From: Methylopila sp. 73B
GTDB taxonomy: Bacteria > Pseudomonadota > Alphaproteobacteria > Rhizobiales > Methylopilaceae
Reading direction: 5' to 3'
Assembly (NCBI RefSeq): GCF_000526315.1
Contig: NZ_JAFV01000001.1
Span: 3,970,501 to 4,034,500 of the forward strand
Length of the DNA: 64,000 bases
The number at the start of each line of letters is the position of its first letter. Within the stretch, counting starts at the first letter, position 1. A program made the position numbers and the translations under genes. The notes under the pieces were generated by a model, which saw only the letters and a list, made by a program, of their open reading frames with translations, ran no database searches and was not told the DNA's origin. Shown in pieces: positions 1 through 64,000 of this stretch.

Positions 1-1074
1 GGCTCCTACGGCTTTCCCGAGAGCCACGCCGCGAGCTTCGCCAAGCTGGTCTACATCTCCTCCTATCTGAAACGCCGGCATCCCGCGGCTTTCGCCTGCG
101 CGCTGCTCAACTCCCAGCCCATGGGGTTCTATGCCCCAGCCGAGATCGTGCGGGACGCCCGCGAGCACGGCGTCGAGACCCGCGGCGCGGACGTCGCGGT
201 CAGCCAATGGGACAACACGCTGGAGAAGCGGCCGGACGACGCGCTGCGCCTGCGCATCGGCTTTCGGCAGATCGACGGGTTTCGGCAGGACTGGGCGGAG
301 GCGCTGGTCGCGGCGCGCGGGAGCGGCTTCGCCTCGATCGACGACCTGAAGCGGCGGGCGCGGTTGCCGAAGGCCGCTTTGGTCAAGCTCGCCGACGCCG
401 ACGCGTTTCGCTCGATGAGGCTCGACCGGCGCGCGGCCCTCTGGGAGGTGCGGCGACTGCCGGACGACGTCGCGCTGCCCCTGTTCGAGGCGGCTGACGC
501 GGCGGACCTCGGCGCCGAGGAAGGGAACGACGCGCTGCCCGAAATGGCGCTGTCGGAGCACGTGGTCGCGGACTACCAGACGACCCGGCTCTCGCTCAAA
601 GGCCACCCCATGCAGTTTCTGCGCGTCCTGTTCGCGCGGGAGGGGACGGTCTCCTGCGCCGACGTCAAGAACGCTCGGGACGGGCGGCGGCTGACGACGG
701 CCGGCGTGGTGCTCGTTCGGCAGAAGCCGGGCAGCGCCAAGGGCGTCGTGTTCATGACCATCGCCGACGAGACGGGGGTCGCGAACGCCGTGGTCTGGCC
801 GACGGTGCTTCTGCGCTTTCGCCGGGAGGTGATGGCCGCCCGGCTGATCCAGGTCGAGGGGCGCGTCCAGCGCAGCCCCGAAGGGATCGTCCATCTGGTG
901 GCGGAGCGCCTCGTCGACCGGACCCACGAGCTTTCCCGCCTGTCGAGTCGGCAGCTCGAGCCGCCGCTGGCGCGCGCCGACGAGGTGCGCCGTCCGCAGC
1001 CCGACCGTCCGCAGCAGCCGCGCGCGCACCCGCGCGACGTCCGCATTCTGCCGAAATCGCGCGATTTCCACTGA
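1..1074 (+). CDS. dnaE2: Error-prone DNA polymerase DnaE2 (ImuC), C-terminal part
   Basis: Partial gene, open from the first base and continuing upstream of the window; 357 codons of a protein usually about 1,050-1,100 residues long. It opens with GSYGFPESHAASFA, the DnaE signature in the late polymerase region, and continues through a helix-hairpin-helix region (GFRQIDGFRQDWAEAL) into an OB-fold (GVVLVRQKPGSAKGVVFMTIADETG). The C-terminus ends KSRDFH, typical of DnaE2 rather than replicative DnaE1. The family carries out damage-tolerant synthesis during the SOS response with ImuA and ImuB, which would lie upstream. The 3' end is followed by an 85-base gap. Confidence 0.93.
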   Translation, partial: GSYGFPESHAASFAKLVYISSYLKRRHPAAFACALLNSQPMGFYAPAEIVRDAREHGVETRGADVAVSQWDNTLEKRPDDALRLRIGFRQIDGFRQDWAEALVAARGSGFASIDDLKRRARLPKAALVKLADADAFRSMRLDRRAALWEVRRLPDDVALPLFEAADAADLGAEEGNDALPEMALSEHVVADYQTTRLSLKGHPMQFLRVLFAREGTVSCADVKNARDGRRLTTAGVVLVRQKPGSAKGVVFMTIADETGVANAVVWPTVLLRFRREVMAARLIQVEGRVQRSPEGIVHLVAERLVDRTHELSRLSSRQLEPPLARADEVRRPQPDRPQQPRAHPRDVRILPKSRDFH

Positions 1075-1159
1075 TGCGGTCCGCTTCCGGCTTGGCGGGC
1101 GCGCGAAGTTGGACATAGCCTGCGAGTCGGGCGTTCCAGACCCGTAACGGGAGGCGAAA

Positions 1160-1351
1160 ATGGCCGCGAAGTTCGAAATCTACAAAGACAAGAAGGGCGA
1201 GTTCCGGTTCCGCTACGTCGCGTCGAACGGAGAGCCGATGTTTGGCTCCGAGGGCTACACCTCCAAGGCCTCGGCCAAGAGCGCGATCGAGTCGATCAAG
1301 AAGAACGTACCGGGCGCCGACGTGGTGGACACCACCACGGAGGTCGCCTGA
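1160..1351 (+). CDS. DUF1508 (YegP-like) small protein
   Basis: A 63-residue protein made of a single DUF1508 unit: FEIYKDKKGEFRFRY, then NGEPMFGSEGYTSKASAKSAIESIKKN. Longer relatives such as E. coli YegP carry two such units. The molecular role of the family is not established. The ATG is preceded by a good ribosome site (GGGAGGCG, ending 4 bases upstream). It stands alone between dnaE2 and the methylase, 52 bases before the latter. Confidence 0.85.
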   Translation: MAAKFEIYKDKKGEFRFRYVASNGEPMFGSEGYTSKASAKSAIESIKKNVPGADVVDTTTEVA

Positions 1352-1403
1352 CAACGGCTGAGCGCGACGGCGTCGCCCGCGCAGGGCGGCCGGGAGCCGC
1401 CGC

Positions 1404-2558
1404 GTGAGCGAGCTCACCTTCTACGAGTTCTTTGCAGGCGGCGGCATGGCGCGCCTCGGCCTCGGCGCGGGGTGGCGCTGCCTGTTCGCGAACGATCTCA
1501 GCCCGAAGAAGGCGGCCGCCTACCGCGAGAACTTCGGCGGCGGCGACCTCCATGTGGGCGACGTGCACGCGGTGACGCCCGCGATGCTCCCCGGGCGGGC
1601 GGATCTCGCCTGGGGCTCGTTTCCCTGCCAGGACCTTTCGCTCGCCGGCGTAAAGGCCGGCCTCGCCGGCGCACGCTCCGGAGCGTTCTGGGGCTTTTGG
1701 AACGCGGTCCTCGGACTGAAGGCGGAAGGCCGGGCGCCGAAGACGCTCGTGCTCGAGAACGTCTGCGGAGCGCTCACCTCGCGCGGCGGGCGCGACTTCG
1801 CCTCGATCGGCGCCGCCCTGAGCGACGCCGGCTACCGGTTCGGCGCGCTGGTGGTCGACGCCGCTCTGTTCCTCCCGCAGTCGCGCCCACGTCTCTTCAT
1901 CGTGGCGATCGCCGAGGACGTCGACCTGCCGGCCTCGGCCGTCGATCCGGCGCCCGGCGCGCTGTCCGCCTTCCGCCCGAAGGCCCTGCTTACGGCCCAT
2001 GCCGCGCTCGGTCCCGAAGCGCAGAAGGCCTGGATCTGGTGGCGCCTGCCGCCGCCGCGGGTCAATGTGCGCGCGCTCGATGACATCGTCGAGGACGAGC
2101 CCGGCGGCGTGCGCTGGCGCGAGCCGCACGAAACCGAGGCGCTGCTCGCGCTGATGGCGCCGCTGCACCGCGCCCGCATCGAGAGCCTCAAGGCCTCCGG
2201 CCTCCGCCGCGTCGGCGCGGTCTACCGCCGCATGCGGCTCGACGCGTCGGGGGCGAAGGTGCAGCGCGCGGAGGCGCGGTTCGACGGCGTCGCCGGCTGC
2301 CTGCGCACGCCCGCCGGCGGCTCCAGCCGACAGACGCTGCTGGTGATCGAGAACGGCGTCGTACGCTCGCGCCTGATGTCGCCCCGCGAGGCCGCGCGCC
2401 TGATGGGGCTCGACGACGCCTACGCGCTGCCCTCGAACTACAACGACGCCTATCGGCTGGCGGGCGACGGCGTCGCCGTGCCGGTGGTGCGGTTTCTCGC
2501 CCATGAGCTGCTGGAGCCGCTGCTCGGCCGCGAGGCGGCCGCGCGGCGCACGGCGTGA
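1404..2558 (+). CDS. dcm: DNA (cytosine-5)-methyltransferase
   Basis: A 384-residue C5-cytosine methyltransferase that transfers a methyl group from S-adenosylmethionine to cytosine in a specific DNA site. Visible motifs: motif I FYEFFAGGGMARLGLG near residue 6; motif IV with the catalytic cysteine in SFPCQDLS near residue 72; motif VI ENV; motif VIII QSRPRLF; motif IX/X LMSPREAARLMGL and GDGVAVPVV at the end. The target-recognition region (roughly 170-310) gives no clue to the site. Start is GTG at 1404, placing motif I at the usual distance from the N-terminus. The stop overlaps the vsr start. No restriction endonuclease gene is adjacent, so the enzyme looks solitary. Confidence 0.92.
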   Translation: MSELTFYEFFAGGGMARLGLGAGWRCLFANDLSPKKAAAYRENFGGGDLHVGDVHAVTPAMLPGRADLAWGSFPCQDLSLAGVKAGLAGARSGAFWGFWNAVLGLKAEGRAPKTLVLENVCGALTSRGGRDFASIGAALSDAGYRFGALVVDAALFLPQSRPRLFIVAIAEDVDLPASAVDPAPGALSAFRPKALLTAHAALGPEAQKAWIWWRLPPPRVNVRALDDIVEDEPGGVRWREPHETEALLALMAPLHRARIESLKASGLRRVGAVYRRMRLDASGAKVQRAEARFDGVAGCLRTPAGGSSRQTLLVIENGVVRSRLMSPREAARLMGLDDAYALPSNYNDAYRLAGDGVAVPVVRFLAHELLEPLLGREAAARRTA

Positions 2559-2977
2559 GCCGGAACCCCGCGCCTCCGGAGACGCCCGAAGCCCGCTCCG
2601 CCGTCATGCGGGCGGTGAAGAGCCGGGACACCAAGCCCGAAATGCTGGTCCGCCGCGCCGCCCACGCCCTGGGCTATCGCTTCCGCCTGCACCGCAAGGA
2701 CCTGCCGGGCAGCCCGGACCTCGTCTTCCCCGCCCGCAAGAAGGTCATTTTCGTCCACGGCTGCTTCTGGCACGGGCATGAGTGCGCGCGGGGGGCGAGG
2801 ACGCCGAAGACCAACACGGACTACTGGCGCGCCAAAATCGCGCGAAACGTCGCGCGGGACGCGCGGGCACGCAGCGCGCTGGACGCGCTCGGTTGGGAGA
2901 CGCTGACGATCTGGGAATGCGAGCTCAAGAAGGACACGCGCCTAGCTGAGCGTCTAAAGTCGTTTCTCTGCGTTTGA
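2555..2977 (+). CDS. vsr: Very short patch repair endonuclease Vsr
   Basis: A 140-residue mismatch-repair nickase that cuts beside T:G mismatches left by deamination of 5-methylcytosine. Features: the N-terminal MRAVKSRDTKPEMLVRR block, catalytic Asp in GSPDLVFP, the metal- and DNA-contacting HGCFWHGHEC segment, then TNTDYWRAKI and the LGWETLTIWECE ending. The GTG start overlaps the dcm stop by four bases (GTGA), so the two are translationally coupled. In the known Dcm/Vsr pairing, Vsr counteracts the C-to-T mutations caused by the methylase. Downstream gap to the damaged GGDEF locus is about 100 bases. Confidence 0.95.
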   Translation: MSRNPAPPETPEARSAVMRAVKSRDTKPEMLVRRAAHALGYRFRLHRKDLPGSPDLVFPARKKVIFVHGCFWHGHECARGARTPKTNTDYWRAKIARNVARDARARSALDALGWETLTIWECELKKDTRLAERLKSFLCV

Positions 2978-3083
2978 TCGACGCGGGCGTCGCTAACCTC
3001 TCTGTAAACACCCAAAGCCTATTGATCCGCAGCCGCCTCGGTCGAGACGGATCTGGAGGACGTTCTCCACCGAGGAGCGGTCG

Positions 3084-3253
3084 TTGCGAGCGAAGCCACC
3101 AACGACAGCCTGTGGACCCGACGGCGACCGGCCGACGGGCCGGTCCTGCGAAGATGCGAGGCTTGCGGCTCTCGCGCGCTACGACGTGCTGGACACGCCG
3201 AGCGAGGAGGCGTTCGAGCGGATCGTCCGGTTGACGCAGAAGGTCTTCCGGAC
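3084..3253 (+). pseudogene. Detached N-terminus of the GAF-GGDEF gene (frameshifted)
   Basis: From a TTG at 3084 this frame encodes [19 protein letters not shown] and [10 protein letters not shown], the standard start of a GAF domain in alphaproteobacterial GAF-GGDEF proteins. After about 3250 the frame runs into unrelated sequence, while the expected continuation ([13 protein letters not shown]) appears in a different frame at about 3257. About eight residues normally linking the two (a hydrophobic beta strand) are absent. A small deletion that is not a multiple of three explains both facts. Confidence 0.6.
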
Positions 3254-3292
3254 CTCGACGGGCACCGCCAATGGTTCAAGGCGCGCCGCGGC

Positions 3293-4324
3293 GTGGCTTC
3301 GCAGGAGACCGCGCGGGAGCCGGCCCTGTGCAGCGTCACGATCGAGCAGGGGGCGCCGCTGATCGTGCCCGACGCGCGCTTGGACCCGCGTTTCGCCCAA
3401 AACCCTTTCGTGATCGGCCACCCGCACATCCGGTTCTACGCGGGCGCGCCGCTCGTCAGTCCGGACGGGCAAATGCTCGGCACGCTCTGCGTGATGGACC
3501 AGACGCAGCGCGCGTTCACCGAGGACGAGCGAGAGATGCTCGTCGATCTCGCGCGCATCGTGATCGACGAGTTCGAGCTCCGGCTGCTCGCCGACGCGGA
3601 CCCGCTCACCGGCGCGCTGTCGCGCCGCGCCTTCCGCGCCGAGGCGCAGAAGGCGATCGATCTCGCGGCGCGCGCCGGCCGTCCTCTGAGCTTGGTCGCC
3701 ATCGACCTCGACCATTTCAAGCAGGTCAACGACACCTACGGACATCACCGCGGGGACGCGGCGCTTACGGGCAGCGTCGCGGCCTGCGCCCGGCAGTTCG
3801 CGGGCGAGGAGCGGATCGGCCGGCTTGGGGGAGAGGAGTTCGCGGTGCTGCTGCCGGACGCCGGGGCGGAGCGTGCGTTGGCGATCGCGGAGCGGCTCCG
3901 GGAGGCGATCCGCCGCGAAGCCTACTCGTTCGGCGAAGGCGCGTTCCACGTCACGGCGAGCCTCGGGGTGACGTCGGCGCCGGTCGGAACTGCGTGCGAC
4001 GTCGACGCGCTGCTGCGTCGCGCCGATCGCGCCCTGTACCAAGCGAAGGCCGCCGGTCGCGACCGTTGCGCCGTGGCCGCAAGCCCGATCACAGTCGGCA
4101 GGCCGCTGCGACGCGTGCTGAAGCGCGGCCGTATTGTCCATGGCGCCGGCCGAACCAGCGTGTCGTGCACCATACGGGCGATGTCGGCCGGTCGCGCGCA
4201 GCTCGACGTGCTTGGCGCAGCCGATCTGCCGACACGGTTCGATCTGGTCATGGACGGCGAAGAACCGGCGCCCTGCCGGGTCGTCACTTTGTCCGAGCAG
4301 GGCCTTGAGGTGGCGTTCGAGTGA
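3293..4324 (+). CDS. Diguanylate cyclase, truncated GAF-GGDEF-PilZ-like
   Basis: The remaining frame (343 residues from GTG 3293) carries most of a GAF sensor domain (to about residue 100), a GGDEF domain (about 100-265) and a C-terminal PilZ-like segment. GGDEF makes cyclic di-GMP; the metal/substrate signature [14 protein letters not shown] and the active loop [12 protein letters not shown] are intact. The inhibitory RxxD site before the loop is replaced by AGEE, so feedback inhibition is probably absent. The PilZ-like end ([10 protein letters not shown], then [13 protein letters not shown]) has a degenerate NxSxxG motif. Because the GAF start lies in another frame, the product is probably truncated or made from a broken gene; a sequencing error is the alternative. 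Confidence 0.72.
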
Positions 4325-4340
4325 GGCGGCGCCTCACTCG
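4318..4340. terminator. Hairpin spanning both convergent stop codons
   Basis: A perfect 10-base inverted repeat (CGAGTGAGGC, loop GGC, GCCTCACTCG) covers the stop codons of the diguanylate cyclase gene (4322-4324) and of lepA (4334-4336), only nine bases apart. There is no T-run on either strand, so intrinsic termination is not certain. A compact bidirectional terminator or end-stabilising hairpin is the simplest reading. Confidence 0.5.
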
Positions 4341-6139
4341 TCCATCTTCAGGGCGGCGATGAACGCCTCCTGCGGGATTTCCACCCGGCCGAACTGGCGG
4401 AGCTTCTTCTTGCCAGCCTTCTGCTTGTCGAGCAGCTTGCGCTTGCGGCTGGCGTCGCCGCCGTAGCACTTGGCGGTCACGTCCTTGCGGAGCGCCCGGA
4501 TGGTTTCGCGGGCGATGATCTTGCCGCCGATCGCGGCCTGCACCGGGATCACGAACAGATGCGGGGGGATCAACTCCTTGAGCTTCTCGCACATCACACG
4601 GCCGCGCGCCTCGGCGCGGGTGCGGTGCACCAGCATGGAGAGCGCGTCCACCGGCTCGGCGTTGACCAGGATCGACATCTTCACGAGGTCGCCGGCCCGG
4701 TAGTCGGTGATGTGGTAGTCGAACGAGGCGTAGCCCTTCGAGATCGACTTCAGCCGGTCGTAGAAGTCGAACACGACCTCGTTCAGCGGCAGGTCGTAGA
4801 CCACCATGGCGCGCTTGCCGACGTAGCTGAGGTCGATCTGCAGGCCGCGCCGGTCCTGGCAAAGCTTCAGCACCGAGCCGAGATAGTCGTCGGGCGAGAG
4901 GATCGTCGCGCGGATCCACGGCTCGTTGATCTCGGCGATCTTCATGACGTCAGGCATGTCGGCCGGATTGTGCAGCTCGATCTCGCTCCCGTCCGACAGG
5001 TTGATCTTGTAGATCACCGAGGGAGCGGTCGCGATCAGGTCGAGGTTGAACTCGCGCTCCAGCCGCTCCTGGATGATCTCGAGGTGCAGCAGGCCAAGGA
5101 AGCCGCAGCGGAAGCCGAAGCCGAGCGCGGCCGAGCTCTCCATCTCGAAGGAGAAGCTGGCGTCGTTCAGGCGCAGCTTGCCCATGGCGGCGCGCAGGTC
5201 GTCGAAGTCGGCCGCGTCGACCGGGAACAGGCCGCAGAACACCACGGGCTGCGCCGGCTTGAAGCCCGGCAGCATGTCCTTGGTCTGACGCTTGTCCTCG
5301 GTGATGGTGTCGCCGACGCGGGTGTCGGCCACTTCCTTGATCGAGCCGGTGAAGAATCCGATCTCGCCGACGCCGAGCTCTGCGATGTCGGTCATCTTCG
5401 GCGTGAACACGCCGACCCGGTCGACGTCGTAGACCGCGTTCGCGCCCATCAGGCGGATTTTCATCCCCTTCTTGAGCGTGCCGTCGACGATGCGCACCAG
5501 CACCACGACGCCGAGGTAGGTGTCGTACCAGCTGTCGACCAGCATGGCCTTCAGCGGCGCCGCGCGGTCGCCCTTGGGCGGCGGCAGGCGCTTGACGATC
5601 GCCTCGAGCACGAGGTCGATGCCGATGCCGGACTTGGCGGAGATCGGCACCGCGTCGGAGGCGTCGAGGCCGATGACCTCCTCGATCTGCTCCTTGACGC
5701 GGTCGGGCTCGGCCGCCGGCAGGTCGATCTTGTTCAGGACAGGCACGATCTCGTGGCCGTTGTCGAGCGCCTGGTAGACGTTCGCCAGCGTCTGCGCTTC
5801 GACGCCCTGGCTTGCGTCCACCACCAGCAGCGAGCCCTCGCAGGCCGCGAGACTGCGAGACACCTCGTAGGCGAAGTCGACGTGGCCTGGCGTGTCCATC
5901 AAGTTGAGGATGTAGGTCTTGCCGTCCTGCGCCGGATAGGTGAGGCGCACGGTCTGCGCCTTGATGGTGATGCCGCGCTCCTTCTCGATGTCCATCGAGT
6001 CGAGCACCTGCTCCGTCATCTCGCGCGCCTGCAGGCCGCCCGTGGTCTGGATCAGACGGTCGGCGAGGGTGGACTTCCCGTGGTCGATGTGCGCGACGAT
6101 CGAGAAGTTGCGGATGTTGGTCTGGGGTTCGGCGGCCAT
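4334..6139 (-). CDS. lepA: Elongation factor 4 (LepA) GTPase
   Basis: A 601-residue ribosomal GTPase that affects translation elongation and back-translocation. G motifs: HIDHGKST near residue 15 (G1), DTPGH (G3) and NKIDLP (G4); EF-G-like domains II, III and V follow, then the LepA-specific C-terminal domain ([22 protein letters not shown]). Start chosen at ATG 6139 ([21 protein letters not shown]), matching the family N-terminus, although the frame stays open further upstream. Convergent with the cyclase gene, sharing a hairpin at the stops. Confidence 0.97.
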
Positions 6140-6397
6140 GCGCGGCGGATAGCAGGCGCGGCGCCCCACGGCAAGGGAATCAGGGGACGGGCGGGGGTTC
6201 GCTGCGGCCCGGTCGGGCGTCTCCGTCGCCGGGGTTCGCCAGGGAGGCAGGCGCGGCCGCTCCTCAAGCAGGCATGACGCTTTCTTGTGCTGTCTGCTCC
6301 GGGCGTCCTGTCGTAGCGTGCCGGCGGTCTTGATGCGCCGCATCGGTCCGGCCCTCCTCACGCGCGCGCCGCGCGTCTCCTCGCAGACGAGAGAATC

Positions 6398-6787
6398 ATG
6401 TCCCCCACATCGAACTCCGAGTCGGAAATTCGTTCCGCCATCGAGGTCTGGCTCGGCGCCGTCCGGGCGAACGACGCCGCGAAGATCGCGGAGGTCCATG
6501 CGGAGGACGGCCGTATCTTGGTCGCAGGCGCGCCGGTGATCGCGGGCCGGGCGGCGATCGCCGAGTTCTGGGCTGGCCTGCTCGCCGCCACCAACGACAC
6601 CGTGGTGTTCGGTCCGACGACGATCGACGTGGACCCGGCGGAGGCGATGGCCTTCGAGGTCGGGACTTACTCCTTCAAGACGGGCGACGCAGGCGCCGAG
6701 ACCGACAACTCCGGCAAGTACGTCGTAGTCTGGAAGAAGATCGACGGCGCGTGGAAGGTCTGCATCGACTCGCTCGTCGCGGACTGA
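6398..6787 (+). CDS. SnoaL-like / DUF4440 family protein
   Basis: A 129-residue protein of the NTF2-like fold: [21 protein letters not shown], then [25 protein letters not shown], and a C-terminal strand pair ending [19 protein letters not shown]. The family includes small hydrolases, isomerases and binding proteins; no catalytic residue set can be assigned here, so the substrate is unknown. The 258 bases upstream (6140-6397), shared with the lepA start, hold no recognisable gene. An arsR-type gene follows after 74 bases. Confidence 0.82.
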
Positions 6788-6825
6788 GCGCCGCCGCCTA
6801 GGCGCGGCCGCCATGCCGCCACGCC

Positions 6826-6855
6826 TCGACACTTTCGTTCGGGACGCACTACCTA
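6826..6855 (+). promoter_or_regulatory. Candidate promoter of the arsR-type gene
   Basis: TCGACA at 6826-6831 and TACCTA at 6850-6855 are 18 bases apart. The -10 ends six bases before the ATG at 6862 and there is no Shine-Dalgarno sequence, which suggests a leaderless transcript. Visual inference only. Confidence 0.35.
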
Positions 6856-6861
6856 ATCGTC

Positions 6862-7152
6862 ATGACAAAGAGCGACGACACTCTGCCGGACCGCCAGTTC
6901 GAGCGCATCGCGCGCGCGCTGGCGGAGCCGCGGCGGGTGCAGATCCTTAAGGAGATCGGCGGCAACGCCGAGCCGACCCCCTGCGCGGCCCTGCACGAAG
7001 CGCAGGGCATCAGCCCCGCGACCCTGTCGCACCACATGAAGGAGCTCGAGACCGCCGGTCTCGTCGAGATCCATCGCGAGGGCCGGTGTGCCAGCCTCAC
7101 TCTGAACCGCGATGTGCTCGCCGCCTATCTCTCGCGTCTCGCCGCGATCTGA
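6862..7152 (+). CDS. ArsR-family helix-turn-helix regulator
   Basis: A 96-residue winged-helix protein. [20 protein letters not shown] begins the domain, and the recognition helix lies in [31 protein letters not shown]. No metal-binding Cys cluster of the ArsR/SmtB type is apparent: one Cys is in [10 protein letters not shown] and one in GRCASL. The signal may therefore be redox or a small molecule. It is followed 92 bases later by a short-chain dehydrogenase on the same strand, with a palindrome in the gap, so the dehydrogenase is the likely target. Confidence 0.9.
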
Positions 7153-7193
7153 CGCCTCCGCAAAAATCTCTGGCCTGGCCCCTTGCGTCCCAA

Positions 7194-7224
7194 TTGTTTG
7201 ACATTCATCTAACTATCGAAACAA
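7194..7224 (+). promoter_or_regulatory. Promoter/operator of the SDR gene
   Basis: TTGTTT (7194-7199) and AAACAA (7219-7224) form an inverted repeat around a -35 like TTGACA (7198-7203). ATG of the SDR is at 7245, with AAGGAA as ribosome site. Position and symmetry suit a repressor site for the upstream ArsR-type protein. A second reading is a one-mismatch FNR/FixK box, TTGAC-N4-ATCTA, starting at 7198. Confidence 0.4.
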
Positions 7225-7244
7225 CTCGCTGTAAGGAAAATCCA

Positions 7245-7994
7245 ATGAGCGAACTCAAGGGAAAGACCGCGATCGTAACCGGCGCCTCCAAGGGCATCGG
7301 CGCGGGCATAGCGCGGGCGTACGGCGCCGCGGGCGCCGCCGTGGTCGTGAACTACGCGTCCGACAAGTCCGGCGCCGACCGCGTCGTCGCGGACATTCAG
7401 GCGGCCGGCGGCCGGGCGGTCGCGGTGCAGGGCGACGTCTCGAAGGAGGCGGACGTGCTGCGCCTGTTCGACGAGACGGAGGCGGCGTTCGGGCGGCCGA
7501 ACGTGCTGGTGAACAACGCCGGCGTCTACCAGTTCGGCGCGATCGAGGACCTCACGGTCGAGCATTACCGCCGCCAGTTCGACATCAACGTGCTCGGCTC
7601 GCTGCTCGGGATCCGCGAGGCGGCCAAGCGCTTCGGTCCGGAGGGGGGCGCGATCGTCAACGTTTCTTCGGTCGCGAGCCGCGGCGTGTATCCGACGGTC
7701 TCGGTCTACAGCGCGACCAAGGCGGCGGTGGACCATTTCACCCGGATCCTGGCCGCGGAGCTTGGCCCGAAGAAGATCCGCGTCAACGCGGTCAATCCCG
7801 GCGGCGTCGAGACCGAAGGCACGCATGCGGCCGGCGTCATGGGCAGCGAGTTCGAGCAGCAGATGATCGCCTCGACCCCGCTCGGCCGTCTCGGCCAGCC
7901 GGACGACATCGCCAAGGTCGCGGTCTTCCTCGCCTCCGACGCGGCGGGCTGGGTGACCGGCGAAACGCTGGCGGCCTCCGGCGGTCAGCGTTGA
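7245..7994 (+). CDS. Short-chain dehydrogenase/reductase (SDR, FabG-like)
   Basis: A 249-residue classical SDR oxidoreductase using NAD(P)H. The cofactor motif TGASKGIG is at about residue 13, NNAG near 85, catalytic Ser in NVSSVAS, and Tyr/Lys in VYSATKAAV; the C-terminus has the [13 protein letters not shown] block. ATG at 7245 places the Rossmann motif at the usual position and has AAGGAA upstream. The substrate is unknown; this group is often annotated glucose or 3-oxoacyl reductase. Probably regulated by the ArsR-type protein encoded just upstream. Confidence 0.93.
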
Positions 7995-8002
7995 GGGATT
8001 GA

Positions 8003-8031
8003 AGGGGCGCGGCGCTGGACGCCGCGCCCTT
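8003..8031. terminator. Hairpin between convergent SDR and acetamidase genes
   Basis: GGGCGCGGCG (8005-8014) pairs with CGCCGCGCCC (8020-8029) around a five-base loop, 10 bases after the SDR stop and before the acetamidase stop at 8041. Strong stem, short T content; a likely bidirectional terminator. Confidence 0.55.
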
Positions 8032-8040
8032 CGTCTGGCG

Positions 8041-9489
8041 TCACGCGCGGCCGGCGAAGATGTCCTTCTTCACGACCGCGTGGACGCCCCAGTTGCCGTC
8101 CACCACCTGGGTGACGCCGAAGTCCACGCCGATCGACATCAGCGACACCGCCTCGTCCTCGGTCAGCTTCTGCGTGGTCATCAGGAAGTGGCGCATCTTG
8201 CGGAAGGCGTCGCGCATCGCGAGGTCGACCGACGACTTGCCGTAGATCGCCGACTGCGCCTCCGGCCCCAGCTCCTTCAGGTAGTTGGCGAAGGAGAAGC
8301 CGTGGACGAGCCACTCGTCCTTGGTCTCCAGCATCGGGTAGTTCAACTCCTCCAGCGGCGTGCCGCCGAGGTCCGCCTTCTTGTGCAGGATCAGCTGGAA
8401 CACGCCGGTGAGCGAGCACTCGATGGCGGTGCCGCAGAGCTCGCTGTCGCCCTGGCTCGCGTGTGGATCGCCGACCGAGAGCAAGCCGCCCTCGACCGCG
8501 ACGGGGTAGTACATCGTCGCGCCCTTGCCGATGCGCCAGTTGTCGATGTTGCCGCCGACGTAGTTCGGCGGGATCGTGTCGACGAAGTCCGCCTCCGCCG
8601 GCGCCAGGCCGAGCGTGCCGAAGTGCGGGCGGATCGGCACCCGCACCCCCTTCAGGACGTCGAAGTTGCGGCTGGTCTTGGTGTGGTCCACCGGCACGCC
8701 GGGATAGTCGATCGTGACGTGCTCGACGCCGAACGGATCGGTCTGCGGGACCCATTTGAAGTTGTAGACGGCCTGCGCCCAGCTCTTGGAGCCCATGGCG
8801 TCGACCTCGTAGATTGTCACCACCTCGCGCTTCGCGCCGTCGAGCATGTCGTTGTAGTGGTAGCCCCACCAGGCGGCCGCGTTCGAGCCGAAGGCCTTGC
8901 CCTTGAACTTGGGGTTGGCGCAGGGGCGCGGCGCGCAGTCGAGGATGCGCACCTCGAGCACGTCGCCCGGCTCCGCGCCGCGGACGTAGACCGGCCCGGT
9001 CATGACGTGCACGCCCTGACCCTCGCCGGAGCCCTTTTTGTAGAGCTTGGGGTCGGTGGTCCCGGCGCCGCGGCGGTCGACGCCCTTCTTGTCCTTGGTC
9101 CAGAGGAACACGCTCTCGGCGCCCTCGTCGCCCTGCACCATGCGCTCCGCGTCGTCGTTGGCGTGGTGGGTGAGGGTCTCGATGGTGACGATGTCGCCGC
9201 TCTCAATCTCAACCCGCGGCTTCAGCGATTTCGAGAAATAGCCCCAGTGCACGGTGTCGGCGTTCGCCGCCAGGTAATGGTGCTTGCGCTCGCCCGATGC
9301 GCGCGCGGCGGTCGCCTGGGCCAGCGCCGGCGTCACCAGCGAGGCGCCGGCGGCGCCCAGGGTGGCGAGGCCGCCGGCGGCGACGAAGCCGCTTTTCAGG
9401 AAGCCGCGGCGCTCATGATCAAGATCCTCGCGGAAGGCGCGGTAATGCAGCTCGAATTGTGGGCAGGTCGCGTCGTCGCCGCGGCACAT
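8041..9489 (-). CDS. Acetamidase/formamidase family protein, Tat-exported
   Basis: A 482-residue protein of the FmdA/AmdA family, which hydrolyses short amides to ammonia and carboxylate. A twin-arginine signal (RRGFLKSG, residues 27-34) precedes a hydrophobic stretch ending in ALAQA, so it is predicted periplasmic, unlike the usual cytoplasmic formamidases. Family blocks seen: VHWGYFSKSLKP, GDIVTIETLTHHAN, GDVLEVRILDC, GALGLAPAEAD-like, PPNYVGGNIDNWRIGKG, and VGDPHASQGDSELCGTAIE. About 80 bases downstream of the MAPEG gene on the same strand; a GC-rich hairpin (around 9513-9530) lies between. Confidence 0.87.
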   Translation of the reverse strand: MCRGDDATCPQFELHYRAFREDLDHERRGFLKSGFVAAGGLATLGAAGASLVTPALAQATAARASGERKHHYLAANADTVHWGYFSKSLKPRVEIESGDIVTIETLTHHANDDAERMVQGDEGAESVFLWTKDKKGVDRRGAGTTDPKLYKKGSGEGQGVHVMTGPVYVRGAEPGDVLEVRILDCAPRPCANPKFKGKAFGSNAAAWWGYHYNDMLDGAKREVVTIYEVDAMGSKSWAQAVYNFKWVPQTDPFGVEHVTIDYPGVPVDHTKTSRNFDVLKGVRVPIRPHFGTLGLAPAEADFVDTIPPNYVGGNIDNWRIGKGATMYYPVAVEGGLLSVGDPHASQGDSELCGTAIECSLTGVFQLILHKKADLGGTPLEELNYPMLETKDEWLVHGFSFANYLKELGPEAQSAIYGKSSVDLAMRDAFRKMRHFLMTTQKLTEDEAVSLMSIGVDFGVTQVVDGNWGVHAVVKKDIFAGRA

Positions 9490-9566
9490 GGCATGCGTTC
9501 TCCGGTCGCTCAGGCCGGGCGAGGGCCCGGCGCAAGCGACGCACGCAAGCGCGGCGCCAGTTGGCG

Positions 9567-9968
9567 TCAGCGCAGCAGCAGCGCGACGGCTGCGACGGCG
9601 AGCACGGCGAAGGTGACGAGGATGCCGCCGCCGCGGCAGACGAACTGGGTCGGCGCGTTCTTCGGCGCGAACATGCCGATCGGGTGCAGCAGCCGCGCGA
9701 CGAGCAGCGCGATCAACAGCCCGCGCACAAGGCCCGTGGAGCCGCCGCCCGCCTCATAGAACCCGACGAGCAGCAGCGCGAAGGGCACGTACTCCGCGAA
9801 GTTGCCATGCGCGCGGATCCGCTTGGCGAGGCCTTCATGGCCTCCGTCGCCGTGCAGAGCGTCGTCGCCGACCCGGCCCGCGACCACCCAGGCGGACAGC
9901 CCCACGAACAAGAGCGCGAGCAGGGCGCCGTAGAAGGCGGTGAGGGCGGGAAAGATGAGGGGGCTCAC
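9567..9968 (-). CDS. MAPEG family membrane protein
   Basis: A 133-residue integral membrane protein with about four hydrophobic helices (FPALTAFYGALLALLFVGL, YVPFALLLVGFYEAGG, LLIALLVARLLHPIGMF, VTFAVLAVAAVALLL). The RIRAHGNFAEYVPFALLL block is the MAPEG signature (membrane-associated eicosanoid/glutathione metabolism: membrane glutathione transferases and peroxidases). The GTG start at 9968 overlaps the stop of the catalase-like gene by four bases (GTGA), so the two are translationally coupled. Lipid hydroperoxides or other hydrophobic electrophiles are plausible substrates by family only. Confidence 0.86.
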   Translation of the reverse strand: MSPLIFPALTAFYGALLALLFVGLSAWVVAGRVGDDALHGDGGHEGLAKRIRAHGNFAEYVPFALLLVGFYEAGGGSTGLVRGLLIALLVARLLHPIGMFAPKNAPTQFVCRGGGILVTFAVLAVAAVALLLR

Positions 9969-11059
9969 GAGAGCGTCTCCAGGCTGCGGGGTTCGTGGAT
10001 CGGGCAGCCGTTGCGCTCGGCGCGGAAGTCGCGGGAGCGCTCGTAGTTCGCGCGCCGGGTGCGGTTGATGGATCCGAGCGGCCGGTGGGCGGCGAGGCCG
10101 TGCCACGGGCTGAACGACAGGCGGTCGTCGACGACGTCGGCCTTCGCCTCGCTCCAGCCGGTCTGCGGCGCGACGCGCAGCCGCGCGACGGCGACATAGG
10201 GGCTCTGGTCCTCCGGCCAGACCACCGAGGCGTCCTCGATCGGCATGGCCTCGGCGTCGGTCATCAGCTGAACGCGCAACTCCCATTCGCCGCCCGAACG
10301 GGAGAAGAACGCGTTGACCTCCTCCCGGTGGGCGTCCGGCCGGCCGTGGGTGTCGACCTTCATCCCCGTCAGCGCGACCAGCTCCGGCGAAACTGGAGCG
10401 AGCGAGGCCTTGGCGACATAGGAGCCGTGGAGGTAGGGCGTCTGGCTGTAGAAAGTCTCGCCGAGAACATTGGTGAGCGGCTGGCCGCCGAGGCTGGTCA
10501 GCGTGGCGCTCTTGCCTCCGAAGGCCTCGACCGCGGCTTCCGCCCCGCGGAGCACGCTGGAAACCGCCTTCTTGAGCGTCTGGGAGGCGTCGGTCGTCTT
10601 GGCGAGCAGCTTCAGCGTCTTCAGGAAACTCGCGGCGTCCGCCGCGGCGAAGGCCGGGGCGTTGGCCATCACGAAGTCCTGCGTGGCGTCTCCCTCGGAG
10701 CCGGGGAGCCGCTCGCCCTCGACGCCCACCACCTTGATCGCGAGGCCGCGTGGGGCGGAGACGCCGTCGTCGAGAATGTCGCCCGGATTGGTCGAGAACC
10801 GCATCACGACGGGGTAGCGCCCGGGCTTTGCGAACAGGCCCTGCGCCAGGGGCTCCGGCAGGCCGGAAAGCACCTCGAATTCGCCCGTCAGCAGAGCGTG
10901 GCTCTTGGCGTGGACGCTGCGCAGCGCGTGGCCGCCGTCGGCGTAGGTGGTCTCGGAGATCGAGCGCATGGTCGCGATCAACTCGTCGCGCACCTGCGCC
11001 TCGTCGTCCTCGGGGCGCTCCAATGAGGGATCAAAACGCAGGGGCGTGGACGCCGTCAT
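9965..11059 (-). CDS. Catalase-fold haem protein
   Basis: A 364-residue protein of the small catalase-related family (SrpA-like), without the C-terminal domain of large catalases. The haem-site residues seem present: distal His in SVHAKSHALLTGEF (residue 50), RFST, Asn in QDFVMANAPAF, and proximal Tyr in RTRRANYERSRDFR. Start chosen at ATG 11059, with GGAG eight bases upstream; a GTG at 11092 in frame would add 11 residues. The stop overlaps the MAPEG start. Relatives include peroxidases and, in eukaryotes, lipid-hydroperoxide-processing allene oxide synthases; pairing with MAPEG points to lipid peroxide handling (inference). Confidence 0.85.
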   Translation of the reverse strand: MTASTPLRFDPSLERPEDDEAQVRDELIATMRSISETTYADGGHALRSVHAKSHALLTGEFEVLSGLPEPLAQGLFAKPGRYPVVMRFSTNPGDILDDGVSAPRGLAIKVVGVEGERLPGSEGDATQDFVMANAPAFAAADAASFLKTLKLLAKTTDASQTLKKAVSSVLRGAEAAVEAFGGKSATLTSLGGQPLTNVLGETFYSQTPYLHGSYVAKASLAPVSPELVALTGMKVDTHGRPDAHREEVNAFFSRSGGEWELRVQLMTDAEAMPIEDASVVWPEDQSPYVAVARLRVAPQTGWSEAKADVVDDRLSFSPWHGLAAHRPLGSINRTRRANYERSRDFRAERNGCPIHEPRSLETLS

Positions 11060-11155
11060 TGGGGTCGCTCCGGTTGCAGAGGCTTTCCCCACCGAACCGC
11101 CGAGCCCGACGCATCGTTCCCGCTGCGACAGGATGCGCGGTCGGCTACGGTCCGC

Positions 11156-12016
11156 TCATTCCGCCAGCGACGCGATCCCTTCGCGATAGGTGGGATAGGC
11201 GAGCCGCACGCCGAACTCCTCCCTCAGCACGCGGTTCGCGACGCGCTTGTTGGAGGAGTAGAAGCTCCGCGCCATCTCGGAAATCTCCGCGGTCTCGAAC
11301 GGCGTCTCCGGTGGCGGCTCGACGCCGATGAGACCCGCCGCGTAGGTCACCACGTCCTGGGGCGCGGCCGGCTCGTCGTCGGTGACGTTGACGATGGGCC
11401 CGGCCTCGGGGCGCGCGATCCCGGCCGCGAGGGCCGCCGCGATGTCGTCCACGTGGATGCGGTTGAACACCTGTCCGGGCTTCACGAGGCGCTTGGCCGT
11501 GCCAGCGCGCAGGTTGTCGATCTGGCTGCGCCCGGGGCCGTAGATGCCCGCAAGGCGGAAGATCTGGACAGGGACGCCGCGCTCCCGCCCGAACGCGAGC
11601 CAGTCACGCTCCACCACGATGCGGCGCGCGCCGCGCTCGCTATCGGCCTCGGGCTCGGTGGTCTCGTCCACCCAGCCGCCGCCGGCGTCGGCGTAGACGC
11701 CGATGGTGGAGAGGTACCCGACCCAGCCGAGGCTTTCCGCCGCCCGCAGGGCCTCGCCGGCGCCGCGCAGGGTAGGATCGCCATGGACGTCCGGCGGGGC
11801 GGAGACCAGCACGTGGGTTGCGGCGCGCACCGCTTCGCCAAGCGCTGGCGTCAGCTCGGAGCCGTCGAACACATGGGCGGCGAGCCCATCGGCCGCCAGC
11901 CGCGCCGCGGTCTCGTCCGAGCGCGAGGTCACGTCCACACGGTCGAACGCGGACCCGTGCAGGGCGACGAAGCGGCGGGCGGTGTAGCCGCAGCCGAACA
12001 CGACGAGCCGTCTCAC
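11156..12016 (-). CDS. NAD-dependent epimerase/dehydratase-like protein (YeeZ type)
   Basis: A 286-residue extended-SDR-like protein. The N-terminal nucleotide motif is [12 protein letters not shown] rather than classic GxxGxx[27 protein letters not shown], the [20 protein letters not shown] block and [14 protein letters not shown] follow, as in the YeeZ group. Catalytic activity is unproved for the group. GTG start at 12016 overlaps the queG stop by four bases (GTGA). It lies between queG and the catalase-like gene on the minus strand. Confidence 0.87.
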
Positions 12017-13146
12017 GCCGCCTCCTGGTCAAGCGCCGCGCGCCACTCGGCGCGCACCTCCACGTCGGTTTCGGCCGCAAGCCGCCGCGCGGCAAGGGGC
12101 GCGAGCGTCGCAGGCGGGACGAGCCGCCCGATCGCCCAGGCGCTTGCGCCGCGCACCACGGGGGAGGGGTCGTCGAGAAGCGGGCCGAGCGCCTCGGCGA
12201 GGCTCGCGTCGCCGGAGTTGCCGATCGCGATCGCGACGTTGCGGACGAAGCGGTCGCGGCCGATGCGCTTCACGGCGGATTTTGCGAACAGTGCCCGGAA
12301 GGCGGCGTCGTCGAGGGCGGCGAGCGCGCGTAGTTCCGGCGCGCGCAAGGCGTCGCGGGCGGCGAGCCGCATCTCGCGGCCGGTCTCCGCGAACTTGTTC
12401 CAGGGACAGGCGGCCAGGCAGTCGTCGCAGCCGTAGATGCGGTTGCCGAGTCTGGGCCGCAGCTCCCGCGGGATGGGGCCGGCGTGTTCGATCGTGAGGT
12501 AGGAGACGCAGCGCCGCGCATCGAGCTGATAGGGCGCCGGGAAGGCGTCGGTCGGGCAGGCGTCGAGGCAGGCCCGGCAGGAGCCGCAGCGATCGGTCTC
12601 GGCCGCGTCCGGGGGAAGCTCGGCGGTGGTGAAGATCGCGCCGAGGAACAGCCAGGAGCCGTGAGCGCGCGAGACGAGGTTGGTGTGCTTGCCCTGCCAG
12701 CCGAGGCCGGCGGCGGCGGCGAGCGGCTTCTCCATCACAGGCGCGGTGTCCACGAACACCTTCACGGGGTGCCCGGCGGAGGCCAGCAGGCCGGCGACCT
12801 GCTTCAGCCGGCCCTTGATCAGGTCGTGGTAGTCGTCGCCCTGGGCGTAGACCGAGATCGCGGCATGAGACGGCCGTTCGAGCGCCCCCCGCGGGTCGTG
12901 GTCCGGCCCGTAGTTCAGCCCGAGCAGCACGACGGAGCGCGCCTCCGGCCAGAGCGCGCGGGGGTCGGCCCGCCAGTGCGCCCGGTCCTCGAGCCACACC
13001 ATGCTTCCATGCCGCCCGAGCGCCAGCGCCTCCAGCAGCCGCGCGCCGGCGGCGGCGACGGCGTCCGGCGTCGTCACCCCGAAGGCCTCGAAGCCGTAAG
13101 AGGCGGCGCGCGCGCGGAGATCGTCCTTGAGGGCGGCAGGGGTCAT
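12013..13146 (-). CDS. queG: Epoxyqueuosine reductase QueG
   Basis: A 377-residue iron-sulfur, cobalamin-dependent enzyme that makes the last step of queuosine biosynthesis, reducing epoxyqueuosine in tRNA. It contains two 4Fe-4S motifs, [17 protein letters not shown] and [15 protein letters not shown], preceded by the conserved [21 protein letters not shown] block. A C-terminal HEAT-like segment (residues about 290-377; [17 protein letters not shown]) matches the tRNA-binding repeats. ATG 13146. Downstream it overlaps the epimerase-like gene. Confidence 0.95.
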
Positions 13147-13230
13147 GGGGCGACGGCGGGATCCAACCGAGGGTGCGCGCCGTCAAGCTCGGTTCCAGCG
13201 CGATCTCTGCGACGGAAGCGCGACGTCTCC

Positions 13231-13377
13231 GTCTCCCTCCCCCTTGTGGGGAGGGTAAGGGTGGGGGTGGCGCAGGATGAGGCGCAACGGTCGGGCGCAG
13301 GGCGGCTAAGCCCTCCGCGTTCCGTTCTGGACGACCCCCGCCCCCGGCCTCTCCCCGCAAGGGGGAGGGGGGAAGAA
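13231..13377. repeat. Palindromic intergenic repeat (family A)
   Basis: Between queG and the GST gene. It starts with the hairpin CCCTCCCC-CTTGT-GGGGAGGG (13235-13255) and ends with CTCCCCGCAAGGGGGAG (13352-13368). The halves are roughly inverted. Similar units occur near 36451, 55030, 57925 and 60148. It fills most of the 259-base gap; no gene is seen there. Confidence 0.7.
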
Positions 13378-13405
13378 GGCGCGCCGTCACGCGGTCGCGG
13401 AGCCC

Positions 13406-14098
13406 TCAGAAATCCAAATTCGCGTAGGTCAGCGAGGGCTGCATGCCGGGCATTCCGTCCGCCAGCAGCGGGCGGAAGGAGGGGCGCGACTTCACCCGCG
13501 CGTACCAGCTCTTCGCGGTCTCGTCCTCGTCCCACGGCACGTCGCCCAAGAAATCCACCACCGACAGATGCGCGGCCGCCGCGAGGTCGGCGTAGGTCAG
13601 CCGGTCGCCCGCGAGCCAGTTCCGCTGCCGGATCAGATACCCGACATACTTCAGATGATAGCGGATGTTGGAGCGCGCCGCGCGGATGGCGGCCATCTCC
13701 GGCGCGCCGCCGCCGAGGTTGGTCGGCATGAAGCGCTTGTAGATCTTCTCCATCACGAGATGGGATGACACCTCGTCGAAGAACTTCTGATTGAACCACG
13801 AGGTCAGCCGCCGGCTCTCGACGCGGTCGCGCGGCGCCTCCGGCAGCAGGCGGCGGTCGCCGAGCGCGAGGCCGCGGGTCTCGTCGAGGTACTCCGCGAT
13901 CACGTCCGCGCCGGGCACGGACGGGATCGAGGCCTCCACCAGCACCGGGGTCGTCCCCGCCGGGTTCAGGTGGAGGAAGGGCTCGCGCCGCTCCCACACC
14001 TTTTCCTCCACGAGGTCGGCGTCGAGGCCGTACTCCCCCATGACGAGCCGCACGAAGCGCGAGTGGGGGCAGAGGGGATGATGGTAGAGGATCGCCAT
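13406..14098 (-). CDS. Glutathione S-transferase family protein
   Basis: A 230-residue protein with an N-terminal thioredoxin-like domain (ILYHHPLCPHSRFVRLVM, where CPHS takes the place of the catalytic Ser/Cys region; NPAGTTPVLVE carries the cis-Pro) and an all-helical C-terminal domain (LAGDRLTYADLAAAAHLSVVDFLG, the usual GST capping box). ATG 14098. The substrate is unknown. Divergent from uppP, with 158 bases between. Confidence 0.92.
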   Translation of the reverse strand: MAILYHHPLCPHSRFVRLVMGEYGLDADLVEEKVWERREPFLHLNPAGTTPVLVEASIPSVPGADVIAEYLDETRGLALGDRRLLPEAPRDRVESRRLTSWFNQKFFDEVSSHLVMEKIYKRFMPTNLGGGAPEMAAIRAARSNIRYHLKYVGYLIRQRNWLAGDRLTYADLAAAAHLSVVDFLGDVPWDEDETAKSWYARVKSRPSFRPLLADGMPGMQPSLTYANLDF

Positions 14099-14256
14099 GG
14101 ACCGGGGGGACGCTTGCGCTTTGAAACTGTGGCCGGCCTGCCGCGGCCCTGCCGGAACGCCGGTCGTTCGATGGCGCGGCGCGGGGACCCCGTATAGAAC
14201 CGGCGTCGTCGTGCGACAACAGCGAATCGCCGCCGAGCCGAGGGGTTTCCAACGTC

Positions 14257-15129
14257 ATGGACATCGCAAGCCTGCTTGAAGCGGCGCTTCTGGGCGTCGT
14301 CGAAGGACTGACCGAGTTCCTGCCGGTGTCCTCAACCGGGCACCTCCTGCTGCTCGGCCACTTCCTGGGCTTCGAGTCGACGGGGAAGACCTTCGAGGTG
14401 CTGATCCAGCTCGGCGCCATCCTCGCCATCCTGCTGGTCTACGCGCAGCGGCTGATCGACGTCGCCCTGCGCGTCCCGACCGACCCCGCGGCGCGGCGCT
14501 TCGTGCTCGGCGTTCTGATCGCCTTCCTGCCGGCGGCGGTGATCGGCGCGGGGCTGCACAGCTTCATCAAGAACGTCTTGTTCGAGACGCCGGCGCTGAT
14601 CTGCGTCGCGCTCATCGTCGGCGGTCTCGTGCTGCTCTGGGTCGACGCCCGCACGCCGACCCAGCACTACGAGGTGCGCGGCGTCGACGGGCCGGCTCAC
14701 GCGTGGGTCGACGGCCCGCACGACGGCGCCCGCTTCGACGACGCGATGCGCTTTCCGCTTTGGCTCTGCCTCGCGGTCGGCCTGTGCCAGTGCCTCGCGC
14801 TCATCCCCGGCGTGTCGCGCTCGGGCTCCACGATCGTCGGGGCGCTGCTGATGGGCGCGAGCAAGCGGGCGGCGGCGGAGTTCTCCTTCTTCCTCTCCAT
14901 GCCGACCATGGCGGGCGCTTTCGCCTACGACCTCTACAAGAACCGCAGCGTGCTCTCGCTCGACGACATCGGGCTGGTCGCGGTCGGCTTCGTCTGCGCC
15001 TTCCTCGTGGCGCTTATCGTGGTGCGCTACGTGCTCGACTTCATCTCGAAGCGTGGCTACGCGCCCTTCGCCTGGTGGCGGCTGATCGTAGGCTCGGCCG
15101 GCCTCGCCGGCGTTCTGGTCTACGGCTGA
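14257..15129 (+). CDS. uppP: Undecaprenyl-diphosphatase UppP (BacA)
   Basis: A 290-residue polytopic membrane enzyme that dephosphorylates undecaprenyl diphosphate, recycling the lipid carrier for peptidoglycan and polysaccharide synthesis. The catalytic blocks are [20 protein letters not shown] near residue 16 and [17 protein letters not shown] near 187. Length is slightly over the usual 265-280 because of a hydrophilic insert (about 128-162). GAGGGG lies upstream of the ATG. The pseudo-ATPase gene starts five bases after the stop, so they are likely co-transcribed. Confidence 0.96.
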
Positions 15130-15133
15130 GGCG

Positions 15134-16210
15134 ATGCCCGCGGTCACGCTCGCCGACGTCGTCAAAACCTACTCCGGGAGCGCGGTCCTGAAGGGCGCGT
15201 CCTTCGCCGTTCCGGCCGGCGCGCTGTGCGCGGTCACCGGCCCGGCCGGCGCGGGGGCCTCGACGCTGCTGCGGCTGATCGCGGGCCTCGAACGGCCGAC
15301 GAGCGGCGAGATCGCGATCGGCGAAACGCCGCTGCGCTCGTTCGGAACCGCCGTGCCCGGCCTCGCCGCGATGGTCGCTCCGGACGGTCTGAAGCCGCGC
15401 GCGAACCTCTACGCGAACATCGTCCGCGGGCTGCCCCGGTTCGGCCCCGAGGGCCGCGCCACGGAGACGCGCGCGCTGGCGCTCGCGGACGCGCTCGGTC
15501 TCGGGCCGCTGCTCGCCCGCCGCGCGCGCGACGTTTCGACGTCGGCCCGCGTTCTCGCGGCGCTGGCGCAGGCGCTCGCGCGCCGGCCGGGAGCGATCGT
15601 GATCGACGGCGCATTCGCGGCGCTCGGCGTCGAGGACCGCGCCCGCGCGGTCGGAGCTCTCCGCGCGCATCTGGCGGAGACCGGCGCCGTCGCGGTGGTC
15701 GCGGGCCGGCCCGGCGACGAGATCCTGCGCTCGGCCGACCTGCAGGTCGCGATCGACACGGGCGAGGTTCTGCAGGTCGGCGCGCCCGACGAGCTGTACC
15801 GCCGCCCGGCGGACGTCCGCGTGGCGCGGCTCACCGGACCTGCGGGCATGAACGTGCTGCCCGTGCGCGCCAACCAGACGGGGCTGTCGCTCGAGGATGG
15901 GACCTGGCTCGGGGCGGCGAGCGTGATGACGGCCAAGACCCACGGCCTGCTGGGCGTGCGGCCGGAGCGGCTGTTCCCGATCGGCGAGGGGCTGCCCCCC
16001 GAGAACGGCGCGCGGCTGCCGGTCGACGTGACCGCCGTGTCCCGGCTCGGCGCGGAGACCTGGATCGAGGGCTTTGTGGGCGGAGTCCCCGCCGCCGCGC
16101 GCTTCGGCGCGGCCGCCCCGGACGATCTCGCGCCGGGGGCTCGCCTGATCCTCGGCGCGGAACGGCGCGACCTCCACATGTTCGACGCGGCGACGGAAAC
16201 CCGCGTCTGA
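15134..16210 (+). CDS. ABC ATPase-like protein lacking catalytic motifs (MalK/UgpC type)
   Basis: A 358-residue protein with the layout of a MalK/UgpC sugar-importer ATPase: nucleotide-binding domain to about 235, then a TOBE-like regulatory domain (NVLPVRANQTGLSLEDG, LLGVRPERLFP). Nearly every ATPase motif is altered. The Walker A is GPAGAGAST with Ala at position 42 instead of Lys; the Q-loop glutamine is absent (AAMVAPDGLKP); the LSGGQ signature reads VSTSARVLAALAQAL; Walker B IVIDGAFAALG lacks the Glu; the switch His is missing (VVAGRPGDE). The frame is intact with normal composition. No permease or binding protein is nearby. Probably a non-hydrolysing scaffold or regulator. Confidence 0.85.
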   Translation: MPAVTLADVVKTYSGSAVLKGASFAVPAGALCAVTGPAGAGASTLLRLIAGLERPTSGEIAIGETPLRSFGTAVPGLAAMVAPDGLKPRANLYANIVRGLPRFGPEGRATETRALALADALGLGPLLARRARDVSTSARVLAALAQALARRPGAIVIDGAFAALGVEDRARAVGALRAHLAETGAVAVVAGRPGDEILRSADLQVAIDTGEVLQVGAPDELYRRPADVRVARLTGPAGMNVLPVRANQTGLSLEDGTWLGAASVMTAKTHGLLGVRPERLFPIGEGLPPENGARLPVDVTAVSRLGAETWIEGFVGGVPAAARFGAAAPDDLAPGARLILGAERRDLHMFDAATETRV

Positions 16211-16217
16211 GCGGCGC

Positions 16218-16246
16218 TTGAGGCGAATCGGGCGGGCGGTCTAGGC
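16218..16246 (+). promoter_or_regulatory. Candidate addBA promoter
   Basis: TTGAGG (16218-16223) and CTAGGC (16241-16246), spacer 17. The -10 ends 11 bases before the addB ATG and no Shine-Dalgarno is seen, so the mRNA may be nearly leaderless. Visual inference. Confidence 0.33.
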
Positions 16247-16257
16247 TCGCCCGACCC

Positions 16258-19200
16258 ATGAGCACGGGCCGCGCCCCCAACGTTTTGACGATCCCCGCCG
16301 GCGCGCCGTTCCTGGCGACGCTCGCGCGCGGCATCCTCGACGGGACGGTCGTGCGGGGCTTTGCGCCGCGCGGCGACCCGCTGGCGCTGGCCGAGGCCAC
16401 CATCTTCCTGCCCACCCGCCGCGCCGCCCGCGCGCTGCGGGACGCGTTCCTGGCCGAGCTCGACGGCCGGGCCACGCTGTTGCCGCGCATCGCGCCGCTC
16501 GGCGACGTGGACGAGGACGCCGGCGCGGCGGAGGACGCCGCCGAAGTCGACGGCGAGCTGCCGCCGGCCGCGGCCCCGCTGGAGCGGCGGCTGGCGCTCG
16601 CCCGGCTGGTGTTCGGTTTCGCCGGCGCGCTCGACCGCTCGATGCTGCGCCTCAGCGACGAGGACGGCCCGCTGATCCCGGCGACGGCGGCGGAGGCGAT
16701 CCATCTCGCGGCCGAGCTCGAGGCCCTGATCGACCAGATCGAGACCGAGGAGGTGGACGTCGCGGCGCTTAACGCCCTCGCGCCGGGCGAACACGACCGC
16801 TACTGGGCGATCACCCAGTCCTTCCTGCAGGTGGCGCTGAAGGCCTGGCCCGAGCATCTCGAACAGGTCGGCCGCCTCGACCCCAGCCGGCGCCGCAGGC
16901 TTCAGCTCGACGCCGCGGCGGCGCAGGTCGCCGCCGGGGCCGGGCCGGTGATCGCCGCCGGCTCGACCGGCTCGGCGCCCGCCACCCGCCGCCTGATCGC
17001 GGCGATCGCCCAGGCGCCCCGGGGCGCCGTGGTGCTGCCGGGCTTCGATCGCGACGGCCTCGACGAGGCCGCCTGGACCGCTCTGCGCGACGGCGACGCG
17101 CCCGGCCTCTACGGCCACCCGCAGCGGGGCCTGTCGCGCCTTGCGCAGGCGCTCGGCGTCAGCCGCCCCGAGGTCCGCGAGCTCGCGCCGGCCTCGCCCG
17201 CGCTCGCGGCCCGCGCGCGCCTCGCCGCCGACGCGTTGCGGCCCGCCGAGACCACCGACCTCTGGGGCGCGGCCTCGGGCGACCTGTTCGAGGTCGTCGG
17301 GTCGCTCGACGGCGTCACGCTGGTGGACGCGCCGCACCCGCGCGGCGAGGCCGCGGCCATCGCGGTCGCCCTGCGCGAGACGCTTGCGACGCCGGGAAAG
17401 ACCGCCGCCCTGGTGACGCCGGACCGCGGCCTCGCGGCGCGGGTCGCCACCGAACTCGCGCGCTGGGGCGTCGCGATCGACGACAGCGCGGGCGCGGCGC
17501 TCAAGGCGACGCCCGCCGGCGGCCTGCTGCGGCTGGTCGCCGAGGCCGCCTTCGATCCCCGCCCGGCGCCGCTGCTCGCGCTGCTGCGCCACCCCCGCTG
17601 CCGCCTCGCGGACGCCCCCGGCCTTGGCTCCCGCGCGACCGACGCGCTCGACATCCTGGCCTTCCGGGAGGCGTTGCCGGGCCAGGGCTTCGAGGCGCTG
17701 CGGCGCGCGTTGCGGGAGCCGGAGGAGGGCGAGCGCCGCCACGGTCCGGCGAAGAGATTCGGAGGCCCCGACCGCGCCGCGGCCCGCGCTTTGGTCGACA
17801 GCCTCGAGGCGGCCCTCAGCCCGCTCGCGTGCACCCTCGATGCTCCGGTCGCGCCGCTCAAGAGGCTCGCGACCGCGCTCACGGGCGCCTACACGGAGAT
17901 CGCCGGCGACGCGGAGGGCGACGACGCCGAGGCGGTCGCCCAGTTCCTCGAGGAGCTGCGCGAAGCCGCGCTCGAGGCGGAGCCGATCGCGCCGCGGGCT
18001 TTCCCCGGCGTCCTGGTCGCGCTGATGGCGGGACGGGTCGTGCGCCCGCCGCGCGACAGGCATCCGCGGCTCCGGATCCTCGGGCCGCTGGAGGCTCGGC
18101 TGCTGCACGTCGACCACATGGTGCTGGGCGGCCTCAACGAAGGCGTCTGGCCGCCGACGCCGCAGAGCGACGCGTGGATCAACCGGCCCTTGCGGGCGCA
18201 GCTCGGCCTCGCCCCGCCGGAGCGGCGCATCGGCCTCTCGGCGCACGACTTCGTCCAGGGCCTGGGCGCGCCCGAGGTGACGCTGACGCGGGCGGCGAAA
18301 GCCGGCGGCGCGCCGACCATCCCCTCGCGCTGGCTGCAGCGGCTCGCCGCCGTCGCCGAGCCAGCAGCCCACGCCGCCGCCAAGGCCCGCGGCGCGCGGC
18401 TGGCGCGGCTGGCGGAGAAGCTCGACGAGGCCCCGCGCGAGCCCGCGCCCCGGCCGCCGGAGCCGCGCCCGAAGCTCGAACTGCGGCCGCTCCAGATCAG
18501 CGTCACCGGCGTCGAGACCTGGCTGCGCGATCCCTATTCGCTCTACGCCCGCATGGTGCTCCGGCTGGACGAACTCGGCCCGGTCGGGCCGGAGCCGGGC
18601 GCGCGCGAACTCGGCGAAGTGATCCACGCCGCTCTGGAGGCCTTCGCCCGCAGCGGTCTGACGGCGGCGGATCCCGAGGCTCGTCCGGCGCTCCTGCGCT
18701 TCGGCGAGGCCGCCTTCGGCGCCCTGCTGGAGCGCGACGACGCCCGGCTGCTGTGGTGGCCGCGCTACGCCCGCATCGTCGACTGGTTCCTTGGCTTCGA
18801 ACGCTCCCGCGCGCCCTTCGTGGCGCGCACGCTGGTGGAGCAGACCGCGGCCCACCGCTTCACGACGCGCATGGGCCGGGAGTTCGCGCTCACCGCCCGC
18901 GCCGACCGCATCGACGCGCTGAACGACGGGAGCTTCGCGATCCTCGACTACAAGACCGGCCGCACGGCCTCGGTGAAGCAGGTGCTCGCGGGCTTCGCGC
19001 CGCAACTGCCGCTGGAGGCCGCGCTGCTCGCCGTCGGCGGCTTCGCCGACGCCGCGCCCGACGGCGGGACGCCGGGCGGCCTTGCGCTGATCCGTCTCAC
19101 CGGGCGCGATCCCGCCGGGGAGGTCGTCGACGTGCGCGCCAAGGACGAGCCGATCGCCGACGTGGCCGCCAAGGCGCTCGCGCGGTTCCGGCAGGTCGTG

Positions 19201-19350
19201 GATCGCTTCGAGGACGAGGCCGAGCCCTACCGCTCGCTGTCCCACCCCACCTTCCTGTCGCGCCCGGAAGGCCCCTACGCCCACCTCGCGCGGGTGAAGG
19301 AGTGGTCCGCCACCGGCGGCGCCTCGGACGGCGAAGGAGACGGGGAATGA
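16258..19350 (+). CDS. addB: Double-strand break repair protein AddB
   Basis: A 1,030-residue subunit of the AddAB helicase-nuclease, which resects double-strand breaks for RecA loading and recognises Chi-like sites. It matches the alphaproteobacterial AddB type: an inactivated helicase-like N-terminus (FLPTRRAARALRDAFL), the block HMVLGGLNEGVWPP, and a C-terminal RecB-like nuclease domain (RADRIDALNDGSFAILDYKTG, residues about 880-905). The stop overlaps the addA start (ATGA). Confidence 0.95.
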   Translation: MSTGRAPNVLTIPAGAPFLATLARGILDGTVVRGFAPRGDPLALAEATIFLPTRRAARALRDAFLAELDGRATLLPRIAPLGDVDEDAGAAEDAAEVDGELPPAAAPLERRLALARLVFGFAGALDRSMLRLSDEDGPLIPATAAEAIHLAAELEALIDQIETEEVDVAALNALAPGEHDRYWAITQSFLQVALKAWPEHLEQVGRLDPSRRRRLQLDAAAAQVAAGAGPVIAAGSTGSAPATRRLIAAIAQAPRGAVVLPGFDRDGLDEAAWTALRDGDAPGLYGHPQRGLSRLAQALGVSRPEVRELAPASPALAARARLAADALRPAETTDLWGAASGDLFEVVGSLDGVTLVDAPHPRGEAAAIAVALRETLATPGKTAALVTPDRGLAARVATELARWGVAIDDSAGAALKATPAGGLLRLVAEAAFDPRPAPLLALLRHPRCRLADAPGLGSRATDALDILAFREALPGQGFEALRRALREPEEGERRHGPAKRFGGPDRAAARALVDSLEAALSPLACTLDAPVAPLKRLATALTGAYTEIAGDAEGDDAEAVAQFLEELREAALEAEPIAPRAFPGVLVALMAGRVVRPPRDRHPRLRILGPLEARLLHVDHMVLGGLNEGVWPPTPQSDAWINRPLRAQLGLAPPERRIGLSAHDFVQGLGAPEVTLTRAAKAGGAPTIPSRWLQRLAAVAEPAAHAAAKARGARLARLAEKLDEAPREPAPRPPEPRPKLELRPLQISVTGVETWLRDPYSLYARMVLRLDELGPVGPEPGARELGEVIHAALEAFARSGLTAADPEARPALLRFGEAAFGALLERDDARLLWWPRYARIVDWFLGFERSRAPFVARTLVEQTAAHRFTTRMGREFALTARADRIDALNDGSFAILDYKTGRTASVKQVLAGFAPQLPLEAALLAVGGFADAAPDGGTPGGLALIRLTGRDPAGEVVDVRAKDEPIADVAAKALARFRQVVDRFEDEAEPYRSLSHPTFLSRPEGPYAHLARVKEWSATGGASDGEGDGE

Positions 19351-22300
19351 GCGGTCCGAGCGCCATGACGCTCGAGCGCCAGGCGCTGGCGTCGAACCCG
19401 CGCGCCTCGGCCTGGGTCTCGGCCAACGCAGGCTCCGGCAAGACCTACGTGCTGGTGCAGCGCGTGGTCCGGCTGCTGCTCGCGGGGGCGGACCCTTCGC
19501 GCATCCTCTGCCTCACCTTCACCAAGGCGGCGGCCGCGAACATGCAGAACCGGGTGGTGGAGCGCCTGCGCGGCTGGGCCACCATGCCGGACGAGGCTCT
19601 GGCGGCGGAGGTCGCGGACCTCGAGGGCGCTCAGCCGTCGCGGGCCCATCTCGCCCGCGCCCGCCGGCTGTTCGCGCAGGCGCTTGAGACGCCGGGCGGG
19701 TTGAAGATCTACACCATCCACGCCTTTTGCGGCCGCCTGCTCCGGCAGTTCCCGTTCGAGGCTAACGTGCCCGCCGGCTTCGCCGAGATCGACGAGCGCG
19801 ACCAGGCCGAGATGATGGCCCGCGCCCGCGCCCGGGTGCTGGCCCGCGCGGCGCGCGATCCCGAGGGCTCGCTCGGCGCGGCGCTCGCCTATCTCGTGCC
19901 GCGCGTCGCCGCGCAGACCATCGACGACGCCGTGGCCGAGGCCGTGGGCGGGCGCGACGACCTCCGCCGGCTGTTCGACGACCCCGCCGTCGGCGGACCC
20001 GACGGCGCGGCGCGGGCGCTGGCCGATACCTTCGACCTCGCCCCGCACGAGGACGCCGATGCGCTCGACGCCGCGATCCTCGGCGCCGGCCTGCCGGCCG
20101 AGGAATGGCCCGCCATCGCCCACGCGCTGGCGGAGGGGACGACGACGGACGGCAATCTGGCGGCCTGCTTCCTGAAGGCGGTCGCGGCTGGCGACGAGAC
20201 CGAGCGGCGTGAGGCCTATCTCTCCGTGTTCCTCACGGCGACGGGCCAGCCGCGGGCGCCGAACCGGTTCGTCACCAAGGGCACGCGCGCGGCCTTCCCC
20301 AACCTCGCGACGATGCTCGACGGCGAGCGCGAGCGGCTGGCCGCCCTGCTTCCGCGCCGCGCCGCCGCGCGGATCGTCGCTCGCACCCGCGCGCTGCTCA
20401 CGCTCGCCGACGCCACCATCGCCGAATACGCCAGCGCCAAGTCGGCGGAGGCGCTGCTCGACTACGACGACCTGATCGCGAAGACTCGCAACCTGCTGGC
20501 TCGCACCGAGTCGGCCTGGGTGCTGTTCAAGCTCGACGGCGGGTTGGACCACGTGCTGGTGGACGAGGCGCAGGACACCGCGCCGGCGCAGTGGGAGATC
20601 GTCCGGCGGCTGACCGAGGAGTTTCTGGCCGGCGCCGGCGCGCGCGGGAGCGCGACCCGCACAGTGTTCGCGGTGGGCGACGAAAAGCAGTCGATCTTCT
20701 CGTTCCAGGGTGCCGAGCCCGCGATCTTCGGCGAGGTCCGGAGCGCCTACGCGCGCGGCCATGAGGCCGTGGACCTCCGCTTCGACGACGTGCGGCTGCA
20801 GGAGAGTTTTCGCTCGACGCCCGCGGTCCTCGCCGGCGTCGACGCCGTGTTCGCGTTGGAGAGCGCGCGCAAGGGCCTGTCGTCGGACGCGGCGGGCACC
20901 GCGCATTCGACGACGCGCGTGGGCGCGCCGGGCTCCGTCGAACTCTGGCCGCTGGTCGCCGCGTCGCCGGCGGCGCACGCGGACGAAGCCTGGGACGCGC
21001 CGTTCGACGCTGTGAAGCCGGCGAGCGCCGTGGTGCGCCTCGCCGACAGGATCGCCGAGGAGATCGCGCGCGCGATCGCGTCAGGCGAGACGCCCGCGGG
21101 CGAGATCCTCGTGCTGGTCCGCCAGCGCAAGGCGCTGTTCGAGGCGGTGCTGCGGGCGTTGAAGAGCAAAGGCGTGCCGGTGGCGGGCGCCGACCGGCTG
21201 ATCGTCGGCGAACACATCGCGGTCATGGACCTCCTGGCGCTCGGCGAAGCTCTGACGACGCCGGACGACGACCTGGCGCTCGCCTGCGCTTTGAAGAGCC
21301 CGCTGTTCGGGCTCACCGACGACGACCTGATGGCGATCGCGCCCGGCCGGGGCATGGGGCGGCTGCGTGACGCGCTTGGCGACGGGCCGCCGCGGGCGCA
21401 GGCGGCCCGTGACCGCCTGGCCGCGCTCGCTCACGAGGCCGCCGGCCGCACGCCCTTCGCGTTCTACGCCGACCTGATCGCCCGCGGCGGCGCCCGCAAG
21501 GCCTACCGCGCCCGGCTCGGCCACGAGGTCGACGACCCGCTCGACGCCTTCCTCGACCTCGCGCAGGACCACTCGTCCACGCACGCTCCGACGCTCGCCG
21601 GCTTTCTCGGCTGGATGCGGGCGGCGCCCGCCGAGATCAAGCGCGATCTCGACGTCTCCTCCGGCGAGGTGCGGGTGATGACGGTGCACGGCGCCAAGGG
21701 CCTCGAGGCCGGGCTCGTGGTGCTGGCCGACACCTGCGGCGGCGCGGCCTCGGGCCGTGGCTCCGCGCTGATCGACGTGGCGCGCGCCGGCGCCGGCCAC
21801 GGCGCCGCGAAGATCCCGGTCTGGGCCGGGCGCAAGGAGGATGACCCGCCGGCGCTCGCCTCAGCGCGCGCTCTGGTCCGGGCCGAAGCCGAGGCCGAGC
21901 ACCGCAGACTGCTCTACGTCGCCATGACTCGGGCGAAGGACCGGCTGATCGTCTGCGGCCACGACTCGGGACGCACGCGGCCCGAGGGCGCCTGGTATGA
22001 CCTCGTCCGCGAGGGCCTCGCGGCGGCTGAGGGCGTGGAAACGATCGAGCAGCCGGAGGGCGGCGCGCTCTACCGGCTCGCAAGCGGCGGCCCGCTCGTC
22101 GCCGCCTCCGGGACCGAAGGGGAGAAGGCGTCCCTCGACGAGCAGACGCCCGACTGGCTGTTCGCGCCCGCCGTCCACGAGGAGGCGCCCGGTCCGCCGC
22201 TGTCGCCCTCGGCGCTCGTCGCCGCCGACGACGCGGGGCCTGCGCCCGCCGGCCCCGGCGCGGAGGCCGCCCGCGCCCGCGGCGTGCTGCTGCACCGCCT

Positions 22301-22733
22301 GCTGAAGACGCTGCCCGAGGTCGCGCCCGAGCGCAGGTCCGAGGCTGCGGCGCGGCTCAGCCAGCGCACGCCGGGGCTCGACGACGCGCTGAAGGCGGAG
22401 TGCGTTTCGGCGGCGCTTGGCGTCGTCGGCGATCCCGCTTTCGCGGCCGTGTTCTCCGGCGCCGGCCGCGGCGAGGTTCCGATCGTCGGCCGGCTCAGGG
22501 ACGGCCGCGCCGTCTCCGGCCGCATCGACCGCCTCGCCGTCACCGACGCCGAGATCCTCGTCGTCGACTACAAGACCGACCGCCGTCCGCCCCCGCCGGG
22601 CGAAATCCCCGCCGGCTACGCCGCGCAGCTTGCGGCCTACGCCGAGCTGCTGGCCGAGATCTGGCCGGACCGACCGGTGAAGGCCGCGATCCTGTGGACC
22701 GCCGCGCCGCGGCTGGACATGCTTGGCGAGTGA
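19347..22733 (+). CDS. addA: Double-strand break repair helicase AddA
   Basis: A 1,128-residue UvrD/RecB-type 3'-5' helicase and nuclease, partner of AddB. Motif I SANAGSGKTYVLVQR near residue 27, motif Ia LCLTFTKAAAANMQNRV, motif II VDEAQDTAP, motif III FAVGDEKQSIFSFQGA, motif V VMTVHGAKGLEAGLVVL, motif VI RRLLYVAMTRAKDRLIVCG; the nuclease motif DAEILVVDYKTDR is near the C-terminus. ATG 19347 overlaps the addB stop by four bases and follows GGAGACGGGG. The addBA pair is probably one transcript. Confidence 0.96.
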   Translation: MSGPSAMTLERQALASNPRASAWVSANAGSGKTYVLVQRVVRLLLAGADPSRILCLTFTKAAAANMQNRVVERLRGWATMPDEALAAEVADLEGAQPSRAHLARARRLFAQALETPGGLKIYTIHAFCGRLLRQFPFEANVPAGFAEIDERDQAEMMARARARVLARAARDPEGSLGAALAYLVPRVAAQTIDDAVAEAVGGRDDLRRLFDDPAVGGPDGAARALADTFDLAPHEDADALDAAILGAGLPAEEWPAIAHALAEGTTTDGNLAACFLKAVAAGDETERREAYLSVFLTATGQPRAPNRFVTKGTRAAFPNLATMLDGERERLAALLPRRAAARIVARTRALLTLADATIAEYASAKSAEALLDYDDLIAKTRNLLARTESAWVLFKLDGGLDHVLVDEAQDTAPAQWEIVRRLTEEFLAGAGARGSATRTVFAVGDEKQSIFSFQGAEPAIFGEVRSAYARGHEAVDLRFDDVRLQESFRSTPAVLAGVDAVFALESARKGLSSDAAGTAHSTTRVGAPGSVELWPLVAASPAAHADEAWDAPFDAVKPASAVVRLADRIAEEIARAIASGETPAGEILVLVRQRKALFEAVLRALKSKGVPVAGADRLIVGEHIAVMDLLALGEALTTPDDDLALACALKSPLFGLTDDDLMAIAPGRGMGRLRDALGDGPPRAQAARDRLAALAHEAAGRTPFAFYADLIARGGARKAYRARLGHEVDDPLDAFLDLAQDHSSTHAPTLAGFLGWMRAAPAEIKRDLDVSSGEVRVMTVHGAKGLEAGLVVLADTCGGAASGRGSALIDVARAGAGHGAAKIPVWAGRKEDDPPALASARALVRAEAEAEHRRLLYVAMTRAKDRLIVCGHDSGRTRPEGAWYDLVREGLAAAEGVETIEQPEGGALYRLASGGPLVAASGTEGEKASLDEQTPDWLFAPAVHEEAPGPPLSPSALVAADDAGPAPAGPGAEAARARGVLLHRLLKTLPEVAPERRSEAAARLSQRTPGLDDALKAECVSAALGVVGDPAFAAVFSGAGRGEVPIVGRLRDGRAVSGRIDRLAVTDAEILVVDYKTDRRPPPPGEIPAGYAAQLAAYAELLAEIWPDRPVKAAILWTAAPRLDMLGE

Positions 22734-22760
22734 CCTGCCGGGGTCCCGCCCTCGCCGTGT

Positions 22761-22866
22761 CCCGGCCTTGAGCCGGGACCCAGAAACACGGCGTACCAAG
22801 ATTGAGCACGGAGCCGGTCATCCCTCCTGAAACGAGGGGGTATCTGGGCCGCGGCTCAAGGCCGGG
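22761..22866. repeat. Inverted-repeat intergenic element
   Basis: Two 24-base arms, 22761-22784 and 22843-22866, are inverted copies with 22 of 24 positions matching; each arm contains its own small palindrome (CCGGCCTTGAGCCGG on the left). It fills the 214-base gap between addA and the M32 peptidase, where no gene is seen. Likely a mobile palindromic repeat that may act as a terminator for addBA. Confidence 0.6.
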
Positions 22867-23013
22867 GCATGAGCGCCGCGTTTCTCCCAAGCGCCTCGGA
22901 CCGGTGGTAGCCCAGCCCTTTTCGCCTCCGTCTCGCCAACGCGCCCCTTGAACCCGGCGGCGAGGCTTGCTCTGGATGGGCTTCCCGTCGCGAACCCGGA
23001 CGCTCTCCCGCCG

Positions 23014-24507
23014 ATGACCGCCTATTCCGAGCTCTCCGCCCATTTTGGCCGCGTCTCCGCGCTGTCGAACGCCCTCGGCATCCTGCATTGGGACAACGCC
23101 GCCGTGATGCCGAAGGGCGCCGCGGAGACGCGCGCGGACAGCGTCGCGCTGCTCGACGTCCTGCGGCATGGCATGGCGACGGACCCGCGGGTCGCGGACT
23201 GGCTGGAGGCCGCGGCGAACGACGACGGCCTCGGGCCGTGGGAGAAGGCGAACCTGCGCGAGATCGGCCGGGTCTACGCCCAGGACACCGCGCTGCCGGC
23301 GGATCTGGTCGAGGCCTCCAGCAAGGCGACCTCGGCCTGCGAGATGCGCTGGCGCCAGGCGCGCGAGGAATCCGATTTCGCCGGCCTGCTGCCCTACCTC
23401 GCCGAGGTGCTGCGGCTGCAGCGCGAGGCCGCGCGCGCCAAGGGCGAGGCGCTCGGCCTCGGCGACTACGACGCGCTGCTGAACGATTACGAGCCGGGCG
23501 GGCGCGCGGCCAAGATCGACGCGCTGTTCGACGACCTCGCGGCCTTCCTGCCGGGCTTCGCCGACGAGGTGATCGCGGCGCAGGCGCGCCGGCCGAAGGA
23601 CGAGGCGCCGCAGGGTCCGTTCCCGGTGGACAAGCAGCGGGCGCTCGGCCTCCGCATGATGGCCGCTCTCGGCTACGACTTCGAGCGTGGCCGGCTCGAC
23701 GTCTCGACCCACCCGTTCTGCGGCGGCGCCGACAACGACGTCCGCATCACCACGCGCTACGACGAATCGGACTTCGCGAGCGCGCTGATGGGCGTGCTGC
23801 ACGAGACCGGGCACGCGCTCTACGAGCAGGGCCGGCCGCAGGCCTATCTCGGCCAGCCCGTGAGCGCGGCCCGCGGCATGAGCGTGCACGAGAGCCAGTC
23901 GCTGCTGATCGAGATGCAGGCCTGCCGCAGCAAGGAGTTCGTGGGCTTCGCCGCGCCCCTGATGCGCGAGACCTTCGGCGGCTCCGGCCTAGCCTGGGAG
24001 GCGGACGCGCTGTGGCGGCGCTACACCCGCGTCAGCCGCGGCTTCATCCGGGTCGACGCCGACGAGGTCACCTATCCCGCCCACGTCATCCTGCGCTACC
24101 GGCTGGAGAAGGCGCTGATCGCCGACGAGATGCCGCTGGCGGACCTGCCGGCCGCCTGGAACGACGGCATGAAGGCGCTGCTCGGCGTGACGCCGCCGAG
24201 CGACAAGGTCGGCTGCCTGCAGGACATCCACTGGCCCTCCGGCGGCTGGGGCTACTTCCCGACCTACACGCTGGGCGCCATCACCGCCGCCCAGCTGTTC
24301 GACGCCGCGCGCACGGCCGAGCCCGACATCCTGCCCGCGATCGGCCGCGGCGACTTCGGCCCGCTGGTGGCGTGGCTGCGCGCCAACGTCCACGCCCATG
24401 GCTCGCTCTACGAGACCGACGAGCTGCTCACCCGCGCGACGGGCCGCCCGCTCGACGCCGGCGTGTTCAAGGCGCACCTCAAGCGCCGCTACCTCGACGA
24501 GATCTGA
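23014..24507 (+). CDS. Carboxypeptidase M32
   Basis: A 497-residue zinc metallocarboxypeptidase (thermostable carboxypeptidase Taq family) that removes C-terminal amino acids. The zinc motif HETGH sits in GVLHETGHALYEQG, followed by the conserved GMSVHESQSLLIEMQ and by TYPAHVILRYRLEKALI. Start chosen at ATG 23014 (MTAYSELSAHFGRV), the family N-terminus; a TTG at 22948 would add 22 residues with no family support. Cytoplasmic; no signal peptide. Confidence 0.93.
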   Translation: MTAYSELSAHFGRVSALSNALGILHWDNAAVMPKGAAETRADSVALLDVLRHGMATDPRVADWLEAAANDDGLGPWEKANLREIGRVYAQDTALPADLVEASSKATSACEMRWRQAREESDFAGLLPYLAEVLRLQREAARAKGEALGLGDYDALLNDYEPGGRAAKIDALFDDLAAFLPGFADEVIAAQARRPKDEAPQGPFPVDKQRALGLRMMAALGYDFERGRLDVSTHPFCGGADNDVRITTRYDESDFASALMGVLHETGHALYEQGRPQAYLGQPVSAARGMSVHESQSLLIEMQACRSKEFVGFAAPLMRETFGGSGLAWEADALWRRYTRVSRGFIRVDADEVTYPAHVILRYRLEKALIADEMPLADLPAAWNDGMKALLGVTPPSDKVGCLQDIHWPSGGWGYFPTYTLGAITAAQLFDAARTAEPDILPAIGRGDFGPLVAWLRANVHAHGSLYETDELLTRATGRPLDAGVFKAHLKRRYLDEI

Positions 24508-24687
24508 GACCCTTCGGCGGGAGGGACGCACCGCGGGCCGGACGGCGTTCTGGCGTCGACGGACTGAGAAAGCAGCCTTAGGTTAGGAACCGCCCGCGCC
24601 CTACCGCGTTAGGCGCGGTCTCTCGCCGCCTCGGGATCCTCCCGCCCGCCGGGAGCCTTGTCCGGCCCGGGGGCCACGGAGACCGCC

Positions 24688-25548
24688 ATGAAGTTCAAGC
24701 TCGGCTGCGAGCTCGCCTACACGATCGTCGACGAGACGGTGTTCATCTTCAACGTCGAGGTGGCGCAGCTTCCGCGCCACGTCGGGCTGGTCGACCGGCT
24801 GTCGTTCTCGCCCCAGGTCGAACAGCTCAGCTACGTCGCGCCCGACGTCGGCAACCGCTACGTCCGCGCGCTGGCCTCGCCCGGCGAGTTCTCGCTGGCC
24901 TACGAGGCCGAGGTCGACCTCGACGTCCACCGCGCCGATCCGACGACGGTGCAGGAGACCGACATCCGCGACCTGCCGCTCGAGATCCTGCCCTATCTGC
25001 TGCCGAGCCGGTTCGTGCCGTCCGATCGGCTCGCCGCCTTCGCCTACCGTGAGTTCGGCGACTTCCCGCGCGGCCACATGCGCGTCAGCGCGATCTGCAG
25101 CTGGATCTACCAGAACATCGACTACGTCCGCGGCTCGAGCGATTCCGAGACCACGGCGACGGAGATCCTGGTGCAGCGCGCGGGCGTCTGCCGCGACTTC
25201 GCCCATCTCGGCATCGCCTTCTGCCGCGCGCTCGGCATCCCGGCGCGGCTCGTCAGCTGCTACGCCTTCGGCCTGTCGCCGTCCGATTTCCACGCCGTGT
25301 TCGAGGCCTATCTCGACGGCCGCTGGTGGCTGTTCGACGGCACGCGCCAGGCCGCGCTCGACGGTCTCGTGCGCATCGGCGTCGGCCGCGACGCCGCCGA
25401 GATCGCCTTCGCGACGCCGTTCGGCGCCATGCAGCCGGGGCCGATCCGCATCTGGATCGAACGCGCCGACGGCCAGCCGGAGCCCGAACCGCGGACCACC
25501 GACGCAATCAGCACGCAGGACCCGAACCTCCATGGCCGCCAGATCTGA
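24688..25548 (+). CDS. Transglutaminase-like family protein
   Basis: A 286-residue protein with the papain-like transglutaminase core: catalytic Cys in RAGVCRDFAHLGIAFCRALG (around residue 168), His in SDFHAVFEAYLDGRWWLFD and the following Asp. The N-terminal 130 residues form the bacterial transglutaminase N-domain. Chosen ATG 24688 has GGAG eight bases upstream. Members are cysteine proteases or peptide ligases of unknown substrate. A strong terminator follows at 25579. Confidence 0.9.
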   Translation: MKFKLGCELAYTIVDETVFIFNVEVAQLPRHVGLVDRLSFSPQVEQLSYVAPDVGNRYVRALASPGEFSLAYEAEVDLDVHRADPTTVQETDIRDLPLEILPYLLPSRFVPSDRLAAFAYREFGDFPRGHMRVSAICSWIYQNIDYVRGSSDSETTATEILVQRAGVCRDFAHLGIAFCRALGIPARLVSCYAFGLSPSDFHAVFEAYLDGRWWLFDGTRQAALDGLVRIGVGRDAAEIAFATPFGAMQPGPIRIWIERADGQPEPEPRTTDAISTQDPNLHGRQI

Positions 25549-25578
25549 CGAGAGCTAGGCCGGAGGCCCGGAAACGCG

Positions 25579-25605
25579 AAAGGCCCGCGCGAAGCGGGCC
25601 TTTTT
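25579..25605 (+). terminator. Rho-independent terminator
   Basis: GGCCCGC (25582-25588), loop GCGAA, GCGGGCC (25594-25600), then TTTTT, preceded by AAA. It ends the transglutaminase transcript; on the other strand it also ends the tRNA-Gly transcript. Confidence 0.9.
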
Positions 25606-25623
25606 CATGCGCCTGATGTCGAC

Positions 25624-25698
25624 TGGAGCGGGCGATGGGATTCGAACCCACGACCCCAACCTTGGCAAGGTTGTGCTCTACCCCTGAGCTACGCCCGC
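25624..25698 (-). tRNA. tRNA-Gly (GCC)
   Basis: 75 nt including the encoded CCA. The acceptor stem GCGGGCG pairs with CGCCCGC, followed by discriminator U. The anticodon loop CTTGCCAAG gives anticodon GCC, and the T-loop is GGTTCGAATCC. A single tRNA, divergent from the DUF2459 gene, sharing the terminator at 25579-25605. Confidence 0.97.
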
Positions 25699-25808
25699 CC
25701 GCTTTCGTCGACCGTCGACGCTGCCGCCGACGAGGCGCTTCCTATGCCGCAGCCGCCGGAGGAATGCAAGGCGGGTATGATGGCTTTTTTCGAACCTCGG
25801 AGAGGTCT

Positions 25809-26498
25809 GTGGACAGAGCGCGTGCGGCGCGGACGACCATCGCGGGTCTGCTCGGGATGGTCGAGGCCCTCGCCGTGGCGGGGCTGCTCTATCTTGCCGC
25901 CGCCGCGGCCGGGTCGGTCGTCCTCGGCCCTTCGGCGACCGCCATGGCCGGCCGGCGGGTGACGATCTTCGTCGTCGACAACGGCTACCATGTCGATCTC
26001 GTTTTGCCGACCGTCGACCCGTCAAAGGACTGGCGGCCTCTGCTGGACGCGTCGCCCATCGCGACGACGGGCCGCGACGCGCCCTGGGTCGCGTTCGGCT
26101 GGGGCTCCCGCACGGCCTACACCGAGATCGGCGCGCTGAGCGATCTCACCGCCGGCGCCATGCTGCGCGCGCTCGCCTTCGACCGGACGGTGATGCACGT
26201 GCTGCCGGTCGCGCGGGTGAACGCAGGCGAGGCGAACGTCCGAACTCTCCAGATCGCCGCGCCGCTCTACGCCGCCATGACTGCGCGGATCGACGGCTCG
26301 TTCGCCCACGGCGCGGGCGGGGCCGTGCAGCCGCTCGCGGGCGTGACGCAGGGGTACGGCGACGCCTACTTCGCGGCCGTCGGCGCGTTCTCGCCGGTCC
26401 GCACTTGCAACGTCTGGGCCGGGGAGATGCTGCGCGCGGGCGGGGTCACGGTCGGCGCATGGACGCCGTTCGCCGCCCCGCTGATGAAGAGGCTTTGA
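25809..26498 (+). CDS. DUF2459 family membrane-anchored protein
   Basis: A 229-residue protein of the DUF2459 (TIGR02117) family, function unknown. One N-terminal hydrophobic helix (VEALAVAGLLYLAAAAAGSVVL) anchors a probably periplasmic domain with family blocks VDNGYHVDLVLP, APWVAFGWGSRTAYTEI and TCNVWAGEMLRAGGV. Start chosen at GTG 25809 because GGAGAGG lies four bases upstream; the frame is open further back but would run into the tRNA. A small unknown gene follows after 51 bases. Confidence 0.85.
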   Translation: MDRARAARTTIAGLLGMVEALAVAGLLYLAAAAAGSVVLGPSATAMAGRRVTIFVVDNGYHVDLVLPTVDPSKDWRPLLDASPIATTGRDAPWVAFGWGSRTAYTEIGALSDLTAGAMLRALAFDRTVMHVLPVARVNAGEANVRTLQIAAPLYAAMTARIDGSFAHGAGGAVQPLAGVTQGYGDAYFAAVGAFSPVRTCNVWAGEMLRAGGVTVGAWTPFAAPLMKRL

Positions 26499-26549
26499 CG
26501 TCGCCGCGGCGCGGGCGTGAGATGGCGGCTTCCTGCGGGGGAGGGACTT

Positions 26550-26909
26550 ATGGCGACGTTTCGGATGCCGCTCGGCGGCGACGTCACTCAGGCGTTTCGC
26601 ATCTTCACGTCGGCCTTCAACATGGTCGGCAACAGCTTCAGCCTGTTCACCGTCAACATGGGCCTGTCGAAGGCGCCGGAGGTGGAGGCCGAGGTGATCG
26701 ACACGATCGGCAGCTACGGCAGCCAGCTCGGCCGCATCGGCGACGCGCTGGCGGTGCTGATTACGCACTTCGAGCCGAAGGGCAAGCTGACGCCCGAGGA
26801 GGACCGGGCCCTGCGGGCGCTGCGCGTGATGCTCGACGAGATCGCCGACATCAAGCAGGCGCACGGGCGGGCGCCGCTTCGGCCGCGGACGCTCGAGCCC
26901 GCGTCCTGA
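26550..26909 (+). CDS. Conserved-looking hypothetical protein, 119 residues
   Basis: Not recognised. A small soluble protein, mostly helical by composition: AFRIFTSAFNMVGNSFSLFTVNMGLS, then VEAEVIDTIGSYGSQLGRIGDALAVLI, and an acidic helix with EEDRALRALRVMLDEIADIKQ. No signal peptide, Cys or catalytic motif. The ATG is preceded by GGGGGAGGG, a strong ribosome site that supports a real gene. Possibly co-transcribed with the DUF2459 gene. Confidence 0.7.
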   Translation: MATFRMPLGGDVTQAFRIFTSAFNMVGNSFSLFTVNMGLSKAPEVEAEVIDTIGSYGSQLGRIGDALAVLITHFEPKGKLTPEEDRALRALRVMLDEIADIKQAHGRAPLRPRTLEPAS

Positions 26910-26943
26910 CGGTGGAGCAGGGCTCCGGGACGCGCCTTCGCGG

Positions 26944-26971
26944 TTGACCGGAACCCAGCTCCCGCTGTACA
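26944..26971 (+). promoter_or_regulatory. Candidate rplU-rpmA promoter
   Basis: TTGACC (26944-26949) and TGTACA (26966-26971), spacer 16, predict a leader of about 120 bases before rplU. The leader holds a five-codon open frame (27080-27097, MNTGL) ending four bases before the rplU ATG. Confidence 0.38.
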
Positions 26972-27101
26972 GACACGCGCTGGCGCGGTGGGACCTCTCA
27001 TCCGCGCCATTCCGTTTGGGCGACACGACCCAGACTGACAAAAAGCCGCGCCAAGGGCATTCCGCCTCGGGAGCGCGTTATGAACACGGGACTTTGAAAC
27101 G

Positions 27102-27425
27102 ATGTTCGCAGTCATCAAGACCGGCGGCAAGCAGCACCGGGTCGCCGAAGGCGACGTGATCACGGTCGGCAAGCTCGAGGGCGAGGCTGGCTCCACAGTG
27201 AATTTTGGCGAAATCCTCTTCATCGGTTCGGGCGACGACGTGACGTTCGGCGCGCCGTTCGTCTCGGGCGCCTCGGTCGCGGCCGAGATCGTCGAGCACG
27301 CGCGCGGCGCGAAGGTCATCGCCTTCAAGAAGCGCCGCCGCCAGAACTCGAAGCGCAAGCGCGGCCACCGTCAGGACCACACGATCATAAAGATCGTCGG
27401 CCTGACCGGCGCCTCCAAGAACTGA
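27102..27425 (+). CDS. rplU: 50S ribosomal protein L21
   Basis: A 107-residue ribosomal protein binding 23S rRNA. N-terminus [18 protein letters not shown] and the KFKRR-like [16 protein letters not shown] region with HTIIKIVGL at the C-terminus are characteristic. Only a weak ribosome site precedes the ATG. rpmA follows after 25 bases, the usual L21-L27 operon. Confidence 0.98.
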
Positions 27426-27450
27426 CCGGCTCGAGAAAAGGAGAACTCCT

Positions 27451-27726
27451 ATGGCTCATAAGAAGGCAGGCGGCTCCTCCCGCAACGGCCGCGACTCCGC
27501 AGGCCGACGCCTCGGCGTGAAGAAGTTCGGCGGCGAGCACGTCATTCCGGGCAACATCCTCGTGCGTCAGCGCGGCACCAAGTGGCATCCGGGCGCCAAC
27601 GTCGGCATGGGCAAGGACCATACGATTTTCGCGACCGTCGAAGGCCAGGTGCTGTTCGTCTCGAAAGCCAACGGCCGCACTTACGTGAACGTGACGGCCG
27701 CCCAGATGGCCGAAGCTGCGGAATGA
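27451..27726 (+). CDS. rpmA: 50S ribosomal protein L27
   Basis: A 91-residue ribosomal protein whose N-terminal tail reaches the peptidyl-transferase centre. Starts [16 protein letters not shown], followed by [21 protein letters not shown] and the TKWHPG motif. AAAGGAG precedes the ATG. The N-terminus begins directly at AHKK, without the cleaved extension found in Firmicutes. Confidence 0.98.
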
Positions 27727-27801
27727 CGGCGGGTTGAAGCGACGCTTCCCGCCGGGCCCAACACCCCCGGCGGATCAAGACAGGACCGAATAGGTCCGGA
27801 C

Positions 27802-27836
27802 CGACGGGGGAGACGGGCGACCGTTCTCCCCCGTCG
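27802..27836 (+). terminator. Hairpin after rpmA
   Basis: A perfect 12-base inverted repeat (CGACGGGGGAGA at 27802-27813; TCTCCCCCGTCG at 27825-27836) with an 11-base loop, 76 bases past rpmA and 22 bases before the acetyltransferase gene. A weak T-rich tail (GCCGTTTCGG). Could separate ribosomal-protein expression from the downstream gene. Confidence 0.5.
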
Positions 27837-27858
27837 CCGTTTCGGAAGGTCCGGTTCG

Positions 27859-28977
27859 ATGTCGATGCTGTTCGATGAAGGTCTGTTGCTCGAAGACTGT
27901 ACCACCGCGGAGACGATCGTCCGCCTCCGCCGTCTGACCTTGAACGACGCCCCGGTCATCGCCGCGGCCTTGAGCGACGTCGCCGTCGCCCGAAACCTCA
28001 CGCAGGTCCCCCACCCCTACGGCCTCGACGACGCCGAAGCCTGGCTGAAGAGCGTCGCCGGGCACCGCGACATGCTCGCGGCCGGCGTCTCGGTGGACGG
28101 CGCGCTCGCCGGCGTGGTCGCGATCGACGCCTCCGGCGCGACGCCGGAGCTCGGCTACTGGCTCGCCGCGCCGTTCCAGGGCCGCGGGGTCGGCCGGCTG
28201 GCGGTGCGCGCCTTCGTCGACTTCGCCTTCGCCACGACCGACCTCGCGACGATCGCCGCCGGGCATATGCTCGACAACCCGGCCTCTGGCCGGCTTCTGG
28301 AGCGGCTCGGGTTTCAGCCGACCGGCGAGACAGATGTGTTTTCGAAGGCGCGCGGCGCGACCGTGCGGCTCGCGAGGTCGACGCTTGCGCGCGCCGCCTG
28401 GGTCGAGGGCCAGCCGGCGATCGAGACGCCGCGCCTCAGCCTGCGCATGCCGACCCGCGCCGACGTGGCCGAGCTCGCACGCGCCGCCGAGGCCCCGTTC
28501 GGCCTCGCCACCGCGCCCTTCGCCGAGCTCGCCTTCATGGCGGATGCCCAGGCCTTCGTGCTGCGCGCGGCGCGCGAGATGCGGCCGACCAACCTCAGCC
28601 TGATCCTGCGGCTCAAGGAGGACCGGACGGTAGTGGGCGGCGTCGGCTGGCGGTCGGTGGAGCCGGGCGTGGTCGAGCTCGGCTTCTGGCTCGGCGCCGC
28701 CCACCGCGGCCGCGGCCTGATGGTGGAGGCGGCGCGGGCGACGCTCGAGGCGGCCTTCCTCGGCGGCGGCGCCAAGGCGGCGCGCGCTAACTGCCGGGCG
28801 AGCGACTGGGCCTCGCGCCAGGTGCTGATCCGCTGCGGCTTCCAGTGGGAGGGCTCGACGCTGGTGCGGCCCGCCTCCGGCGGCTCGCTGGCGGCCGATC
28901 GCTTCCGGCTCGACCGCGACACCTTCCTGTCGTTCCGGGAGTGGGCCGCGGCGGACGTCCGGGCGTTCGGGGGGTGA
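27859..28977 (+). CDS. Tandem GNAT N-acetyltransferase
   Basis: A 372-residue protein with two RimJ/RimL-like GNAT domains. The first (about 20-170) has the acetyl-CoA-binding block ELGYWLAAPFQGRGVGRLAV and NPASGRLLERLGFQ; the second (about 190-350) has VELGFWLGAAHRGRGLMVEAA and NCRASDWASRQVLIRCGFQ. Duplication within one chain is clear. The substrate is unknown. A GNAT gene at this position, between rpmA and obgE, is common in Hyphomicrobiales. Confidence 0.92.
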   Translation: MSMLFDEGLLLEDCTTAETIVRLRRLTLNDAPVIAAALSDVAVARNLTQVPHPYGLDDAEAWLKSVAGHRDMLAAGVSVDGALAGVVAIDASGATPELGYWLAAPFQGRGVGRLAVRAFVDFAFATTDLATIAAGHMLDNPASGRLLERLGFQPTGETDVFSKARGATVRLARSTLARAAWVEGQPAIETPRLSLRMPTRADVAELARAAEAPFGLATAPFAELAFMADAQAFVLRAAREMRPTNLSLILRLKEDRTVVGGVGWRSVEPGVVELGFWLGAAHRGRGLMVEAARATLEAAFLGGGAKAARANCRASDWASRQVLIRCGFQWEGSTLVRPASGGSLAADRFRLDRDTFLSFREWAAADVRAFGG

Positions 28978-29041
28978 CGGCATCCGCGGCGGGACGGGCG
29001 ACGTATCCACGTCGACGTCCCCCCCGCCGGAGGCATCCGCC

Positions 29042-29581
29042 ATGCGCCCTGTTCTCGCCGCTCTTGTTCTCCCGCTTGTTCTCACCGCCTGCGCCGGCGC
29101 GCCGAAGGTCGCCGGTGAGGACGGCCCCGGCCCCGCCTTCGCGCTGGAGCGAACCTTCGCCGGTCGGGGAACGGGGGAGGGCGTGTTCCGCAACACGCTC
29201 ACCGGCTCGACCCGGCCCTTCAAGGTGGTGTTCAACGGCCGTCGCACCCCGCAGGGGCTCGATCTCGCCGAGGACATCGCCTACGCCGACGGCGAGACCG
29301 AGCGCCACGTCTGGCGCTTCCGCCGCGTGGGCCCCGGCCGCTACGAGGGCCGCCGCGACGACGTGGTGGGCGTCGCGACGGGCGTGGAGAGCGGCAACAC
29401 CCTGCGCCTGTCCTATGACGTGAAGCTCAAGACCGGCGGAAGCACGGCGCAGGTGCATTTCGAGGACACGCTGGTGCGCCGCGGCCCCGGCGTCGTCGAG
29501 AACAACGCCCGCGTGTCCAAGCTCGGCGTGCCCATCGGCACGGTCGACATCGCCATCCGCATGGCCACCCCGCGCCGCTGA
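29042..29581 (+). CDS. DUF3833-like lipoprotein
   Basis: A 179-residue exported protein. The signal peptide RPVLAALVLPLVLTAC ends in a lipobox (LTAC), predicting a lipid-anchored Cys at residue 17. Then FAGRGTGEGVFRNTLTG, DGETERHVWRFRRVGPGRYEGR and LSYDVKLKTG, the pattern of the DUF3833 family, whose function is unknown. Starts 64 bases after the GNAT gene. Confidence 0.83.
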   Translation: MRPVLAALVLPLVLTACAGAPKVAGEDGPGPAFALERTFAGRGTGEGVFRNTLTGSTRPFKVVFNGRRTPQGLDLAEDIAYADGETERHVWRFRRVGPGRYEGRRDDVVGVATGVESGNTLRLSYDVKLKTGGSTAQVHFEDTLVRRGPGVVENNARVSKLGVPIGTVDIAIRMATPRR

Positions 29582-29677
29582 CCTTGGGACGTTCGCTTGC
29601 GCGAGAAATGTGCTAGAGCCTGCGCGAAAGCAGTTTGGCCGGTGGTCGGCTGCTGCGCACGGCCGCACGCCGCCATC

Positions 29678-29756
29678 CCCGCTTTTGGCGGGCGTCCACG
29701 AGCCTCTCCTGACGTCGAACGCGACGCTCAAGTCGTGGACGCCCGCCAAAAGCGGG
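29678..29756. repeat. Perfect 24-base inverted repeat upstream of obgE
   Basis: Arms 29678-29701 and 29733-29756 are exact inverted copies, with a 31-base loop. Each arm contains its own palindrome CCCGCTTTTGGCGGG. The right arm runs into CATGACG, the terminal motif shared with repeats at 42971, 56761 and 61321. It fills most of the 234-base gap before obgE; it could terminate the lipoprotein transcript or form a leader structure for obgE. Confidence 0.75.
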
Positions 29757-29761
29757 CATGA

Positions 29762-30862
<1,101 letters not shown>

Positions 30863-30874
30863 GCGTTGGAGTAT

Positions 30875-30905
30875 ATGCTAGCTCTTGATCAAGGAGAGCT
30901 AGCAT
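30875..30905 (+). promoter_or_regulatory. vapBC operator palindrome over the ribosome site and start codon
   Basis: ATGCTAGCTCT (30875-30885) and AGAGCTAGCAT (30895-30905) are perfect inverted arms around TGATCAAGG. The AAGGAG ribosome site (30891-30896) and the vapB ATG (30904) lie within it. VapB antitoxins usually bind such palindromes, and in RNA the same sequence could form a hairpin hiding the start. Confidence 0.65.
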
Positions 30906-31179
30906 GGGACGCCAGTTGAACGTCCGAAGCGACGAGGCGTATGAAATCGCCCGCAATGTCGCGCAGATCACCGGGAAGCCTGTCGCCGAAGTCGTGCTCG
31001 ACGCCTTGCGCGAGCATGGCGCGAAGTTCCGGGACGCTGCGCAATTGACCGCGACCCAAAAGGCGAACATCGAGGCGATACGCGCCGCGGCCCGGCGCGC
31101 CGAAGCCAATATGAAGCCGGGCGTATCGGTCGAGGACGTGATGGACGAGATGTACGATGAACAAGGTCTTCCGCGTTGA
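30904..31179 (+). CDS. vapB: VapB-type antitoxin (Rv0623-like)
   Basis: A 91-residue antitoxin of the Rv0623-like transcription-factor group. The N-terminal ribbon-helix-helix region (LNVRSDEAYEIARNVAQITGK, then PVAEVVLDALREHG) binds DNA, while the C-terminal tail ([19 protein letters not shown]) is the toxin-neutralising segment. The stop overlaps the vapC start by four bases (TTGA). The inserted operator at 30875-30905 suggests autorepression. Confidence 0.87.
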   Translation: MGRQLNVRSDEAYEIARNVAQITGKPVAEVVLDALREHGAKFRDAAQLTATQKANIEAIRAAARRAEANMKPGVSVEDVMDEMYDEQGLPR

Positions 31180-31574
31180 TCGCGGTGGACTCGTCCGCTC
31201 TCGTCGCGATCGCCAAGAACGAGGCTGAAGGGAAGGCGTTCGCGCAGGTCATCGGCGTGGCCGAGGCCGTCGTCGGCGCTCCGACCCTTCTCGAGACGCG
31301 GATCGTTCTCCAGTCGCTCATGTCCGACGGCGCCGACCGCTTCATCGCCGACATCGCCTCCAACCCGGCGGTGACGGTCGTCGCGTTTACGGCGGACCAC
31401 TACCGACTGGCCGCCGAAGCCTTTCAAAGATATGGCCGTGGCCGTGGCCATCCCGCCAAGCTCAATTTCGGCGACTGCATGAGCTACGCCGTCGCCAAGC
31501 TCCATAACGCGCCCCTGCTCTTCAAGGGCGACGACTTCGTCCACACCGACATCCAGCCGGCCTTTACAACGTGA
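31176..31574 (+). CDS. vapC: VapC-type PIN-domain toxin
   Basis: A 132-residue PIN ribonuclease toxin. Acidic metal ligands are at D5 ([10 protein letters not shown]), E40 ([10 protein letters not shown]), D100 ([13 protein letters not shown]) and D118 ([11 protein letters not shown]). All are present, so it should be active. TTG start at 31176 overlaps vapB. The stop in turn overlaps the proB start (GTGA), coupling the toxin-antitoxin pair to proline synthesis genes. Confidence 0.9.
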
Positions 31575-32695
31575 CCGCTCCCTCGCTCGCCTCCTTCAAC
31601 CGCATCGTCGTCAAGATCGGCTCAGCGCTGCTCGTCGATCAGGTCGCGGGCGCGCTTAAGCGCTCCTGGCTGGAAAGCCTCGCGGCCGACCTCGCCCGTC
31701 ATGCCGCCCGCGGGGCGGAGGTGATCGTGGTGTCTTCGGGGGCGATCGCGCTCGGCCGCACGGTGCTCGGGCTGCCGCGCGGCGCGCTCCGGCTGGAGGA
31801 CAGCCAGGCCGCCGCCGCGGTGGGACAGATCGCGCTGGCTCGCGCGTGGTCCGAGGTTTTGGGCGATCATAGGTTAACCGCAGGTCAACTTCTGCTTACA
31901 CTTGGCGACACCGAGGAGCGCCGGCGCTACCTCAACGCGCGCGCCACGCTCGCCCGCCTGCTGGCGCTGAAGGCGATCCCGGTCGTCAATGAGAACGATA
32001 CCGTCGCGACCTCCGAGATCCGCTATGGCGACAACGACCGGCTGGCTGCCCGGGTCGCGTCCATGGCGAGCGCCGACTGCCTCGTGCTGCTGTCCGACAT
32101 CGACGGCCTCTACACCGCGCCGCCCGCCCAGGACCCGACCGCGACGCTGATCCCGATCGTCGAGCGCGTGACCGCCTCGGTGGAGTCGATCGCCGGCGGG
32201 GCGGCGTCGGAGTTCTCGCGCGGCGGCATGCGCACCAAGGTCGAGGCCGCCCGGATCGCGACCGGCGCCGGCATCCACATGATGATCGCCTCCGGCAAGG
32301 TCGACAGCCCGCTGTCGGTGGTGGAGCAGGGCGGCCGCTGCACCTGGTTCCTGCCAAGCGAGAACCCCGCGCAGGCCCGGAAGCGCTGGATCGCCGGCGT
32401 GCTCGCGCCGCGCGGCGCGATCTTCGTCGACGCGGGGGCTGCCACCGCCCTCAACCATGGACGCTCGCTGCTGCCCGCGGGCGTACTGCGCGTCGAGGGC
32501 GAGTTCGCCCGCGGGGACGCGGTGGTGGTGCGGGCGCCGGACGGCGAGGAGCTCGCGCGCGGCCTCGTCGCCTACGACGCTGCCGACGCCGAACGGCTCG
32601 TGGGCAAGCCGACCGCCGCGATCGAGGAGATCCTCGGCTTCCGGGGACGCTCCGCGATCATCCACCGGGACGATCTCGTCCTGACGGGGGCGTAG
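31571..32695 (+). CDS. proB: Glutamate 5-kinase ProB
   Basis: A 374-residue enzyme that phosphorylates glutamate, the first step of proline synthesis. Amino-acid-kinase domain: [60 protein letters not shown]; the PUA domain follows ([34 protein letters not shown]). GTG start 31571 overlaps the vapC stop. proA is 89 bases downstream. Confidence 0.97.
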
Positions 32696-32784
32696 TCCAC
32701 GCAGGCGGCCCGGCCCTGCGCTCGCCGGATAATGACGCGGCTTCCGAAACGCGCTAAAGGGCGCGTTCCCTTGGAGGTTCAGCC

Positions 32785-34068
32785 ATGTCCGCCGCCGCCG
32801 AACGGCTCATCGAGATCGACGCCATCATGCTGGAGGTCGGCCGCAGCGCCCGCGCCGCCGCGAAGACGCTCGCGCTCGCATCCCGCCCGGCGAAGGACGA
32901 AGCCCTGAAGGCCGCGGCGCGGCGCCTGTTCGCGACCGAGCGCCAGATCCTGACCGCGAACGAGGCGGACCTCGCGGCCGCGCGCGCGTCCGGGGTCGCC
33001 GCGTCCTTCCTCGACCGGCTGACGCTCACCCCGGCCCGCGTCAAGGGCATGGCCGACGGCCTCGAAGCCGTCGCGGCGCTTCCCGACCCCGTGGGCGAGA
33101 CGACCGCGGCCTGGACGCGGCCGAACGGCCTCGCGATCGAGCGCGTGCGCACGCCGCTCGGCGTCATCGGCGTGATCTACGAGAGCCGGCCCAACGTCAC
33201 CGCGGACGTCGGCGCGCTGTGCCTCAAGGCCGGCAACGCCGCGATCCTGCGCGGCGGCACGGACAGCTTCCGCTCCTCGGCCACGATCCAGTCCGCGCTC
33301 GCCTTCGGCCTCGCCGAGGCCGGCCTGCCGGAGGACGCGGTTCAGCTCGTGCCGACGCGCGACCGCGCGGCGGTCGGCTCCATGCTCGCCGGCCTCGACG
33401 GCAACATCGACGTCATCGTGCCCCGCGGCGGCAAGGGCCTCGTCGCCCGCGTGCAGGCGGAAGCACGGGTGCCGGTGTTCGCCCATCTCGACGGCAACAA
33501 CCACGTCTTCATCGCCGCCGGCGCCGACCTCGCCATGGCGCGGTCGATCCTGATGAACGCCAAGATGCGCCGCACCGGCGTCTGCGGCGCCGCCGAGACG
33601 CTGCTGGTCGACCGCGCGGTCGCGGCTTCCCACCTCTCAGCCCTGGTGACGGACCTGCTCGACGCGGGCTGCGCGGTGCGCGGCGACGCGGAGACCCGCC
33701 TGGTCGATCCGCGGGTCACGCCCGCGACCGACGAGGATTGGCGCACCGAGTTCCTCGACGCGATCATCGCGGTCCGGGTGGTCGACGGCCTCGAGGGCGC
33801 GCTCGCGCACATCGACGCCTACGGCTCGCATCACACCGACGCGATCGTCACCGGCGACGAGGCGGAGGCCGCGCGCTTCCTGGCCGAGGTCGACAGCGCG
33901 ATCGTGCTGCACAACGCCTCCACCCAGTTCGCGGACGGCGGCGAGTTCGGCTTCGGGGCCGAGATCGGCATCGCCACCGGCCGCCTGCACGCCCGCGGGC
34001 CGGTCGGACTGGAACAGCTGACGACCTTCAACTACCGCGTCCGCGGGACGGGCCAGACTCGTCCGTGA
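32785..34068 (+). CDS. proA: Gamma-glutamyl phosphate reductase ProA
   Basis: A 427-residue NADPH-dependent enzyme giving glutamate 5-semialdehyde for proline. Blocks: [46 protein letters not shown], the catalytic Cys in [15 protein letters not shown], and [18 protein letters not shown] lies upstream of the ATG. Likely expressed with proB. Confidence 0.97.
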
Positions 34069-34175
34069 GGCCGAAGCCCCTTGGTGTTTGTCCTGATGCG
34101 GAGAACCCGCGTTCAGGCGTAGCCTGAGGCTGCGTTCAGCCGGCGGGGGGCCGGTCGCGCTTGGGGGAAGCGATC

Positions 34176-34643
34176 ATGGTCATGCGAGGAGCCGCGGCGG
34201 CGGCGCTGGCGCTTATCGTCGGGGCTTCGGCTGCCCAGGCGGACGTGGTGTTCAAGGGAACCGCGGTGGTCACGGCAGTGACCAACACCGCCGTCTGTCT
34301 CGCCGAGTACGACGTAGGCGAAGCCTTCGCAATCACCTACCGCGCCAAGGTCAGCGGAGAGCCGGCCAAGGAAACCTTGCAGGGGATCGGGACAGACGGC
34401 GCCTATCTCATCACCGCGACCTCCTCGGGCGGCCTCCTGCGCGGCGGCGGCGCCACGGCGCGGATCGACGGGGTGGCCTACGCCCAGCCGGTGACGGTCA
34501 CATCCACCACGCTTAGCCTCACCTCGGCGCCTGCGACCATCGCCGCCTCGACAAACTACGTGACCCTCTCGGGCTACATCAACAACCTCGCCATACCGGG
34601 CTGTCGGGTTACGTTTCGCATGAGCCTTGCGCGACTGCCTTGA
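34176..34643 (+). CDS. Secreted hypothetical protein, 155 residues
   Basis: Not recognised. A clear signal peptide (RGAAAAALALIVGASAAQA, cleavage before DVVF) and a small beta-rich mature domain of about 130 residues with two Cys (VCLAEYDVGE and GCRVTFRM), which may form a disulfide. Start chosen at ATG 34176 because GGGGGAAG lies five bases upstream. A short inverted repeat (34113-34127) is in the upstream gap. Interrupts the proA-nadD neighbourhood. Confidence 0.75.
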   Translation: MVMRGAAAAALALIVGASAAQADVVFKGTAVVTAVTNTAVCLAEYDVGEAFAITYRAKVSGEPAKETLQGIGTDGAYLITATSSGGLLRGGGATARIDGVAYAQPVTVTSTTLSLTSAPATIAASTNYVTLSGYINNLAIPGCRVTFRMSLARLP

Positions 34644-34813
34644 TGGCGGCGGCGCGATGGCTTATTCGCGCCTCGGACTGACGGCCGCGGGCCATAGGGG
34701 CTGTCGACGCCCCTCCGAGCGGCCGGAGAGGCGAGGTTCCGGCCATCTCATCCAACAATCGAGCCACATCGCGGACGGTCGCTCACAACCGGCGCCCCGG
34801 CGAGTCGCTGCGG

Positions 34814-35404
34814 ATGCCTCCGCACGCCCCTGGCATGCGCATCGGCCTGTTCGGCGGCTCGTTCAACCCGGCGCATGCGGGCCACCGGCTCGCGACGCTG
34901 ACCGCGATGAAGCGGCTCAGGCTCGACCGCGTCTGGTGGCTGGTCACGCCCGGCAATCCGCTCAAGGACAACGCCCTGCTGCCGGCGATCGACCTGCGCG
35001 TCGCCGCCGCCCAGGCCGTCGCCCGCCATCCGCGCATCGTGGCGACGGGGTTCGAGGCGAGGATCGGCTCGCGCTTCACCCACGACACGATCGCGCATCT
35101 CACGCGCCGCGCGCCGGGCGTCGCCTTCGTGTGGATCATGGGGGCCGACAGCCTCGAGACGTTCCACATGTGGGAGCGGTGGCGCGCGATCGCGGCCACG
35201 GTCCCGATCGCGGTGGTCGACCGCCCCGGCGCGACGCTCTCCGCGATCCGCGCCCGGGCGGCCGCGCGGATGGCGGGACGGCGCGTTCCGGAGGCCGCCG
35301 CGGCCGAACTCGCCGGCTCGCTCCCGCCGGCCTGGACCTTCCTGCACGGCCCTCGTTCGCCCCTGTCGTCCACCGCGCTGCGCGGCGCCCGACACGATTC
35401 GTGA
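34814..35404 (+). CDS. nadD: Nicotinate-nucleotide adenylyltransferase NadD
   Basis: A 196-residue enzyme that joins nicotinate mononucleotide and ATP in NAD synthesis. The nucleotidyltransferase motif GLFGGSFNPAHAGH is near residue 12; WWLVTPGNPLKD, WIMGADSLETFHMWERW and the C-terminal SPLSSTALR (ISSTxIR-like) complete the family pattern. ATG 34814; an internal ATG at 34835 is possible. rsfS follows, as in most bacteria. Confidence 0.95.
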   Translation: MPPHAPGMRIGLFGGSFNPAHAGHRLATLTAMKRLRLDRVWWLVTPGNPLKDNALLPAIDLRVAAAQAVARHPRIVATGFEARIGSRFTHDTIAHLTRRAPGVAFVWIMGADSLETFHMWERWRAIAATVPIAVVDRPGATLSAIRARAAARMAGRRVPEAAAAELAGSLPPAWTFLHGPRSPLSSTALRGARHDS

Positions 35405-35434
35405 CCGCTGGGGCGCTTTCCTGGGCTCAGGCGG

Positions 35435-35462
35435 TTGAAAAAGCCCCTGCGAAACCGTTAAT
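35435..35462 (+). promoter_or_regulatory. Candidate promoter of rsfS-rlmH
   Basis: TTGAAA (35435-35440) and GTTAAT (35457-35462), spacer 16, within the 150-base gap after nadD. Visual inference. Confidence 0.35.
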
Positions 35463-35554
35463 GTGGAAGCGGTCGGAGGAGCCTCCGGCTAAAGAGGACG
35501 GCTGACGGAAGGCGAAGACCCCTGTCCACCATAGCGCTGAAGGAGACGCCGTTG

Positions 35555-35935
35555 ATGGCGCCTCATATCGGCGGCGGAGCGCCCGATGCGGCGAACCCGG
35601 CGCTGCTTCACCTCATCCTCGACGTGCTCGACGACAACAAGGCGGAAGACACCGTGGTCATCGACCTGCGCGGAAAATCCGCGTTGGCCGATGAGATGGT
35701 GATCGCCACGGGTCGTTCGAACCGGCATGTGGGCTCGATCGCCGACAAGCTTGTCGAGGAGCTCCGCGCCCAGGGGCACGGCAAGGCCCTGGTCGAGGGC
35801 CTGCCCCATTGCGACTGGGTGCTGATCGACGCCGGCGACGTGATCGTTCACGTCTTCCGTCCGGAGGTCCGCGCCTTCTACAACCTCGAGAAGATGTGGT
35901 CCGCCGACCGTCCGGTGGAAGCCTCGGCGTCCTGA
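35555..35935 (+). CDS. rsfS: Ribosome silencing factor RsfS
   Basis: A 126-residue protein that binds L14 and blocks subunit joining when nutrients are scarce. The family pattern VLDDNKAEDTVVIDLRGKSALADEMVIATG and the C-terminal DWVLIDAGDVIVHVFRPEVRAFYNLEKMW are clear. ATG 35555 is preceded by AAGGAG; a TTG directly before it is less likely. rlmH follows after 13 bases. Confidence 0.96.
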   Translation: MAPHIGGGAPDAANPALLHLILDVLDDNKAEDTVVIDLRGKSALADEMVIATGRSNRHVGSIADKLVEELRAQGHGKALVEGLPHCDWVLIDAGDVIVHVFRPEVRAFYNLEKMWSADRPVEASAS

Positions 35936-35948
35936 TCGCCGCGCCGCG

Positions 35949-36431
35949 ATGCGTCTCGTCATTGCGGCCGTTGGCCGGCTGAAGGCCGGACCCGAACGCG
36001 AACTCGTGGGCCGCTACGTCGAGCGCGCCAGCCAGGTCGGCCGGGGGATCGCGCTGTCCGCGCCGGAGCTCGTGGAGCTCGACGAGAGCCGCGCCCGCAG
36101 GCCGGACGACCGCAAGCGCGACGAGGCCGCGGCGCTCGTCGCCGCGCTCGACCCCAAGCTCCTGATCTACGCGCTGGACGAGGGCGGCAAGTCGCCCACA
36201 AGCGAGGCCTTCGCCGCGGACCTCGGCCGCCGCCGGGACGACGGCGCGGCGGGCGTGGCGTTCGTGATCGGCGGGGCGGACGGGCTGGCGGAGGAGTTTC
36301 TGGCGCGGTCCACCGCAAAGCTCGCCTTCGGCGCGATGACCTGGCCGCACCAGATCGTGCGCCTGCTGCTCGCCGAACAGCTCTACCGCGCCGCGACCAT
36401 CCTCGCGGGTCATCCCTATCACCGCTCGTGA
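35949..36431 (+). CDS. rlmH: 23S rRNA pseudouridine-1915 methyltransferase RlmH
   Basis: A 160-residue SPOUT methyltransferase acting on helix 69 of 23S rRNA in assembled ribosomes. VGRLKAGPERELVGRYVERA at the start, ALDEGGKSPTSEAFA, then the knot FVIGGADGL and MTWPHQIVRLLLAEQLYRA, ending HPYHRS as in the whole family. Confidence 0.97.
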   Translation: MRLVIAAVGRLKAGPERELVGRYVERASQVGRGIALSAPELVELDESRARRPDDRKRDEAAALVAALDPKLLIYALDEGGKSPTSEAFAADLGRRRDDGAAGVAFVIGGADGLAEEFLARSTAKLAFGAMTWPHQIVRLLLAEQLYRAATILAGHPYHRS

Positions 36432-36450
36432 GATCCTGAAGCCGGCCGCC

Positions 36451-36585
36451 CTCTTCCCTTCTCCCCTTGTGGGAGAAGGTGGCGCGGAGCGCCGGATAAG
36501 GGGGGGCCGGGACATCCTGAACGGCGACGGAGGGCGTCCCGGACGACCCCTCACCCCAACCCTCTCCCGCAAGGGGAGAGGGGGA
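36451..36585. repeat. Palindromic intergenic repeat (family A)
   Basis: Begins with TTCTCCCCTTGTGGGAGAA and ends with CTCTCCCGCAAGGGGAGAG, the two halves inverted around GGGCGTCCCGGACGACCCC. Part of the 312-base gap between rlmH and envC. The remaining 36586-36743 holds no gene; a CtrA-like box is at 36705. Confidence 0.72.
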
Positions 36586-36704
36586 CCGCAACGGCGCGCT
36601 TATCCGCGACCGAGCGAGACAAGCTCGCCCGTCGAGACACGCGCTCTTCCGCCATGGCTTTTCGCCGCCCCGTTGCGGGCCGGCCGAAAACCCGGCAGGT
36701 GTGG

Positions 36705-36719
36705 TTAGCGAAACCTTAA
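36705..36719 (+). promoter_or_regulatory. CtrA-like box upstream of envC
   Basis: TTAG-N7-TTAA, one mismatch from the CtrA consensus TTAA-N7-TTAA, centred 32 bases before the envC ATG. CtrA is the cell-cycle regulator of alphaproteobacteria; EnvC-type proteins act at division. Weak, because half-sites this short occur by chance. Confidence 0.3.
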
Positions 36720-36743
36720 GTCTCAGGCCGCTCAAATCCCCCG

Positions 36744-38059
36744 ATGAGCCGACTTCGCCTTCTCCGCGCGCTTGGGCTCGGCGCCGCCTTGGCCGCGGCG
36801 TCGGGCGCGGTCGCACGCGCCCAGGACGGGCCGCCCCCGGCCGTCTCCGAGGACCAGCGCAAGGCGCTGGACGAGAAGCGGGAGGCGCTGCGGCTGGCCG
36901 ACGAGGAGCGCCAGCGCATCGCCGCCGAGATCGAGGCCCTGAAGGGCGAGCGCGGCAAGCTGCAGGCCGCCCTCATCGACGCCGCCGGCGCCATTCGCCA
37001 GCGCGAGCCCCAGGTCGCCGAGCGCGAGACGCGCATCGCCGAGATGGCCGAATCGGAACGCCAGCTGAAGGCCTCGCTGCTCGCGCGGCGCGGCGTTCTC
37101 GCGGAAGTGATCGCCGCGCTGCAGCGCATGGGACGGCAGCCGCCGCCGGCGCTGCTGGTCCGCCCCAACGACGCGCTGGAGGCGGTGCGCTCCGCGATCC
37201 TGCTGGGCGCGGTGGTGCCAGACATGCGCGCGGAGGCCGAATCGCTCGGCTCGGACCTGCGCGAAATGTCCCGGCTCAAGGGCATGATGACCGACGAGCG
37301 CGACGAACTGGCCGGCGAACTCGCCGACCTCGGACGCGAACGCGCGCGCCTCGCCGCGCTGATGGACGAACGCCAGCGCCGCATGGGGGCGCGCGAGGCG
37401 GATCTCGCCGGCGAGACCGCCAAGGCTCAGGCGATGGCCCGCGACGTGAAGGACCTCGAGGGGTTGATCGCCCGGGTGGAGCAGGAGGTCGCCGGCGCCC
37501 GCGCCGCGGCCGAGGCGGCGCAGGCCGCCGCGGCGGCCGGTCGGCCCGCCGGCGACGAGACGCGGCGCAAGGTCGACCTCGCGGCGTTGCACGACGCCAC
37601 CCGACTCGCGCCGGCGCTGCCCTTCGCGGAGACGCGCGGCATGCTGCCGCTGCCGGTGGCGGGCCAGAAGCTGCGCGATTTCGGCCGGCCGAACGGCGCG
37701 GGCGGCGCGGAGCAGGGGCTTTCGCTCGCCGCCCGACCCGGCGCGCCGGTCACGGCGCCCGCGGACGGCTGGGTGGTCTACGCAGGGCCGTTCCGCTCCT
37801 ACGGGCAACTCTTGATCCTCGACGCCGGCGGCGGCTATCATATCCTTCTTGCGGGAATGGAGCGGATCACCGTCGGCCTCAAGCAGTTCGTCCTCGCGGG
37901 CGAACCGGTGGCCGTGATGAGCGGGGATCCTTCCGGAGCGACGCCGACCGCCGCAGCCGGAGCTCAGAAATCCGTGCTATATGTCGAGTTCCGCAAGGAC
38001 GGCGGCTCGATCGACCCGACCCCATGGTGGGCCGGCGTCCCAGGCGAAAAGGTAGGCGG

Positions 38060-38063
<4 letters not shown>
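36744..38063 (+). CDS. envC: EnvC-type murein hydrolase activator
   Basis: A 439-residue periplasmic protein. Signal peptide (RLLRALGLGAALAAASGAVARA), long coiled coils (about residues 30-265, heptad-rich, RQREPQVAERETRIAEMAE), then a C-terminal LytM/M23 domain. The LytM zinc residues are not intact (the usual HxGxD region reads GAEQGLSLAA and the last strand reads LYVEFRKDGG), as in EnvC, which activates amidases rather than cutting peptidoglycan. Stop overlaps the ctpA start (ATGA). Confidence 0.92.
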
Positions 38064-39391
<1,328 letters not shown>

Positions 39392-39450
39392 CGGCGGCCC
39401 CGCCGGACCTGATCTTCCGCGGCCGTCTCCGGCGAAAGCCTGAGGCGGCC

Positions 39451-39480
39451 GCGTTGCGAATCCGCTATGATTCGCAACGC
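39451..39480. repeat. Perfect 12-base palindrome
   Basis: GCGTTGCGAATC, loop CGCTAT, GATTCGCAACGC, 60 bases after ctpA and 33 bases before the deacetylase-like gene. No T-run follows. TATGAT within it resembles a -10, so a terminator or an operator are both possible. Confidence 0.55.
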
Positions 39481-39512
39481 GCCACCGGGACGGCGCGCAG
39501 CGATCCGGGGCG

Positions 39513-40703
39513 ATGACCCACGACGATCTCGAAAAGCCCGTGGAGGGCAGACTGGGGAAGATGCGGGCCGCGGCCGCGCGTCGGCGTCCGCGCGTCGACC
39601 CCGCCGCGGTCTTGGCGGCCGCAGTCCTCGCGGTCCTCGCGTTCGGCGGCGTCTGGGCGATGGTCGTGACCGACCCGCTCGGCGGCCAGCCCGTCGTGAC
39701 CGCCGCGATCGAGCGTCGCGGCGCGCCCGCCCCGGAGACCGCGGCGGCCCCCGAGACCCACGCCGAAGCGAAGCCGGAGGCGGCGTCCCGCGACGGGGTG
39801 CCGATCGTGCGGCCGGGCGATCCCATGCCGAAGAGCGGCCCGGTCATCATTCGCGTGCCCGGCGCGGAAGACGGCCGCACGGCCAAGAGCGGCGCGCGCG
39901 CCGCGCCGGGCGAGATCGACACGGCGCTTCTGGAGGACAGCCGCTACGGCGGTCTGCCGCGCGTCGCGGCCGATGGCCGGCGGCCCCTCGACGCCTACGC
40001 CCGCGGCGCGGAGACCGCCACGGGCGCCCGGGTCGCGCTGGTCGTCGGCGGGCTGGGGGTCGGCCGCGAGGCGACGCTGCAGGCGCTGGCGGCGTTGCCG
40101 GCGGAGGTGTCGGTCGCGTTCTCGCCCTATGGTTCCGACGTCGCCGATCTCGTGGCCAAGGCGCGCGGGGCCGGCCGCGAGGTCCTGCTGCAGGCGCCGA
40201 TGGAGCCGTTCGACTACCCCGCCAACGACCCCGGCCCGCAGACCCTGCTGACCAACCTTCCGGCGTCCGCCAACCTCGAGCGGCTGCGCTGGTCGCTCGG
40301 CCGCGCCGAAGGCTATGTCGGGCTGGCCCCGCTCGCCGGCGCCCGCTTCCTCGAGACCGAGCCCGCGCTGCAGCCGATCTTCGTCGAGCTCGCGCGGCGC
40401 GGGTTGATGTTCATCGGCGGCGCGCCCAACCGCGCCGACAAGGCCTCGCCGATCGCCGGCCAGGCGGGGTTGCCCTTCGCCCGCCCCGCGGTGGTGGTCG
40501 ACGCCGCGTCCGACGCGGAGGGCGTCGACGTGGCGCTCGCCCGCCTCGAACGCGAGGCGCGCTCGGGCAAGGTCGCCGTCGGTTGGGCCACGCTGTCGCC
40601 CCTGCTCCTGAAACGCGTCGACATCTGGCGGGCGGGTCTGGCGGAGCGCGGCGTCGCGCTCGTGCCCGTCAGCGCCGCCGGCGGCGCGCAGACCCGATCG
40701 TGA
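39513..40703 (+). CDS. Divergent polysaccharide deacetylase family protein
   Basis: A 396-residue protein with one N-terminal membrane helix ([22 protein letters not shown]), a Pro/Ala-rich linker and a C-terminal NodB-like barrel (about 165-390). The family block [20 protein letters not shown] is strong. The usual metal-binding Asp pair at the barrel start is replaced ([11 protein letters not shown]), so deacetylase activity is doubtful. Position between ctpA and rppH is conserved in Hyphomicrobiales. Confidence 0.9.
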
Positions 40704-40710
40704 CCGGCCC

Positions 40711-41214
40711 ATGACCGATCTCCCCTACCGCCGCTGCGTCGGCATCATGCTCGTCAACGCCGACGGCCGCGTCTTCGTCGGCCGCCGCAAGGGGGGCGAC
40801 GTCGAACCCCGGGTCCGCGCCTACGAGTGGCAGATGCCGCAGGGCGGGATCGACCGCGGCGAGGAGCCGCTGGCGGCCGCCAAGCGCGAGCTCTACGAGG
40901 AGACCGGCGTGTCGTCGGTCGAACTGATCGCCGAATCCCCCGCCTGGTACGCCTACGACTTCCCGCCGGAGGTGCTCGCGCGCACCCGCTCCGGGCGCTA
41001 CCGCGGGCAGACGCAGCGCTGGTTCGCCTTTCGCTTCACTGGCCACGACGCCGAGGTCAACGTGGCTTCGCCCGGCGGCCACAAAGCCGAGTTCTCGGAC
41101 TGGCGGTGGGCCGACATCGCCGAGCTGCCGGAGTTGATCGTGCCGTTCAAGCGCGGGGTCTATGACGAAGTGCTCAAGGCCTTCGCGCCGGTCGTCAAGG
41201 CGTCCGACGCGTGA
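40711..41214 (+). CDS. rppH: RNA pyrophosphohydrolase RppH
   Basis: A 167-residue Nudix hydrolase that removes pyrophosphate from mRNA 5' ends, starting decay. The Nudix box is [20 protein letters not shown], followed by TGV; N-terminal [21 protein letters not shown] and WQMPQGG are family traits. Starts seven bases after the deacetylase stop and overlaps the acyl-CoA synthetase start (GTGA). Confidence 0.96.
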
Positions 41215-42866
41215 GCGGCGACGGGCCGGCGCGGCTCGGCGGGGACGCCGCGCCGCTGCCGGAAATCAGGGACTACGACCGGCTTCGCGCCGCCTTCGAC
41301 TGGAACCTGCCGGCGCGCTTCAGCATCGCCGAAGCGATCTGCGACCGCTGGGCGATCGACGAGCCCGACCGCGTCGCGGTGCTCGTCAAGCGGCCCGGCG
41401 AGGCGCTCGCGCCCACCACCTACGGCGAGATCCGCACGGCCTCCCACGCGCTGGCCGCGGGACTCGCCGCGCGCGGGGTCGTGCGGGGCGATCGGGTCGG
41501 GGTGATGCTGCCCCAGGGGGCGGAGGCGATCGTCGCCCATGTGGCGATCTCCCGGCTCGGCGGCATCGCCATGCCGCTCGCGCTCGCCTTCGGGCCGGAC
41601 GCGCTGGCCCACCGTCTGACCGACTCCGGCGCCAAGGCCGTCGTCACCACGGCGGCCGGGCTCGAACGGCTGGCCGGCATGGCGACGCCCGCGCCGGCGC
41701 TCGAGATCGTGGTCTCAGTCGACGGCGCCGACGGCGACGCGCTCGGCTACGACGCCCTGCTCGCCGAAGGCGGGGCGGCGCCCGAGGTCGAGCTTGGGCC
41801 GGAGGCGCCCGCGTTGATGATCTACACCTCCGGCACGACCGGCGCGGCCAAGGGCGCGCTGCACGCCGGCCGGGTTCTGATCGGGCACCTGCCGGGCTTC
41901 CGCATGACCCACGACTTCCTGCCGCGGGCGGGCGATCGCGCCTGGACGCCGGCGGACTGGGCCTGGGCCGGCGGCCTGCTCAACCTCGCGATGCCGGCGC
42001 TGCACTACGGCGTGCCTGTCGTGGCGCAGCCCCGCGCGAAGTTCGATCCCGAGGCGGCCTTCGCGCTGCTGGAGGAGGCCGAGGTCCGGAACGCCTTCGT
42101 GCCGCCCACCGCGCTCCGGCTGATGGCCGCGGTCGCGAAGCCGCGCGAGCGGTTCCGGCTGGAGCTGCGGTCGGTGGTCTCCGCCGGCGAGGCGCTGGGC
42201 GAGACGGCGTTCCGCTGGGCCCAGGACGAGCTCGGCCTCATCGTCAACGAGGTCTATGGCCAGACCGAGTGCAACTACGTGCTGGCCTCCGCCGCGGGCG
42301 TCGGCGTGTCGCGGCCGGGCTTTATCGGCAAGCCGACGCCGGGCCATGAGGTGGCGCTGTTCGACGCCGAGGGCCGCCCCTGCGCGCCGGGCGAGCCGGG
42401 CGAGATCTGCGTGCGCCGGCCCGACCCGGTGATGTTCCTCGGCTACTGGAACCAGCCGGAGGCGACCGCGGCCAAGTTTCGCGGCGACTGGATGACGACC
42501 GGCGATCAGGCGGTCATGGACGCCGACGGCTACGTGCGCTTCGTGGGCCGCGACGACGACGTCATCACCTCATCCGGCTACCGCGTCGGCCCGACGGAGA
42601 TCGAGGACTGCCTGTCGCGCCATCCGGCGGTCGCGCTCGCGGCGGTGGTGGGCAAGCCCGATCCGACGCGCACCCAGATCGTGAAGGCCTTCGTGCAACT
42701 GCGCGAGGGCGTCGTCGGCGACGACGCGCTGGCTGACGCGATCCGCACCTTCGTCCGCGACCGCCTCTCGGCGCACGAATACCCGCGCGAGGTGGAGTTC
42801 GTCGCCGAACTACCGCTGACGACCACCGGCAAGGTCATCCGCCGGCTGCTTCGCGAGCGGGCATAG
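41211..42866 (+). CDS. AMP-forming acyl-CoA synthetase
   Basis: A 551-residue adenylate-forming enzyme of the acetyl/medium-chain acyl-CoA synthetase group. P-loop [16 protein letters not shown], then [36 protein letters not shown], and the catalytic Lys in [13 protein letters not shown] near the end. The exact acid substrate is not clear from sequence. GTG start at 41211 overlaps rppH. Confidence 0.92.
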
Positions 42867-42982
42867 CGTCATCCCGGCCGCCGCGAAGCGGAGAGCCGGG
42901 ATCGTCCTCCGAATTGGCGCTGGTCGTAAGCGCAGGCCGGACGACGATCCCGGCTCGGGCTTCCGCCCGTCCGGGATGACGC
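42866..42982. repeat. Palindromic element between convergent genes (family B)
   Basis: Outer arms GCGTCATCCCGG (42866-42877) and CCGGGATGACGC (42971-42982) are perfect inverses; inner arms around 42891-42912 and 42938-42955 (GCCGGGATCGTC / GACGATCCCGGC) also pair. It occupies the gap between the acyl-CoA synthetase (+) and cupin (-) genes, so it likely terminates both. The segment 42944-42983 recurs with small changes at 61294-61332. Confidence 0.75.
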
Positions 42983-42991
42983 CTGTCGCTC

Positions 42992-43942
42992 TCAGGCGGC
43001 CTTCTTCTCGGCAGCCTTCTGGGCCTCGTAGTAGTAGTTCGCCTTCTTGCCGAACACGACCGAGCGCAGCAGGCGGCGCATGGTCTCGTTGCGGCGGAGC
43101 GGCTCGATCGCCGAGCGGGCCGCGGTGTAGGCCGCGACCTTGAGGCCGTCGAGCGCAGGCTTCCTGCCGGGGGCCGGCTGGGCGAAGCCCTTCTCCCGCA
43201 GCCAGGCGTTCATGAACAGCAGCTTGTTCCGGCGCACGACGTCCGCCGAGCGCCAGGTGATCGCCATCGAGATGGAGTAGTCGTCGCCGGTGCGGACCCA
43301 GTGCGGGACCTGATACGGCACGAACACGCCTTCGCCGGGCTTCAGGTCGTAGACCGTCGCGCGCTCCTCGAACTTCGGCTCGTAGGGCAGGTTGCGATGC
43401 TTCGACGGCGCGCTCTCCAGCAGCTCTTCCGACACCAGCGAACGGTCGTCGTTGTCGAACAGGTGGAAGAACTTCGGGCCGCGGATCTGAACGAAGAAGT
43501 TGTCCTCGTTGTCGCTGTGGAACGGCGTCACCGAGTTCGCGGACGAGACGAAGATGTAGCCCTCGATGTCGCGGAAGCTTGCGCCGTCGAGGCTGGTGTG
43601 GCCGAGCTGCTTCGCGATCGACAGCAGCGCCTCCTCCATCATCGCGCGGTAGGCCGGCACGCTCTCGACGCGCTTCAGCACCATCCAGGCGCCGGCGGTC
43701 TCGATCTGCGCCACCACCTCCTCGGGCGTAAGGCTCACCAGCGGGGTGTCCTCGGCCTTCTGGTTCGGCTGGAGCTTGCCGGAGTTGTACTCGAACCGGT
43801 CGCGCTCGAGCTCCTTCGTCAGCGCGATCAGCCGCGGCAGCTGCAGCAGCGGATGCGAGGCGAGATCGTGGGTGATGCGGAAATGGCGGAGCGGGTAGGA
43901 AGCCGCGAGATCCGTCGCGGCGGCGCTGAGCGTTGCGTTCAT
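42992..43942 (-). CDS. Cupin-like (JmjC-type) oxygenase domain protein
   Basis: A 316-residue protein with a double-stranded beta-helix core. The Fe(II) ligands appear as HSD in TPFHSDNEDNFFVQIRGPKFF and a later His in VPYQVPHWVRTGDDY, a typical 2-oxoglutarate oxygenase facial triad of the cupin_8/JmjC group. The C-terminal 80 residues are basic and helical (SAIEPLRRNETMRRLLRS). The ATG overlaps the stop of the flippase-GNAT gene (ATGA), so they are co-translated. Substrate unknown; hydroxylation of a cell-surface product is an inference. Confidence 0.85.
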   Translation of the reverse strand: MNATLSAAATDLAASYPLRHFRITHDLASHPLLQLPRLIALTKELERDRFEYNSGKLQPNQKAEDTPLVSLTPEEVVAQIETAGAWMVLKRVESVPAYRAMMEEALLSIAKQLGHTSLDGASFRDIEGYIFVSSANSVTPFHSDNEDNFFVQIRGPKFFHLFDNDDRSLVSEELLESAPSKHRNLPYEPKFEERATVYDLKPGEGVFVPYQVPHWVRTGDDYSISMAITWRSADVVRRNKLLFMNAWLREKGFAQPAPGRKPALDGLKVAAYTAARSAIEPLRRNETMRRLLRSVVFGKKANYYYEAQKAAEKKAA

Positions 43943-46572
43943 CGAACGAGTCCTTTTGCGCGGAGGTAGAGGTCCCGCAGCTGGACGCGGGCGCGGCGGC
44001 GCAGGCGTTCGGCGGCGGCGGAGAGGGCGAGCGTGCGGGCGGCCCCGGGACGCGACGACACCATCAGGTCGACGAGGGCGAGCTTGTCGCGCCAGATGTG
44101 GTCGATCATCGGGTGGTTCGCGATGGCGGTGGAGTCGACGCTGTCGATCTCCGGGTCTTCGAGCAGGCGGCGCGTGAGTTCGAGCGTGAGATGCACGCCC
44201 GGCGAGTTCTTGGCGAAGCGTTCGTCGTAGGCCGTTTTATAATACCACGCGCGACGGCCGTTCACGAGCACCAGCGCCGAGGCGACGACGGCGTCGCCGG
44301 CCGTCATCTCGAGGAAGCGGACGTCGCCGTTCGCCGCGAGGTTTTCGATCGTCTCGCGGATGAAGGCGAGCTGGTCGGCGTTGTCGCGCATCGACGTGCC
44401 GCCCTTGCCCTTCCAGCCGCTGGCCTCAAGGGCCAGGAAGCGGTCGAGCGCGCCGGGCGTCTCGTGCGCCGCGCGGGCTTCGGAAAAGGAGATCGGCGCC
44501 TCGTCGCCGAGGCGGCGCAGCTGGCGGCGCAGCTCCTTCAGCTTCTTTGACGACAGCGAGGCCGTGAGGAAGGCCTCCGGGTCGGCGCCGGTGACGAGCA
44601 ACGCGCGGCCGTAGCCGTCGATCCGCTCCGAAGCGCGGCCGGTGGCGGCGAGCGCCGTCCGGAGGGCCGCGGCGGCCGGGCCGTGCTCGGGCAGCAGGCG
44701 GAACAGCAGCGTGGCGCGGCCCGAACGCGCGAGGCCGTCGAGCAGCGCGGCGATGGCTTCGGGCGCGCGTGCGGCGTCGAGGAGCGGCGTGCCGAGCGGG
44801 CCGAGATAGGCCCAGAGGGTGGTCGACGCGCCGCCGGTCCAGGGCAGCAGGCGGCGCGGGGTGATGGGCAGCGCCGCGAGCATCGCGCCGGCCGCGTCCC
44901 ACACGACCGCGAAGCGAACTCGGCGCGCGGTCGCGAGATGCGCCGCCGCCGGTATCGCGAAGTCGGGGGCCGCGAAGGGCGTCGGTTCGGCCGCGCGGGC
45001 GGCGAGGTCCGCCCAGGCGGCGCGGACGCGCGTCATGGCCGCGACGTCGAGGATCTCAAAGCGCGCGCCGGCGGCGACGCCGAGATCGAGCGAGGGCGCG
45101 GGACCGACGGCGCCCATGTCGGTCGCGCCGGTCGCGACGCTTTCGGCCACCCGCGAGACGACGGGACGGCCGCCCGGGCCACGTCCCCAGGGCAGGGCGC
45201 CGAGACCGAGGCGGCGGCGCGTGATGACGAACAGCAGGATCGACTCCATCACCAGGGTGAGCGAGGTGGCGGCCGCCGCGCCCATCATGCCGAAGCCCGG
45301 CACCAGGGCGATCGCGAGCGCGATGTTGAGCAGGAAGGCGCCGCCGTAGACCGCGGCGCAGACGTTCTGCTGGCCCAGCATGTTGAGCAGGCGCTCGAGC
45401 GGTCCGACAGTCGCGCGGGCGAGCAGCCCGATCGCGATCACGAACAGCACGGGGTAGCCCTCGACGAAGGCGGGGCCGAACAGCCACAGGATCGGCCAGC
45501 CGAGCGCCAGGATGATCACGGCGCCGCCGAGCGAGGGCCAGAAGGTCCAACGGGCGGCGTCGCGCACCATGGTCTCGAGCCGCTCGCGCTCGCCGGCGAC
45601 GGCGTATTCGGTGAAGCGGTGGGCGACCGCCGCCGAGACCGAGAACGAGACGAAGGCGACGAGCGACATCACCTTCACGGCGGCGTAGTAGACGCCGACT
45701 TCGTGCGGCTCGCGGAACGCGGAGAGCACCAGCACGTCGGTGTAGGCGAGGAGCAGGTAGAAGCCCTCGACCATGAAGATCGGCAGCGACACCGCCATCC
45801 AGGTGCGCGGCGCGAAGGCGCGGGGGCCGCGCGGCGTGCGCGCCCGCAGGCGCTTCTCGAGCAGCGCGAGCTGGGCGATGGCGGTGACCCAGGTGGCGAC
45901 GATGGTGGCAGCCATCGCGGTCACGGCGGTCGGGGCGTAGGCCGCCCAGCTCAGCGCCGCGAGCAGCGCGAGGATCAGCAGCGGCCGGACGAGGTAGGCC
46001 GGCGCCAGCGCGACGTCGATCCAGTTGTAGGTGCGGGCGATGCCGTCCTGGACGTCGGTCAGCACGTACATGGGCACGCAGACCAGGGCGAGCACCAGCG
46101 GCACGATCGCCCAGTGATCGAGGACGTCGCCGAACAGCCAGAGCGCGAGCAGGCCGACCGCGGTGACCACGGTGGCGAAGACCATCGACAGCAGCCGGCT
46201 GCCGAGTAGGAAGCCGCGCAGCAGCGCGTGGTCGCCGCCGTCGGCGTATTCGGGGATGAACTTCTGCGGCGCGGAGGCGAGGCCGAGGCTGGTCATGCCG
46301 CCGAGTAGCAGCACCCATGTCCAGACGTAGACGTAGATCCCGTACTCGCTCTCGCCCATCCAGCGCGCGAGCAGGATCTGGGACGCAAAGGCGATGCCGG
46401 CGTTGCCGACCCGGAACAGGAACGCGCCGCCCGCGACCTTCTTCGCGGTCGCGGTGTCCGAGCGGTCGGCGAGCAGCCCACGCAGGCGCGCGGCCAGGCG
46501 GGCGACGGGGTTCAACCCGTTCGGCTCCTCTGCGTCGCGGCCGTCATGGCATGCGCTTGCGTCGCTGGGCAT
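43939..46572 (-). CDS. Oligosaccharide flippase fused to GNAT (CelD/BcsL-like) domain
   Basis: An 877-residue two-part protein. Residues about 40-480 form 12-14 membrane helices of the MATE/Wzx flippase type (KKVAGGAFLFRVGNAGIAFASQ, TFWPSLGGAVIILALGWPILWLF, MMGAAAATSLTLVMESILL). Residues about 510-877 form a CelD/BcsL-type acetyltransferase (FLALEASGWKGKGGTSM, YYKTAYDERFAKNSPG). The frame is continuous, with no stop or restart at the join. ATG 46572 chosen, with AGGGA upstream; the open frame extends further back without support. Overlaps the cupin gene downstream. Suggests export and acylation of a lipid-linked glycan. Confidence 0.88.
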   Translation of the reverse strand: MPSDASACHDGRDAEEPNGLNPVARLAARLRGLLADRSDTATAKKVAGGAFLFRVGNAGIAFASQILLARWMGESEYGIYVYVWTWVLLLGGMTSLGLASAPQKFIPEYADGGDHALLRGFLLGSRLLSMVFATVVTAVGLLALWLFGDVLDHWAIVPLVLALVCVPMYVLTDVQDGIARTYNWIDVALAPAYLVRPLLILALLAALSWAAYAPTAVTAMAATIVATWVTAIAQLALLEKRLRARTPRGPRAFAPRTWMAVSLPIFMVEGFYLLLAYTDVLVLSAFREPHEVGVYYAAVKVMSLVAFVSFSVSAAVAHRFTEYAVAGERERLETMVRDAARWTFWPSLGGAVIILALGWPILWLFGPAFVEGYPVLFVIAIGLLARATVGPLERLLNMLGQQNVCAAVYGGAFLLNIALAIALVPGFGMMGAAAATSLTLVMESILLFVITRRRLGLGALPWGRGPGGRPVVSRVAESVATGATDMGAVGPAPSLDLGVAAGARFEILDVAAMTRVRAAWADLAARAAEPTPFAAPDFAIPAAAHLATARRVRFAVVWDAAGAMLAALPITPRRLLPWTGGASTTLWAYLGPLGTPLLDAARAPEAIAALLDGLARSGRATLLFRLLPEHGPAAAALRTALAATGRASERIDGYGRALLVTGADPEAFLTASLSSKKLKELRRQLRRLGDEAPISFSEARAAHETPGALDRFLALEASGWKGKGGTSMRDNADQLAFIRETIENLAANGDVRFLEMTAGDAVVASALVLVNGRRAWYYKTAYDERFAKNSPGVHLTLELTRRLLEDPEIDSVDSTAIANHPMIDHIWRDKLALVDLMVSSRPGAARTLALSAAAERLRRRARVQLRDLYLRAKGLVR

Positions 46573-46618
46573 TCGACGATCCCTACTCGATTGAGGCAAT
46601 CGAATAACGCCGCCGCGC

Positions 46619-47206
46619 TTAAGGATGGGTTCGGGAAGATCGTAAACGAAGTCGTCCCTGGAAGCCGTCGTTTTCGAGGTAGTCCAGCTCAGCGGCGCTC
46701 GATCTCCGCCCAACTATGACGTTCCGATGTGGAAACCGTCCGAACCGCTCGATGATCTCGGCGTGAACGACCGCCCATCGTAGGCTTTCGGCGTCGCCCG
46801 ACGCGCGAAACAGCGCGAGCGCCCGACGTTGCAGCGCAATATCTTCGGCGTGCTCGAACGGCATATAGAAAAACTGGCGCAGCGGCCAGGGCGTGCGGCG
46901 GTCCAAGCCGCGGGCGACGGCGGCCGTCGCGACCTCCTGCGCGGCGGCATCGGTCGCGAAGGCTCGGGCCGCGCCGCGGAACAGGTTGCGCGGCGCCTGA
47001 TCGAGAAGGATCAGCAGGCCAAGGGCGCCGACCGGCGTCTCCGCCCAATCGTCGAGGGCGCCGCCGGCCGCGGCGCGTTGCAGCCGCCCGAGGCGGCGGC
47101 GGACGAGGGCGTCGAAGGCGTCGCTCTGCGCGTACCACCGGTCGTGGCCGGCCGCCCGCCAGAAGCCGACGGTCGCGACCGCGGCCTTCGGCGGAGGCTG
47201 CGTCAT
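46619..47206 (-). CDS. DUF924 family protein
   Basis: A 195-residue helical protein with the DUF924 blocks VGFWRAAGHDRWYAQSDAFDA, LILLDQAPRNLFRGAARAFATD, FFYMPFEHAEDIALQ and FGRFPHRNVIVGR. The family has no assigned function; the fold is TPR-like. ATG 47206 overlaps the DUF3429 stop (ATGA). The flippase fusion starts 46 bases downstream. Confidence 0.92.
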   Translation of the reverse strand: MTQPPPKAAVATVGFWRAAGHDRWYAQSDAFDALVRRRLGRLQRAAAGGALDDWAETPVGALGLLILLDQAPRNLFRGAARAFATDAAAQEVATAAVARGLDRRTPWPLRQFFYMPFEHAEDIALQRRALALFRASGDAESLRWAVVHAEIIERFGRFPHRNVIVGRRSSAAELDYLENDGFQGRLRLRSSRTHP

Positions 47207-47685
47207 CCGGCGTAGCCGACGACGACAGCCGCGGCCACGGTCGCAATCGTGGCGACCGCCGTGAGCACGAGGCGCAGCCGTCCGTACCAGCGCGGCGCCG
47301 CGAAACGGCCGGACCGCGCGGCGTCGACGATCCCGTGGCCGACGAGGCCGACCGCGAGCAGCGCGAGGCCGCCGGCGCCGCCGACCAGCAGGGCGGCCCA
47401 GGCCCACAGCGGCGGGACCATGGCGCCGAGGTACAGCGCGCGCCGGATGTCGGCGGCGGGGTGGCGCAGGGCGAGGCCCCAGTGCGCCCCGCCGAGGAAG
47501 GACAGGATTGTCGCGCCATAGGCCGTCAGCGCGAACGCGGCGTCGATCCCGAACAGCACGGGATGCTGGAGCGCGAGGGCGAGCGCGAGGCCGATGAAGG
47601 GCGTGAGCCCGGCGAGGCCCAGCGCCAGCGGCGTTTCGGGAATGTCGCGGTCGTCGCCGGCCGGCTCGGATGCGATCAGCGTCAT
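47203..47685 (-). CDS. DUF3429 membrane protein
   Basis: A 160-residue protein with about five hydrophobic helices and the family motif SFLGGAHWGLALRH. Function unknown. Start chosen at ATG 47685 (MTLIASEPAGDD). It lies between TIGR02186 (26 bases upstream) and DUF924 (overlapping). Confidence 0.88.
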   Translation of the reverse strand: MTLIASEPAGDDRDIPETPLALGLAGLTPFIGLALALALQHPVLFGIDAAFALTAYGATILSFLGGAHWGLALRHPAADIRRALYLGAMVPPLWAWAALLVGGAGGLALLAVGLVGHGIVDAARSGRFAAPRWYGRLRLVLTAVATIATVAAAVVVGYAG

Positions 47686-47711
47686 GGGCGGCTCCGCGAC
47701 GGCGGTCGGGC

Positions 47712-48467
47712 TCAATCCCGGCGGAACGCCACGCTCGCCGTCCAGCCGAAGGCGAGCGCCAGCAGCGCCGTCGCGACACCATAGGCGAGACGCCAGTTCT
47801 CCGCGAGCGCCGCGACCCGGTCCTCGAAGCCGGATTTCACCACCCGGAAGGTGATGGTCTCGCGCGCGATCGGGACGCCGGCGGCGAACAGGCGGACGTC
47901 CGCCTCGAAGGCGCCGAACGGGACGTTGGGCGGCAGGTGGAAGGTCGTGCGGAACAGCGTCGGGTCGAGGAAGACGACGCCCTTCGGCTCCTCGCGCCAC
48001 AGACCGCGCCCGGTCTGCAGGCGGATCAGCGCTTCGGAAAACTCCGGCCGGCCGAGGTCCTCGCCGCGCGGCGCGGCCGCCGCCTTGAGGCCGAGCCGCT
48101 GCCCCTCGCGGATCTCCGGCGACAGCATGTCATCGAGCGGGCGGGTAGAGAGCGTGGCGAGATAGGACGGCGTGCGTGGGAACCGGCGCCGCTCGCGATT
48201 GACCCAGAGCCCCGCGGTCCGTTCCTTCTCGCGCACTTCGAGCGTGGTCGCCGGCCCGCGCACGGTGACCACGAGATCGTAGCCTCGCTGCAGCGCTTCG
48301 GTCTCGCCGTCCGGCCTCACGGCGCCGAACAGGGTGACGTCCGATCCGGCGTAGTTCGAGGCGATGGCGATCTGCTGCGAGGACAGCGCGAGCACCAGCT
48401 TCTCCGCCCGCGCCGGCCCCGCCGCGACGAGCAGCGCGAGACCGGCCAGGGCCGCGAGCGGCCTCAT
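47712..48467 (-). CDS. TIGR02186 family protein
   Basis: A 251-residue protein with a signal peptide (LAALAGLALLVAAGPARA), a large periplasmic domain (ITIASNYAGSDVTLFG-like, VVTVRGP, WVNRERRRFPRTPSYLATLSTRPL) and one C-terminal membrane helix (LAYGVATALLALAFGWTA). The family is alphaproteobacterial and regularly paired with a TauE/SafE exporter; function unknown. The ATG overlaps the exporter stop (ATGA). Confidence 0.88.
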   Translation of the reverse strand: MRPLAALAGLALLVAAGPARAEKLVLALSSQQIAIASNYAGSDVTLFGAVRPDGETEALQRGYDLVVTVRGPATTLEVREKERTAGLWVNRERRRFPRTPSYLATLSTRPLDDMLSPEIREGQRLGLKAAAAPRGEDLGRPEFSEALIRLQTGRGLWREEPKGVVFLDPTLFRTTFHLPPNVPFGAFEADVRLFAAGVPIARETITFRVVKSGFEDRVAALAENWRLAYGVATALLALAFGWTASVAFRRD

Positions 48468-49384
48468 TTCGGCCGGCCCGTCGTCGAGACGGAGAACGGC
48501 TCCGCCGGTTCCGCCACGAGCTCGACCAGGAAGCGGGCGCCGACGGCCAGCAGCAGCAGCGCGAGCAGCAGGCGCAGCTGCTCGCCGCGCAGCTTCTGGC
48601 CAGCCCGCACGCCGAACTGCGCGCCGATCGACCCGCCGAGCATCAGCAGGGTCGCGAGCACCACGTCGACCGAGGCGTTGACGGTCGCGTGCAGCACGGT
48701 GGCCGCGAGCATGGTGATCAGGATCTGCGCGAGCGAGGTGCCGACCACCACCGCCGTCGGCACGCGGAACACGTAGACCAGCACCGGCACGAGCAGGAAT
48801 CCGCCGCCGATGCCGAGGACCGCGCCGACGAAGCCGACGAACACGCCGAGCCCAACCAGCGGGATCGCGCTCACGTAGATCATCGACTGCTTGAACCGCA
48901 GCTTCAGCGGCAGGCGGTCGATCAGGCTGCGGCCGCCGACGCGACGGGCGGGCGCCGCGGGCTTCGTCTTGAGAAGCGCCTTCAGCGACTCGGTGAGCAT
49001 GATCCCGCCGATCGCGCCGAGCAGGACCACGTAGGAGACCGCGATCACGACCTCGAGCTGGCCTGCGGCCCGCATGGCGTTGAAGAACCAGACGCCGAGC
49101 CCCGTGCCGGCCACGCCGCCCGCGAGCAGCACGCCGGCGAGCTTCAGGTCGATCGCGCGGCGGCGCCAGTAGGCGAGCGCGCCGGTGAAGGCGGAGGCGG
49201 CGATCTGGGGGGCTTCGGAGGCGACCGCGACGGCGGTCGGCACGCCGATGAAGATCAGCAGCGGAGTCATGAGGAAGCCGCCGCCGATCCCGAACAGGCC
49301 CGAGACGAAGCCGACCGCGAGGCTCATGCCGATCACGAGCAGCACGTCCACCGGAAGTTCAGCGATCGGAAGATAGATCTGCAT
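48464..49384 (-). CDS. TauE/SafE (TSUP) family sulfite/sulfonate exporter
   Basis: A 306-residue membrane protein with two homologous halves of four helices, each beginning with the family motif: GFVSGLFGIGGGFLMTPLL near residue 25 and GFVGAVLGIGGGFLLVPVL near 185. TSUP proteins move sulfite, sulfonates or other anions. First gene of the six-gene minus-strand chain that ends with the cupin gene. Confidence 0.92.
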   Translation of the reverse strand: MQIYLPIAELPVDVLLVIGMSLAVGFVSGLFGIGGGFLMTPLLIFIGVPTAVAVASEAPQIAASAFTGALAYWRRRAIDLKLAGVLLAGGVAGTGLGVWFFNAMRAAGQLEVVIAVSYVVLLGAIGGIMLTESLKALLKTKPAAPARRVGGRSLIDRLPLKLRFKQSMIYVSAIPLVGLGVFVGFVGAVLGIGGGFLLVPVLVYVFRVPTAVVVGTSLAQILITMLAATVLHATVNASVDVVLATLLMLGGSIGAQFGVRAGQKLRGEQLRLLLALLLLAVGARFLVELVAEPAEPFSVSTTGRPK

Positions 49385-49478
49385 GGACCGCGACGCGCCG
49401 GCGGCGCGCCCGCCGCGCCGTCCGATCAGATGTGGTTACGCCCGCCGGGACGGGCGTTGTCAACGCGTCAGGCGCCGA

Positions 49479-52400
49479 TCAGCGCAGCTGCATCGGGGCG
49501 GCGGCGGAGTTCGCAGAGGCCTGGTCCCAGCCGCCGGGAGGGGTGGGGACCTCGTTCGCGGCGGGGTCGACCGCGCGCGGCTTGAAGGTCGTCACCAGCT
49601 GATCGGCGCTCGCGACGTTGGCGGCGCCGAGGGCCTTCGCCACGTCGTCCCGCTTGCGGCCGGCGTCCTGGTCGCCCTGGGCGCTCGCAAGCGAGAACCA
49701 TTTGTAAGCGTCGGCCAGATCGCGCTTGCCGCCGAGGCCGCGGGCCTCGAGCACGGCGAGATTGTACTGGCTGTCCACGAGGCCGCGTTCGGCGGCCATG
49801 CGGAACCACACGATCGCCGCGCCGAAGTCCGGCTTGCCCAGGCCGCCCTCGGCGTGCAGCACGCCGAGATTGTGCATGGCGCGCACGTTGCCGGAGGCGG
49901 CCGCCTGCTCGTACCAGCGGCGGGCGACGGCGAGGTCGCGCGGCACGCCGCGGCCCTTTTCGTAAAGGCTGCCGAGGCGGTGCTGCGCCGGGGCGAGGCC
50001 CTGGACCGCGGCCTTCTCCAGCCAGCGGGCGGCGGCGACCGGATCGGCCTCCACGCCGCGGCCTGCGGCCAGCCGGTCCGCGATTTCGAGCTGCGCCGAG
50101 GGATCGCCCTGCACGGCGCGCAGCCGGAGCATCGAGCCGCCGATGGAATCCGGCAGCGCGTCGCCGCGGTTGATCGAGCCGGTGACGATGTCGTCCTTCT
50201 TCGGCGGCGCCGTGAACTTCTGGCCCGAAGGATCGAGGGTCTGGGCGAAGGCGAAATCGGTGATGTCGGCGGCCTTCGCGCGCGGCGGGGCGACCTCGGC
50301 GCGCGGCTTCGGCGCCGGAGCGGGCTCGACGGGCTGCGGCTCCGCGGGCGCAGCGGGAGCCGGCTGCGGCGCAGGGGCCTGGGGCGCGGGTTCCGGCGCC
50401 TGAAGCTGCGGGGCCGGCTGGGCGGGGGGGCCGCTCTCCACGGCCGGGGCGACCGGCTCGGGCGCCGTCTCCGCGCCGTGGTCGCTGATGCTGGTGGCGG
50501 CCTTCAGCACGCCCAGCACGATCAGAGCGGCCGCGATCCCGAGCAGGATCGGGCGGCGCCGGGCCTTCAGGACCGCCATGACGCCGGCGGCGCGGGAGCG
50601 GCGCTCGTCCGTCGTCGTCTCGGCGAGCACGTTGTCGGCGTCGGCCGCCGGCCGCGTCACTGCGCGCCGGGCCGAGGCGATCAGCGCGGCGGCGCTCAGC
50701 GCCCCGACGTCGCCCGCGGGGGTCTCGGGCTGCGGTTCATGAGGGGCGTCCAGCAGGCCGTCGGTCCGGCGCTCGGCGCGCAGCGCCGCGCCCGGCTCGA
50801 GCGGGTGGTCGGACGCGAGATCGGCGACCGGCCGGAAGGCGGCGTCGGTCGGCGGGCGGCCGAAGCGCGTGGCGAGATCGCCGGAGGCTTCCATTTCCTC
50901 CATCGCCCGGCGCGCGGCGGCGCGGGCGGCTTCCGTGGCGTCGACGCGCGGCGCGGGCGCCGTCTGCGGACGGTCGTCGAACGCAGGCCGGCGTTCGGCG
51001 ACGCCGATGCTGTGGGCGTTCAGCGCCTCGTCGATCGCCTCCATCCGGTCGATCAGGCGCTCGAGCGTGAGCCGGACCGCGTCCAGCGTGTCGGAGGTGC
51101 GCCGGTCGTCGCGCTTGGAGGCGGCCTTGATCTCGAGCAGCGCGTGGGCGAGCTGGTCGGAGCCGTCGGCGAGCGGCGTCGTGGTCTGGGCGCCGTCCGC
51201 CCGGAGCGCCGCGACGGCGTTCCGTCCGGCTTCGGCTGCGGCCTGCTCGACCCGCGCGGCGAGCGAGGCGAAGCCCGCGTTGAGATCGTCGAGCCGACCG
51301 CCGGCGCGGTCCAGGCCGTCGACCACCTGTTCGATGCGCGTCTCGAGGCCGCCGAAGGCCTCGATGCCGCCGAAGGTCTTGGCCCCGCCGGCGTCGGCCT
51401 GCGCGGTCGCGATCAGGTGCTCGGCGATGCCGCGGACCGCCTCTTCGACGCGCTCGGCGGAGGCGCCGCGGGCGCGGGCCGCGGCGGCGACCGCCTCGAG
51501 CCGGATGCCGAGACCGTCGATCTTCCCGGCGATGGCCTCGACGCCGTCGGATCCCGCAGGGCGTCGGGCCAGCTCGAGCGTGAGCCCTTCGATCCGTCGG
51601 CCGATGTCGTCGAGCTTGGCGGCGGGCTGGGCGATCGCCGCGAGTTCGGCGCGCACGGCCCCTGCGACGCGCTCGGCGTCCGAGGATCGCGCCTCCGAGG
51701 CCGCGGTCAATTCGTCGATCTTGTCGATCAGCGCGGGGATCTTCGCGCTGAGCTCATCCGTGGACAGCCCCTGCTGGCGCCGGCTCTCGAGCTTCGCCGT
51801 CAGGCTCTCGATCTGGCGGCTGAAGCTTTCCATCGCGTCGGCGCTGGACAGCGTGGCGAGCTCGGCGCGCACCGCCTGGCCCATGCGCTCGGCTTCCTCG
51901 GCGCGCTGTTCCGCGGCGGCGGCGATGCCGTCGATCTTGCCGCCGAGAACCGCGACCTTGCCCGACAGCTCCGCGACGGCCTGCTGGGTCGGCGCGGCGG
52001 CGCGCTCCTGCGCGTCGAGGCGGGCGAGCACGGCCTGGATCTCGGTCGCGAGGCCTTCGACCGCGGCCATCGGCGGAAACTGCGTGAGTTCCTCGCGCAC
52101 CTGTTCGATCCGCCGCGCCAGCGTGTCGAACAGCTCGGGGCTCGCCGGCGTCAGATGGTCGAGCCGGGCCGCGACGGCGCCGAGCTCGTCGGCGAAGCGG
52201 GCCAGCATCTGCGGGCTCGCCGCGTCGCCGCGCATCCGGTCGACCTCGGAGACGAGGGTGTCGATCGCCATCAGCGAGACGGAATCGAGCCGGGCCGGCC
52301 GCTCCTCGCCGAGCCGCGCGGCCAGCGCCGCCATTTCGCGGGCGAGGCCGTCGACCTCGGTGCGGGTGGGCATGTCGCGGATCGCGGACCCAAGCGTCTC

Positions 52401-53000
52401 GATCTCTTCGCGCAGGCCGGCGACCGCGATCGGATCGACCATCGGCGCGGCGGGCGCCTGCGGCGCGGTGGGAGCGACGGCGGCGGCGCGGGGCGCCGGG
52501 GCATCATCGTCCGCGTCCAGATCCTTCTGGCGGGCGGCGATTTCAGCGAGCGCGGCGCGAAGCGAGCCGAGCTGGGCGGGCTTCTGCGTCGGTTCGGCGG
52601 GCGTCGCGGGGGCGGGGGGCGACGATTCGGTGAGCGTGCGCGCGAAAGCGGTGAGACGCGCCTCGAGGTCGTCCGCCGCGGGTTCGGCGGCGGGCGCGCG
52701 GACCGGCGCCGGGGCGACCGGTTCGGGCGCCGCGATCGCCGCCGGGGCCGCGGGCGTGGCGGGGCCGGACCGTTCGACCCAGCGGGCGAGGCCCTCGAGC
52801 GCGTTGGCGAGCCGGTCCTCGGTCTGGATGTTGCGCTGCGCCAGCATGGACACCAGCTGCTCGAGCTCCGGCAGGGGAGAGGAGCTGTCGCTGGCGCGCC
52901 GCGCGTCCGAAAGGCGTTCCGCTAGCCGCTCCAGCCGATGGCCGCCAGCCTCGGCTTCGTCCGCGCCGGCCGTCACGTATCTCGGATCGCTCAAGCTCAT
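49479..53000 (-). CDS. Large coiled-coil, Sel1-repeat membrane protein (PodJ-like architecture)
   Basis: A 1,173-residue protein. Residues 1-760: mostly helical coiled coil with repeated 35-45-residue units (for example ELSGKVAVLGGKIDGIAAAAE) and Pro/Ala linkers. One membrane helix near 800 (PILLGIAAALIVLGVLKAAT), a Pro-rich periplasmic linker, then four to five Sel1/TPR repeats (AAARWLEKAAVQGLAPAQHR, LGSLYEKGRGVPRD). The layout resembles Hyphomicrobiales PodJ-type polarity factors, without a peptidoglycan-binding domain; that identity is inference. Start at ATG 53000; GTG 53009 is alternative. Divergent from ndvA, with a CtrA-like box between. Confidence 0.82.
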   Translation of the reverse strand: MSLSDPRYVTAGADEAEAGGHRLERLAERLSDARRASDSSSPLPELEQLVSMLAQRNIQTEDRLANALEGLARWVERSGPATPAAPAAIAAPEPVAPAPVRAPAAEPAADDLEARLTAFARTLTESSPPAPATPAEPTQKPAQLGSLRAALAEIAARQKDLDADDDAPAPRAAAVAPTAPQAPAAPMVDPIAVAGLREEIETLGSAIRDMPTRTEVDGLAREMAALAARLGEERPARLDSVSLMAIDTLVSEVDRMRGDAASPQMLARFADELGAVAARLDHLTPASPELFDTLARRIEQVREELTQFPPMAAVEGLATEIQAVLARLDAQERAAAPTQQAVAELSGKVAVLGGKIDGIAAAAEQRAEEAERMGQAVRAELATLSSADAMESFSRQIESLTAKLESRRQQGLSTDELSAKIPALIDKIDELTAASEARSSDAERVAGAVRAELAAIAQPAAKLDDIGRRIEGLTLELARRPAGSDGVEAIAGKIDGLGIRLEAVAAAARARGASAERVEEAVRGIAEHLIATAQADAGGAKTFGGIEAFGGLETRIEQVVDGLDRAGGRLDDLNAGFASLAARVEQAAAEAGRNAVAALRADGAQTTTPLADGSDQLAHALLEIKAASKRDDRRTSDTLDAVRLTLERLIDRMEAIDEALNAHSIGVAERRPAFDDRPQTAPAPRVDATEAARAAARRAMEEMEASGDLATRFGRPPTDAAFRPVADLASDHPLEPGAALRAERRTDGLLDAPHEPQPETPAGDVGALSAAALIASARRAVTRPAADADNVLAETTTDERRSRAAGVMAVLKARRRPILLGIAAALIVLGVLKAATSISDHGAETAPEPVAPAVESGPPAQPAPQLQAPEPAPQAPAPQPAPAAPAEPQPVEPAPAPKPRAEVAPPRAKAADITDFAFAQTLDPSGQKFTAPPKKDDIVTGSINRGDALPDSIGGSMLRLRAVQGDPSAQLEIADRLAAGRGVEADPVAAARWLEKAAVQGLAPAQHRLGSLYEKGRGVPRDLAVARRWYEQAAASGNVRAMHNLGVLHAEGGLGKPDFGAAIVWFRMAAERGLVDSQYNLAVLEARGLGGKRDLADAYKWFSLASAQGDQDAGRKRDDVAKALGAANVASADQLVTTFKPRAVDPAANEVPTPPGGWDQASANSAAAPMQLR

Positions 53001-53113
53001 GGCGCGCACCCTGGGCGTCGCCCCGTCCCATCGCGCCCGGCTGTCCGGCTCCGCGCGGCGGGTTGGGGGCTCTGATCGAGGACCCCGCCGGGGCGGAGAC
53101 CTCTCAACGCACA

Positions 53114-53144
53114 GTTAACGAAGAGGGTAAACAACCTGTTAACG
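53114..53144 (+). promoter_or_regulatory. CtrA-like box(es) between the Sel1 gene and ndvA
   Basis: GTTAACG occurs at 53114 and again at 53138, and TAAA-N7-TTAA (53128-53142) is one mismatch from the CtrA consensus TTAA-N7-TTAA. It lies in the 227-base gap between divergent starts, so it could serve either gene. Confidence 0.42.
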
Positions 53145-53227
53145 TGTGGTCCGGCCGGGGCCGGATCTTAAGGTTGCGTTATCGCGCGGGCCTTGCGCGA
53201 CGGGACGTTTTGGCGATCCTTCCGGCC

Positions 53228-55018
53228 ATGTCCGTCCCACCCTCCGCCGATCGCCCCGCTCCGGGAATTTTCGCCACCTACGTCCGCGCCATCGGCCTGC
53301 TGGGGCCGGAGCGGCCGCTCGCGGTGATGCTCGCCCTCGGCAACGTGGCGCTGGCGCTCGCCGCCTTCGCGGAGCCGGTGCTGTTCGGCAAGGTGATCGA
53401 CAGGCTGACGCGTGGGGAGGCCGACGCCATCCCCGCGCTCGCCGCCGCCTGGGGCGCCGTGGCGCTGGCCGCCATCATCGGGAGGGTTCTGGTCGGCCTC
53501 CACGCCGACCGGCTGTCGCACCGCCGCCGGCTGGCCGCCATGACCGATGCCTTCGGCCATGTGCTGACGCTGCCGCTGAGCTTCCACCGGCGCACCCATT
53601 CCGGCCGCATCGTCAAGGCGCTGACCATGGGCGCGAACGCGCTCGCCGACGTCTGGCTGTCGTTCTTCCGCTCGGGACTCGCGACGCTGGTCGGCGTCGT
53701 CGCGCTGCTGCCGGCCTCGCTCGCGTTGAATCTGTGGCTCGGGCTGATCCTGATCGGGCTCGTGGTCGTTTTCGGGATCGCGCTGATCGCCCTGCTGCGC
53801 AAGACGCAGACCCAGCAGGAGAACATCGAGGGCTACCACTCCGACCTCGCCCAGCACGCCGCCGACGCCATCGGCAACGTCGCGGTGGTGCAGAGCTTCG
53901 CAAGCGTCGGGCGGGAGATGGCCGTCGTGCGCGGGGTGATGCAGCGCCTGCTCGACGCGCAGATGCCAATCCTGTCGTGGTGGGCCTACGCCGCCGCGGC
54001 GACCCCCGCCGCCGGCACGCTGACGGTGCTCGGCGTGGTGCTGGCGGGCGCGGCGCTGAACGCTCAGGGGCTCGCGAGCGTCGGCGACATCGTCACCTTC
54101 GCGGCCCTCGCGACCCTGGTCGTCGCCCGGCTCGGCGACGCGGTCGCGCTCGTCAACATGGCGCTGCTGAACGCCCCGCGAATCGGCGAATTCCTGGCGC
54201 TTCTCGACGCCGTGCCCGAGGTCGCCGACCGCCCGGACGCGCGCGATCCCGGCCGGGTGCGGGGGGAGGTGACCTTCGACCGCGTCTCCTTCGCCTATGA
54301 GGCGGGGAGGCCGACGCTCGCCGAGGTCTCGTTCGAGGCGACGCCGGGCATGACGGTGGCGCTCGTCGGCGCAACCGGTTCGGGCAAGTCGACCACGCTG
54401 TCGCTGCTGCACCGCGCCTTCGACCCGCAGGAGGGCCGGGTCCTGATCGACGGCGTCGACATCCGCGACATGACGCTGGAGGGGCTTCGGCGCAACATCG
54501 GCGTCGTGTTCCAGGAGCCGATGCTGTTCGCCCGCACCATCGCCGACAACCTGCGCGTCGGCCGGCCGGAGGCGACCGACGCCGAGCTCGAGGCCGCCTG
54601 CGCCAAGGCCGAGGTGCTGGACGTCGTCCGCCGCCTGCCTGCGGGCTTCGCCACCGTGCTCGGCGAGCGCGGCGCCTCGCTCTCGGGCGGCGAACGCCAG
54701 CGGCTCTCGATCGCCCGCGCTTTGCTGAAGGACCCGCCGATCCTCGTGCTCGACGAGGCGACCAGCGCCCTCGACGCGCACACCGAGCAGAAGGTGCAGG
54801 CGGCGCTCGACGCCGCGCGCGCCGGCCGCACCACGCTCGTCATCGCCCACCGGCTGGCGACGGTGCGATCCGCGGACCGCGTGCTGGTGTTCGAGCGTGG
54901 GCGGATCGTCGAAAGCGGCTCCTTCGCCCGTCTCGCGGCGGCCGACGGCCCCTTCGCGAAGCTGGTCGCCGCCCAGGCGCTGGCGCACGCGGCCGACCCG
55001 GCGCTGCAGGAAGGATGA
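53228..55018 (+). CDS. ndvA: Cyclic beta-1,2-glucan exporter NdvA (ABC transporter)
   Basis: A 596-residue fused ABC exporter: six membrane helices in residues 20-310, then the ATPase with Walker A LVGATGSGKSTTL, Q-loop VVFQEPMLF, signature LSGGERQRLSIARALL and Walker B ILVLDEATSALD. Closest in layout to NdvA/ChvA, which export cyclic beta-1,2-glucan to the periplasm in rhizobia and agrobacteria. The partner synthase ndvB is not in the window. ATG 53228 chosen; the frame is open further upstream. Confidence 0.88.
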   Translation: MSVPPSADRPAPGIFATYVRAIGLLGPERPLAVMLALGNVALALAAFAEPVLFGKVIDRLTRGEADAIPALAAAWGAVALAAIIGRVLVGLHADRLSHRRRLAAMTDAFGHVLTLPLSFHRRTHSGRIVKALTMGANALADVWLSFFRSGLATLVGVVALLPASLALNLWLGLILIGLVVVFGIALIALLRKTQTQQENIEGYHSDLAQHAADAIGNVAVVQSFASVGREMAVVRGVMQRLLDAQMPILSWWAYAAAATPAAGTLTVLGVVLAGAALNAQGLASVGDIVTFAALATLVVARLGDAVALVNMALLNAPRIGEFLALLDAVPEVADRPDARDPGRVRGEVTFDRVSFAYEAGRPTLAEVSFEATPGMTVALVGATGSGKSTTLSLLHRAFDPQEGRVLIDGVDIRDMTLEGLRRNIGVVFQEPMLFARTIADNLRVGRPEATDAELEAACAKAEVLDVVRRLPAGFATVLGERGASLSGGERQRLSIARALLKDPPILVLDEATSALDAHTEQKVQAALDAARAGRTTLVIAHRLATVRSADRVLVFERGRIVESGSFARLAAADGPFAKLVAAQALAHAADPALQEG

Positions 55019-55029
55019 CGCCGGAGCGG

Positions 55030-55092
55030 GCGTCCCGGACGACCCCTCATCCGGCGCTTCGCGCCACCTTCTCCCGCAAGGGGAGACGGGAA
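55030..55092. repeat. Half copy of the family A repeat
   Basis: GGCGTCCCGGACGACCCC, then CATCCGGCGCTTCGCGCC and CTTCTCCCGCAAGGGGAGA. Directly after ndvA, in the 282-base gap before the D,D-carboxypeptidase gene. It matches the right half of the element at 60148-60310. Confidence 0.68.
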
Positions 55093-55153
55093 AGAGCGCG
55101 CGGGCTTCTCCCCGAAGACCGTCCCCCGCTCCGCCCCTCGTGAACGCCCGTCA

Positions 55154-55215
55154 TTGGACTTTTCCGACTCTGAAGGTACAACGGTCCTGCCTCAGGCAGG
55201 CGTTCTTTAGGCAGG
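55154..55215 (+). promoter_or_regulatory. Promoter with AGGCAGG palindrome upstream of the carboxypeptidase gene
   Basis: TTGGAC (55154-55159) and TACAAC (55177-55182), spacer 17. Right after the -10 lies CCTGCCT-C-AGGCAGG (55186-55200), and a third AGGCAGG at 55209-55215. A repressor binding there would block initiation. Visual inference. Confidence 0.42.
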
Positions 55216-55300
55216 TGTCCCTGGCCCGGTCGCGCGTCGGCGATGCGCGAGGGCAAGAGCGTCGCCTCGACGACCACGCATCACGAGTACGATTGCGCCC

Positions 55301-56653
55301 ATGCTCCAGTCCCCCGCCCGCCGCGCCGTCGCGTGGCTCGCCGCAACGCTCGCGCTGGTCGCGCCGGCCTCGGCGAACCCCCTCGTCGTCGCGGACGTCG
55401 CCACCGGCCAGGTGCTGGAGGCGCAGGAGGCGACCGTCCCCTGGTATCCCGCCTCGCTGACCAAGCTGATGACCACCTACGTGGTCCTGCAGGCGATCCA
55501 GAACGGCAAGCTTCGCCGGGACGCCTCGCTGGTTTACAGCGCGCGCGCCCAGGCCGAGCCGCCCTCGAAGATGGGCTTCCAGGTCGGCCAGACCGTCACG
55601 GTCGACGACGCGCTCAAGATGCTGATGGTGCAGTCGGCGAACGACATCGCCTTCCTGCTGGCCGAAGGCGCCTCCGGCAGCGTCGAGGGCTTCGTCGCCG
55701 AGATGAACGCCACCGCCCGCCGCATCGGCATGACGAGCACCAATTTCGTCAATCCGAACGGCCTGCCCGTGAAGCCCGGCCCGGACCTGCAGCGCACGAC
55801 GGCGCGCGACATGGCGGTGCTCGCGACCCGGCTCTACCGCGACTTTCCGCAGTGGGCGGGCCTGTTCTCGCTCGACGCCATCCAGATCGGCGACCGCATC
55901 CTGCGCAACCACAACGGCCTGGTCGGGCGCTATCCCGGCACCGACGGGATGAAGACCGGCTACGTCTGCGCCTCCGGCTTCAACGTGGTGGCGACCGCGA
56001 CCCGGGGCAGCCGTCACCTCGTCACCGTGGTGCTCGGCGCGCCGACGCCGATCGAGCGGTCCGAGACCGCGATCGACGCCTTCGAGCGCGGTTTCGCGGC
56101 GACCACGGCCCGCGGCACGCTGGCGAGCCTGCCCGACATGATGGCGGCCTTCCCCGTCGACCTCCGCGAGCAGATGTGCGGCAAGTCCAGCGCCAAGATC
56201 CGCGCCGCCCGCAAGCTCGACCCGAACGGCCACCCCTGGCGGCCGATCCTGATGGCCAAGACCCAGGTGAACCCGGTCATGGTCTACGCCACGCCGGCGC
56301 CGAACGCCCCGCAAATGGCGGCCAAGCCGAGCGGTCTCGACGAGGACCCGCCGGCCTTCGCGCCGAAGGCCTCGACGACCCCGGCGCTGATCCCCGGCGC
56401 CGCCGTGAAGCCGGGCTCGGCCAAGGTGAAGCCGCTGAAGGCCGCGACGCCGCAGAAGGCGAAGCCCGCGGCGAAGGGGCCGAAGAAGACCGCGGCCTCG
56501 ACCGAGAAGAAGGGCCGCGTGAAGATCGAGCTCACGCCGAAGAGCGCCGGCCAGACCCTGTCGCCGGGTCCCAACGCCGCCTCCAACTCGCCCGTCGCCG
56601 TGCCAGGCGGGATCTACCGCAACGCCGCGCCGGCCGAGGGCAAGTCGTTCTGA
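55301..56653 (+). CDS. D-alanyl-D-alanine carboxypeptidase (penicillin-binding protein)
   Basis: A 450-residue periplasmic enzyme of the S11 family, trimming the terminal D-Ala of peptidoglycan stem peptides. Signal peptide (AVAWLAATLALVAPASA), active Ser/Lys in ASLTKLMTTY, SAN in MVQSANDIAF, KTG in GMKTGYVCASGF. The C-terminal 130 residues are Ala/Pro/Lys-rich and low in complexity, without the amphipathic anchor of E. coli DacA. Confidence 0.93.
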   Translation: MLQSPARRAVAWLAATLALVAPASANPLVVADVATGQVLEAQEATVPWYPASLTKLMTTYVVLQAIQNGKLRRDASLVYSARAQAEPPSKMGFQVGQTVTVDDALKMLMVQSANDIAFLLAEGASGSVEGFVAEMNATARRIGMTSTNFVNPNGLPVKPGPDLQRTTARDMAVLATRLYRDFPQWAGLFSLDAIQIGDRILRNHNGLVGRYPGTDGMKTGYVCASGFNVVATATRGSRHLVTVVLGAPTPIERSETAIDAFERGFAATTARGTLASLPDMMAAFPVDLREQMCGKSSAKIRAARKLDPNGHPWRPILMAKTQVNPVMVYATPAPNAPQMAAKPSGLDEDPPAFAPKASTTPALIPGAAVKPGSAKVKPLKAATPQKAKPAAKGPKKTAASTEKKGRVKIELTPKSAGQTLSPGPNAASNSPVAVPGGIYRNAAPAEGKSF

Positions 56654-56746
56654 GGCGGGCGTCCTGAACGCTTCAAGATAAGGCGCGTCACGCGCCGGTT
56701 TATCCGGGGCGTCCACGTTTCGGACGCTGCGTCCCATGAAGCCTGG

Positions 56747-56769
56747 ATCCCCCGGACAAGCCGGGGGAT
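56747..56769. repeat. Hairpin ending in GATGACG (family B)
   Basis: ATCCCCCGG (56747-56755), loop ACAAG, CCGGGGGAT (56761-56769), in the gap between the carboxypeptidase and CobW genes. It shares the ATGACG end with elements at 42971 and 61321; may terminate the upstream transcript. Confidence 0.55.
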
Positions 56770-56853
56770 GACGGGCGCTGGGTTTTGACGCCTCAGGGAC
56801 TTTCTCCGAGGCGGCAGCTCTTCGATGTCCCCGTTTCTCCCGCTGCCGGTTCC

Positions 56854-57888
56854 ATGACCGACCCCCGTCTCGCCCCGATCCCGCTCACCGTGCTCACCGG
56901 CTTCCTGGGGGCCGGCAAGACCACGCTGCTGAACCGGCTGCTGCGCGACCCCGCGCTGTCGGACGCGGCCGTCGTGGTCAACGAGGCCGGCGAGATCGGC
57001 GTCGATCATCTGCTGGTGGAGCATGCGGCCGAAGGCGTCGTGGCGCTCGCGGGCGGGTGCCTGTGCTGCACGCTGCGCGGCGACCTGATCGAGACGCTCG
57101 AAGGCCTGCTGCGCGCCCGCGACAACGGCCGCATTCCCCTGTTCAGCCGCCTGATGCTGGAGACGACGGGGCTCGCCGATCCCGTCCCGGTGCTGCAGAC
57201 GCTGTCGCTCCATCCCTATCTCGCGCTGCGCTTCCAGCTGGCGGGCGTGGTCGCGGTGGTCTCGGCCGTCGACGGCGCCGCGACGCTGGCGGAGCGCGCC
57301 GAGGCCGCCCGGCAGGCGGCGATGGCCGACCTCGTCGCGCTCTCAAAGATCGACGTGGCGAGCGGTCCCGAGGCCGCCGCGACGCGGGCGGCCATCGCGG
57401 CGCTCGCGCCGATGGCGCGCGTGGTCGACGCCGCGGCCGTGACGGCGGGCGAGGTGCTCGAACGCCACGACGCGCCGAAGCCCGATCTGCCGGCGTTGCC
57501 GGCGATCCATGGCGCGGTGGTCTCGGTCGCGCTGGCGAGCGAGGCGCCGCTGACGCGCGCGTCCTACGATCTGTTCGTGGAGCTGCTGCGCTCGGCGCAT
57601 GCGCCCAAGCTGCTGCGGCTGAAGGGGCTCATACGGCTGGTGGAGGAGCCGGACCGGCCGCTGGTGGTGCAGGGCGTGCGCCACGTCTTCGCCGCCCCGC
57701 GTTTCCTCGACGCCTGGCCGGACGACGATCGCCGCACCCGGCTGGTCGCGATCGGGGAGGGGCTGGAGCCCGACCTGCTCGCGAAGCTCTACGCCGCCTT
57801 CGCCGGCCGCATCGCGCCGGACCGGCCGGACCGCGCGGCCATGACCGACAATCCGCTCGCGCCGCGCGCCGGCGGGCTGCTCGGGTGA
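56854..57888 (+). CDS. CobW/COG0523 family GTP-binding metallochaperone
   Basis: A 344-residue G3E-family GTPase. Walker A GFLGAGKTTLL near residue 16, the metal-binding CxCC in GGCLCCTLRGDL, VNEAGEIGVDH (Ala replaces the usual Phe), ETTGLADPVP and SKID. The CobW C-terminal domain has RLKGLIRLVEEPDRPLVVQGVRHVF. Members deliver zinc or cobalt to client enzymes; the client here is unknown. ATG 56854 chosen to match the family start. Confidence 0.92.
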   Translation: MTDPRLAPIPLTVLTGFLGAGKTTLLNRLLRDPALSDAAVVVNEAGEIGVDHLLVEHAAEGVVALAGGCLCCTLRGDLIETLEGLLRARDNGRIPLFSRLMLETTGLADPVPVLQTLSLHPYLALRFQLAGVVAVVSAVDGAATLAERAEAARQAAMADLVALSKIDVASGPEAAATRAAIAALAPMARVVDAAAVTAGEVLERHDAPKPDLPALPAIHGAVVSVALASEAPLTRASYDLFVELLRSAHAPKLLRLKGLIRLVEEPDRPLVVQGVRHVFAAPRFLDAWPDDDRRTRLVAIGEGLEPDLLAKLYAAFAGRIAPDRPDRAAMTDNPLAPRAGGLLG

Positions 57889-57924
57889 GTGGGCGTTACG
57901 GCGGTTGAGTAGCAGACGTGGGAT

Positions 57925-58133
57925 GTCCCTCCTCGCGCCGAAGGCGTGGGGAGGGTGGCCCTTTGCGAAGCAAAGGGTCGGGTGGGGTCTTAGGCGCGGA
58001 GCTCCGTTCTGATCGCACCCCACCCGGCCGAGCTTCGCAAGGCGGGTGTTCCCGCCTTGCGCGCAACTCTCAATAGCGAACTCCGCAACAGGGGAGTTCG
58101 CTGCGTCCACCCTCCCCTCCCGGGGGAGGGATC
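57925..58133. repeat. Composite intergenic element with nested hairpins (family A-like)
   Basis: At least four perfect stems: CCCTTTGC/GCAAAGGG (57959-57977), CGGGTGGGGT (57979-57988) with its inverse 58017-58026, GCAAGGCGGG/CCCGCCTTGC (58037-58060) and AGCGAACTCC/GGAGTTCGCT (58075-58102), bounded by CCTCC/GGAGG ends. It occupies half of the 410-base gap between the CobW and acyl-CoA synthetase genes. The rest (58134-58298) shows no gene. Confidence 0.72.
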
Positions 58134-58298
58134 GCCCGCGTTCTCTGACTCAGGATTGTGACGTTCGATTGCGATCAGCCGCAGTGGCTTCACGCTTCGC
58201 AGGGGTGGACAGCGCTTGGGCCGGCAGGCTTCACTGCGGGACGACAACGAAGACGCTTCGCCGCCGCATCGCGGGCTGAACGAAGCGCAGGAGGGTGC

Positions 58299-60116
58299 AT
58301 GGCGCCGTGGTCGCGGCTCGCGCGGGACTGGCTTTTCCTCAAGGGGGTTCTGCGGGCGCTGCGCGCCACCATGCCGATCGGCCGCGACCGCGGGCGGGTG
58401 TTCCCGCACGTCGTGGCGGATCTCGCGGCGAAGCACGGCTCCCGCACGGCCCTGATTTCGGAGCACGAAACCTACAGCTTCGCGGAGCTCGACGCGCGGG
58501 CCAACGCCTACGCCCGCTGGGCGCAGGCGAACGGCGTGGCTAAGGGCGACGTCGTCGCCCTGATGATGACCAACCGGCCGGACTATCTCGCCTGCTGGCT
58601 CGGGATCACCCGGGTCGGGGGCGTGGTCGCGCTGCTCAACACCAACCTGTCCGGCGGGCCGCTCGCCCACTGCATCTCGATCGTCGCGCCAAAGCACGTG
58701 ATCGTCGGCGGGAACCTCGCCGCAGCCTACGCCTCCGCCGATCCCTTCGTGAGCGTGGACCCGCGGCCGACGGTCTGGCTCCATGGCGCGGCCCAGGGCG
58801 AGGCCGCCTTCGACGGAGCGCGAATCGACGAGGCCCTGTCGGGCTTTTCCGGCGCGCCGCTGCCGACCGCCGACCTGCCGCGGCTGACGGTCGAGGACCG
58901 CGCGCTGTTCATCTACACCAGCGGCACCACGGGCATGCCCAAGGCCGCCAACATCAACCATTACCGGCTGATGGCGATCACCCATGGCTTCATGGGCGCC
59001 ATGGGCGTGCGGCCGAACGACCGGATGTACGACTGCCTGCCGATGTACCACACCGTGGGCGGCGTCATCGCGGCCTGCGCGCCGCTGCTCGCGGGCGCCT
59101 CGGTGGTCATCCGAGAGCGCTTCCAGGCGAGCCGGTTCTGGGACGACGTGGTCGCGACGGAGTGCACGCTGGCCGAGTACATCGGCGAGCTCTGCCGCTA
59201 CCTCGTGCACACGCCCCCGTGCGAGGCCGAGACGCGGCACAAGCTGCGCCTGGTCTGCGGGAACGGCCTGCGCCCCGACGTCTGGCCGCAGTTCGCCGAG
59301 CGCTTCAAGATCCCGTTCATTCTGGAGTGGTACGCGGCGACCGAGGGCAACGTCGCGCTGTTCAACCTCGACGGCACGCCGGGCGCCGTCGGGCGCATCC
59401 CCTGGTACATGAAGCGCAAATTCCCGACCAAGGTCATCCGCTTCGACGTGGAGGCCTGCGAGGAGGTGCGCGACGCCTCGGGCCGCTGCGTCGAGTGCCC
59501 GCCGGGCGAAGTGGGCGAGGTGGTGGGGCGCATCCTCAACGACCCGTCGAAGCCCTCGATGCGCTTCGAGGGCTACGCCGACCCGGAGGCGACGAAGCGG
59601 AAGATCCTGACCGACGCCTTCGAGCCCGGCGACCGCTGGTTCCGCACCGGCGACCTGATGCGGCAGGACGCGAACGGCTACTTCTACTTCGTGGACCGGA
59701 TCGGCGACACCTTCCGCTGGAAGGGCGAGAACGTCGCGACCTCGGAGGTCTCCGAGGCCATCTCGATGTTCCCCGGCGTGACCGACGTCACGGTCTACGG
59801 CGTGGCGGCTCCGGGCTACGACGGCCGGGCCGGCATGGCGCTGCTGGTGACGGAGGGGGATCTCGACCTCGCCGGCCTCCACGCCTTCCTCACGTCCAGC
59901 CTGCCGCCCTACGCGCGGCCGGTGTTCCTGCGGATCGGCCGCGCCATCGACGTCACCGGCACGTTCAAGCAGCGCAAGATGGATCTGGTGCGGGAGGGCT
60001 GCGACCCGGCGCTGGTCGCCGACCCGCTCTATCTGGCGCACCCGACCGAGGGTCGCTTCACGCCGCTCGACGCGGAGCTGTTCGCCGCCGTGGCGGAGAA
60101 GCGGGTGCGGATTTAG
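58299..60116 (+). CDS. FATP-type long-chain acyl-CoA synthetase
   Basis: A 605-residue AMP-forming acyl-CoA synthetase of the fatty-acid-transport-protein group (very-long-chain). P-loop [35 protein letters not shown], then the GDRWFRTGDLMRQD block and DRIGDTFRWKGENVAT, ending GTFKQRKMDLVREG. These match bacterial FATP homologues better than classic FadD. AGGAGGG precedes ATG 58299. Confidence 0.9.
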   Translation: MAPWSRLARDWLFLKGVLRALRATMPIGRDRGRVFPHVVADLAAKHGSRTALISEHETYSFAELDARANAYARWAQANGVAKGDVVALMMTNRPDYLACWLGITRVGGVVALLNTNLSGGPLAHCISIVAPKHVIVGGNLAAAYASADPFVSVDPRPTVWLHGAAQGEAAFDGARIDEALSGFSGAPLPTADLPRLTVEDRALFIYTSGTTGMPKAANINHYRLMAITHGFMGAMGVRPNDRMYDCLPMYHTVGGVIAACAPLLAGASVVIRERFQASRFWDDVVATECTLAEYIGELCRYLVHTPPCEAETRHKLRLVCGNGLRPDVWPQFAERFKIPFILEWYAATEGNVALFNLDGTPGAVGRIPWYMKRKFPTKVIRFDVEACEEVRDASGRCVECPPGEVGEVVGRILNDPSKPSMRFEGYADPEATKRKILTDAFEPGDRWFRTGDLMRQDANGYFYFVDRIGDTFRWKGENVATSEVSEAISMFPGVTDVTVYGVAAPGYDGRAGMALLVTEGDLDLAGLHAFLTSSLPPYARPVFLRIGRAIDVTGTFKQRKMDLVREGCDPALVADPLYLAHPTEGRFTPLDAELFAAVAEKRVRI

Positions 60117-60147
60117 GCCGTCAGCTCATCCGAGCAGCGGGGCTTCT

Positions 60148-60310
60148 TTCCCTTCTCCCCTTGCGGGAGAAGGTGGCGCGAAGCGCCGGATGAGGGGTCG
60201 TCTGGGACATCGTGAAGCGTCGACCACGTGGTCGAGGGCGTCCCGGACGACCCCTCATCCGGCTGTCGGCTGCGCCGCCATCCACCTTTTCCCGCAAGGG
60301 GAGAAGGGAA
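60148..60310. repeat. Near-perfect long palindrome (family A) between convergent genes
   Basis: Outer arms 60148-60176 and 60282-60310 (29 bases each) are inverted with 28 matches. Inner arms GATGAGGGGTCGTC / GACGACCCCTCATC also pair. The apex holds the 16-base palindrome TCGACCACGTGGTCGA (60220-60235). It lies between the FATP-type gene and pdeM, facing each other, so it can end both transcripts. Confidence 0.8.
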
Positions 60311-60334
60311 GAAAGGGAGAAGGAGGGACGCGCG

Positions 60335-61045
60335 TCAGTCCGGCCGCAGGCCCCGCGCGGCGAAGGCGTAGACGCCGGCGTCGCCCAGCATCCAGGCGGT
60401 GAAGGCGTCGCCCGAGAACAAGCCGGCGAAGGCCTGGTCGCGCACGTTGAGGCCGCCGGCGTAGGCGCCGAAGGCCGGCAGCACCACGCGCGCGCCGTCG
60501 GTCGCGAAGCAGCGGCGGCGCAAGCCGCGGCCGCGCACCGCCACCTTCGCCACCGGGTGCAGATGGCCGGCGAGTTCGCCGGGCGCGGCGCCGGCCGTCG
60601 GCTCGTGGCGCAGGGTGAGGGCGCCGAGAACGAGGGTCAGCCGGGCCTCGCCGCCGAGGCCGGCGGGCGGCGCCGGATCATGGTTGCCGGCGATCCAGAT
60701 CCAGTCGCGCCCGCGCTGCAGCTCGGCCACCGCCGCGCGGTCCGCCTCGTGCATGCGGGCGGGGCCGCCGTCGTCGTGGAAGCTGTCGCCGAGCGCGATC
60801 ACCACGCGCGGCTGATAGGCCGCGACGAGGCGCGCGAGCCGGCCGAGTGTGGTGGCGGTGTCGTAGGGCGGCAGCATCTGGCCGCGGCGGGCGAAGTAGG
60901 AGCCCTTTTCCAGATGCAGGTCCGCCACGATCAGCGCGCCCGAGCCCGGCTCGTACAGCGCGCCGAGCGGATCGGCGACGAGGGCCGCGCCGGCGACGGT
61001 GATCGTCGGCTCGGACGCGCTCTTGGAGGGGCGGGGCGGAATCAT
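60335..61045 (-). CDS. pdeM: Ligase-associated phosphoesterase PdeM
   Basis: A 236-residue metallophosphoesterase. Metal motifs: IVADLHLEK (D-x-H), IALGDSFHDDGG (GDxxHD-like), WIAGNHDP, then GHLHPVAKVAV. It matches the type encoded with the ATP-dependent ligase/Lhr-helicase DNA-repair clusters, although no ligase gene is visible here. ATG 61045 chosen; the open frame extends over the small-peptide gene without support. Confidence 0.88.
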   Translation of the reverse strand: MIPPRPSKSASEPTITVAGAALVADPLGALYEPGSGALIVADLHLEKGSYFARRGQMLPPYDTATTLGRLARLVAAYQPRVVIALGDSFHDDGGPARMHEADRAAVAELQRGRDWIWIAGNHDPAPPAGLGGEARLTLVLGALTLRHEPTAGAAPGELAGHLHPVAKVAVRGRGLRRRCFATDGARVVLPAFGAYAGGLNVRDQAFAGLFSGDAFTAWMLGDAGVYAFAARGLRPD

Positions 61046-61095
61046 TCCGCGGAACGTAGCAGGAACCGCGGAGTCCCGTCCACGCCTCCGGCGCG

Positions 61096-61197
61096 TCAGC
61101 GCGGGCGCGAGCGGGATCCGGCCCAGGCGAGCGTGCCGGCGAAGGCGCCGAACATCACGAGCACGGCGGCGACGACGAACAGGGTTTCGGCGGGCAT
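61096..61197 (-). CDS. 33-residue single-helix membrane peptide
   Basis: A very short gene, but with strong support: AGGAGG seven bases before the ATG, a perfect FixK/FNR box about 60 bases upstream, and an obvious membrane segment (TLFVVAAVLVMFGAFAGTL) followed by a basic tail (SRSRPR). N-terminus probably periplasmic by the positive-inside rule. Not recognised; small oxidase-associated subunits have similar size, but no oxidase is near. Confidence 0.7.
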   Translation of the reverse strand: MPAETLFVVAAVLVMFGAFAGTLAWAGSRSRPR

Positions 61198-61250
61198 GAG
61201 ACATCCTCCTCTTGAACGGAGAGATCTCAGCCCTGAGCGGCCCTCGGCGC

Positions 61251-61266
61251 TTTGACGCGGATCAAA
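61251..61266 (-). promoter_or_regulatory. FixK/FNR/Anr box
   Basis: TTTGACGCGGATCAAA: TTGAC-N4-ATCAA, flanked by T and A to extend the dyad. Centre is 61 bases upstream of the small peptide's ATG, which allows a class II (-41.5) activator site with a leader of about 20 bases. Confidence 0.65.
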
Positions 61267-61290
61267 CCGCCGCGCCCTCACGGAGGGTCG

Positions 61291-61330
61291 GAGGACGATC
61301 CCGGCTCGGCCTTCGGCCGTCCGGATGACG
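61291..61330. repeat. Family B repeat copy
   Basis: GACGATCCCGGCTCGG, CTTCGGCCG and TCCGGATGACG; a near copy of 42944-42983. It lies eight bases after the helicase gene ends (61338, minus strand). Confidence 0.6.
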
Positions 61331-61337
61331 CCGCTGG

Positions 61338-63866
61338 TCAATCCTCCGCCATCGCCTCCGCGACCAGATCGTCCGCCGCGAGCTTCAGCAGCGCGTCGTG
61401 GGAGGCGCCGTAGACCGGCTCGCGGCCGACCTCCAGCAGCACGGGCACGGCCAGCGGCGAAACGCGCGACAGCGGTTTGTGGACCATGTGGCCCTTCACC
61501 CGCGCCAGCATCTCGACGATGCGCTCGAGGTCGATCAGGCCGCGGGAGGCGTCGGCGCGGGCGGCGCGGAGCAGGACGTGGTCGGGCTCGTGCCGGCGCA
61601 GCACGTCGTAGATCAGGTCGGTGGACATGGTGACCTGCCGCCCGGTCTTTCGCTTCGCGCCGATCACATTGCGCTCGATCAGCCCGGCGATGATGGCGCA
61701 GTTGCGGAAGGTGCGCTTCATCAGCGCGCTTTCCTCCAGCCACGCCTCCAGATCGTCGCCCAGCATGTCCTGGTCGAACAGCGCGTCGAGCGAGAGCAGG
61801 TCGCCCGCGATCATCGCGCTCATGTCGCGCAAAGCCCAGACCGCGAGGCAGTAGTCGCTCGCCACGAAGCCCAGCGGCGCGGCGTGCGCGCGCTCCAGCC
61901 GGCGGGTCAGCAGCATGCCGAGCGTCTGGTTCGCGAGCCGGCCCTCGAAGGTGTAGGCCACGAGGAAGTTCTTGCCCGCCCGCGGAAAGGTCTCGACCAG
62001 CAGCTGCTCCGGCTCCGGGATCAGCGACCGGCGCTGCTGCAGGCCGAGCCATTCGCGGGTCTGCTCGGGAAGCTGCGGCCAGCTCGCGCGGTCGTCGATG
62101 ATGCCGCGCACGCGGGCCGCGACGTCGGTCGTCAGCGGCATGCGCCCGCCCACATAGGTCGGCACCTTCGGCGCGTCGGAGGTCGAGCGCGAGGCGTAGA
62201 CGTCGGTGTCGACGAGGGCGTCGAACTTCAGGATCTCGCCGGCGAACATGAAAGTGTCGCCGGGGGTGAGCGTCTCGACGAAGTACTCCTCGATCTCGCC
62301 CAGCACCCGCCCGCCGAAGCCGCCGGGGCCCACCGTCCCGGCCTTGCTGCGGCGCGCCTTGGCGAGGCGCACCTTCAGCGTCGTCGCCTCGATGATGGTG
62401 CCGACGTTCATGCGCCAGCTCTGCGCCACCTGCGGGTTCGAGACCCGCCACAGCCCGTCTTTGGTCTGGCGGATCTTGGCGAAGCGTTCGTAGGAGCGCA
62501 GCGCGTAGCCCCCGGTCGCCACAAAAGCGACGACGTCGTCGAAGGTCGCGCGGTCGACATGTGCGTAGGGCGCGGCGGAGGTGACCTCCGCGAACAGCGC
62601 GTCGGCGTCGAACGGGCCGCCGCAGGCGACGCCCAGCACGTGCTGCGCCAGCACGTCGAGCGAGCCGGGCTTGGCGGCCTCCGCGTCCTGCTCGCCCGCG
62701 AGCGCCGCGGCCCGCGCCGCTTCGCACTCGATCACCTCGAAGCGGTTGGCCGGCACCATGATGGCCTTGGAGGGCTCGTCCAGCCGGTGGTTGGCGCGCC
62801 CCGTCCGCTGCAGCAGCCGCGACGCGCCCTTTGGCGACCCCATGTGGACCACGAGGTCGACGTCCCCCCAGTCGATGCCGAGATCGAGCGTCGAGGTCGC
62901 GACCACCGCCTTCAGCCGGCCCTCGCCCATGGCGGCCTCCACCTTCCGGCGCTGGCCGACGTCCAGCGAGCCGTGGTGGAGCGCGATCGGCAGGGTGTCC
63001 TCGTTGATCCGCCACAGCTCCTGGAACGTCAGCTCGGCCTGCGCGCGGGTGTTGGCGAACAGGAGCGTGGTCTTGTGCCGCTTGATCTCCTCGTAGATCG
63101 CGCCGAGCGCGTGGCGGCCGCCGTGGCCGGCCCAGGGCAGGCGCTCGTCGGTCTGGTGGATCGAGATGTCCGGCGCCGCGCCGCCGGCGATCTGCACGAG
63201 CTCCGCCAGCGGGCGGCCCCGCCGGGGGTCGACCAGCCAGCGGCGCAACTCGTCGGGGTCGCTCACGGTGGCGGAGAGCCCAACCGTGACGACGTCCGGC
63301 GCCAGCGCCCGGATGCGCGCGAGCGCCAGCGCGAGCTGGTCGCCGCGCTTGGTGGGGCCGAGCGCGTGCAGTTCGTCCACCACCACGCGCTTCACCGTCT
63401 CGAACAGCCGGCCCGCGCTGGGGTCGCCGATGAGCAGCGCGATCTGTTCGGGGGTCGTCAGCAGGATGTCCGGCGGCTGCTCCTTCTGCCGCTTGCGGCG
63501 CGACGCCGGCGTGTCGCCGGTGCGGCCCTCGACGCGGACGGGGAGGCCCATCTCCGCGATCGGCCGCTCCAGATTGCGCGCGACGTCGACCGCGAGCGCC
63601 TTTAGCGGCGACACGTAAAGCGTGTGGATTCCAGCGTTGTGGGAGTTCGACGGCCCGCGGTCGGCGAACTCGACCAGCGTCGGCAGGAAGCCCGCCAGCG
63701 TCTTGCCGGCCCCCGTCGGCGCGATCAGCAGAGCGTCGCGGCCGCCTTGAGCGTGCGCCATGAGTTCGAGCTGGTGGACGCGCGGCGTCCAGCCGCGCCC
63801 GGCGAACCAGCGCACGAAGCGGTCGGGCAGCACGGCTGCGGAGGGGACGCGGGCGCGGGTGGACAC
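61338..63866 (-). CDS. Ligase-associated DEXH-box helicase (Lhr-like)
   Basis: An 842-residue SF2 helicase. Motif I APTGAGKTLAGFLP near residue 50, Ia YVSPLKALAVD, II VVVDELHAL, III GLSATVSDPDEL; motif VI QRTGRANHRLDEP; the Lhr-type winged-helix and DUF4145-like C-terminal core follow. It matches the helicase of ligase-associated DNA damage response clusters. ATG 63866 is near the window's end. Downstream lie the small peptide and pdeM. Confidence 0.93.
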   Translation of the reverse strand: MSTRARVPSAAVLPDRFVRWFAGRGWTPRVHQLELMAHAQGGRDALLIAPTGAGKTLAGFLPTLVEFADRGPSNSHNAGIHTLYVSPLKALAVDVARNLERPIAEMGLPVRVEGRTGDTPASRRKRQKEQPPDILLTTPEQIALLIGDPSAGRLFETVKRVVVDELHALGPTKRGDQLALALARIRALAPDVVTVGLSATVSDPDELRRWLVDPRRGRPLAELVQIAGGAAPDISIHQTDERLPWAGHGGRHALGAIYEEIKRHKTTLLFANTRAQAELTFQELWRINEDTLPIALHHGSLDVGQRRKVEAAMGEGRLKAVVATSTLDLGIDWGDVDLVVHMGSPKGASRLLQRTGRANHRLDEPSKAIMVPANRFEVIECEAARAAALAGEQDAEAAKPGSLDVLAQHVLGVACGGPFDADALFAEVTSAAPYAHVDRATFDDVVAFVATGGYALRSYERFAKIRQTKDGLWRVSNPQVAQSWRMNVGTIIEATTLKVRLAKARRSKAGTVGPGGFGGRVLGEIEEYFVETLTPGDTFMFAGEILKFDALVDTDVYASRSTSDAPKVPTYVGGRMPLTTDVAARVRGIIDDRASWPQLPEQTREWLGLQQRRSLIPEPEQLLVETFPRAGKNFLVAYTFEGRLANQTLGMLLTRRLERAHAAPLGFVASDYCLAVWALRDMSAMIAGDLLSLDALFDQDMLGDDLEAWLEESALMKRTFRNCAIIAGLIERNVIGAKRKTGRQVTMSTDLIYDVLRRHEPDHVLLRAARADASRGLIDLERIVEMLARVKGHMVHKPLSRVSPLAVPVLLEVGREPVYGASHDALLKLAADDLVAEAMAED

Positions 63867-63928
63867 GGGAGAGAGATAAGAGTTTCGCCGCGCGCGGGGA
63901 GGGGCGCGGAGCGAAGTCTGCGGCGCGG

Positions 63929-64000
63929 TCAGCTCGACGGCTTGTCCGTCGCGGGCTTCGCCGCCTTCGCCTTCTCGATCTGCGGCTTCAGCGTCGCCTC
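63929..64000 (-). CDS. C-terminal tail of a minus-strand gene
   Basis: The last 23 codons of a frame that enters from beyond the window and stops at 63929-63931: EATLKPQIEKAKAAKPATDKP, Lys/Ala/Pro-rich. Too short to identify. It precedes the helicase gene by about 60 bases on the same strand. Confidence 0.4.
   Translation of the reverse strand, partial: EATLKPQIEKAKAAKPATDKPSS

Follow-up and report, generated by a model that had tools for sequence, protein, structure and literature searches.

Few protein families are as abundant as the ABC ATPases. The Walker A lysine, the Q-loop glutamine, the signature, the Walker B glutamate and the switch histidine are established as residues needed for ATP hydrolysis, and the Q-loop glutamine is the one that senses the transport channel. 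The protein considered here is encoded by a 64,000-nucleotide stretch of the Methylopila sp. 73B genome (contig NZ_JAFV01000001.1, positions 3,970,501 to 4,034,500), which is called the window below. Its closest described relative by family model is UgpC, the ATPase of the sn-glycerol-3-phosphate importer, whose NCBIfam model PRK11650 gives the best match and covers residues 1-357. Unlike UgpC, the window protein has no linked permease and has lost its motifs, and its score of 153.5 bits lies far below the cut-off of 432. Escherichia coli MalK (2r6g, 1q12) has the same arrangement of an ABC nucleotide-binding domain (NBD) and a TOBE/OB domain and is a structural match over the full length. In the window protein, however, the catalytic motifs are lost and conservation centres on the beginning of the regulatory domain instead of the NBD.

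Two further systems offer partial parallels. The degenerate sites of ABC exporters such as ABCG5/G8 have lost residues for hydrolysis and are nevertheless maintained, according to the available part of a review (PMC7756269). These exporters are full transporters with an active partner site, whereas the window protein is free-standing and of the importer type, with no linked transporter found. The multitask orphan ATPases of the MsmX type resemble it in that a MalK-family gene lies apart from permease genes, but MsmX is described as a working ATPase in the accessible excerpts of two papers (PMC5730181, PMC7658222), while the window protein should not hydrolyse ATP. It is unusual for a member of the MalK class to be free-standing, maintained and catalytically dead. 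The literature search returned, among the matches listed, neither a free-standing dead MalK-type ATPase nor a paper on this gene.

A MalK/UgpC-type protein with broken ATPase motifs

As first noted, positions 15134-16210 of the window encode a MalK/UgpC-type ABC protein with broken ATPase motifs (Table 1). The stop codon of uppP ends at 15129, and the ATG start lies 4 bases beyond it. Pfam recognizes ABC_tran (E 6.5e-15) and TOBE_2 (E 7.7e-5) in the 358 residues, both above cut-off. In an alignment with ten ordinary UgpC/MalK-like proteins, the Walker A lysine position is occupied by alanine, so that the pattern GxxGxGK[ST] is not matched, the Q-loop glutamine is replaced by Ala82, and VSTSA stands where the ordinary proteins have LSGGQ. 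Gly159 and Gly165 take the places of the Walker B glutamate and the D-loop aspartate, respectively, and Arg192 that of the switch histidine (VAGRPG versus YVTHDQ). The earlier note had described every catalytic motif as removed. This is true of the lysine, glutamine, signature, glutamate and histidine, but Tyr13 of the A-loop and Asp158 of Walker B are retained, and the motifs are therefore broken and not wholly removed. The losses go beyond chance variation: in a pattern check of 16 related proteins and paralogues, Walker A, LSGGQ and the Walker B Asp-Glu pair were intact in all of them and a THD or SHD switch was present in 14. Because of the established roles of the lost residues, the window protein would not be expected to hydrolyse ATP.

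Table 1. Features of the pseudo-ATPase locus (window coordinates)
Feature	Position	Strand	Basis or remark
uppP (BacA family), same-strand upstream neighbour	14257..15129	+	
22-residue insert in the UppP alpha5-alpha6 loop	14653..14718	+	loop on the cytoplasmic side in E. coli UppP
Pseudo-ATPase of MalK/UgpC type, 358 aa	15134..16210	+	ORF, ATG start, family and structure matches
NBD part, residues 1-238; motifs lost, fold predicted to be kept	15134..15847	+	
Degenerate Walker A, GPAGAGAST (Lys to Ala)	15239..15265	+	alignment
Degenerate Q-loop, AAMVAPDGL (Gln to Ala)	15365..15391	+	alignment
Degenerate signature, VSTSARVLA	15533..15559	+	alignment
Walker B/D-loop, AIVIDGAFAALG; Walker B Asp retained, no Glu and no D-loop Asp	15593..15628	+	alignment
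Switch (H-loop), VAGRPG; His lost	15698..15715	+	alignment
Hyper-conserved block, residues 239-280 (MNVLPVRANQTGLSLEDGT...GVRPERL), where the TOBE/OB regulatory domain begins	15848..15973	+	
Loop G-x-x-S-V-M-T, residues 260-266, within the block; candidate partner-binding loop	15911..15931	+	

With the UgpC model PRK11650, scores are 211-300 bits for three orthologues in which most motifs survive and 515-550 bits for three intact UgpC-like proteins. The structure model predicts a MalK-type fold over the whole length of the window protein, and its full-length structural matches (VIA-align) include the MalK structures named above; MsmX (6yir) is also listed. The fold is thus predicted to be intact, a prediction that is no proof of stability.

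Graded motif loss within one genus

The gene directly follows uppP on the same strand in all 13 genus genomes examined (G000-G012; Methylopila, Hansschlegelia and Chenggangzhangella), at distances that range, for the predicted starts of the 12 unbroken copies, from a 4-base overlap to a 44-base gap. Orthologues next to uppP, which the earlier note had proposed to look for, are therefore present throughout. The addB neighbourhood, likewise proposed, is confined to the window genome and those of its two closest relatives (the trio) and does not recur in the other genus genomes, within the 12-kb stretches read. The reading frame is open in 12 of the 13 copies and frameshifted in that of G007 (L034, Chenggangzhangella). 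In this single-contig genome of 88% completeness uppP is frameshifted as well, which makes a sequencing or assembly error the likely cause of the break.

A scan of genome contigs with two degenerate peptides, which could miss diverged homologues, returned 11 loci, all in this clade as judged by their contigs. The contigs carry the names Methylopila capsulata, Methylopila sp. Yamaguchi, M. turkensis, M. jiangsuensis, a Methylopila MAG, four Hansschlegelia species, Chenggangzhangella and a record titled Chelatococcus sambhunathii. The last (JADBEO010000005.1; L078, G008) groups inside the Methylopila/Hansschlegelia genus and may have been misidentified in its title. The 10 kb around uppP held no match to the protein at E 1e-3 in ten genomes from outside the genus, of which five belong to the same family. 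A model of the conserved block (residues 239-280), searched against 297 genomes of the order, gave 113-129 bits in 10 genus genomes and at most 45.8 bits in the 15 non-genus genomes matched at E <= 1e-6. Four of these 15 matches were read (G292, G227, G057, G036) and have intact motifs, and both of the two that were scanned with NCBIfam (L013, L092) score as UgpC above cut-off. No older orthologue outside the genus was found by the block model or the peptide scan, which diverged homologues could escape.

A tree of UppP and GST divides the genus into a clade of five Methylopila copies (G000, G009, G011, G004, G005) and a second clade of the seven other readable members, each with a bootstrap of 97. 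The motif losses are graded. The Q-loop glutamine is lost in all 12 readable copies, being alanine in the trio and aspartate or glutamate in the nine others. The Walker A lysine is lost in the five Methylopila copies and kept, alongside the Walker B aspartate, in the seven other orthologues. The switch histidine is absent from the five Methylopila copies and from G003, and the Walker B glutamate is glycine in the trio and aspartate in G008 and G010. All five motifs are lost in the trio only, so that the expectation of orthologues sharing the altered motifs is borne out, by alignment, in the two closest relatives. As judged from these alignments, the trio is the end point of a graded loss. The idea of a non-hydrolysing homologue fits its complete motif loss and does not extend to the whole genus: seven of the 12 readable orthologues keep the Walker A lysine, which argues that non-hydrolysis would be a derived state inside the genus. 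A route from enzyme to pseudo-enzyme can thus be traced within one genus, with living intermediates in which mainly the Q-loop and signature are changed, the Walker A lysine is also lost or every hydrolysis motif is gone.

Inverted conservation and competing explanations

Conservation along the protein was compared between nine representative orthologues (the near-duplicates G009, G010 and G011 and the broken G007 copy being excluded) and the ten ordinary relatives. Mean pairwise identity in the orthologues is lower than in the ordinary set at Walker A (0.54 versus 0.94), at the signature (0.44 versus 1.00) and over the whole NBD (0.45 versus 0.65), and higher in the block (0.81 versus 0.34), above all at residues 239-260 (0.89 versus 0.32). 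Residues 281-358 are also above the ordinary set (0.45 versus 0.28), and part of the contrast therefore reflects a more diverged ordinary set. That set covers more genera, so greater divergence is to be expected in its C-terminal part, yet its NBD is the better conserved. In the block region 26 of 62 alignment columns are invariant in the nine sequences, and in the loop at residues 260-266 the G, S and T are invariant in 12 sequences, with the V and M close to invariant. In the structure model the regulatory domain opens with strands formed by the block. The loop is modelled with low confidence (residues 263-265), as might be expected of a segment that is ordered by a partner. Some of the MalK residues that bind EIIAGlc or MalT presumably lie in the region equivalent to the block; a literature search on such residues returned no paper, and the point carries no weight in what follows.

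The 42 codons of the block stand out sharply in an otherwise fast-evolving gene, and in the trio the dS of the block is 0.06-0.09 compared to 0.15-0.29 for the whole gene. Both features would suit a regulatory DNA or RNA signal in place of a protein site. The trio counts are small, however (2 or 3 synonymous changes per pair), and in the nine diverged orthologues fourfold-degenerate sites are as variable inside the block (457/867 identical, 0.527) as outside it (2015/3857, 0.522). Since these sites are equally free in both parts, the constraint acts mainly on the protein; a nucleic-acid signal is ruled out at the genus level and altogether extremely improbable. An orphan importer ATPase without a permease might also be drifting in slow decay, functionless in the window lineage. 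Such decay would agree with the lack of a linked permease, with motif damage that differs among the three Methylopila branches, with an NBD deletion in G005 and with pairwise dN/dS values of 0.70-0.84 (NG86) between these branches, although the latter are inflated, upper values because synonymous sites are near saturation (fourfold identity of about 0.5 along the gene). Comparison of dN with that of uppP was preferred here to the NG86 ratio: the gene has a dN of 0.53-0.57 between the three branches versus 0.11-0.16 for uppP and evolves 3.6-4.8 times faster, a difference that fits relaxation as well as repurposing. The mean dN in six genomes of the non-Methylopila clade is 0.355 for the gene versus 0.153 for uppP. 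What speaks against decay is the reading frame kept open in all but one copy, a block that is near-invariant over the genus without synonymous constraint, a trio dN/dS of 0.16-0.18 (NG86; uppP 0.09-0.18, addB 0.10-0.14, GST gene 0-0.02) and an NBD that, taken alone, has significantly fewer amino-acid changes than expected (binomial P 9e-6, 2e-4 and 2e-7 for three non-independent trio pairs). The trio ratio and the binomial tests make simple decay unlikely, and slow decay is a reading to which we give little credence. The gene passed through fast change and is now under purifying selection in the trio; the claim that it is maintained, with a ratio not near 1, is upheld.

The best explanation, and one that we hold with somewhat more confidence than doubt, is a maintained pseudo-ATPase of MalK/UgpC descent whose function has shifted to a site in the regulatory domain that binds a partner. 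As we infer its origin, its expression and the order of motif loss, a copy of a UgpC/MalK-type importer ATPase would have come to sit behind uppP in the ancestor of the genus, away from permeases, and would have lost first the Q-loop glutamine, next, in the Methylopila clade, the Walker A lysine and finally all hydrolysis motifs in the window lineage. The protein would still be made and selected, with the start of its TOBE/OB regulatory domain (residues 239-280) as the working part that binds a partner and the dead NBD as a scaffold. An inactive subunit that joins the cell's intact UgpC/MalK proteins by way of its regulatory domain, lowering transport or making it asymmetric, would also suit the predicted MalK-type fold. 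The same genome holds an intact UgpC-like paralogue (G000:C1:3827788-3828843) with two permease matches about 2 and 3 kb downstream, and for ABC exporters a single degenerate site is well documented in the portion of the review consulted (PMC7756269). That reading is nevertheless improbable given the loss of the Q-loop glutamine in every readable copy and of Walker A as well, a change that the same portion of the review names for ABCG5/G8 only, and the literature held no importer example among the matches listed. Far less probable still is an active orphan ATPase of the MsmX type, with altered motifs but still able to energise distant permeases. Orphan MalK-type ATPases serving several importers are known from the accessible excerpt of one paper (PMC7658222), and seven orthologues keep the Walker A lysine and Walker B aspartate, but hydrolysis is unlikely with all five elements lost in the window protein and with no Q-loop glutamine in any readable orthologue. 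Under the preferred reading of a maintained pseudo-ATPase, the window protein has probably turned into a binding or control protein, and the block would be a defined 42-residue binding site, with an adaptor or regulatory role, in a domain usually regarded as accessory. The interpretation in the earlier note is partly supported; it overlooked that constraint is strongest in the regulatory (TOBE) region.

UppP and other possible partners

uppP is the one constant neighbour of the pseudo-ATPase gene in the 13 genus genomes. The UppP of the genus also carries an insert in the loop that corresponds to E. coli Lys140-Thr153; it is 22 residues long in the window, and G001 and G006 have a shorter one. 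This loop lies on the cytoplasmic side in the E. coli UppP crystal structure, as given in the available part of the report (PMC5861054). UppP was matched in 46 genomes, three of them from the genus; 40 of the 43 others were measurable and all 40 are shorter by 18-28 residues over the matched span, so that the insert is, by this comparison, genus-specific. Its sequence is not strictly conserved, unlike the near-invariant block, and it lends weak support to UppP as the partner, while genes may keep their order merely because they are transcribed together. The tie to UppP that had been proposed thus agrees with the gene order, and the loop insert is suggestive of it at most. Gene order and insert together make UppP a possible, if doubtful, partner. 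More specifically, the protein might be a non-hydrolysing cytosolic adaptor of this undecaprenyl-pyrophosphate phosphatase, docking through the block on or near the cytoplasmic loop and controlling lipid-carrier recycling, a proposal that is rather unlikely as it stands but would give an enzyme of cell-wall lipid-carrier recycling a cytosolic partner.

The nearest PF00528 permease matches in the same genome lie about 65 kb upstream and 80 kb downstream, well away from the gene; distant permeases may be partners of the window protein. A coarse hydropathy scan of ORFs filtered by codon composition showed a few multi-pass ORFs 2.6-6 kb away in seven genomes (G009, G011, G001, G005, G004, G008 and G010). 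By analogy with MalK and EIIAGlc, ptsN (EIIA-Ntr) was considered as a partner. A convergent ptsN-hpf-rpoN cluster lies about 1 kb downstream in four of the 13 genomes, ptsN being named by Pfam in G002 and recognized by the same sequence start in G003, G005 and G006; the filtered ORF lists of the other nine did not show it. It is kept only as a lead. A second MalK-like ATPase of the same genome, near 559849 (L098:4727-5884), has its motifs intact and likewise lacks a PF00528 permease nearby, with none in about 40 kb; it lies between an scpB-like gene and tatB/tatC-like genes, as named by eye.
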